A program made the translations under genes and the position numbers. Shown in pieces: positions 1 through 37,085 of a stretch of 37,085 nt of DNA. How positions within the stretch are numbered: position 1 is the first letter of the stretch; each line of letters opens with the position of its first letter. Source of the stretch: an uncultured Afifella sp. (GTDB taxonomy: Bacteria > Pseudomonadota > Alphaproteobacteria > Rhizobiales > Afifellaceae); assembly GCA_945787495.1 (NCBI GenBank), contig CALZIL010000002.1, forward strand, positions 1 through 37,085, given 5' to 3'. The notes under the pieces are model-generated. The model searched no databases. It was not told where the DNA came from and saw nothing but the letters and a program-made list of their open reading frames with translations.

Positions 1-1577
1 TCCGTCCCGGCGACCGGCGTGACGCCCGTCGCCACCCGCTTGCCGTTGTCCACTGCGCTCTTGGAAATCACAAGATGCGCCCCGGCTCGCGCCGCGACCT
101 GCGGCGCATGGGTGACGGAAAGCACCTGCACGCGTTCCGCCAGCCGCGCCAGACGTTTGCCAATGGCCTCCGCCACAGCCCCGCCGGCGCCGGTGTCGAT
201 TTCGTCGAAGACCAGCGTCGGCGCCGAGCCGCGGTCGGCCAGCGCCACCTTGAGCGCCAGCAGGAAGCGCGACAGTTCACCGCCCGAGGCGACCTTCATC
301 AGCGGCCCGGCCGGCGAACCGGGATTGGTGCGTACATGAAAGGCGATCCGGTCAAAGCCGTCGGCGGAACCGGCCGCCTCGTCGACATCCTGAACGACGA
401 AAAAGGCGGCGGCATCGAGTTTTAGCGCCGGCAATTCGCCATTGACGTCAGCCTCCAGCGCGCGCGCCGCCGCCTGACGCCTGGCCGATAGGCCGCGCGC
501 CGCCTCGCGATAGCGCCCTTGCGTTTCCATGACAGCCTTTTCCAGCGTTGCCAGCCGCTCGCGCCCGGTTTCCAGATCGCCCAACCGCGCTGCAAATTCC
601 GCCGCCACCGCCGGCAAGCCGTCGACGTCGGTACGGTATTTTCGTGCCGCCGCGCGCAGGGTGAAAAGCCGCTCCTCGGCGGCCTCCAGCTCATGCGGAT
701 CGAAATTCGCCGTGCGCAGCGCCTCTTCCAGACCGAGCCGGGCTTCCTCCAGATGGTCCAGCGCGGCGCCAAGCCCGGCAACCACGCCCTCGACTAGCCC
801 CGGCGCCTCGGCCGCCTTGCGATCGAGACGCCTGAGCAGGCTGGAAAGCTCCGGCACTGGCGAGGCCGATCCGGCAATGATCTCATAGGCTTCACCCAGA
901 TCGCCGGCGATCTTTTCCGCCTGCATCAGCATTTGCCGCCGATCGGCCAGCCGCTGTTCCTCGCCCGGTTCCGGTGACAAGGCTTCCAGTTCGCCCACCG
1001 CCGCGTCGAGGAAGTCGCGTTCGCGTTCGGCTTCCGCGATCGAGTCTTTCAGCGCCGCCGCATCGTGTTCGGCGGCGCGCCAGGCGGCATGGAACCGGGC
1101 GACTTCGGCGGCATCGGGCTCAAGGCCGCCAAAGGCGTCGAGCAGCCGCCGGTGTTCGCCGGGATCGACCAGCGCGCGCTCATCATGCTGCCCGTGAATT
1201 TCCACCAGCGACGCGCCCGCCGCACGCAACAGAGCGACGCTCACCGGCTGGTCATTGAGGAAAGCGCGGGTCTTGCCGTCCGTGCTCTGGACCCGGCGCA
1301 AAATGACCGGGCCATCGGCATCAATGCCGTTTTCTGAAAGCAGCGCCCGCACGGGATGATTGGCCTCGGGCGCGAATTCGGCGATCACCTGGCCGCGCTC
1401 AGTGCCGGGCCGCACCAGCGCATTGTCGCCCCGGCCGCCCAAAGCGAGCGCCATGGCATCGAGCAGGATCGATTTGCCGGCGCCCGTTTCGCCGGTCAGC
1501 ACAGTCAGCCCGGCATCGAATTCGACGCCGAGCCGATCAATGAGAACGATGTCCTGAACGGTGAGATTCGCCAGCAT
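1..1577 (-). CDS. recN: DNA repair protein RecN, 3' end outside window
   Basis: RecN is an SMC-like ATPase that acts in recombinational repair of double-strand breaks in the cytoplasm. The frame is open from an ATG at 1575-1577 to the left edge and gives 525 codons. The N-terminus reads MLANLTVQDIVLIDRLGVEF, followed by a Walker A motif GETGAGKS at residues 29-36. A long arginine/glutamate/alanine-rich central part fits the coiled-coil arms. Near residue 450 are the ABC signature region (VASGGELSRFLLALK) and Walker B LVFDEIDTG, followed by VTHAPQVAARA. RecN is usually about 550 residues, so only a few dozen are missing. No strong Shine-Dalgarno sequence is visible before this ATG, which sits 15 bases after a long palindromic element separating it from bamD. 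The identification is secure. Expression through the repeat from bamD is inferred. Confidence 0.97.
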   Translation of the reverse strand, partial: MLANLTVQDIVLIDRLGVEFDAGLTVLTGETGAGKSILLDAMALALGGRGDNALVRPGTERGQVIAEFAPEANHPVRALLSENGIDADGPVILRRVQSTDGKTRAFLNDQPVSVALLRAAGASLVEIHGQHDERALVDPGEHRRLLDAFGGLEPDAAEVARFHAAWRAAEHDAAALKDSIAEAERERDFLDAAVGELEALSPEPGEEQRLADRRQMLMQAEKIAGDLGEAYEIIAGSASPVPELSSLLRRLDRKAAEAPGLVEGVVAGLGAALDHLEEARLGLEEALRTANFDPHELEAAEERLFTLRAAARKYRTDVDGLPAVAAEFAARLGDLETGRERLATLEKAVMETQGRYREAARGLSARRQAAARALEADVNGELPALKLDAAAFFVVQDVDEAAGSADGFDRIAFHVRTNPGSPAGPLMKVASGGELSRFLLALKVALADRGSAPTLVFDEIDTGAGGAVAEAIGKRLARLAERVQVLSVTHAPQVAARAGAHLVISKSAVDNGKRVATGVTPVAGT

Positions 1578-1591
1578 GACCGGCTGAGATT

Positions 1592-1754
1592 AGAGCCTTT
1601 TCCTACCAGGTGGGATCAATTCTGTTTCAAATTGGCGCGGCGATCCGGTCGTGAAACGATCGAAGTTCGATGTGGTGCATCGGGCGAGATCGGTTCGCGA
1701 TCGGGCGCCTGCCAATTTGAAACAGAATGGTTCCATCTGGTAGGAAAAGGCTCT
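1592..1754. repeat. Long imperfect inverted repeat between bamD and recN
   Basis: Left arm 1592-1635 (44 bases) and right arm 1712-1754 (43 bases) are inverted copies differing at only a few positions near the middle. Both begin, on their own strand, with AGAGCCTTTTCCTACCAG. They flank a 76-base centre that is itself rich in GATC and TCGA-like words. The element starts one base after the bamD stop codon and ends just before recN. The size and layout resemble the RIME and Bru-RS type intergenic mosaic repeats of Hyphomicrobiales, but family membership is not shown here. As RNA it would fold into a very long hairpin, without a U-tract, inside any bamD-recN transcript. Confidence 0.85.
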
Positions 1755-1755
1755 G

Positions 1756-2643
1756 TCAGGCCGCGCCACCCCCGCGAAAGGCCCGAGAGATCCATGACCC
1801 CCGATTTTCCCGCGGCTTCACTCCACCCTTGGTGAGCAGGGCATAGGAATCGGCATACCATTCGCTGTCGGGATAGTTGTGGCCGAGCATGGCCGCCGAC
1901 GTCTGGGCTTCCGGAACGATGCCGAGCGCCAGATAGGATTCCGTCAGCCGGTGCAGCGCCTCTTCGACATGGCGTGTCGTCTGCATGTTTTTGATGACGA
2001 ATTTGAAGCGGTTTATCGCGGCGAGATATTCCTTGCGCTCCTGATAATAGCGGCCGACCTGCATCTCCTTGCCGGCAATCTGGTCGCTCGCCACCTGGAT
2101 CTTGCGGCGGGCGTCCTCGGCATATTCCGATTCCGGATATTTCTGGATGACCTCGTTCATCGCAATAATTGCGAGACCTGCCGCCTTCTGGTCGCGCGTT
2201 ATGTCCGGGATCTGGCGGAAATGGGATTCACCGACCATGTATTGCGCGTAAGCCGCGTCATCGCTGGCCGGATACAAGGTCACATAGCGGCGGCCGTCAT
2301 TGATGACTTCGGGAAAATTGCCACGCTTGAAATTCAGGTAGGTCGACATGAGCAGCGAACGGCGGGCATATTCCGAATAGGGATGCTGCTCGTCGACTTC
2401 CTCGAACTTCTCCCGGGCTTTTTTTGCCTCGCCGGCATTGAGAAGCGCCAGACCCTGATTGTAGAGAAGGTCGGGCGGATCCGGCTCCACAAATGCGGTT
2501 GAATCGGTTTTGCCGCCGAATGCCGTGCAGCCGCCCAGGAATAGCGCCAGCGCCGACACAAGCATCGCGCCTGTCAAGCCGGGCCGTTTGGTATCGTGCC
2601 GCCGGGTGGCCGCTGCGTTTCTGATCGCTGCGTTTCTGGTCAT
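1756..2643 (-). CDS. bamD: Outer membrane assembly lipoprotein BamD
   Basis: BamD is the essential lipoprotein of the BAM complex, which inserts beta-barrel proteins into the outer membrane. It is anchored in the inner leaflet and faces the periplasm. The 295-residue product has a basic N-terminus, a hydrophobic stretch (MLVSALALFLGGC) and a lipobox LGGC with Cys39 as the predicted acylation site. TPR-like helices follow, including PPDLLYNQGLALLNAGEAKK, HPYSEYARRSLLMSTY and YPASDDAAYAQYMVGESHFRQ. The N-terminus before the signal is somewhat long, so a start further inside, such as Met27, is possible. The ATG at 2641-2643 is kept because it leaves positive charges before the hydrophobic core. 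The gene lies 193 bases downstream of lpxC and probably has its own promoter. Confidence 0.95.
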   Translation of the reverse strand: MTRNAAIRNAAATRRHDTKRPGLTGAMLVSALALFLGGCTAFGGKTDSTAFVEPDPPDLLYNQGLALLNAGEAKKAREKFEEVDEQHPYSEYARRSLLMSTYLNFKRGNFPEVINDGRRYVTLYPASDDAAYAQYMVGESHFRQIPDITRDQKAAGLAIIAMNEVIQKYPESEYAEDARRKIQVASDQIAGKEMQVGRYYQERKEYLAAINRFKFVIKNMQTTRHVEEALHRLTESYLALGIVPEAQTSAAMLGHNYPDSEWYADSYALLTKGGVKPRENRGSWISRAFRGGGAA

Positions 2644-2674
2644 GTTGTCGAATGCTCGAATTTCGTCTCAGCGC

Positions 2675-2702
2675 GCAATATGCGGTTCTTGACCGCAGTC
2701 AA
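2675..2702 (-). promoter_or_regulatory. Candidate bamD promoter with overlapping palindrome
   Basis: On the minus strand TTGACT (2702-2697) and TATTGC (2680-2675) are separated by 16 bases, a sigma70-like arrangement 32 bases upstream of the bamD start. The spacer is almost filled by a perfect inverted repeat, TGCGGT-N5-ACCGCA at 2681-2697, which could be an operator. The -10 match is poor, and no regulator can be named. Confidence 0.3.
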
Positions 2703-2836
2703 TAACCGACTGGCCGCATCAGTCCAAGAACCTTCTTCACATCGCAATTGACGCTGTGAGCCCGGTGCGGCTTCGCGACCGGTGTTGAGCACGCAAAAAC
2801 GGCTGTCCTGTGGCCGGCCCGGCAAGAAAGTTTCCG

Positions 2837-3829
2837 TCAGGAAATATCCGGTGCGAAAGCCGGCGCCGGAATACCCGGCAGAGCCTCGCCGCGTGCTTCG
2901 CCTCTTGATTCACCGAGGATTTTCCGACCCGCCTTGCGAGCGCCGGAAGCCGGCGCCGTGACCATTTCATAGGCATCTTTGCGCGACAGCAGCGTGCCAA
3001 GCGCATCTGCGTTGAGCTTGTGGCCGCCCTTGTAGGACCTGTAGGTGCCGATGACCGGCGCGCCGGCAAGCGCGAGATCGCCGATCACGTCGAGAACCTT
3101 GTGGCGGACAAACTCATCCTCCCAGCGCAGGCCCTCCGGATTGATGACGGCGTCCCCACCGATCACGATGGAATTTTCAAGCGATGAGCCGAGCGCCAGC
3201 CCGGCCTCCCAGAGCCGCTCCACGTCATGCATGTGGCCAAATGTGCGGGCCCGGGCGATATCGTGCCGAAAGCTGTGGGCGGTGAGGTCGACGGCCAGCA
3301 CCTGTCGCCCGATCACGCCGCAGTCATAGTCGATCTCGATCTCAAGCCGCCGCCCGTCATGGGGGCGGAATTCGGCAAAAGCATCGCCCATTTCCACGCG
3401 CACCGGCTCGACCACCTTGATGAACCGCCGGCGGGCCGATTGCACCATCAGCCCGGCGCTGTCGATGGCTTCGACAAAGGCCGCCGCGCTGCCGTCCATG
3501 ACCGGCACTTCCGGCCCGTCGATCTCCACAAGGGCATTGTCGATGCCGAGCGCGGAGAGCGATGCGAGAAGATGCTCCACCGTCGCCACGTAAACGCCGT
3601 TCGGATCGCCCAGAACCGTGCAACGCCGGGTCAAGGAAACCGCTGAGTGAACCGCGGCAATGTCAACGCCGCTGCCGCCCGCCGCATCCGTCCGCGAAAA
3701 CCGTATACCGGCATCCGCGTCGGCCGGGCCGATGACCATTGTCACCGGCTTGCCACTGTGCACGCCAATTCCCGACAAGGTGACGCTCTCGCGCAACGTC
3801 TTTTGAGCGCCATCGATCGGTAAACTCAT
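2837..3829 (-). CDS. lpxC: UDP-3-O-acyl-N-acetylglucosamine deacetylase LpxC
   Basis: LpxC is the zinc-dependent deacetylase that performs the committed step of lipid A synthesis in the cytoplasm. The 330-residue product has the expected metal and catalytic residues: Glu85-His86 in VEHLLASLSALG, His243 and Asp247 in HKVLDVIGDL, and His270 in GGHKLN. The start at 3829 (MSLPIDGAQKTLRES) gives the usual family length and is preceded by AGGGG at suitable spacing. The frame stays open for 23 more codons upstream to 3898, but that extension has no family resemblance. The last 30 or so residues are a Gly/Ala/Pro-rich tail. The ftsZ terminator lies upstream, so lpxC should have its own promoter in the 143 bases between 3830 and 3972, where no clear -35/-10 pair was found. 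Confidence 0.97.
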   Translation of the reverse strand: MSLPIDGAQKTLRESVTLSGIGVHSGKPVTMVIGPADADAGIRFSRTDAAGGSGVDIAAVHSAVSLTRRCTVLGDPNGVYVATVEHLLASLSALGIDNALVEIDGPEVPVMDGSAAAFVEAIDSAGLMVQSARRRFIKVVEPVRVEMGDAFAEFRPHDGRRLEIEIDYDCGVIGRQVLAVDLTAHSFRHDIARARTFGHMHDVERLWEAGLALGSSLENSIVIGGDAVINPEGLRWEDEFVRHKVLDVIGDLALAGAPVIGTYRSYKGGHKLNADALGTLLSRKDAYEMVTAPASGARKAGRKILGESRGEARGEALPGIPAPAFAPDIS

Positions 3830-3972
3830 GAAAAATTCGCCCCTGAACACCCGCGTCGATTCGAAAACTACCCGGCCTTCGACCGGATCACCAATCAAGG
3901 TTTCTTACCGTTTGTTACCAAAACGACACATTTGGGCGAAGGAGCAAAATTCAATCAACTCAACACATTGCA

Positions 3973-4009
3973 CAAAAATGGTCCCGGCGTGATTGAACAC
4001 GCCGGGACC
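3973..4009 (-). terminator. Intrinsic terminator after ftsZ
   Basis: On the minus strand a perfect 12-bp stem GGTCCCGGCGTG / CACGCCGGGACC (plus 3980-3991 and 3998-4009) with a 6-base loop is followed by ATTTTTG. It starts 25 bases after the ftsZ stop codon. This is a textbook rho-independent terminator and marks the end of the dcw operon, separating it from lpxC. Confidence 0.93.
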
Positions 4010-4033
4010 CCGGTGTCGCAGTATTGTCTGACG

Positions 4034-5776
4034 TCAGTTCGATTGCCGCCGCAGGAACGCCGGAATCTCCAATTCGTCCTCGTCGTGTACCGGCTCGGCG
4101 GCCGGCAAGCGGCCTTGCCGATCGAGCCCGCCTGCTGCGCCGGTCGCCTCGCCCATGCGCCGCGGCTGCGGCTGTTTGGCGAATTCCGACGCCGACTGCA
4201 AAACTGGCTGCGGGCCTTGCCGGGCGGCCGGACGGTGATCGTCCTGAGCGTGATCCGAACCGCCGTTGTCCACCAGATCTGCCTCGCCCTCGCGCCTGGA
4301 CAGTCCATGCGTCAGGCGCGCAAGCAGACCGCGCGGGCGCCCGTCTTCATGCGCCTCGGCATGGGCTCCCGACGCCGAACCATGCAGTTGCCGCTGGGCG
4401 ATTGCCGGAAAATCCTCGACCCGCGGCATGCGCGCCTGGACAGACGTCGGGCGTTCGGCCGCTGCCGGAATGAACGGTTGCGCCTGATGCGTTTCCGGCT
4501 CGACCTGCCTGGCGAGATCAAGATCATCCTCCGGCTCGCGCTCCTTGATCAGCGAGGGATCAGGGCGGAAGGGGCCGATCCTGACCGAGGGATCAGCCGC
4601 GGCGCGGCGCATCTGCGGCTGGCTCGCGGAGGCCCGCATTTGCGGGATACCCAGTTCCTCCTCCATTGCTTCCACGCCGGCGGCCGGCATCCCGGTCCGG
4701 GCGTCGGCTGCGGCCTGGGCAGCCGGCTGCATCTGCGGCTGCGAGACGGTCTTCAGCCGGCGGGTCAGCTCGGCCATGCGCTCTTCGGCCGGCGCAGCTT
4801 CCTCGCTTACCACGTTGTCGATACCGGTCGCCACGACGGAAACGCGGATGATGCCTTCAAGGCTTTCGTCGAACGTCGCGCCGAAGATGATATTGGCGTC
4901 TTCCTCGACTTCCTCGCGCACCCGGCTGGCCGCCTCGTCGACCTCAAACAGCGTCATGTCGCGGCCACCGGTAACCGAAATCAGCAGGCCCTGCGCACCC
5001 TGCATGCGCACATCATCGAGCAGCGGATTGGAGATCGCCTTCTCCGCCGCTTCCACGGCGCGTTTATCGCCGGAAGACTCGCCGGTGCCCATCATCGCCT
5101 TGCCCATTTCGCGCATGACGGATCGCACATCGGCAAAATCAAGATTGATGAGGCCGTCCTTGACCATCAGGTCGGTGATGCAGGCGACGCCGGAATAAAG
5201 CACCTCGTCGGCCATGGCGAAGGCATCGGCGAAGGTGGTCTTTTCATTGGCGATCCGGAACAGGTTCTGATTGGGAATGACGATCAGCGTATCGACATTC
5301 TGCTGCAGTTCCTCAATGCCGTCGGCAGCGATGCGCATCCGCCGTTGTCCCTCGAACTGGAACGGCTTTGTGACAACACCGATGGTCAGGATACCGGCAT
5401 CGCGGGCGGCCCGCGCCACGACCGGCGCCGCGCCGGTGCCGGTGCCGCCGCCCATGCCGGCAGTGATGAAGACCATATGCGCGCCGGCAATGTGGTCGTT
5501 GATCTCGTCGAACGTCTCCTCGGCCGCCGCCCGGCCGATTTCAGGTTGCGACCCCGCGCCCAGGCCTTCCGTCACAGCCACGCCCATCTGGATAAGCCGT
5601 TCGGCCTTCGACATGCTCAGTGCCTGCGCGTCGGTATTGGCGACCACGAATTCGACGCCCTGCAGGCCGGCCTCGATCATGTTGTTGACCGCGTTGCAGC
5701 CGCCGCCGCCGACGCCGAAGACGGTGATCCTCGGCTTCAGTTCAGTGATATTTGGCGTTTGCAGATTAATGCTCAT
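4034..5776 (-). CDS. ftsZ: Cell division GTPase FtsZ
   Basis: FtsZ is the tubulin-like GTPase that forms the division ring at midcell. The 580-residue product has the GTP-binding tubulin signature GGGTGTG at 109-115 and a T7-loop-type segment NLDFADVR. A long Pro/Gln/Arg-rich linker runs from about residue 320 to 560, and the C-terminal peptide [12 protein letters not shown] is the usual docking site for FtsA. The length and long linker are typical of the larger FtsZ of Hyphomicrobiales. The ATG at 5774-5776 is chosen because it has GAGAGGA at good spacing and begins [20 protein letters not shown]. The open frame continues 31 codons upstream but overlaps ftsA. In the first nucleotide loop the usual GGGGGNAV reads GGGGCNAV, a conservative variant. 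The gene lies 71 bases after ftsA and is closed by the terminator at 3973-4009. Confidence 0.98.
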
Positions 5777-5847
5777 TTTATGTCCTCTCGCCGCATTTCC
5801 GGCAGTTCGCGGATTTGCGCCTGCCCTGGTCCTCGCATCTTGCGTCT

Positions 5848-7179
5848 TCAAAAACTGTCCTTGATCCACCGCCCCATGCGAGCGATGTACCCATCCGTAC
5901 CGGTCATTTGCAGACGCGCGGGAGAGCGCGCCTGAAACTGTTCGATCCGCGCGACCTGCGGATAGATGATCAACCCGACCGCCGCCGCGAAGGCCGCCCC
6001 CTTGGCCGCCTCCGGCAGTCCGGCAATGCCGAGCGGGCGTCCGAGCCGCACATTTCGGCCAAGAATGCGCCGCGCCGTTTCGCCAAGACCGGTCAGCTGG
6101 CTGGCGCCGCCGGTCAACACGACCCGTTTGCCGACTTCATTGGCAAAGCCGGAGCGGGCGATCATGTCGCGCACCATTTCCAGCGTTTCCTCGATCCGCG
6201 GCCGGATGATCCGGGTCAGCGCGGCGCGCGGCACGCTATTGGGGATGTCGCGCTCGTCGTCGCCGACCGGCGGGATCGTCAAGATGTCCTTGTCATCTGA
6301 GATCGAGGGCAGCGCCGAACCGTGCCGGGTCTTGATCCGCTCCGCATCGGCCAGCCGCGTCGACAGTCCACGAGCAATGTCAAGCGTCACGTGGTGGCCG
6401 CCAATGGCGATCGCGTTGGCATGGACGAACTGCCCGTCATGGAAGATCGAAAGTGATGTCGTACCGCCGCCCAGATCGACACAGGCGACGCCCAGTTCCG
6501 CCTCGTCATCGACAAGCGCCGCCAGCCCGGCCGCATAGGGCGTGGCAACCACCGTCTCCACTTCCAGATGGCAGCGATTGACCGCCAGTTCCAGATTGCA
6601 TAGCAGCGCCTCGTCGGCGGTAAGGGTGTGCATGTCGACGCCGAGACTCGAACCGACCATTCCGGACGGATCGGCAACGCCGCGATGGCCGTCCAGCGAA
6701 TAGCCGATCGGCAGCGAGTGAACGATCACCCGGCCGTCGCTGACGGACTGCGCGCCGCCACTGGCCAGCACCCGCTGGATATCGGACTGCACCACCATCT
6801 CGCCGGCGAGATCGACGCCGGCGGAAAAGGTTTCAGAGCACAACCGGCCGCAGGTGACGTTGACGATCAGGCTGCCGATGGTGACCTCCGCCATGCGCTC
6901 GGCCGCATCGACGGCGAGCCGGATCGCCTGTTCCGCTTCCACCAGATCGACGACGACGCCGGACTTGATGCCGCGCGAACGGGTCGAACCGAAGCCGAGC
7001 ACCTCCACGGAATGGGTGCGCCGGCGCAGCGCCTCACCCTCGCGCGGCCGCGAGCGGGCGATCAGGCAGGCGATCTTCGTCGACCCGATGTCGAGAACGG
7101 AGATGATGGTCGGCCGGCGGCCGGAAAGCGGCTTGATCCGCGAGACGCCAGCCAGATCGCGTGGACTGAAGCCCGTCAT
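5848..7179 (-). CDS. ftsA: Cell division actin-like protein FtsA
   Basis: FtsA is an actin-family ATPase that anchors FtsZ to the inner membrane and recruits later division proteins. The 443-residue product has the phosphate-1 motif [15 protein letters not shown] near residues 27-41, the phosphate-2 motif [15 protein letters not shown] in the middle, and the adenosine-type motif [13 protein letters not shown]. It ends in an amphipathic helix, [15 protein letters not shown], the expected membrane-targeting sequence. The region between the first two motifs ([20 protein letters not shown]) is the 1A to 1C transition typical of FtsA rather than MreB. Its ATG overlaps the ftsQ stop by 4 bases (7176-7179), so the two are probably translationally coupled. 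Confidence 0.97.
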
Positions 7180-8072
7180 GTCCGCGCTCCAAGCCTGGCA
7201 TGCGGCATCGGTACGGCCGTCGGTGTTTCGCGGTCCGGTTCCGCATCTGGCGCGGGTTGCACTGTGACACGGTCTTCAAGGCGGAGATCGACGATGCTGA
7301 CGGCGCGCGACAACAGCTCCTCGTTATCGTCGAGCGTGACCAGTTCGGCCACCGCCGCGAACGGATTGCTTTCCGGCAGCTTGACCGTGATGCCGTTGTC
7401 CAGAATCAGGTTCCAGCGCCGCTCGGCGACAAGAACGGCGGCACGCAGGCGGCCGGCAATGCTGGCAAAAGCGGCAAGATTGTGCAGGAAATCGGTGGCG
7501 CGCTCATTGGCGCCGGCACCGACGAGCAGCGGCAGGTTTGAAAAGCGCGGATCGTCAAAGGCGACGATCACCCCGCCGTCCCGGTCGATGACGGCGACGG
7601 CGTCCTCGTGCTGCCACAGCGCGAACGGCAGCTTTTCCGTCAGCGTCACCGCCAGAATACCCGGATAGGCCTTGCGCACCGTGACGTCGGAAACCCACGG
7701 CAGTTGTGAAATCCGCAGCCGCGCTGCATGGGCATCAAAGCCGGGCAAGGACGCCCCGGGATCGAGTTCGAGCTTTTCCAGAACCGCAAATTGCGTCGTT
7801 TCGGCATTGCCGGTGACGGTCACGGTCTCAATGCCCAGTCCGATCGCCGACAGCGCCGCATCGGCGAGCCGTGCCACATGGCCGCCGGCGACCAGGCCAT
7901 AGACGACTGCCGCGCCGAGAAAACCGGCAGCGGCGAAATGGCCCGACCGGCCACCGTGCGTGAATTCGATCTTTTCGGCAAGCCGCCTCACGCGGCGCGG
8001 GATCAGGGGCCGCGACATGGCGGCAAGACGCGACATTCCGTTGCGAAGGCCACGTGGCCTTGCCCCGGTCAT
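7176..8072 (-). CDS. ftsQ: Cell division protein FtsQ
   Basis: FtsQ is the bitopic inner membrane protein of the FtsQLB complex, which signals septal wall synthesis. The 298-residue product has a basic cytoplasmic N-terminus, one membrane segment (HFAAAGFLGAAVVYGLVAGG), then a POTRA domain starting IETVTVTGNAETTQFAVLEKL with the characteristic ISQLPWVSDVTVRKAYPG, and a beta domain ending in a Pro/Ala-rich tail. The start is taken as ATG at 8070-8072, preceded by GGAG and lying 15 bases after the ddl stop. The frame is open further upstream to a TTG at 8120, but that would overlap ddl by 34 bases. A later ATG at 8036 also remains possible. The stop overlaps the ftsA start. Confidence 0.93.
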   Translation of the reverse strand: MTGARPRGLRNGMSRLAAMSRPLIPRRVRRLAEKIEFTHGGRSGHFAAAGFLGAAVVYGLVAGGHVARLADAALSAIGLGIETVTVTGNAETTQFAVLEKLELDPGASLPGFDAHAARLRISQLPWVSDVTVRKAYPGILAVTLTEKLPFALWQHEDAVAVIDRDGGVIVAFDDPRFSNLPLLVGAGANERATDFLHNLAAFASIAGRLRAAVLVAERRWNLILDNGITVKLPESNPFAAVAELVTLDDNEELLSRAVSIVDLRLEDRVTVQPAPDAEPDRETPTAVPMPHARLGART

Positions 8073-8086
8073 CCGCCCCACTCCGC

Positions 8087-9016
8087 CTAGCGTCGGCACG
8101 ATGCGTCCTCCACCATCCAAGTCACCAGTTCCGTAAAGCTGCGGCCGGCATGAGCCGCCAGTTCCGGAACCAGCGATGTGCGCGTCATGCCAGGCTGCGT
8201 ATTGACCTCCAGCCAGACGAGTTCACCGGTATTTTTCTCGTCAAACCGGAAGTCGGACCGCGACACGCCGCGGCAGCCGATGGCCCGATGCGCTTCAAGA
8301 GCGAGGGTGCGAACGTTTTGGTAAATAAATGGTTTAATTTGTGCCGGAAGGACGTGTTTGGAGCCACCTTCCAGGTACTTTGCGTCATAATCGTAGAAGG
8401 CGGTTCCCACCGGCACGATTTCCGTCACCGCCAGCGCCTCTTCCTCGCCCGGCGCCCCCATCACGGCGCAGGTCAGTTCACGGCCGGCGATAAAGCGCTC
8501 GACCATGACGTCCTCGCCAAACGCCCAGTCTTCGCGCAGCAGCGATTGCGGCGGATGGCTCTGGCCCTCATCGACGATCAGGACGCCGAATGACGATCCT
8601 TCCGCGATCGGCTTGATCACGTAAGGCGGCGGCAGAATGTGGTCCTTGGCCGCCTGCCGGCGCGTAACGATTCGGTGTTCTGCGACCGCAACGCCTTTTG
8701 CCGCTGCGACAGATTTGGCCTTGTCTTTGTTCATCGCCAGCGCCGAGGCGAGGACGCCGGAATGGGTATAGGGGATATCGAGAATTTCCAGCACACCCTG
8801 AATGGTGCCGTCTTCGCCGTACGGCCCGTGCAGAGCGTTGAATGCGACGTCCGGCTTCAGGTCGACAAGCACCTGCGCGATGTCACGTTTCACATCGACA
8901 CGCGTGACATCGTAGCCGGCGGCCTCCAGGCCGTCGGCGCAGGCTGCGCCTGAATCAAGGCTGACCGGCCTTTCGGCCGACCATCCGCCCATCAATACCG
9001 CGACATGCTTGGCCAC
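8087..9016 (-). CDS. ddl: D-alanine--D-alanine ligase
   Basis: This ATP-grasp enzyme joins two D-alanines into the dipeptide that MurF adds to the cell wall precursor. Visible family features are [18 protein letters not shown] at the N-terminus, [50 protein letters not shown] and the C-terminal Mg/ATP motif [19 protein letters not shown]. The start chosen is GTG at 9014-9016 with GGAG five bases upstream. It gives 309 residues, the normal Ddl length, and a start matching relatives. An ATG at 9059-9061 would add 15 residues ([15 protein letters not shown]) but has no ribosome site. The gene follows murB after a gap of about 100-145 bases, so ddl-ftsQ-ftsA-ftsZ may have an internal promoter. 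Confidence 0.95.
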
Positions 9017-9116
9017 GTCCTCTCCAAAGCCCCCAGCCCGGATTCGCCCCAGCCCCCGCATTGGCGAATCACATGAACTTCACGCCTCAAAGTGGACGTC
9101 CAGATGGTAATGAAAC

Positions 9117-9133
9117 GTTAACTTTGATTAACC
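9117..9133. promoter_or_regulatory. TTAAC direct repeat, possible CtrA-type site
   Basis: Two TTAAC words start 10 bases apart (9118-9122 and 9128-9132; whole site GTTAACTTTGATTAACC) in the murB-ddl gap. CtrA, the alphaproteobacterial cell cycle regulator, recognises paired TTAA half-sites, normally separated by 7 bases. Here the gap is 6, so the match is inexact. The position upstream of ddl-ftsQAZ is where such control would make sense. Confidence 0.22.
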
Positions 9134-9160
9134 GCTGGAAGCTGAATCTGAATCGCGATA

Positions 9161-10153
9161 TCAGCCGCGGCCCATAAACGGCTCGATCGACTCAGCTTTT
9201 TTGAACCGGCCGATCCGTTTGATTTCCCAGTCAAGCCGCACGCCCGATGTTTCCAGCACCCGCGCCCGCACGGTTTCGCCAAGCGTTTCAAGGTCATGCC
9301 CGGTGGCGTTGCCGATATTGATCAGGAAATTGCAGTGCATCTCCGAGACCTGCGCGCCACCGATCGTCAGGCCGCGGCAGCCGGCCTGGTCGATCAGCTG
9401 CCAGGCTTTTCCACCCCCAGATTCAGGGGCCGGGTTCTTGAAGGTCGAACCGCCGGTCCGGCTCTTGACCGGCTGCGCCGTTTCGCGATGGCTCTGGACG
9501 GCATCCATCTCAGCCCGGATCGTTTCGGCGTCCGCCGCCTCGCCTTGAAAAACCGCTTCGACGAAGATCAGGTCCGCCGGCGCGTCGCTGTGCCGGTAGG
9601 AATAGCCCATCGCCGCATTGCTCAGGACGTGCCGCTCGCCCTTGCGGTCGATCGCGCTCACCTCCACCAGCCGCTCGCGGGTCTCCACGTCATTGGCCCC
9701 GGCATTCATCCTGAGCGCGCCGCCCAGCCCGCCGGGAATGCCGTGATAGAAGGCGAAGCCGCCAAGGCCGGCTTCAAGCGCATGGGCAGCGAGCCGCCGG
9801 TCGGCCAGCGCCGCGCCGGCGCGGATCTTATTGCCGTCCTCAATCGTAACCTGTCCGAAGCCCTTGGCCGACAGGCGCACGACGACGCCCGCCACGCCGC
9901 CGTCGCGCACCAGCAGATTGGAACCCAGGCCGATCACCGTCACCGGCACCTCATCCGGCAAAGCCCGCATCAAAAAGGCGAGATCGTCGGCGTCGGCCGG
10001 CAAAGCGAGAATATCGGCCGGGCCGCCGGCGCGAAACCACACGACCGGCGCCAGCGGCGCATCGGCCTGCAGCCTGCCGCGAAAGCCGGCGAGCCGGCTG
10101 CCAAGCTCGGCCACAAGCGCCGCACCCGGTGGCTTTTCGTTGTCGTCCGTCAT
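9161..10153 (-). CDS. murB: UDP-N-acetylenolpyruvoylglucosamine reductase MurB
   Basis: MurB is the FAD- and NADPH-dependent cytoplasmic enzyme that reduces the enolpyruvyl product of MurA to UDP-N-acetylmuramic acid. The 330-residue product has the FAD-binding motif [14 protein letters not shown] at 73-86, [16 protein letters not shown] at 138-153 and MGYSYRHS at 182-189. The catalytic serine is Ser236 in [11 protein letters not shown], and the C-terminal glutamate in WEIKRIGRF is the expected second acid/base residue. The ATG overlaps the murC stop by 4 bases (10150-10153), indicating translational coupling. A gap of about 100 bases or more follows before ddl. Confidence 0.98.
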
Positions 10154-11574
10154 TTTTCGTCAAGCGCCGCCAGTGCGTCCGGCAGCTCCTGCGCCCAAGT
10201 GGTGATTGACCCGGCGCCCAGGCACACCACCATGTCGCCCGGCGTGGCATGCCCGGCGATCATCGCCGGCAGATCGCCCGCCTCCATCAGCCGTTTTGCG
10301 TCACGGTGACCGCCCGAAAGCAGGCCCTCAACCAGATGCTCCTTGTCGATTCCTTCAATCGGCATCTCGCCGGCCGGATAGACATCGGCGACGATCACCG
10401 TATCGGCCTCGTTGAAGCAGGTGCAGAAATCCTCAAACAGGTCGCGCAGCCGGGTGAAGCGGTGCGGCTGGACAACGGCGATTACCCGACCCGATGGCGC
10501 CTCGCCATCGAGCGCTTCGCGTGCCGCCTTCAGCACGGCGGCGATTTCCACCGGGTGGTGGCCATAATCATCGTAGATCTCAACGCCGTTCCAGTTGCCG
10601 ACGCGGGTGAAGCGCCGCTTGACACCGGCAAAACCGGCAAGCCCGTTGGCGATCGCCTCGCCATCGACGCCGATCGCATGCGCAACGGCGATCGCCGCGA
10701 CCGCGTTCGACACATTGTGCTCGCCCGGCATCGGCAGAATCAGGTCGTCCAGCGTCTCCATGTCGCCGGTCACGCGGTCGTGGATATCAACGGAAAAATG
10801 CGCCTTGCCGGCTTTATAGGAGACGTCGCGGAACCGCACTTCCGCCTGCGGGTTGCGGCCATAGGTGATCAGCCGCCGGTCCTCGATCCGCGCCACCAGC
10901 GCCTGCACCTCCGGATGATCGAGACACATGACGGCGAATCCGTAGAACGGCACATTCTCCACGAAGTCGACGAAGGCCTCGCGCAGGTCGTCAAACGAAC
11001 CGAAATGATCCAGATGCTCCGGATCGATATTGGTGACCATGGCGATATCGGCCGGCAGTTTGACGAAGGTACCGTCCGATTCATCGGCCTCCACGACCAT
11101 CCAGTCGCCCTCGCCCATACGCGCATTGGTGCCATAGGCATTGATGATGCCGCCATTGATCACGGTCGGGTCGAGCCCGCCGGCATCCAGAAGCGCGCCC
11201 ACTATCGATGTCGTCGTCGTTTTGCCGTGCGTCCCGCCAACGGCGATCGACGATTTCAGCCGCATCAGCTCGGCCAGCATTTCCGCCCGCCGCACGACCG
11301 GCAGGCCGCGGCTGCGCGCCGCGTTGAGTTCAGCGTTGTCGCGCTCGATCGCCGAAGACACGACGACGACGGCCGCTTCGCCAAGATTGTTCCCATCATG
11401 GCCGATGGAAACGGCGATGCCCTTGTCGCGCAGCCGCTGGACATTGGCGCTTTCGGCTATGTCGGAACCCTGCACGCGATAATTCTGGTTGACCAGCACT
11501 TCGGCGATTCCGCTCATGCCGATGCCGCCGATCCCGACGAAATGGATCGGACCGATGTCGCGCGGCATTTTCAT
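10150..11574 (-). CDS. murC: UDP-N-acetylmuramate--L-alanine ligase MurC
   Basis: MurC adds L-alanine to UDP-MurNAc, the first amino acid of the stem peptide. The 474-residue product has the Rossmann motif [14 protein letters not shown] at 12-25, the ATP P-loop [10 protein letters not shown] at 113-122, [10 protein letters not shown] and [12 protein letters not shown] in the central domain, and [11 protein letters not shown] with QPHRFTRL in the C-terminal domain. All are standard for MurC rather than Mpl. The ATG at 11572-11574 has AGGGGAA upstream at good spacing. It lies 80 bases after murG. That gap holds only a short GC hairpin (CGGCC-TCTG-GGCCG) without a T-tract, so readthrough from murG is expected. 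The stop overlaps the murB start. Confidence 0.98.
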
Positions 11575-11654
11575 CGATGAATTCCCCTAAAACGGATGGC
11601 GATACGGATTTCTCTGCGATCGCCGGACCCAAAGGCCGTTCGGCCCAGAGGCCG

Positions 11655-12746
11655 TTAGCGCCCGCTGGCAGCCTTTTCTACAAGATCGGCGAGCCGCGCA
11701 ACCGCTTGCGGTGCGCCAAGCGACCTTGCCGCATCGGCCGCCGCCGCAAGGTGCGCCGGTTCGTCGATCAGTTCGGCAAGCCGTACTGCCAGCTTTTCCG
11801 GTGTCAGATCGGCCTCGGCCATCAGCCAGCCGCCACCGGCGCCGGCGAGCGCGCGGGCGTTTTCCGCCTGGTCGTGATCGAGGGCATGCGGATAGGGCAC
11901 GAGGATGGCCGGCCGGCCGATCACCGCCAGTTCCGATACGGTCGAGGCCCCGGCCCGGCTGACCACCAGATGCGCGGCGGCAATCCGCTCGGCCATATCG
12001 GTGAAGAATGTCGCCAGTTCGGCAGCGACGCCGAGATCGTCATAGGCCGCCTGGGTGCGCGCCAGATCCTCCTCCCGGCACTGCTGGACGATCGTCACGC
12101 GGGCGCGCAGGTCCGGCGCCAGCGCGGCGATCGCCGGCGGCAACAGGTCGGAAAAGGCGCGCGCGCCCTGGCTGCCGCCAAACACAAGCAGCCGGAACCG
12201 CTCGCCTCCGCCCGCCGCCTGATAAGGCCGCTGCGACGCGGCGATGACGGCTGGCCGCACCGGATTGCCGACATGGGTCATGGCGCGGGCACGGGCGCTG
12301 CCGATCGGATTTTCAAAGCCGGTCGCCAGATGCGCGCCAAGACGGATCAGCAGGCGGTTGGCGCGGCCGATGACCGCGTTCTGGTCCTGCACAATGGCGG
12401 CAATGCCGGCGAGCCGCGCGGCGATCACCGGCGGCAGGGTCGGATAGCCGCCAAAGCCGACGACGACGTTTGGCTTGATCTCTTTCAACAGCCGCCGCGC
12501 CGCGATCAGCCCGCGCGCAAGCGTTGCCAAGGTTTTCAACGCCGCCAGCGGATTGCGGCCGGCAAGGGTGGCCGAGGCAACGACATGGCAATATTCGGCC
12601 GGGACGCCCTCCATGAACCGCCCGGCGCGGTCATCGCTCGCCATATGAACGCTCCAGCCGCGCTCCATCAGGCCGGCGCGCAGCGCCAGCGCCGGAAACA
12701 GATGCCCGCCGGTGCCGCCGGCGACAAGAAGCGCGGTTTTGCCCAT
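11655..12746 (-). CDS. murG: Lipid II synthase MurG
   Basis: MurG is the peripheral membrane GT-B glycosyltransferase that transfers GlcNAc from UDP-GlcNAc to lipid I, giving lipid II. The 363-residue product shows the glycine-rich loop AGGTGGHLFPALAL at 9-22, PNVVVGFGGYPTLPPVIAARL, QDQNAVIGRANRLL, the second glycine loop LLVFGGSQGARAFSDLLP, and the UDP-GlcNAc binding segment VVSRAGASTVSELAVIGRPA followed by PHALDHDQAENARAL. These are the ordered hallmarks of family GT28 MurG. It starts 21 bases after ftsW and sits inside the dcw operon. Confidence 0.98.
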   Translation of the reverse strand: MGKTALLVAGGTGGHLFPALALRAGLMERGWSVHMASDDRAGRFMEGVPAEYCHVVASATLAGRNPLAALKTLATLARGLIAARRLLKEIKPNVVVGFGGYPTLPPVIAARLAGIAAIVQDQNAVIGRANRLLIRLGAHLATGFENPIGSARARAMTHVGNPVRPAVIAASQRPYQAAGGGERFRLLVFGGSQGARAFSDLLPPAIAALAPDLRARVTIVQQCREEDLARTQAAYDDLGVAAELATFFTDMAERIAAAHLVVSRAGASTVSELAVIGRPAILVPYPHALDHDQAENARALAGAGGGWLMAEADLTPEKLAVRLAELIDEPAHLAAAADAARSLGAPQAVARLADLVEKAASGR

Positions 12747-12767
12747 ATGTTGACCGCCGATTGCCCG

Positions 12768-13916
12768 TCAGGTCTGGCCGGTCGCCGCCGCCCGCGGCAT
12801 GACGGTGACCCGCTGGTCGGCACTTTGCCGCGACAGGGCCAGAAGGAAGCCGACGGTGACCGCCGCCGCCAGCAATGCCGATCCGCCATAGGAAATGAAC
12901 GGCAGCGTCATGCCCTTGGCCGGCAGCAGCTGCAGATTGACGCCGATATTGATGAAGGCCTGCACGCCGATCTGGGTCACCAGGCCGGCGATCGCCAGGC
13001 GTTCAAAGGTGTTCTTGCGTCTAAAGGCCAGCATCAGGCCGCGCATGACGATCACGGCAAAGATCAGCACCAGGATCAGGCACAGGACAATGCCGAATTC
13101 CTCCGCCACGACGGCGAAAACGAAATCGGTATGGGAATCGGGGAGCACACGTTTCATGACGCCTTCGCCCGGTCCGGCGCCGGACCAGCCGCCGCGCTGG
13201 AACGATTTGAGCGCCGTATCGACCTGATAGGTATCGCCGCTGGCCGGATCGAGGAACCGGTCGATCCGTACCGCCACATGCGGATACATCCGGTAGGCCA
13301 TGAACAGTCCGGCGATCGAGGCCACCGCCAGCCCGGCAACGACGATCGGCGAGACGCCGGCCAGGAAGAAAAGCGCGCCCCAGACTGCGAAAACCAAAAT
13401 GGTCTGGCCGAGATCGGGTTCGGCGATCAACAAAGCCGTGACGATGAGGAGAAGAACGACCGCCAGAAGCCGGCCCGGCACTTCCGGCCGCTGGGTGCCT
13501 TCGGCAAACAGCCAGGCGGTGATGATGATGAAAGCCGGTTTGACGAATTCCGACGGCTGCAGCGAAAAGCCGGCAATAGAGAGCCAGCGCCGCGAACCCT
13601 TGATCTCCGCGCCGATGAACAGGACCAGCACCATCAATATCAGGCCTGCGAACAGCATGATCAGCGCGGTCCGCCGCACTTGCCGGTGCGTCAGAAACGA
13701 ACACCCGATCATGACGGCTGCCGCCAGCGGCACGTAGATGGCGTGGCGCAGGACGAAATGCATCGGCGCCAGGCCGATCCGCTCGGCGACCGGCGGGCTG
13801 GCGGCGAACGACAGGACCAGGCCGGTGAGGAGCAAAAGAACAACCAGGCCGAGCAGGACCCGGTCGACGGTCCACCACCATTCGGCCAGCGGCGAGCGAT
13901 TTGCACGAGAGATCAT
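12768..13916 (-). CDS. ftsW: SEDS peptidoglycan polymerase FtsW
   Basis: FtsW is the multipass inner membrane glycosyltransferase that polymerises lipid II at the septum together with FtsI. The 382-residue product has about ten hydrophobic segments, GSRRWLSIAGFSLQPSEFVKPA near 107-127, AEPDLGQTILVF near 165-176, and SHTDFVFAVVAEE near 261-273 with Asp264 as the likely catalytic residue. FINIGVNLQLLPAKGMTLPFISYGGS is the C-terminal SEDS signature. The dcw position and its place next to murD and murG indicate FtsW rather than RodA. The ATG overlaps the murD stop by 4 bases (13913-13916). Confidence 0.97.
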   Translation of the reverse strand: MISRANRSPLAEWWWTVDRVLLGLVVLLLLTGLVLSFAASPPVAERIGLAPMHFVLRHAIYVPLAAAVMIGCSFLTHRQVRRTALIMLFAGLILMVLVLFIGAEIKGSRRWLSIAGFSLQPSEFVKPAFIIITAWLFAEGTQRPEVPGRLLAVVLLLIVTALLIAEPDLGQTILVFAVWGALFFLAGVSPIVVAGLAVASIAGLFMAYRMYPHVAVRIDRFLDPASGDTYQVDTALKSFQRGGWSGAGPGEGVMKRVLPDSHTDFVFAVVAEEFGIVLCLILVLIFAVIVMRGLMLAFRRKNTFERLAIAGLVTQIGVQAFINIGVNLQLLPAKGMTLPFISYGGSALLAAAVTVGFLLALSRQSADQRVTVMPRAAATGQT

Positions 13917-15343
13917 GCGAGCGCTTCCTTGATTGCAGGGGCTTTGTCGGAACAGGCTTCAAGCGCCAGAACGGCCTGCCGGAAAGCATCGCCGCGGGCT
14001 TCGAAGTCGGCAAACTGATCGAATGAGGCGCAGGCCGGCGATAACAGAACCACCGGTTCGTCGGCACCATCGAGCACCGCATCGGCGGCGGCCAGCCGCA
14101 CCGCAGCGGCAAGATCGCCGGCCAGCACATGCGGCACTCGGCGCGCCAGCGTCGCCGAGAAGGCATCCGCCGCTTCGCCGATCAGATAGGCTTTGGCAAT
14201 CTTGGGAAAATAATCCGCCAGCGGCTCGATGCCGCCGGTCTTGGCCTGCCCGCCGGCGATCCAGTAGATCGGATCAAACGTGGCAAGCGCCCGCGCCGCC
14301 GCATCGCCATTGGTCGCCTTGGAATCGTTGACAAAAAGCACCCGGCCGCGCTGCGCGACGATTTCCATCCGGTGCGCCAGGCCCGGAAACGTCGCCATCG
14401 CCGCCGCCACCGCATTGGGCTTCATCCCCAGAGGGCGCACGGCGCCCCAGGCACAGGCGGCGTTCTGCCAGTTGTGAGCACCGCGCAGATGGATAAGCCC
14501 GGAAAGGTCTGAACTCGCTGCCAATGTCGCTTCTGTCCGTTCACGAAGCACACCGTGCTCATCAACGACGATGGCGCAGTCCGAATGCCGGCTGACGGAA
14601 ACCGTCGTCAGGTCCGGCCCGTTATCCGCGGCGCCCAGCCTGCCGGCGAGATCCTGGGATATGTCATCGTCAACGCCGATCACAACATGGTCGCCGGGAC
14701 GCATATTGGCGAAGATCTTTTCCTTGGCGCCTTGATAGCCGGCCATGTCGCCGTGCCGGTCGAGATGATCGGGTGCCAGATTGAGCCAGAGGGCGATGTC
14801 GGGCCGGAAGCGCCGCGTCAGGTCGAGCTGGTAGGATGACAATTCCAGCACATAGACAAGTCCGGGTTTGGGCGGCGAAAGGTCGAGCGCCGCCCGACCG
14901 ATATTGCCGCCGACCTGCGCATCCATCCCGGCGGCGTTCAGGATATGGCCGATCAGCGCCGTGGTGGTCGACTTGCCGTTGGTGCCGGTGACGGCGACGA
15001 ATTTCGCCACGCCATCGGCCTGCCTGAAAAGCAGTTCAATGTCGCAAATAATTTCGACGCCGGCGGCGCGTGCGACTCCAACGACCGGATTGGGCTCAGG
15101 ATGGGTCAGCGGTACGCCCGGCGCCAGCACCAGGCAGGCAATGTCGCTCCACAGCCACTCGCCCGGCTCCATGATCGTGGCGCCAGCCGTCTCGGCGGCG
15201 GCACGCGCCGCCGGCTTGTCGTCCCAGGCCCAGATTTTGGCGACACCGCCATCACGAGCCGCGTGAACCGTCGCCAGACCCGATCGCGCCAGGCCGAATA
15301 CGGCGATCGTCCGGTCTTTCAGATGGGTCAGCGCAACGGCCAT
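13913..15343 (-). CDS. murD: UDP-N-acetylmuramoylalanine--D-glutamate ligase MurD
   Basis: MurD adds D-glutamate to UDP-MurNAc-L-Ala. The 476-residue product contains the N-terminal nucleotide-like fold with VFGLARSGLATV, the P-loop VTGTNGKSTTTALIGHIL with Lys124, ELSSYQLDL, NLAPDHLDRHGDMAGYQGAKEKIF in the central domain with the expected carbamylated-lysine region, and NDSKATNGDAAARAL plus LLSPACASFDQFADFEARGDAF in the C-terminal domain. The order is fully typical. It begins 4 bases after the mraY stop and its own stop overlaps ftsW. Confidence 0.98.
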   Translation of the reverse strand: MAVALTHLKDRTIAVFGLARSGLATVHAARDGGVAKIWAWDDKPAARAAAETAGATIMEPGEWLWSDIACLVLAPGVPLTHPEPNPVVGVARAAGVEIICDIELLFRQADGVAKFVAVTGTNGKSTTTALIGHILNAAGMDAQVGGNIGRAALDLSPPKPGLVYVLELSSYQLDLTRRFRPDIALWLNLAPDHLDRHGDMAGYQGAKEKIFANMRPGDHVVIGVDDDISQDLAGRLGAADNGPDLTTVSVSRHSDCAIVVDEHGVLRERTEATLAASSDLSGLIHLRGAHNWQNAACAWGAVRPLGMKPNAVAAAMATFPGLAHRMEIVAQRGRVLFVNDSKATNGDAAARALATFDPIYWIAGGQAKTGGIEPLADYFPKIAKAYLIGEAADAFSATLARRVPHVLAGDLAAAVRLAAADAVLDGADEPVVLLSPACASFDQFADFEARGDAFRQAVLALEACSDKAPAIKEALA

Positions 15344-15347
15344 GGCG

Positions 15348-16430
15348 CTATCTCAGTTTGAGGGTCGAAAGGCCAATCAACGCAAGCACAACGGCGACGA
15401 TCCAGAAGCGGATCACGACCTGCGGCTCGGTCCAGCCGAGCTGCTCGAAATGGTGGTGGATCGGCGCCATGCGAAAAACCCGCCGGCCGGTCAGCTTGAA
15501 CGAGGCGACCTGGATGATCACCGACAGGGCTTCCATGACGAAGATGCCGCCGATAATGGCCAGGACGATTTCGTGCTTCGTCGCCACGGCGATTGCGCCC
15601 AGCATGCCGCCCAGCGCCAGCGAGCCGGTATCGCCCATGAAGATCGCCGCAGGTGGCGCATTGAACCACAGGAAGCCGAGACCGGCGCCGATCAGCGCGC
15701 CGCAAAGCACTGCCAGTTCGCCGGTTCCCTTGACATTATGGATCTGCAGATAGTCGGAAAACACTGCATTGCCTACCAGATAGGCGATCATACCGAACGA
15801 GGCGGCGGCAATCATCACCGGAACAATGGCGAGCCCGTCGAGCCCGTCCGTCAGATTGACCGAATTGCCCGCGCCAACGATGACGAATGCAGCGAACAGC
15901 ACGAAGAAGACGCCGAGATCGACGAGGAAGTCCTTGAAAAACGGAATGGCGAGCGAAGACGACAACGGGTCTCCGCCGACATTCATCATGAAGACGACGA
16001 CCACCCCGGCCACGACGAATTCCAGCACCAGCCGCATTTTGCCTGAAAAGCCTTTGTGGCTGGCGCTCGCGACTTTCAGATAATCATCATAGAGCCCGAT
16101 CAATCCGAAGCCGACGCTGATCGCCAGCACGCTCAACACATAGATATTGGTCAGATCGGCCCATAACAGCGCCGAGACGGTGATTCCGAGCAGGATCATC
16201 AGGCCACCCATGGTCGGCGTGCCGGACTTCTGGAAATGGCTTTCCGGCCCGTCGTCGCGGATCGGCTGGCCTCTGCCCTGCCTGATCTTGAGACCCTGGA
16301 TGATGGCGGGGCCGAACAGAAACACGAATATCAGCGCCGTCATGGTCGCCGCGCCGGTCCTGAATGTGATGTAGCGGAAGACATTCAGGATCGGGGCCTG
16401 GTCCGCAAATTGCTGGAGGTAGGTCAGCAT
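15348..16430 (-). CDS. mraY: Phospho-MurNAc-pentapeptide translocase MraY
   Basis: MraY is the integral membrane enzyme that transfers phospho-MurNAc-pentapeptide to undecaprenyl phosphate, making lipid I. The 360-residue, strongly hydrophobic product has the family residues in order: Asp115-Asp116 in LYDDYLKV, Asn192 to Asp198 in [24 protein letters not shown], and the late [13 protein letters not shown] motif. The start ATG at 16428-16430 lies inside the end of murF, whose stop is at 16424-16426, giving a 7-base overlap. Four bases separate its stop from murD. Confidence 0.98.
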
Positions 16431-17887
16431 TGCGATTTCCCGGCTGATTGCATCGACTGAACCCGTCCCTCGTCTGGTTCCATGGCGTGAAACTGCCGGA
16501 CCAGCGCATCGACAACCGGTCCAAGCCGCGTTCCCGCCGACGCCTTGACCATCACGACATCGTCCGCACTGATCGCGCCGGGAAGAATCGCTTCAAGCCC
16601 GCTCGCCTGCTCCGCATAAGCACCCCGGCACCGTTCCGGCAAGACCTGCCACAGGCTTTTCATCACCGGACCGGCCAGGAAGACCAGATCGGCGCCGGCC
16701 GCAAGCAGCGGTTCCAGCAGCTCGGCATGAAGCTGGCTGGCCGTCGCTCCCAGTTCCAGCATGTCGCCAAGGACGGCGATCCGCCGCCCCGAACCATGCG
16801 GCGGGGTCTGCGCCAGGACGGCGAGTGCCGCCCGCATCGACGCCGGATTGGCGTTATAGCTCTCGTCGATCAGGCGCGCTTCACCCTCGCCAAGCTGCAG
16901 GACAAAGCGCTCGCCCCGCCCTTTCAGCGCCGAAACGCCGGCAAGCGCCTTGCAGGCGCGACCAAGGTCAAGACCCAGGGCGTGGGCGGCGGCAAGGACG
17001 GCAAGCGAATTCATCACCACATGCCGCCCCGGCACACCAAGCGCGTAATGAACCGTATCGCCCTTGACCGCCGCCTCAATGCGTGACCCGTCCGCGTCAT
17101 GCTCAGCATCAACCAGCCGGATGTCGGCTTCCTCATGGATGCCGAAGGTAAGGATTCGCGCTTGCCCGTCAGCGGCGCACTGACGCAACAGATCGAACCA
17201 GCGATTGTCGCGGTTGATGACTGCCGCACCGCCCGGTTCAAGTCCCTCGAAAATCTCCGCCTTGGCTTGCGCGATCTCCATCTCGCTGTCGAAATATTCC
17301 AGATGCGCGGCTTCGACATTGGTGACGATCGCCACATCCGGGCGCACCATTTTGACCAGCGGCCGTATTTCGCCGGCATGGTTCATGCCGATTTCAAAAA
17401 CGCCGAATTTCGTCGCTTGCGCCATCCGCGCCAGTGTCAGCGGCACACCCCAGTGGTTGTTGAACGAGCCGACCGGCGCATGGGTCGCGCCAAAGTCGGA
17501 AAGCACCGTTTTGAGCATTTCCTTGGTGCTGGTCTTGCCGACCGAACCGGTCACCGCGACGATCCTGGCGGTGCTGCGCGCCCGGGTCGCCCGGCCGAGC
17601 TCTTCCAGTGCTTGCAAGGTGTCGGCGACCCGCACCAGGCCAGTTAGCTCCTCACCCGGCTCCGGCCGATATCCGGTTTCCACGACAGCAAGACCAGCAC
17701 CCGCCGCGAGTGCCCTGCCGGCATAGGCATGGCCATCGAGATGGTCGCCGCGAATGGCGAAGAACGCCTCGCGCGGCTGCACGCTCCGGCTGTCGATAGA
17801 GATGCCGGTCACATCTTGCGGCAATGGATCGCTGGCAACACCGCCGATCGCGGCAATCAGGTCGGCCGTGCGCCAGAGCCCGCTCAC
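16424..17887 (-). CDS. murF: UDP-MurNAc-tripeptide--D-Ala-D-Ala ligase MurF
   Basis: MurF attaches the D-Ala-D-Ala dipeptide made by Ddl, completing the cytoplasmic pentapeptide precursor. The 487-residue product has [20 protein letters not shown] near 28-47, the P-loop [15 protein letters not shown] near 111-125, [37 protein letters not shown] and [15 protein letters not shown], all typical for MurF. The start is GTG at 17885-17887, overlapping the murE stop by 4 bases. No nearby ATG fits the N-terminus, and the overlap supports the GTG. The 3' end overlaps mraY by 7 bases. Confidence 0.97.
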
Positions 17888-19389
17888 GCGGCATCCCCCG
17901 AGACAGGTTCAGGGTCGATCGCAAGCGCCGCTCTTGCCTCATCCTGGTCGGAAAACGGATGAACGACATCGCCGATCGTCTGGCCGGTTTCGTGTCCCTT
18001 GCCGGCGATCAGCAGCACGTCGCCGACTTTCAGTTCCGCCACAGCCTTGCCGATTGCCGCGCGCCGGTCGCCGATCTCCTCGGCTTCCGGTGCACCTTTG
18101 CGAACCGCGGCGCGGATTACCGCCGGGTCCTCGTTGCGCGGATTGTCATCGGTGATGATCGCCATGTCGGCATGGCGCGCCGCTGCCTCGCCCATCAGCG
18201 CCCGCTTGCCCGGATCGCGGTCGCCGCCGGCGCCAAACAGCACGATAAGTCGGCCCGACGTATAGGGGCGCAGCGCCGCCAGCGCGTTGACCAGCGCTTC
18301 GGGCGTGTGAGCGTAGTCGACGAAGACAAGGCCGCCGGAACGATGCCGGCCGACACATTCCAGCCGGCCGCTGGCGCCGCGAAGATGCTGCAATGCGTCG
18401 AGCGCCTTCGGCGCATCAATGCCTGTTGCGATCGCCAACGCCGCCGCGACCAGCGCGTTGGAGACCTGGAAGCGGCCGACCAGCGGCAGCGAAACATAAT
18501 GCGTCTCGGCATTGGCATCGGTGACAAGCAGCCGCGCGCCGTCCGGCATCCGTGTGAGCGAGTTCAGCTTCAGTGTTTCACCGGCCTCGCCGACACTCGT
18601 GAAATTCAGGCCTCGGCGTCGGGCGATGCGTTTCACCTGCTCCGCTTCCGGCTGATCAGCATCGACGACCACCGCCGCGCCTTCCTGCAAGAGCGTATCG
18701 AAAAGGCGAAGTTTCGCAGCCAGATAGGCTTCCATATTGACATGATAGTCGAGATGATCGCGCGACAAATTGGTAAAGGCGCCGGCGGTCAGTTCAAGCC
18801 CGTCCAGTCGGCGCTGGTCAAGGCCGTGACTGGAGGCTTCGAGCGCCATATGGGTGACGCCGAGACCGGCAATCTGCGCCAGCCTTTCATGCAACGCCAC
18901 CGGGTCGGGGCTGGTCAGCGCGGAGATCTCGTCAAGTCCAGGCGCCGTCAGCCCGGTGGTGCCCCAGCTTGCCGCGCGGCAGCCGGCCCGCTCCCAGATC
19001 TGCCGCAGGAACACCGCCACAGACGTTTTGCCATTGGTGCCGGTGATGGCCACGACATGATCGGGCTGGGTGCCAAAATAGCGCGCCGCCGCCAGCGCCA
19101 GCGCCCGGCGCGGATCGGCCACCCGAATAACCGGAATGCCGGGATCGTCGAAGCGGGCATGGGTCCCGGCAAGAATGGCGACGGCACCGGCTTCGACCGC
19201 CTGCGGAACGAACTGCGCGCCATCGGCCTCGGTTCCCGGCAGCGCGGCAAAGACCATGCCGGCTTCTATCGCCCGGCTGTCGGCGCTCAGGCCCGAAACG
19301 GCCAGGCCGCCCGATCCCTCCGGCAGTGCGATATCGTCATTAAAGAGTTCTGCAAGCCTGCGCGGCCCATCGGGCCGGGATTTTGTCAC
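17884..19389 (-). CDS. murE: UDP-MurNAc-L-Ala-D-Glu--meso-diaminopimelate ligase MurE
   Basis: MurE adds the third amino acid of the stem peptide. The 501-residue product has LSADSRAIEAGMVFAALPG near the N-terminus, the P-loop ITGTNGKTSVAVF around Lys121, EASSHGLDQRRLDG, TNLSRDHLDYH and a C-terminal DDNPRNEDP. The DNPR motif is the known marker of meso-diaminopimelate specificity, so the wall should be of the A2pm type. The start is taken as GTG at 19387-19389 because GAGGAGG lies five bases upstream and it clears the ftsI stop by 10 bases. The frame extends nine codons to a TTG at 19416, which would overlap ftsI and has no good ribosome site. Confidence 0.97.
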   Translation of the reverse strand: MTKSRPDGPRRLAELFNDDIALPEGSGGLAVSGLSADSRAIEAGMVFAALPGTEADGAQFVPQAVEAGAVAILAGTHARFDDPGIPVIRVADPRRALALAAARYFGTQPDHVVAITGTNGKTSVAVFLRQIWERAGCRAASWGTTGLTAPGLDEISALTSPDPVALHERLAQIAGLGVTHMALEASSHGLDQRRLDGLELTAGAFTNLSRDHLDYHVNMEAYLAAKLRLFDTLLQEGAAVVVDADQPEAEQVKRIARRRGLNFTSVGEAGETLKLNSLTRMPDGARLLVTDANAETHYVSLPLVGRFQVSNALVAAALAIATGIDAPKALDALQHLRGASGRLECVGRHRSGGLVFVDYAHTPEALVNALAALRPYTSGRLIVLFGAGGDRDPGKRALMGEAAARHADMAIITDDNPRNEDPAVIRAAVRKGAPEAEEIGDRRAAIGKAVAELKVGDVLLIAGKGHETGQTIGDVVHPFSDQDEARAALAIDPEPVSGDAA

Positions 19390-19399
19390 CAACGCCTCC

Positions 19400-21199
19400 T
19401 CACCGCATGGCGGCAAGGGTCGTGGCCGGTTCGTCGGGGTCTGTCAAGCGCGGTTCGACACCGAGCATCGGCGCAATGCGGCGCACCACGGCCGCCAGCG
19501 TCGGCGCCGCATTGCGCCCTGCCGTCGCCGACTGTCCTTTCTTTTCCGACTTTGGCTCGTCGATGATGACAAGCACGAGATAGCGCGGATCGTCCATCGG
19601 AAAGGCGGCGAGAAAAGTATTGAACCGCTTGGAAGAGGAGTAGCGGCCATTGACGACCTTTTCCGCCGTACCGGTTTTGCCGCCGACACGGTAGCCTTCC
19701 ACCGCGGCGCGGCGGCCGGTGCCCTTCAGCACGTTGAGCCGCATCAGGTCGCGCATCTTGCGGCTGGTTTCTTGCCTGACGACGCGCCTGGCCAAAGCGG
19801 CGGCCTTGGCTTGCGACCGCGGCAGGAAGGTCGGCGGGATAAAATGTCCGCCATTGACCAGCGCGGCGGCGGCGGCGGCCGTCTGCAGCGGCGAAACGGA
19901 AATGCCGTGACCAAAGGAAACGGTAGCCGACGATAGTTTCGACCATTTGGCCGGCGGAATCGGCGCCCCGGTTTCCGGCAGTTCGGTTCTCAACGTCGAT
20001 AACAGGCCAAGCTTTTCCAAAAACGCCTTCTGGCCTTCGATACCGACAGCCATGGCCATCCGCGCCGTGCCGATATTGGAGGAGTATATGTAGATTTCCG
20101 GTACCGACAGCCAGCGCCGCTTGCCATGGAAATCATCAATGGTGAAGGACGCCACGCGCAGCGGCTGGGTCGCGTCGAAGGTGTCCTGGAGATTGATCTG
20201 CCCGGAATCGAGTGCCATCGCAGTGGTAAAGGTCTTGAAGGTCGAACCCATTTCAAAGACGCCGACCGTGGCGCGGTTCAGCCGGTCCCTGTCAAGCGCT
20301 TCCACCGGATTGTTGGGATTGTAGTCCGGCAGCGAACTCATGCCGACCACCTCGCCGGTTCTGACGTCCATGACGACGCCGATCGCAGCGATCGCCTTGT
20401 AACGCTCCAGCGCTTTATTCAATTCGTCGTGCAGCGCGTGCTGCACCCTCAAATCGAGGGAGAGCCGCACCGGTTCCAGCCCGCGTTCCAGCGCGAAGCC
20501 GGCCTGATGAAGATCGGCAAGACCCAAAGTGTCGATATGTTTTTCGATGCCGGCAATACCTTGATTATCGACATTGACGTGACCGAGAATATGCGACGCC
20601 GTTTCGCCGCCGGGATAGAAGCGGCGATTTTCCGCGATGAAGCCAATGCCGGGAATGCCGAGCCGGTGAATGGCCTGTTGTTCGCGCCGCGTGATCTCGC
20701 GCCTCAACCAGACAAAGCCAGCATCGGTGGCAAGCTGCCGCCGCACGCGCTCCGTGTCGATATCCGGCAAAACGCTGCTCAACAGTTCCGTCGCCTCGTC
20801 GGCATCGATGATCCGGCGCGGCTCGCCATAGAGCGAAGCGGTTTTGATATCGGTTGCCAGAATTTCGCCGTTGCGGTCGACGATGTCAGGCCGCGCCGCG
20901 GCGGCGAGATCGGCCGGCGATGAGCGCTGTGCCGCGCCGCCATCGCCCGAAACGCCAAGCAAGACGAGCCGCGTCGCAAGGGCGGCGTAAAGCAGGCCGA
21001 ATCCGGCCATCGCAAACGCCACTCGCCAGCGCCCCTGGCGCTCCGCCCGGGCAGCGAGGGCGCCGCTAACACCGCGCTTGCCGGCATGCGGATAACGCCA
21101 GGTCTGTTCGGCCGAAGAATTTGGGCAAAACTGCGGAGCGGGATGCGGGACGGGTCCAGCTGTCGTCGGTCTCATGGGCGGTCTCATGGGCGGTCTCAT
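19400..21199 (-). CDS. ftsI: Septal transpeptidase FtsI (PBP3)
   Basis: FtsI is the class B penicillin-binding protein that crosslinks septal peptidoglycan with FtsW. The 599-residue product has a proline-rich cytoplasmic N-terminus, one membrane segment near residues 60-83, a pedestal domain with RPDIVDRNGEILATD near 103-117, and the three active-site motifs: STFK at 319-322, SSN at 373-375 and KTG at 508-510. The N-terminus is unusual: a 12-base tandem repeat gives MRPPMRPPMRPT with three in-frame ATGs (21199, 21187, 21175), and any of them could be the real start. The first one overlaps the ftsL stop in an ATGA junction and is used here. The stop lies 10 bases before murE. Confidence 0.96.
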   Translation of the reverse strand: MRPPMRPPMRPTTAGPVPHPAPQFCPNSSAEQTWRYPHAGKRGVSGALAARAERQGRWRVAFAMAGFGLLYAALATRLVLLGVSGDGGAAQRSSPADLAAAARPDIVDRNGEILATDIKTASLYGEPRRIIDADEATELLSSVLPDIDTERVRRQLATDAGFVWLRREITRREQQAIHRLGIPGIGFIAENRRFYPGGETASHILGHVNVDNQGIAGIEKHIDTLGLADLHQAGFALERGLEPVRLSLDLRVQHALHDELNKALERYKAIAAIGVVMDVRTGEVVGMSSLPDYNPNNPVEALDRDRLNRATVGVFEMGSTFKTFTTAMALDSGQINLQDTFDATQPLRVASFTIDDFHGKRRWLSVPEIYIYSSNIGTARMAMAVGIEGQKAFLEKLGLLSTLRTELPETGAPIPPAKWSKLSSATVSFGHGISVSPLQTAAAAAALVNGGHFIPPTFLPRSQAKAAALARRVVRQETSRKMRDLMRLNVLKGTGRRAAVEGYRVGGKTGTAEKVVNGRYSSSKRFNTFLAAFPMDDPRYLVLVIIDEPKSEKKGQSATAGRNAAPTLAAVVRRIAPMLGVEPRLTDPDEPATTLAAMR

Positions 21200-21204
21200 G
21201 GGCG
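21169..21204. repeat. Three perfect 12-base tandem repeats at the ftsL/ftsI junction
   Basis: The plus-strand unit GTCTCATGGGCG occurs three times without mismatch at 21169-21180, 21181-21192 and 21193-21204. Each copy carries the ATGA stop/start overlap on the minus strand, so three candidate ftsI start codons lie 12 bases apart. The unit length is a multiple of three, so changes in copy number keep both reading frames. Confidence 0.95.
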
Positions 21205-21582
21205 AGATCCTGATGCGATCTTGGCCGGGGTGGTTCCGGCAGGTTCAAATTTGGTGACTGGTGAAGCGCCGGTGGGCAAATCGGCCGGGACCACGGTCCG
21301 GCGCATTGGCAAATCGGCGAATGTGCCGATCTGCTCCGGCGACACCGGAACGAGTTCAAGACGCTCCCGGTGACGCTCGATCAGGTCCTGGACCCGCGAG
21401 GGCTGGATGAGATAGCTCCACTCCGCCTTCAAAAGCGAAATGGCTTCCTGTTCCTCATCGACCGCCCGCTGAAGGTCGGCGACCCGTTCCGCAACGGCTT
21501 CGGAGCGGTATTTCACCTGGAAGACGAAGGCCGCCGATGCGGTCACGGCAAGAACAGATGCAATTTGCAGCCAGCGTGTCAT
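21196..21582 (-). CDS. ftsL: Cell division protein FtsL
   Basis: FtsL is a small bitopic inner membrane protein that works with FtsQ and FtsB to activate FtsW-FtsI. The 128-residue product has a membrane segment near residues 5-22 (LQIASVLAVTASAAFVFQV), a following heptad-rich region (EAVAERVADLQRAVDEEQEAISLLKAEW) that fits the periplasmic coiled coil, then YLIQPSRVQDLIERH, a conserved FtsL-like stretch, and a low-complexity Pro/Thr/Ala tail. Sequence similarity within this family is weak, so the call rests on topology, size and its position between rsmH and ftsI. It overlaps rsmH by 4 bases at its start and ftsI by 4 bases at its end. Confidence 0.92.
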   Translation of the reverse strand: MTRWLQIASVLAVTASAAFVFQVKYRSEAVAERVADLQRAVDEEQEAISLLKAEWSYLIQPSRVQDLIERHRERLELVPVSPEQIGTFADLPMRRTVVPADLPTGASPVTKFEPAGTTPAKIASGSRP

Positions 21583-22601
21583 GCATAAGCCTCCGGACCG
21601 GAAATACCGGCGAGCACCGGTACGCCCACCGCTTTCATGTCGAGCATATGGGCCGGCGCCGCCGTGCGGATCGCCGCCCGCAGCCGGGCTGATCGGGCGC
21701 GCGGATTGGCAGCAATCTCGTCCGCGCTCGGCTCGTCCGGCCGCCGTGTCAGTTCGGTAAAACTCGGCTGGGCCAAAACCGTCTCCGGGCCGTGACGCGA
21801 GCCGCGGCTTTCACGCGAGCGCGCCTGCAGGAAGCGTTTGACGATGCGGTCTTCCAGTGAATGAAAGGCGACGACGACGAGCCGGCCGCCCTCCTTTAAA
21901 ATGGATTCGGCGGCGGCCAGCGCCATGGCGATTTCTTCCAGTTCACGATTGATGAAGATGCGCAAGCTCTGGAACGTCCGCGTCGCCGGATGGATGCGCT
22001 GTGGTCCGCGCGCGCCAACGGCCGTCTCGACGATATTGGCAAGCTGGCGGGTGCCGGTGATCGACCCCTCCTGGCGCGCCGCATCGATGGCGCGGGCGAT
22101 GCGTCCGGCCCGTTTTTCTTCCCCGAGCACGCCGATAATCCTTGTCAGCGCCTTGACCGGCGCCCGGTTAACGACGTCGGCGGCCGAAACGCCGCCGGAT
22201 TCCATGCGCATATTGAGCGGCCCGTCATGGCGGAACGAAAAGCCACGTTCGGGCGTGTCAACCTGCATCGAGGAAACGCCGACATCGAACACCACGCCAT
22301 TGGCAGGCACGAAGCCGAGTGTGCTCGCAAAGGTATCGAGGCCGGAGAAGCGGCCTTCCACCAGCTTGAGACGATCACCCGACGCCACTTCAAGGTCGCG
22401 GCCGGCAGCGATCGCGCTCGGATCGCGGTCGATCGCCATCACCCTGGCGCCGGCATCAAGCAGCACCGACGTGTAGCCGCCGGCGCCGAACGTGCCGTCG
22501 ATAAAGGTTTCGCCGGGGCGCGGCGCCAGATGCGCCATGACCTCAGACAGCATGACGGGCTTGTGCGAAAGCGGTCCGCCATGCTCTCGCGCGCCCGTCA
22601 T
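21579..22601 (-). CDS. rsmH: 16S rRNA (cytosine(1402)-N4)-methyltransferase RsmH
   Basis: RsmH (MraW) methylates N4 of C1402 in the ribosomal P site using S-adenosylmethionine. The 340-residue product begins with HKPVMLSEVMAHLAPRPGE and has the SAM-binding motif FIDGTFGAGGYTSVLLDAGA, VMAIDRDPSAI, VVFDVGVSSMQVDTPERGFSFR with the DGPLNMRM motif, RIFINRELEEI and VVVAFHSLEDRIVKRFL. These are all diagnostic. The start overlaps the mraZ stop, and the stop overlaps the ftsL start, by 4 bases each, so it should be translated as part of the mraZ-rsmH-ftsL-ftsI block. Confidence 0.98.
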   Translation of the reverse strand: MTGAREHGGPLSHKPVMLSEVMAHLAPRPGETFIDGTFGAGGYTSVLLDAGARVMAIDRDPSAIAAGRDLEVASGDRLKLVEGRFSGLDTFASTLGFVPANGVVFDVGVSSMQVDTPERGFSFRHDGPLNMRMESGGVSAADVVNRAPVKALTRIIGVLGEEKRAGRIARAIDAARQEGSITGTRQLANIVETAVGARGPQRIHPATRTFQSLRIFINRELEEIAMALAAAESILKEGGRLVVVAFHSLEDRIVKRFLQARSRESRGSRHGPETVLAQPSFTELTRRPDEPSADEIAANPRARSARLRAAIRTAAPAHMLDMKAVGVPVLAGISGPEAYA

Positions 22602-23077
22602 GCTTGGCCATCGCCGTTATCGGCGCCCCGGCGACGCGAGCCAAGTGCCCGCGTGACCGATTGCAAATGTGCCCGCGCCGCATCCTGGCGCGCAGCAAAG
22701 CGTTTCGGTTCCCAGATCTGGAACTTGAAGCCCTGGCCGGCAAAGACCGCGGTGTCGGCAATACCGGCAAGGGCGCGGAACTCGTCCGGCAGAACGATCC
22801 GCCCGTCCTGGTCGATCTTCAAAAGGCGGCTCTCGCTGTAAAAAGCCGTCGATAAAGTTTCATGGTCTTGTGAAAACGTCTCAAAGACGCCGAGCCGTTC
22901 GGCGATCGCCGATTTCAAACGCTCGCCGCCGGCATCGATCGCCGGCTGGTCGAGCGCTGGATAACAGTAAAGACCTTCGCTGCCTTCGCGGGCCAGCACG
23001 GCGCGGAACGGCGCCGGCACGGAAACACGGCCCTTTGCATCGAGCCGGTTGGAAAACGTCGCAACGAATCCGTCCAT
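22598..23077 (-). CDS. mraZ: Transcriptional regulator MraZ
   Basis: MraZ is the conserved first gene of dcw clusters and a DNA-binding protein that acts on its own promoter region. The 159-residue product has the two AbrB-like repeats that define the family: NRLDAKGRVSVPAPFRAVL near residues 9-27 and LKIDQDGRIVLPDEFRALA in the middle. The start ATG at 23075-23077 gives MDGFVATFSNRLDAKGRV, as in relatives. The frame is open 24 codons further, to 23149, but that extension runs into the leader hairpin and has no family match. TGGGN boxes at 23231-23255, about 155 bases upstream of the start, are the probable binding site of its own product. The stop overlaps rsmH. Confidence 0.97.
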   Translation of the reverse strand: MDGFVATFSNRLDAKGRVSVPAPFRAVLAREGSEGLYCYPALDQPAIDAGGERLKSAIAERLGVFETFSQDHETLSTAFYSESRLLKIDQDGRIVLPDEFRALAGIADTAVFAGQGFKFQIWEPKRFAARQDAARAHLQSVTRALGSRRRGADNGDGQA

Positions 23078-23138
23078 TGCCAATCGCGCCCCGCCCCGGC
23101 GGATGATCCGGCTCCGCGCATGCGAAACCAGCCTCGGG

Positions 23139-23170
23139 TCCGGCGGCAAAGGGTGTGCTTTGCCGCCGGA
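23139..23170 (-). promoter_or_regulatory. Perfect 13-bp hairpin in the mraZ leader
   Basis: Arms TCCGGCGGCAAAG (23139-23151) and CTTTGCCGCCGGA (23158-23170) are perfectly complementary around a 6-base loop. The stem lies 62 bases upstream of the mraZ ATG and downstream of the MraZ boxes, so it should be in the 5' leader of the dcw messenger. No T-tract follows on the minus strand, so it is not an ordinary terminator. It could act as an attenuator, a protein site or an RNA-stabilising element; the role is not known. Confidence 0.75.
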
Positions 23171-23230
23171 AAAGGTCTGGCGTCTTTCTGGAAAACCACC
23201 CGACCACCCGAACTAAAAACCGGGAGATCA

Positions 23231-23276
23231 TGGGATACCATGGGATTTGATGGGTCGTCAATGGAATCAATTGGAA
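23231..23276. promoter_or_regulatory. MraZ boxes: TGGGN repeats with 10-base phasing
   Basis: TGGGA, TGGGA and TGGGT start at 23231, 23241 and 23251 on the plus strand, exactly one helical turn apart. Two weaker copies (TGGAA) follow at 23262 and 23272. Three TGGGN words with 5-base spacers are the described binding site of MraZ upstream of its own gene. Read on the mraZ coding strand they appear as CCCA words. Confidence 0.85.
23232..23261 (-). promoter_or_regulatory. Candidate mraZ (dcw) promoter overlapping the MraZ boxes
   Basis: On the minus strand TTGACG (23261-23256) and TATCCC (23237-23232) are 18 bases apart. The -10 match is weak, but the pair lies exactly across the three MraZ boxes, where binding would block polymerase. 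The leader to the mraZ ATG would then be about 150 bases. Confidence 0.3.
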
Positions 23277-23462
23277 TAATCTGGCTATTGCCGCAAATTT
23301 TGCCACCGATTGCATTGCCGGCTGTGCGGCCCACAATTGGTCGTCGCTGGTGCCGATGAAAGTCGCGTGGTGTTTGCATTGCCGCAAAGACGGCGTATTG
23401 AGGCCGCGCTCCTGATCGATGACCGGGCGGCGATTCTTGCAAAAACCAGTCGCGAAAACCGC

Positions 23463-24188
23463 ATGACCTTCTGGACCCGGATCGGCGATATCATTGCTGA
23501 AAGCGCCGGCGCCCTGAGCGCCGCCGTCACGGCGTTCGCCGACACGCTGCGCGGCGGCGGATCGGAGACGCGGCGCAAGGTCGGCTTCACCATCGCCATG
23601 ATCGCCCTGTCGGCAAAGATGGCCAAGGCCGACGGCGTCGTCACCCGCGACGAAATCGATGCCTTCCTGCAGATATTCGAAATCCCGGCCGGCGAGGAGC
23701 GCAACGTCAACCGCCTGTTCAATCTCGCCAAGGCCGATATCGCCGGCTTTGAGACCTATGCCCGCAGCGTTGCGCGGATGTTTCCCGATGACGCGCAAAT
23801 CCTGGAAGACATCCTCGACGGCCTGTTTCATATCGCCAAGGCCGATGGCGTCGTCCACGAACGCGAACTGGCATATCTGGAGCGGGTCGCCAAAATCTTC
23901 GGCTTCGACGATCGCAGCTTCGCCCGCCTGCGCGAACGCCATGTCGTCGGCGCGGCCGGCGATCCCTATCTTGTTATCGGCGCCGATCCGGCCTGGGACG
24001 AGGTCAGGTTGAAGGCCCATTATCGCCGCCTGGTTTCCGAAAACCATCCCGACCGGCTGATCGCCCGCGGCGTGCCGGAGGAGTTCGTGCGCATCGCCAC
24101 CGAACGCCTCGCCGCCATCAATGCCGCCTGGGATATCATCGAACGCCAGCACGGCGACCGGCGGCGTGATAAGCGGGGCCGCCGGTGA
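23463..24188 (+). CDS. TerB/J-domain co-chaperone, DjlA-like
   Basis: The 241-residue product combines a TerB-like helical domain (about residues 35-150, with two similar halves, IALSAKMAKADGVVTRDEIDAF and LFHIAKADGVVHERELAYLERV) with a C-terminal J-domain (about 170-235, AHYRRLVSENHPDRL, carrying the HPD motif that stimulates DnaK). This is the layout of DjlA, but the N-terminal membrane anchor of E. coli DjlA is not evident, so this protein may be soluble. The ATG at 23463 is chosen because the protein before it (frame open to 23310) looks unstructured. It has no strong ribosome site. It is read divergently from mraZ, and its stop overlaps the amidase GTG by 4 bases, so the two form a unit. 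A role in wall or envelope stress is only inferred. Confidence 0.88.
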   Translation: MTFWTRIGDIIAESAGALSAAVTAFADTLRGGGSETRRKVGFTIAMIALSAKMAKADGVVTRDEIDAFLQIFEIPAGEERNVNRLFNLAKADIAGFETYARSVARMFPDDAQILEDILDGLFHIAKADGVVHERELAYLERVAKIFGFDDRSFARLRERHVVGAAGDPYLVIGADPAWDEVRLKAHYRRLVSENHPDRLIARGVPEEFVRIATERLAAINAAWDIIERQHGDRRRDKRGRR

Positions 24189-24946
24189 GCGCCGGTCGGG
24201 GCGGTCATGTTCCGCCGGCCATTCCCATTCGCGCCTGCCCCTCGCCCAATCACGGCGAACGCCGGGCCGGGCCACTCGACATGATCGTCCTGCATTATAC
24301 CGGCATGCCGGACGCCGATCAGGCGCTCGCCTGGCTGTGCGCGGAGCAAAGCGAGGTCTCCGCCCACTATTTTGTCTTTGAGGACGGCCGGATTGTCCAG
24401 ATGGTCGAGGAGGATCGGCGCGCCTGGCACGCCGGCACCGCCAGTTGGGCCGGCGAGAGCGACATCAATTCGCGCTCCATCGGCATCGAGATCGCCAATT
24501 TCGGCCATGAAGGCGCTCTGCCGCCGTTTCCGGACGCGCAGATCGACGCGCTGATTGGTCTGTGCCAGGATATTACCGGCCGCCATGCCATTCCCGCCCA
24601 TCGGCTGCTCGCCCATTCGGACGTCGCCCCCGGCCGCAAGCGCGACCCCGGCGAGGCCTTTGCCTGGGCCCGCCTTGCCGGCGAAGGGATCGGCCACTGG
24701 ATCGAGCCCGAACCGATTTGCGGCGGCCGCTTTCTCGCCCCCGGCGATGAAGGCGAACCGGTCGCGGCGCTGCAGGCGCTGCTGGCGCTCTATGGCTACG
24801 GGTTGGAAATCAGCGGCGTTTTCGATGACCAAACCGGGCATGTCGTCGCCGCCTTTCAGCGCCACTTCCGGCCCGAAAAGGTCGATGGCATCGCCGATAC
24901 CTCGACGCTGGTGACGTTGCACCGGCTGCTTGCCGCCCTGCCCTGA
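24185..24946 (+). CDS. N-acetylmuramoyl-L-alanine amidase, AmpD family, with PG-binding domain
   Basis: This is a zinc amidase that cuts the bond between muramic acid and L-alanine in peptidoglycan or its turnover fragments. The 253-residue product has an Amidase_2 domain (about 30-160) with likely zinc ligands His37 (IVLHYTG), His144 (LAHSDVAPGRKRDPG) and Asp154, plus RSIGIEIANFG. It also has a C-terminal PG_binding_1 domain (about 182-250, with GDEGEPVAALQALLALYGYGLE and VVAAFQRHFRP). No signal peptide is visible, so a cytoplasmic recycling role like AmpD is likely, although the peptidoglycan-binding domain also occurs in exported AmiD-type enzymes. The GTG start overlaps the stop of the J-domain gene (GTGA). 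Confidence 0.92.
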   Translation: MSAGRGGHVPPAIPIRACPSPNHGERRAGPLDMIVLHYTGMPDADQALAWLCAEQSEVSAHYFVFEDGRIVQMVEEDRRAWHAGTASWAGESDINSRSIGIEIANFGHEGALPPFPDAQIDALIGLCQDITGRHAIPAHRLLAHSDVAPGRKRDPGEAFAWARLAGEGIGHWIEPEPICGGRFLAPGDEGEPVAALQALLALYGYGLEISGVFDDQTGHVVAAFQRHFRPEKVDGIADTSTLVTLHRLLAALP

Positions 24947-24984
24947 TCCGCCAGCCCTAAAGCTTAGCAAAAGATAACAATCAC

Positions 24985-25010
24985 AAAAAACTGTTGCTAT
25001 CGGGCAACAG
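24985..25010. other. Short hairpin with flanking A-tract between amidase and transglycosylase genes
   Basis: CTGTTGC (24991-24997) and GCAACAG (25004-25010) form a perfect 7-bp stem with a 6-base loop, preceded by six A. On the minus strand this reads as a stem followed by six T, so it could stop antisense transcription coming from the right. For plus-strand transcripts there is no T-tract. It lies about 90 bases before the lytic transglycosylase start. Confidence 0.4.
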
Positions 25011-25099
25011 AAAGCCGCTATGTGAGCACATTTTTGCCACATCGCCCCCCTAGCAAGCCGCCCGATTTTGCACTGCACAATAGAAATAGGACGGGTTTC

Positions 25100-25672
25100 A
25101 TGAATTATGTAAGCGGGCTGCTGCTGGCAGCCGCGATTGGCGTGGCCACTGCCGGGCCGGCTCTGGCCGACCTCAGATCGGAGCGCGCCCTCACCGCCGC
25201 TCAGTTCAAAAAAGCGGCGGCGAAAACCACAAAGGCCACCGAGAAAGTATCCACCTCGACACATTCGCCCAGGACACCAAGCAAGGTGTCCGGCAAATCG
25301 AGCATCCATAGACTGGTCGGCAAGCACGCCCGTGCCGCCGGCGTACCGGTCGCTCTGGCGCTGGCCGTCGTACAGGTGGAAAGCAATTTCAATCCGCGCG
25401 CCCGCGGCGGCGCCGGCGAAGTCGGCCTGATGCAGATCAAGCCGGCAACAGCCCGCGGCATCGGCTACAAGGGTTCGGTCAAAGCGCTCTACAATCCGGA
25501 CACCAATCTTGCCTGGGGGATGAAATATCTCGCCGAGGCGCACCGGCGCGGCGGCGGCTCGGTCTGCGGCACGATCCTGAAATACAATGCCGGCCACTAC
25601 GCCAAGCGCATGAACAAGACCTCCTCGCGCTATTGCGGCAAGGTCAAGTCGATCCTGCGCAAATCCGCCTGA
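25100..25672 (+). CDS. Small exported lytic transglycosylase (SLT domain)
   Basis: This enzyme cleaves the glycan strand between MurNAc and GlcNAc, forming 1,6-anhydromuropeptides in the periplasm. The 190-residue product has a signal peptide (MNYVSGLLLAAAIGVATAGP, cleavage after ALA near residue 23), a Lys/Thr/Ser-rich linker (about 38-68) and an SLT domain. The catalytic acid is Glu94 in VVQVESNFNPRA, followed by GEVGLMQIKP, YNPDTNLAWGMKYL and LKYNAGHYA. Cys156 and Cys179 could form a disulfide. ATG at 25100 is preceded by AGGA at 8 bases and starts the signal peptide. The frame is open back to 25022 without a ribosome site. It follows the amidase by 153 bases and probably has its own promoter. 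Its small size resembles the virulence-associated or housekeeping single-domain SLT proteins of rhizobia. Confidence 0.93.
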   Translation: MNYVSGLLLAAAIGVATAGPALADLRSERALTAAQFKKAAAKTTKATEKVSTSTHSPRTPSKVSGKSSIHRLVGKHARAAGVPVALALAVVQVESNFNPRARGGAGEVGLMQIKPATARGIGYKGSVKALYNPDTNLAWGMKYLAEAHRRGGGSVCGTILKYNAGHYAKRMNKTSSRYCGKVKSILRKSA

Positions 25673-25687
25673 CCTGTCGCGCCGCCC

Positions 25688-25969
25688 TCACCCGCTCCCC
25701 GCCTTGTCCGCCGTTTTTTGCGCCGCCTGGTTCTCCGCCATCATCGCCGCATCGCGCTCATGATAGATGCGCCACGCCATCTCCAGAATCTTCCGGCGCT
25801 GGCGGATCCACACGTCGCGCGGCAAGACGGGGCAGCGATAGGTCAGTTCATCGGCGGGCGGCGGCAGGCAGCGGCGCGTGCGCCGGCAAATGCCGCGCGG
25901 ACAAAACCGCACCCCTTCCGGTTTGATGGCGAAGGCTTGCTGAAGATTGTGGTCAATAGGCTTTGGCAT
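25688..25969 (-). CDS. Small cysteine-containing protein, function unknown
   Basis: I do not recognise this 93-residue protein. It looks real because it is open on the strand opposite to the transglycosylase, stops 15 bases from that gene's end in a tidy convergent arrangement, and has a protein-like composition. It has four cysteines, Cys23, Cys28, Cys34 and Cys46 (CPRGICRRTRRC, then YRCP), that could bind a metal. A helical basic/acidic C-terminal half follows (RQRRKILEMAWRIYHERDAA). There is no signal peptide or membrane segment. The ATG at 25967-25969 has only a distant GAGGG upstream. It could be a small DNA- or RNA-associated protein, but that is a guess. Confidence 0.6.
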   Translation of the reverse strand: MPKPIDHNLQQAFAIKPEGVRFCPRGICRRTRRCLPPPADELTYRCPVLPRDVWIRQRRKILEMAWRIYHERDAAMMAENQAAQKTADKAGSG

Positions 25970-26047
25970 TTGCGCATCATAACGCCCTCAAAGCCACCGG
26001 GGATAAGTTTGCGCCTGTGTCCGCTTTCCACTGTCATCCTCTCTCCT

Positions 26048-26136
26048 CACTGTCATCCTCCGGCTTGACCGGAGGATCGTTCTCAACGTTGTGCGGCGAC
26101 AACCCGATGGTCCGATCAAGTCGGACCATGACAGTG
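26048..26136. repeat. Intergenic palindromic repeat with nested hairpins
   Basis: Two 31-base arms (26048-26078 and 26106-26136) are imperfect inverted copies, both framed by CACTGTCAT. Each arm is itself a palindrome (TCCTCCGGCTTGACCGGAGGA in the first, GGTCCGATCAAGTCGGACC in the second). Such nested CCGGCTTGACCGG-type elements are common dispersed repeats in alphaproteobacterial genomes. Copy number in this genome cannot be seen from the window, which has one full copy and a fragment just upstream. Confidence 0.8.
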
Positions 26137-26593
26137 GGAGCGGCGCGCCAAAACCCTCCGCGACCTTCCGGCCCGGAGCTTTACGAGAGGTCGGGGTTGA
26201 AGCGCTCTGTCATAAAGCCGCCACAGAGTTTGATATTTGCCAGCATGATCAGAAACCGGTTTGGGCGGCTTCTCAAGCCAAAGGTTATTGGATGGATTGG
26301 GTTTTTCAACGGCCCCCGCCGCAAGCCCCTTTATTGGCCAAACCATTCCATAGCCTCTGTCGCAGTCGCTATCGCGCATGCGCCGTTCTTCTTCAATTTG
26401 ACCGGGTGACGCATGGCGGCACCACAATTGCCGACCTCTTTGGCAATACGAATATGGCCGACGGTGCCCAGCAGGTATGAGGGCCGGATGTCCGTTCCGG
26501 GTCCAGGCTGTGTGCAAACGCATGCGGCAACATGACTGGTCCGTGCTTATGCGGGAGCGTCTGCTGTGGGGACAGGAGAGACAATTTTTCGAT

Positions 26594-26609
26594 TGTGGCA
26601 ATTGCCACA
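26594..26609. promoter_or_regulatory. Perfect 16-bp palindrome upstream of the small membrane gene
   Basis: TGTGGCAATTGCCACA is a perfect palindrome 72 bases before the ATG of the 84-residue membrane protein. It could be an operator for a dimeric regulator. No regulator gene is adjacent. Confidence 0.45.
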
Positions 26610-26681
26610 TCCGGCGCGAAACCGGAGTGCCATGATCCGCCTTCTCGGTGGGTCAGGGGACAGCAACCGGTGGAGGCTGGA

Positions 26682-26936
26682 ATGGAAATCGCCGAGGTGT
26701 TTGGCTATGCGGCGTCAGGTCTGGTCCTTGCGGGATGCGCGATGCGGACCATGATTTCGCTTCGTCTTTTGAACATTGCCAGCAACGTCGCCTTCATCGC
26801 CTACGGTTTTGTCGCTGGTCTCCTGCCGATCCTGATACTGCATGCGACGCTTCTGCCGCTCAATATCTACCGCCTTGCCGAGATGCGCCGGCTGACCCGC
26901 AAGGTGCAGAGTTCTGGCAGCGACGGCAACCGATGA
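26682..26936 (+). CDS. Small inner membrane protein, three hydrophobic segments, function unknown
   Basis: The 84-residue product is largely hydrophobic, with segments near residues 5-20 (EVFGYAASGLVLAGCA), 29-45 (LLNIASNVAFIAYGFVA) and 46-62 (GLLPILILHATLLPLNI), followed by a short basic tail (YRLAEMRRLTRKV). GGAGG at 6 bases before ATG 26682 makes this start strong; the open frame upstream to 26532 is not protein-like. Similar segments occur as the membrane part of cyclic-nucleotide-binding (Popeye-like or CBU_0592-type) proteins of alphaproteobacteria, but here no nucleotide-binding domain follows. I regard it as a genuine gene of unknown role. It converges with xylA over a 122-base gap in which no clear terminator is visible. 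Confidence 0.82.
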   Translation: MEIAEVFGYAASGLVLAGCAMRTMISLRLLNIASNVAFIAYGFVAGLLPILILHATLLPLNIYRLAEMRRLTRKVQSSGSDGNR

Positions 26937-27058
26937 TGGCTCGTGCTCTTCATGCGTCCCGAACCCTGGCTGCAGGCATGACGCATTTCTGAAAGGGCGA
27001 CGATGCAAACCCATGTCTCCACTGACCCAAAGACGTATCCGACGCGACGGCGGGACGT

Positions 27059-28366
27059 TCAGACATAGCGGTTGACGATGGCCTCCAGCAGCTCTTGCCG
27101 TCCGGAACGCGGCTGCGGGTCGAGCCCGTCGCGCAGCGCCCGCGCGGCGATTTCCTCCAGTGAGCGCTGGCCGGAAAGCATCGCTTGCGCCTCGACCTCC
27201 GACCAGCCCGCATAGCGCTCGTCCAGCGGAGCCTCCAGCGCGCGGTCCTCGATCATCCGCGCCGCCGCCTTAAGGCCGCGCGCGCAAGCATCCATGCCGG
27301 CGACATGGGCGTAGATCAGGTCGGCCGGGTCCAAAGACTGCCGGCGCAGCTTGGCGTCGAAATTGATTCCGCCGCTGGTAAAGCCGCCGGCCTTGAGGAT
27401 GTGGTGAAAGGCGACCGCCAGTTCAGGGACGTTCATCGGGAACTGGTCGGTGTCCCAACCCGATTGGTAGTCGTTCCGGTTCGCGTCCACCGAGCCAAGG
27501 ATCCCCAGCGCGGCGGCGGTGGCGATCTCATGCTCGAAGGCATGGCCGGCCAGAACCGCGTGTCCGACCTCGATATTCACTTTCACTTCGTTCTCAAGCC
27601 CGTAGCGCTTGAGGAATCCGTAAACCGTCGCCACGTCGTAGTCATATTGGTGCTTGGTCGGCTCCTGCGGTTTGGGTTCGACCAGGATTGCGCCCTTGAA
27701 ATCGATCCGGTGCTTGTGCTCGACCACCATCGACAGGAACCGGCCGAGCTGGTCGAATTCGCGTCCCATATCGGTGTTGAGCAACGTCTCGTAACCCTCG
27801 CGTCCGCCCCATAAAACGTAATTCGCGCCGTCGAGTTGTTTGGTGACATCCATCGCCTCCTTCACCTGCGCGGCGGCATAGGCGAACACATCGGGGTCCG
27901 GATTGGTGGCGGCGCCGGCCATATAGCGCCGGTGCGAGAACAGGTTGGCAGTGCCCCACAGCAGCCGGATTCCGGTCGCCGCCATCTTGTCGGCAAAGAC
28001 CTCCGCGATCTCGCGCAGATTGTGGTTCGCCTCGGCGAGGCTGGTGCCCTCCGGAGCGGCGTCGCGGTCATGGAAGCAGAAGAACGGCGCGCCGAGGATT
28101 GAGAACATCTCGAACGCCGCATCGGCCTTGGCGCGGGCCGCTGCCATCGTGTCGCCGAACCACGGGCGCTCGAAGGTCTGGCCGCCGAACGGGTCGTTTC
28201 CGGGCCAGACGAAATTGTGCCAGTAGCAGACAGCGAAGCGGAGATGGTCTTCCAGACGCTTGCCGAGGACGATCTCATCCCGGTCGTAGTGGCGGAAGGC
28301 CAACGGATTGTCGGATGCCGGCCCCTCGAAACGTGCCGGCGCGATGCCGTCGAAATAGCTGTTCAT
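27059..28366 (-). CDS. xylA: Xylose isomerase XylA
   Basis: XylA converts D-xylose to D-xylulose in the cytoplasm, using two divalent metals. The 435-residue product matches the longer (class II) isomerases in size. It has the catalytic FHDRD at 98-102 (His99, Asp102), [13 protein letters not shown] near 137-149, [16 protein letters not shown] near 184-199 and the metal-binding [17 protein letters not shown] near 228-244 with Glu230 and Lys232. [20 protein letters not shown] follows, then [11 protein letters not shown] at 28364-28366 overlaps the xylB stop by 4 bases. The same frame is open upstream to 28693, but that part is antisense-type noise within xylB. It is the last gene of the xylFHGBA operon. 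Confidence 0.98.
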
Positions 28367-29823
28367 GGGTTCATTGCCTCCCTGATCGCCGGATAGAGGG
28401 TCCGGTAGCGCGCATATCCGTCGTCGTATTGCTCGACGAGCGCCGGGTCGGGCTCGATCACCGCATCGATGGTCGGCGGGACGCAGACCTTGAACGGGTC
28501 GGCGCCAGTCGCCGCGCAGATCGCAAGCCGCGCTGCTCCGAAGGCGGCGCCGATATCGCCGGCCTCGGGAACTTCCAGCGGCCGATTCAGCGCCGAAGCG
28601 AGAATGCGCAGCCAAAGGCGCGAGCGGGCGCCGCCGCCGACCGCAACGGCGCTTTCGATCGCGGTTCCCGCCGCGGCGAGCGCGCCCAGGCAATCGCGAA
28701 ATGCATAGGCGACGCCTTCGAGCACCGCCTGGGTCGCCGCCGAGGCGTCAACGCCGTGATGAAGGCCGACCAAAGCCCCGCGCGCCTCAGCGTCGTTATG
28801 CGGCGTGCGCTCGCCGGAGAGATAGGGAAGGAAGATCACCGGCGATGGCGCCGTGACCGTCTCGCCCAGCGCCGCCGTCAATTCGGCCGGATCGCGGTTC
28901 AGCAGACCCGCCAGCCAGTTGAGGCTGTCGGTCGCCGACAGGATCACACCCATCTGGTGCCAGGTTTCCGGCACCGCGTGACAGAAGGCGTGCACCGCTC
29001 CTTCGGTATTGGGCGAGAACCGCGCATTGGAGACGAACAGAACGCCCGAAGTGCCGAGCGAGGCGAAGGCGCTGCCCGGCGCCAACGCCCCCATCCCGCA
29101 GGCCGAGGCGGCGTTGTCGCCGCCGCCCCCGGCAACCACCGGCGCTTTCGCCATGCCCCAGCGCGCCCGCAATTCGTCGCGCAGGACGCCCGCCGGCTCG
29201 GTGCCCTCGACCAGGTCCGGCATGTGCGACACGTCGAGCCCGGTCGCCGCCAGCATCGCATCCGACCAGCGCCGTCCGCCGACGTCGAGCCAGAGCGTGC
29301 CGGACGAGTCCGACATGTCGGAGACATGCGTGCCGGTCAGCCGCAGCCGGATGTAGTCCTTCGGCAGCAACACCTTGGCGAGGCGTGAAAAGACCTCCGG
29401 TTCATGCTTGCGCAGCCAGGCCAGCTTGGGCGCGGTGAAGCCCGGCATGGCGATGTTGCCGGTGATGGTCCGGCTCTCTGGACGCGCCTCCTCCAGCTCG
29501 GCACACTCTTTCGCCGAGCGGCCGTCATTCCACAGGATCGCCGGGCGCAGCGCCTCGCCGGCGGCATCCAGCAGGGTCGCGCCGTGCATCTGGCCCGACA
29601 GGCCGATGCCGGACACGGCCGCAATTTCAGCCGGGCGAGACGCCACCAGCGCGTCGATCGTCCGCTCACTCGCCTGCCACCAGTCGTCGGGATTCTGCTC
29701 TGACCAGCCCGGATGCGGGCGCGAGACCGCCAGCGGCTCGCTGGCGCTCGCAACGATATTCTGCGCATCGTCGACAAGCACCGTCTTCACCGAAGACGTG
29801 CCGATGTCGATCCCCAGATACAT
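28363..29823 (-). CDS. xylB: Xylulokinase XylB
   Basis: XylB phosphorylates D-xylulose with ATP to D-xylulose 5-phosphate, the entry to the pentose phosphate pathway. The 486-residue FGGY-family product begins [19 protein letters not shown] with the phosphate-binding loop. It has SGQMHG near 76-81 (substrate contact), WNDGRS near 98-103, [14 protein letters not shown] with Asp236 as probable catalytic base, [35 protein letters not shown] and the adenosine motif [21 protein letters not shown]. It lies 7 bases after the transporter ATPase gene and overlaps xylA by 4 bases. Confidence 0.98.
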
Positions 29824-29830
29824 GGCGCGG

Positions 29831-30613
<783 letters not shown>

Positions 30614-30624
30614 CCCGGTCTCCC

Positions 30625-31938
30625 TCATGCTGTCTTGCGGCGATAGACGATGTCGAGCCAGACGGCCAGAACCAGCACCGCGCCGACGACGATGGTTTGC
30701 AGCGGCGTGTCGAGCCCCATCAGCACCATGCCCGACTGCAGCGACTGCATGACCAGCGCCCCCAGCATGGCACCGGCGATCGTGCCGACGCCGCCGGAGA
30801 GCGAGGTGCCGCCGATCACCGCCGCAGCGATGGTGAAGAGCTCGTCCAGCGTGCCTTGCGCGTTGGTGGCCGCGTTCAGCCGCGCCGTCGAGATCGCCGA
30901 GGCGATGGCGCAGAGCACGCCCATCAGCATGAAGATCATCATTTTGACGCGCTTGGTGTTGACGCCGGCCAGGTCCGCCGCCTCGGGATTGCCGCCAATG
31001 GCGAAGACATAGCGTCCGAAGCGTGTACGGGTCGCGATGAAGGTCATGACGACGCCGACGGCGATGGCGATCAGCACCGGGATCGCCAGTCCGTGAGAGA
31101 TGAACAGTCCCTCCGGTGGTGCTTCGATGCCTTGCGCCTCGGCATAGCGCGCGGCGATGCGCTTGGGCCAGGGGTAACTGTTGGCAATCCAGATTGCAGC
31201 CAGCACAAATCCACAACCGATGCTGCCCAGTACGCCCTCGGCCCAGAGCGGACGCAGCGGGAATTTGAACCGGCGGCGCTGGCGGCGGCCATTCACCAGC
31301 ATGACGATGATGGCCGCACAGGTGACCAGGCCGACGCCCCAACTCGCAGCCGCCCCGATCGAACCCTCGGTGCCGCCGCCGATCAGCCGGAAAGTCGAGT
31401 CCATCGGCGCGACGGTGCGCCCGGACGTGACCCACCATGCCGCGCCGCGCCAGACCAGCAGGCCGCCGAGTGTGACGATAAAGGCCGGGACGCCGAGATA
31501 GGCGATGACGTAGCCATGCAGCGCGCCGATCGCGGCGCCGACGAGTATGCCGAACGCCAAAGCAAGGAGCCAGGTCGCACCGTGGTCGAAGCCGATCAGG
31601 CCGGGCAGGAACTCGGCCTGGAACACGCCCATCAGCATGCCGATCACGCCGAGCACCGACCCCACCGAAAGGTCGATATTGCGGGTGACGATCACCAGCA
31701 CCATCCCCGTCGACATGACGGCGATCGAGGCTGTCTGAACGGAAAGATTCCACAGGTTTCTCGGCGTGAGAAACACCCCGCCCGAGGCGATGTGGAAGCC
31801 AATCCAGATCACCGCCAGCGCGCCGATCATGCCCAGCATGCGGGTGTCGATCTCGGTCGCTTCAAGGAAGCGCCCAATCGGTCCCGGGGTAATCTCCCGC
31901 GCCCCGCTCACGGGGGCAGACGCCGTGTGGTCGGTCAT
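30625..31938 (-). CDS. xylH: Xylose ABC transporter permease XylH
   Basis: This is the membrane component of the sugar importer. The 437-residue product has roughly ten or more hydrophobic segments and the BPD_transp_2 features of the ribose/xylose class: [62 protein letters not shown] and [24 protein letters not shown] hydrophilic insert around residues 210-270 is typical of XylH rather than RbsC. ATG at 31936-31938 is preferred over the TTG just upstream (31941). It follows xylF across a 73-base gap that contains a strong hairpin, and its stop is 12-15 bases from xylG. Confidence 0.95.
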
Positions 31939-31974
31939 CAAACCTGGTTCCGAGAATTCGCCAGAAGCACGTGA

Positions 31975-32004
31975 AATGGCCGGGCCCGCGCGGACCCGGC
32001 CATT
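31975..32004 (-). promoter_or_regulatory. Intercistronic hairpin between xylF and xylH
   Basis: Arms AATGGCCGGG (31975-31984) and CCCGGCCATT (31995-32004) pair perfectly over 10 bp, and the 10-base loop contains a further self-complementary CCGCGCGG. On the minus strand only a short TTTCA follows, so this is at best a weak terminator. Such stems after binding-protein genes are known to protect the upstream message, giving more binding protein than permease. That role is inferred here. Confidence 0.8.
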
Positions 32005-32011
32005 GTTCAGA

Positions 32012-33052
32012 TCAGTTGCAAACGCCCGCGGCTCCGGCCGGGACGCCCTGGCACACCACGTCTTTTGCCACCCAACCGGCGTCGATCACGACATTCAAAT
32101 TGTCGCGGGTGATCGGCAGCGGCTTGAGGAAGATCGAGGTCATCTCGACGCCCTTGGGCCCGCCGGACCACTTCTCCGCGCCCTTGATGTCGGCCATCTT
32201 CGAGCCCTTGGCCAGGGCGACGGCGATTTCGCCGGCGGCCCGTCCGAGATTGCGCGCGTCCTTCCATACAGACACCGTCTGACTTCCGAGCGCGACACGA
32301 TTCAGCGCCGCGTGGTCGCCATCCTGGCCTGAAACCGGCACCGAGCCCGCGAGACCCTGCGCCGTCAGCGCCGCCACGACACCGCCCGCAGTACCGTCAT
32401 TGGAGGCAACCACTGCATCGACCTCGTTGTTGTTGGCGGTCAGGAGCTGCTCCATGTTCTTCTGGGCATTGGCCGGCAGCCAGCCGTCGGTGTAAGCCTC
32501 ACCGACATTCTTGACCTTGCCTGCGTCCATCGCCTCCTTCAGCACCTCCATCTGGCCCGAGAACAGGAAATCCGCGTTCGGATCCGCCGCCGACCCCTTG
32601 ATGAAGACATAGCGGCCTTCAGGTTGCGCCTTTAAGACCGCGCGGGCCTGCATCCGGCCGACCTCCTTGTTGTCGAAAGTCAGATAAAAGACGTCCTGGC
32701 TCTCGATCAAACGGTCGTAGCCAACAACCGGAATCCCCTCATCAACCGCCTTTTGCACGGCGGGACCAATCGCGTCGGCGTCCTGCGCGAGAATAATCAG
32801 CGCATTGGCGCCGTTGGCGATCAAACTCTCGACGTCGGTGAGTTGCTTGGCCGCCGAGGATTGCGCGTCGGCGGAAATATACTTTGCGCCCGCGGCCTCC
32901 AGGGCGCCCTTGATCGCGGCCTCATCGGTTTTCCAGCGCTCCTCCTGGAAGTTCGACCACGATACGCCGACCGTGATGTCCTGTGCGAAAGCCACTGTGG
33001 ACATTGCCAGTGCAAAAACGCCGCCAGCAAAAGCGAGTGCGAGTCTCTTCAT
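32012..33052 (-). CDS. xylF: D-xylose-binding periplasmic protein XylF
   Basis: XylF captures D-xylose in the periplasm for XylHG. The 346-residue product has a signal peptide ([20 protein letters not shown], cleavage after AFA near residue 23) and the Peripla_BP_4 fold. Visible elements are [95 protein letters not shown] and [13 protein letters not shown], with the pattern of xylose-binding proteins. ATG at 33050-33052 has AGGGAG 6-7 bases upstream and starts the signal peptide. The frame is open back to 33295, but that extension overlaps the divergent gene. It is the first gene of the operon; the promoter must lie in the 187 bases before it. Confidence 0.96.
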
Positions 33053-33128
33053 TGCTTTCTCCCTGTTGACATGCGGCCGCGCATTCGCGTCCCGAAGGCC
33101 TGCCGCCTCCCCTTGCGTTGCCGCCGAA

Positions 33129-33159
33129 TTGATGAGCCTGTTTTTCCGGGGCTCAAGAA
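33129..33159. promoter_or_regulatory. Inverted repeat in the xylF / di-heme gene divergent region
   Basis: TTGATGAGCC (33129-33138) and GGCTCAAGAA (33150-33159) match as inverted arms at 8 of 10 positions around 11 bases. A second, smaller one (TTGA-N9-TCAA) lies near 33173-33190. Either could be an operator shared by the two divergent units. No xylR-type regulator gene is in the window and no clear promoter could be assigned. Confidence 0.3.
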
Positions 33160-33239
33160 AATTCGTGACACGTTTGACGAGGTGTATCAACTTTTCCAAC
33201 AACCGCGCTCGGGTGCTGCGCGAATTGCGGCGCGGCCCG

Positions 33240-34661
33240 ATGACAGGACGGGCACTCATATGCGCCGCGGCCGTGGCGACTTTGGCGCTAGTCACCGCGT
33301 CCCGCGCCCAGGAGGCGCCATGGAGCGAGCAAGCCGTTCAACGTCACCTCGACTTCGACACCGTTGCGGCCGAGGTCGCTGCCATTGGCCCGGCAGCGCT
33401 GATCGCCCAGGGCGAGCGGCTGTTCACGGCGAAATTCACCCGCTTCGACGGTGTCGGCCGGCCGATGGCGACGCAGGCGAGCATCCCGACCAAGCGCCGC
33501 CGGCCCGCCCAATCGGCATTTGTCCGCACCAGCGGTCCCGACGCAAACGCCTGCGTCTCCTGCCACGCCGACCCCTCGCCCGGCGGCGCCGGCGACTTCA
33601 CAGTCAATGCCTTCGTCTCCGAGGGCTTCACCAGCGCCGAGTTCGACAGCCTCGACCCGCAATTCTCAAACGAGCGCGGCACGACCGCGCTGTTCGGCGC
33701 CGGCCTTATCGAGCTGCTCGCCCGCGAAATGACCACCGAGCTTCAGGCACAGCGCAGCGCGGCGCTGTCGGCGGCACGCACCACCGGCAAACCGGTTTCG
33801 GCGGCCCTGTCGACAAAGGGTGTCGGTTTCGGCGCGCTGACCGCAGCGGCGGACGGGGCCGTCGACCTTTCGGGCGTTCAGGGTGTGGACCCGGATCTGG
33901 TGATCCGGCCGTTCGGGCAGAAAGGCGTCTCGGTCTCGCTGCGGCAGTTCACCGTCAGCGCCGCGAACGCCCATCACGGCATTCAGGCGGAGGAGCGTTT
34001 CGGTGCGCGCTGGACCGGCGAGGCGGATTTCGACGAGGACGGGGTTGCCGCCGAGCTGACAGCCGGCGACGTCTCGGCGCTGGTCGCATTTCAGGCCGCG
34101 CTGGCTCCACCGGACCGGTTTGCACCGTCGGATAAAAGCTGGCGAGCCGCGGCCGACGCCGGAGCAACTTTGTTCGAGCGGTGGGGATGCGCCGATTGTC
34201 ACCGGCGCGCTTTGCCGCTGACCGGCTTGCGCTTCGCCGATCCGGGCCCCTACGACACCGCCGGCACATTGCGCGCCGCTGATGTTGGCGCCGCCATCAT
34301 TCTCGATCTTGGCGCACTCGACTGGGTGGCGAAGCTGCCTCGCAATGCGGCTGGTGACGTTCTGGTGCCGCTGTTCGGCGATTTAAAGCGCCATGTGATC
34401 GCCGACGCCGCCGTTTCGGCCTTCGGCAACGAATTGCTGGCGCAGAATTTCGTCGAGCGGAACATGTTCATGACCGCCGAACTTTGGGGCGTCGCCGCCA
34501 CGGCTCCTTATGGCCATCGCGGCGACATGACCGTGCTCGACGAGGCCATCCGCGCCCATGGCGGCGAAGGGCGCGCGTCGCGCGACCGCTACGTCGAAGC
34601 GCCCGATGCGTCGCGCGCCGAACTCGTCGCCTTTCTAAGAACGATGGGAGCAGCGCAATGA
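33240..34661 (+). CDS. Exported di-heme c-type cytochrome, DUF1111 / di-haem oxidoreductase family
   Basis: The 473-residue product has a signal peptide ([20 protein letters not shown], cleavage near residue 23) and two heme c sites, CVSCH at 105-109 and CADCH at 317-321, so it should be a periplasmic two-heme protein. The C-terminal half carries the DUF1111 (PF06537, putative thiol oxidoreductase) hallmarks: [14 protein letters not shown] with His385, [20 protein letters not shown] with His426, and [19 protein letters not shown]. Relatives are often found beside imelysins in iron uptake loci, but no imelysin is here. ATG at 33240 opens the signal peptide, and the upstream open frame overlaps xylF. 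It overlaps the next gene by 4 bases (ATGA at 34658-34661), so the two products probably act together. The substrate is unknown. Confidence 0.92.
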
Positions 34662-36289
34662 AATTCGCCGCCGGCCTCGCCCTGCTCGCCGCTGCCTCTC
34701 CCGCGATGGCAGGCGAAGCGCCGCGCGCCATTTTGCACGCGCCCCATTTTGTCGAAGAAGCCGCGGCGGCCGGAGTCGCGCATGTCTATGACGGCCCATG
34801 GGAGCATTTCGTCGGTGGCGGCGTGGCGGCATTCGACTGCAATGGCGACCGCAAGCCTGATCTGGCCCTTGCCGGCGGCAAATCCCCCGTGCGGTTGTTC
34901 GTCAATCACAGCCAGGCCGGCGGCGCTTTGAAGTTCGATGAACGCGACACGGGATTGAGCGACAAGGACCGCGCCGGTGCGCTCGGCCTCTACCCGCTCG
35001 ACATCGACGACGATGGCCATCCGGACCTCGTTTTGCTCCGCGTCGGCCGCAACCTGCTGCTGAAGGGTGGACCGGATTGCACGTTCCAGAAGGCCAACCG
35101 GGCCTGGGCCTTTGATGGCGGCCGAGCCTGGACGACTGCCTTCGCGGCAACCTGGGAACCGGACGCCGCCTTCCCAACCCTTGCTTTTGGAAACTATGTC
35201 GACCGCAGCGCGCCCGGCTCGCCCTGGGGCACATGCGACGATAACGTCCTGCTTCGCCCCTCACCCGGCCAGACGCCGCGTTACGACCAGTTGACCGCGC
35301 TCACGCCCGGTCATTGCGCCTTGTCGATGCTGTTCACCGATTGGAACCGCTCGGGCGAGCCTTCGCTGCGCATCGCCAACGACCGCCAATATCATCTCGA
35401 CGGCGAGGAGCAGCTCTGGCGGGTCCCGCCAGGACGGGCGCCGCGGCTTTACGCGCGCTCGGACGGCTGGGAGCGCCTCAAGATCTGGGGCATGGGTATC
35501 GCCGAGGCTGATCTCAATGCCGACGGCTATCCCGAATACGCTCTGACCTCGATGGGCGACACCAAGCTCCAGCGCCTCGACGAGGAGGCCGAAGAGGGGC
35601 GCCCGGCCTATCGCGATATCGCTTTTGAGAAGGGCGCGACCGCGCACCGGCCCTATATCGGTGGCGACCGCCGCCCGTCGACCGGCTGGCACGCCGAATT
35701 TGCCGATTTCGACAATGACGGTCTGCTCGACCTGTTCATCGCCAAGGGCAATGTCGAGGCGATGCCCGACTTTTCCGCCTACGATCCGGATAATCTGCTG
35801 TTGGGACAGCGGGACGGCGGCTTCGTCGAGGCCGGCGATACGGCCGGGATCGCCCTGGACCGGCGTGGCCGCGGCGGCGCCATTGCCGATTTCAACGTTG
35901 ACGGCATGCTGGACCTTGCGGTGGTGAACCGCGGCGATCCGGTCAGCCTGTTCCGCAATCTCGGCAACCGGGCGGCGCATGGTCCGCGCCCGCTCGGCAA
36001 CTGGCTGGCCGTCGAATTGCGCCAGCCATCGCCGAACCGGAGCGCCGTTGGCGCACGGGTTTCGGTGCGCGTCGGCAACCGGACATTGGCGCGGACCGTT
36101 CAGACCGGCGGGGGCCACGCCTCAGGCCGCACCGGCTGGGTGCACCTGGGTCTTGGAACCGCCGAGCGCGCGCAGATCCGCGTGCAGTGGCCCGACGGCG
36201 AGTGGAGCCACGCCTACCGCGCCTTCGCCAACAACTTCGTCATCATCGACCGGGTTGAGGCCGAAGTCCGCTACTGGTACCCCGACTGA
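34658..36289 (+). CDS. Exported FG-GAP/VCBS repeat protein with ASPIC-UnbV domain (CRTAC1-like)
   Basis: The 543-residue product has a signal peptide ([20 protein letters not shown], cleavage after AMA). It has at least six FG-GAP type units with calcium-loop motifs, such as FDCNGDRKPDLALAGG, LDIDDDGHPDLVLLRVG, ADLNADGYPEYALTSMG, ADFDNDGLLDLFIAKG and ADFNVDGMLDLAVVNRG. The C-terminal ASPIC/UnbV domain (NWLAVELRQPSPNRSAVGAR, then VQTGGGHASG and IRVQWPDGEW) completes the CRTAC1 layout. The repeats suggest a seven-bladed propeller binding calcium in the periplasm or outside the cell. The enzyme activity, if any, is unknown. Translational overlap with the di-heme cytochrome suggests a partner or substrate-presenting role, which is inference. 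Confidence 0.92.
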   Translation: MKFAAGLALLAAASPAMAGEAPRAILHAPHFVEEAAAAGVAHVYDGPWEHFVGGGVAAFDCNGDRKPDLALAGGKSPVRLFVNHSQAGGALKFDERDTGLSDKDRAGALGLYPLDIDDDGHPDLVLLRVGRNLLLKGGPDCTFQKANRAWAFDGGRAWTTAFAATWEPDAAFPTLAFGNYVDRSAPGSPWGTCDDNVLLRPSPGQTPRYDQLTALTPGHCALSMLFTDWNRSGEPSLRIANDRQYHLDGEEQLWRVPPGRAPRLYARSDGWERLKIWGMGIAEADLNADGYPEYALTSMGDTKLQRLDEEAEEGRPAYRDIAFEKGATAHRPYIGGDRRPSTGWHAEFADFDNDGLLDLFIAKGNVEAMPDFSAYDPDNLLLGQRDGGFVEAGDTAGIALDRRGRGGAIADFNVDGMLDLAVVNRGDPVSLFRNLGNRAAHGPRPLGNWLAVELRQPSPNRSAVGARVSVRVGNRTLARTVQTGGGHASGRTGWVHLGLGTAERAQIRVQWPDGEWSHAYRAFANNFVIIDRVEAEVRYWYPD

Positions 36290-36358
36290 CGCCATACCAG
36301 ACCATTACGGAGACGCCACCATTGCGACCTGACCCCTGAACCGGAATCACAAGGAAAA

Positions 36359-36378
36359 AAACCGGAACGGTCCGGTTT
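36359..36378. other. Small hairpin before the phosphofructokinase gene
   Basis: AAACCGGA (36359-36366) and TCCGGTTT (36371-36378) form a perfect 8-bp stem with a 4-base loop in the 122-base gap. A run of A precedes it, so on the minus strand it looks like a terminator; on the plus strand no T-tract follows. It could be a weak stop after the FG-GAP gene or an operator. Confidence 0.4.
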
Positions 36379-36411
36379 CCGGCAAGCAGGTCACGAACAT
36401 GGAGACAATGC

Positions 36412-37085
36412 ATGCACCTGGGCATCCTGACGGGCGGCGGCGACGTCCCCGGACTGAATCCGGCAATCAAGGCGGTGGTGAACGAGGCTTTTGCCCGCAA
36501 CTGGCGGGTCACGGGCTTCCGCCGCGGCTGGGCGGGACCCGTCAATTCCGACCCCGGGAACCTTGAGGGCACTTCGAGCGCCCGCATCGTCCTGACCCCC
36601 GACGTGGTGCGCAGCATCAACCGCACCGGCGGCACGATCCTCCACACCTCGCGAACCAATCCTTCGCGGATGCACGCTTCCGATCTGCCCGAGTTTCTGA
36701 GTCACAGAACAGCATCCTCCGATGACGGTACCGTGGATGTGACGGACCATGTCCTTGCGGTTTTGGATGCCCTTGGGATTGATGTCCTTGTTGCCATCGG
36801 CGGCGATGACACGCTCTCCTATGCCGCACGCATTCACGCCGAGGGCGCCAAGACTATGTGCATCCCCAAGACCATGGACAACGACGTTTTCGGCACAGAC
36901 TACTGCATTGGCTTCTCGACCTGCGTCACCCGATCGGTCGAGCTGATCAACCGGCTGCGCACGTCGGCCGGCAGTCACGAGCGATTCCTGGTGGTGGAGA
37001 TGTTCGGCCGCAATTGCGGGCTGACCGCGCTGATGGCCGGCTATCTTGCCGACGTCGATAGAACCCTGATTGCCGAGGTACCCTT
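36412..37085 (+). CDS. Phosphofructokinase, probably pyrophosphate-dependent, 3' end outside window
   Basis: This enzyme phosphorylates fructose 6-phosphate at C1. The 224 codons visible start at ATG 36412 (MHLGILTGGGDVPGLNPAIK) with GGAG at about 8 bases, and run to the edge; family members have 340-420 residues. Two positions decide the phosphoryl donor: GGDDT at 130-134, where ATP enzymes have GGDGS, and PKTMDND at 152-158, where ATP enzymes have PGTIDND. Asp and Lys at these places are the known signature of pyrophosphate-dependent enzymes, which work reversibly. ATP use in some members with mixed residues cannot be fully excluded. It follows the FG-GAP gene after 122 bases and is near the xylose operon, whose product enters the pentose phosphate pathway and yields fructose 6-phosphate. 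Confidence 0.9.
   Translation, partial: MHLGILTGGGDVPGLNPAIKAVVNEAFARNWRVTGFRRGWAGPVNSDPGNLEGTSSARIVLTPDVVRSINRTGGTILHTSRTNPSRMHASDLPEFLSHRTASSDDGTVDVTDHVLAVLDALGIDVLVAIGGDDTLSYAARIHAEGAKTMCIPKTMDNDVFGTDYCIGFSTCVTRSVELINRLRTSAGSHERFLVVEMFGRNCGLTALMAGYLADVDRTLIAEVP

Follow-up and report, generated by a model that had tools for sequence, protein, structure and literature searches.

An exported di-haem protein and an ASPIC propeller protein encoded beside xylose uptake genes: a possible peroxide-using step in sugar use

The gene pair and the systems closest to it

ASPIC/UnbV proteins of the CRTAC1 family are widespread and, to our knowledge, have no settled role in bacteria. The nearest parallel in the literature searched to the locus described here is found in hydrazine-synthase-like clusters, where a CRTAC1-family gene lies near the gene for a CCP/MauG-type di-haem subunit (PMC12758564); in those clusters the alpha and beta-gamma genes flank the CRTAC1 gene, whereas the present locus has no alpha subunit and its context is sugar uptake. 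The DUF1111/DHOR family (PF06537), whose members often accompany imelysins (PMC3143127), has in common with the di-haem protein of this locus a C-terminal signature, two CXXCH motifs and a score over the Pfam cut-off, but the present locus lies in a sugar regulon, lacks an imelysin and pairs the di-haem protein with an ASPIC propeller. Like the di-haem proteins of the MauG/methylamine dehydrogenase and MbnH/MbnP systems, it has the CCP/MauG fold, is exported and is encoded beside a dedicated exported partner; the differences are that this partner is a CRTAC1-type propeller and that the di-haem protein is exchangeable with a haloperoxidase relative. The propeller protein shares its FG-GAP propeller and ASPIC domain with cartilage acidic protein 1 (CRTAC1) and bacterial members of that family, and differs from CRTAC1 in being bacterial, paired with a peroxidase, tied to xylF and furnished with additional conserved residues (Cys, Trp, His and Arg). 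It also belongs with aldos-2-ulose dehydratase (AUDH), which acts on keto-sugars, in the VCBS propeller superfamily, but that likeness is at the level of the fold only, other propellers score equally well and the ASPIC protein lacks cupin domains.

The window, by which we mean the whole stretch of 37,085 nucleotides analysed from an uncultured Afifella sp., contains the following features at this locus.

DHOR, 33240-34661, plus strand: 473 aa, di-haem protein predicted to be exported, from the DUF1111/DHOR branch of the CCP/MauG superfamily
ASPIC, 34658-36289, plus strand: 543 aa, predicted exported FG-GAP/ASPIC (CRTAC1-family) propeller protein
xylF, 32012-33052, minus strand: xylose ABC transporter binding protein, orthologue of XylF of the reference locus L052
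xylH, 30625-31938, minus strand: ABC permease (PF02653), clusters with the L052 permease
xylG, 29831-30613, minus strand: single-cassette ABC ATPase, 83% match to the xylG cluster of relatives
xylB, 28363-29823, minus strand: xylulokinase, clusters with the L052 FGGY kinase
xylA, 27059-28366, minus strand: xylose isomerase, clusters with L052 XylA
Palindromic operator-like site GTTTTTCCGGGGCTCAAGAAAA, 33140-33161, no strand: inside the shared xylF-DHOR region
Putative ROK/XylR repressor gene vestige, 33174-33239, plus strand: in frame with DHOR, resembling the N-terminus of the ROK proteins of relatives

In the reference locus, XylF and XylA score above the NCBI equivalog cut-offs of TIGR02634 and TIGR02630, respectively. 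The DHOR and ASPIC genes lie on the same strand and overlap by ATGA, and exactly 187 bases separate xylF from DHOR, so that both the overlap and the gap to the divergent xylose operon described in the initial annotation were confirmed. Its claim that both proteins are exported was borne out by a Sec-type signal peptide at each N-terminus, as judged by eye. A phosphofructokinase-family gene (PF00365, 36412-37083) begins on the same strand 122 bases past ASPIC.

Domains and modelled folds of the two proteins

The CXXCH motifs of DHOR number exactly two (residues 105 and 317), and the protein matches PF06537 with 32.7 bits, the cut-off being 22, in agreement with the two motifs and the DUF1111 signature first read from the sequence. 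This match spans only the last ~67 of the 499 profile positions; all 42 of the 42 aligned relatives also match the profile (E 0.001), and both CXXCH motifs, His245, His385, Trp416, His426 and His440 are invariant among them. An AF2 model of DHOR (pLDDT 82.9, with residues 118-144 at low confidence) was compared with solved structures by VIA-align, giving Z scores of 16.8 for MauG solved with its substrate protein (3rlm), 16.8 for hydrazine synthase gamma (5c2v_C), in line with the literature parallel above, 16.4 for the CCP of P. aeruginosa, 15.9 for MbnH (6e1c) and 14.1 for BthA. The two c-type haem motifs and the modelled di-haem fold place DHOR, as a prediction, in the CCP/MauG di-haem superfamily. 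When DHOR was aligned by hhalign with the CCP-type partner described below, only the C-terminal haem half aligned, without the peroxidatic half and the interhaem Trp, and the invariant Glu163 is, by our own reading, a candidate distal Glu. Both di-haem types, DHOR and CCP_MauG, have an invariant His where the aligned MacA sequence has Met, and the alignment suggests that the second haem may be bis-His in both, like that reported for hydrazine synthase gamma. DHOR falls far below the equivalog cut-offs for MauG (TIGR03791, 22.1 against 443.85 bits) and MbnH (TIGR04039, 18.5 against 362.85 bits), which rules out filing it as either protein, although a similar way of working is possible.

The ASPIC/UnbV domain of the second protein was upheld by a UnbV_ASPIC match of 42.7 bits, above the cut-off, and FG-GAP_3 matches four stretches, also above its cut-off, at 65.1 bits. 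Five DxDxDG-like calcium loops were located at residues 115, 228, 285, 350 and 411, that at 228 being degenerate, with one additional looser loop at residue 60; because there are five such loops plus a looser one, the earlier count of six or more calcium-type FG-GAP units is fair for the six but not for the "or more". The AF2 model (pLDDT 93.5) comprises a propeller and an ASPIC domain and aligns with CRTAC1 (9etn) at Z 37.3 across 455 residues, and the FG-GAP repeats together with the C-terminal UnbV_ASPIC domain assign the protein, by profile and model, to the ASPIC/CRTAC1 family. The second Foldseek match was AUDH (4a7y, E 2.7e-8, VIA Z 23.7), a likeness that is a lead and no test because many propellers score alike. 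Near-invariant polar and aromatic residues are numerous outside the calcium loops, and conservation exceeds 90% for seven Trp and stands at 98% for four Cys.

Conserved linkage of the pair to the xylose genes

The survey set consisted of 249 genomes of the order, most of them drafts, among which a DHOR orthologue was found in 29 and an ASPIC orthologue in 53. ASPIC is present in 28 of the 29 DHOR genomes, and a contig end cuts the locus in the 29th. A search of these genomes for adjacent DUF1111 and ASPIC genes, of the kind proposed with the initial annotation, found the two as neighbours on the same strand in 26 of the 28 genomes that have both; in the other two (G051 and G153) they are on different contigs, and they are thus adjacent in 26/26 genomes in which they share one. 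The 4-base overlap is kept in 28 of 38 loci, as ATGA in 26 and GTGA in 2, which is more than chance, and in one contig labelled Inquilinus (L072) the two are naturally fused with no stop between them, this being a single metagenome contig that ends inside ASPIC. Across 21 loci, the pairwise distances of DHOR and ASPIC are correlated (r 0.90), and the partial correlation of 0.87 after removing XylF was matched in 0 of 999 permutations. DHOR and ASPIC therefore co-diverge beyond XylF.

Whether the neighbouring xylose operon reflected a link or chance had at first been left undecided. XylF is present in 51 of the 53 ASPIC genomes, compared to 27 of the 196 others (Fisher p 1.6e-30), and the two genes lie within ~4 kb of each other in 43 of those 51 genomes and on separate contigs in the remaining 8. 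These counts indicate a conserved link and rule out chance neighbourhood. When the neighbours in 30 loci were clustered, those that recurred were the xyl genes and a ROK-family regulator. A phylum-wide sample added 13 newly met genomes, 12 of which have ASPIC at a xyl locus, including a case from another class with xylB-A-F-H-G-ASPIC-haloperoxidase in a single run on one strand. Gene order differs among loci, with the ASPIC gene divergent, behind xylG, or between xylA and xylF, and since the link persists while the order varies, it survives rearrangement. On this conserved xylF linkage, the pair fits the Xylose (XylFHG) regulon. Named examples from a plasmid collection are Phaeobacter inhibens 2.10 and Ruegeria sp. 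TM1040. In Ruegeria pomeroyi, xylFGH serves the uptake of glucose as well as xylose (PMC10130141), and because some XylF transporters also carry glucose, "aldose" is a safer term than "xylose" for the sugar concerned. In several loci (L141 11806-12864, L129, L172 and L174), and in Phaeobacter among others, the gene next to that for CCP_MauG encodes an aldose epimerase, which may be a further hint of aldose chemistry.

De novo motif discovery upstream of xylF yielded a palindrome, about TTTtTTTgaagcttcAAAaAAA, in loci of every partner type, with a strong site in 34 of 46 loci, the window genome not being counted. With a matrix trained on these 34 other loci and the window genome left out, the site at 33140-33161 scored 16.1 bits, the highest in the whole 37-kb window and reached by 4 of 2000 shuffles of the region. 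This candidate operator, lying between xylF and the pair and putatively shared by them, would fit a xylose regulon. The same matrix scan found no such operator upstream of four relocated pairs (G105, G069, G009 and G034) and an 8.6-bit site ~100 bp upstream of DHOR in another (L096).

In relatives, a ROK-family repressor gene stands between xylF and DHOR. There is moderate evidence, from a short match, that this ROK/XylR repressor gene was deleted in the lineage of the window, leaving a stub joined to DHOR in the same reading frame. Strain L065, nearly identical at 99%, retains 91 bases (L065 2218-2308) that are absent from the window, so that the loss is seen in two assemblies. No orthologue of the repressor was found elsewhere in the window assembly, where the only ROK match was at 25%. 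The initial annotation of the 187 bases as a shared control region is thus supported by the operator-like site inside it, but the arrangement is probably not ancestral, the ROK gene having apparently been deleted. The operator-like site persists in the window although the repressor gene appears to be lost.

Exchange of the peroxidase partner and possible functions

ASPIC is partnered here by a DUF1111 protein; other clades have a CCP_MauG di-haem protein in this place, and yet another clade has a relative of vanadium haloperoxidases. For the CCP_MauG partner of Phaeobacter the best solved relative is MbnH (1.7e-25), while the haloperoxidase relative (PAP2) matches that of Zobellia (4cit) at E 7.9e-79 and retains the vanadate-site stretches; it shares the PAP2 superfamily with phosphatases and could be one. 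On a quick tree of ASPIC, partner type tracks the tree with 5 changes, compared to a shuffled mean of 23.7. Twelve loci (L089, L125-127, L131-133, L140, L142, L176, L178 and L180) have ASPIC without an adjacent peroxidase, and the partner may therefore be dispensable or encoded elsewhere. Because DHOR is replaced by other peroxidase types, it is the propeller that stays constant and the peroxidase that is exchanged. Of the two-component redox system first proposed, an exported redox-type module without imelysin stands, but a fixed pair does not, DHOR being one of three partner types, and the suggestion of a thiol as its substrate found no support.

This exchange of peroxidase-type partners favours a step that depends on peroxide and takes place on the incoming aldose or next to it. 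Building on the gene association, regulon context, fold and partner exchange established above, we consider it quite possible, while stopping short of calling it probable, that the pair is the part of an aldose-uptake regulon (for xylose and, in some species, glucose) that makes an exported, peroxide-linked redox module. The ASPIC propeller would face the sugar, encountering in the periplasm the aldose or something closely derived from it, and DHOR would serve the propeller as redox partner by using H2O2 or accepting electrons, the two jointly performing an oxidation step coupled to the arrival of the sugar. On this explanation the kind of peroxidase could change because it is peroxide chemistry beside the propeller that matters and not a particular haem fold.

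Several other readings share part of this evidence. DHOR might act in the manner of MauG or MbnH and, with H2O2, convert a residue of ASPIC into a protein-derived cofactor or metal site, after which matured ASPIC would act alone on the sugar. The fold matches of DHOR to MauG with its substrate protein and to MbnH, the relationship of the Phaeobacter partner to MbnH, the adjacency with one fusion, and the highly conserved Trp and Cys residues of ASPIC are all consistent with such maturation; yet a haloperoxidase relative replacing the di-haem protein in one clade would be odd for a site-specific modifier and speaks against a purely MauG-like modification, the MauG and MbnH equivalog cut-offs are far off, and several loci have no partner at all, so we regard this reading as rather doubtful. 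It is unlikely that the peroxidases instead clear H2O2 or other oxidants that arise from rapid sugar respiration or would harm the transporter, with ASPIC as a calcium-stabilised scaffold or sensor. All the exchangeable partners are peroxidase types, CRTAC1-type propellers frequently have binding roles, and absence of the peroxidase from some loci would suit an auxiliary, but protection leaves unexplained both why the propeller rather than the peroxidase is tied to xylF and why ASPIC has so many invariant polar and aromatic residues, and a haloperoxidase is a poor scavenger.

An LPMO-like role, in which oxidative attack on sugar-bearing polymers or oligomers would free aldoses for XylFHG, could account for exported peroxidases and a carbohydrate-superfamily propeller beside aldose uptake, but it seems very improbable given that the clusters show no recurrent glycoside hydrolase or polymer-binding domain and that the periplasm, where c-type haem proteins mature, is away from polymers. 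The frequent company of DUF1111 proteins and imelysins is what would recommend a known imelysin-type iron locus, or else mere chance neighbours. A genome-wide search for imelysin (PF09375) gave 0 matches in the window genome, whose assembly is 95% complete, which agrees with the initial view that the pair is not of this type and rules out an imelysin/EfeB-type iron locus; with the linkage to XylF and the conserved overlap also against it, this reading is barely credible.

Returning to a redox module acting with aldose uptake, one can go further and suppose that xylose-linked ASPIC is a new kind of exported sugar-transforming enzyme working with the adjacent peroxidase, for which three peroxidase types, two of them non-homologous, would have been recruited, and that this enzyme, whether an oxidase, a dehydrogenase or an enzyme of keto-sugars, would carry a metal or a protein-derived cofactor; we think this somewhat unlikely as a whole. 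If true, bacterial CRTAC1 proteins would have a defined function, and the use of xylose and glucose would include a periplasmic step not recognised before. If the module does act on sugar, many marine and soil Alphaproteobacteria run the textbook XylFHG-XylAB pathway with a periplasmic redox step that has gone unrecognised. In the literature searched, which lay mostly outside subscription journals, no relevant description linking ASPIC to DUF1111, xylose or haloperoxidase was found. The conservation of the module across many Proteobacteria, with its haem enzyme exchanged for other kinds of peroxidase in some lineages, suggests that sugar use includes a step, so far undescribed, that uses peroxide. 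Because this clade of ASPIC proteins is tied to peroxidases and to a well-understood sugar regulon, and this in species that are in culture, Phaeobacter inhibens among them, its function is directly testable, and three peroxidase types swapped around one propeller amount to a natural experiment on the purpose of di-haem enzymes.

Relatives of the pair also occur in other settings. In Pelagibius (L060 3456-7668), the pair lies away from the xyl genes, divergent from a MauG-like/SCO1/SBP56 (methanethiol-oxidase-type) cluster and with an IclR regulator. Tandem, four-haem DHOR proteins are encoded in an unclassified bacterial MAG (L074 6339-9356) and a Planctomycetota MAG (L075 6411-9347), the former with an ASPIC gene ~1 kb upstream of the double DHOR together with genes for a sigma-54 regulator and for a protein of outer-membrane type (Phenol_MetA_deg). 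In Pseudoalteromonas luteoviolacea (L080/L081 938-9671), a distant DHOR (31%) stands beside genes for a LodA-type quinoprotein oxidase and for halogenase-like and ferritin-like proteins.
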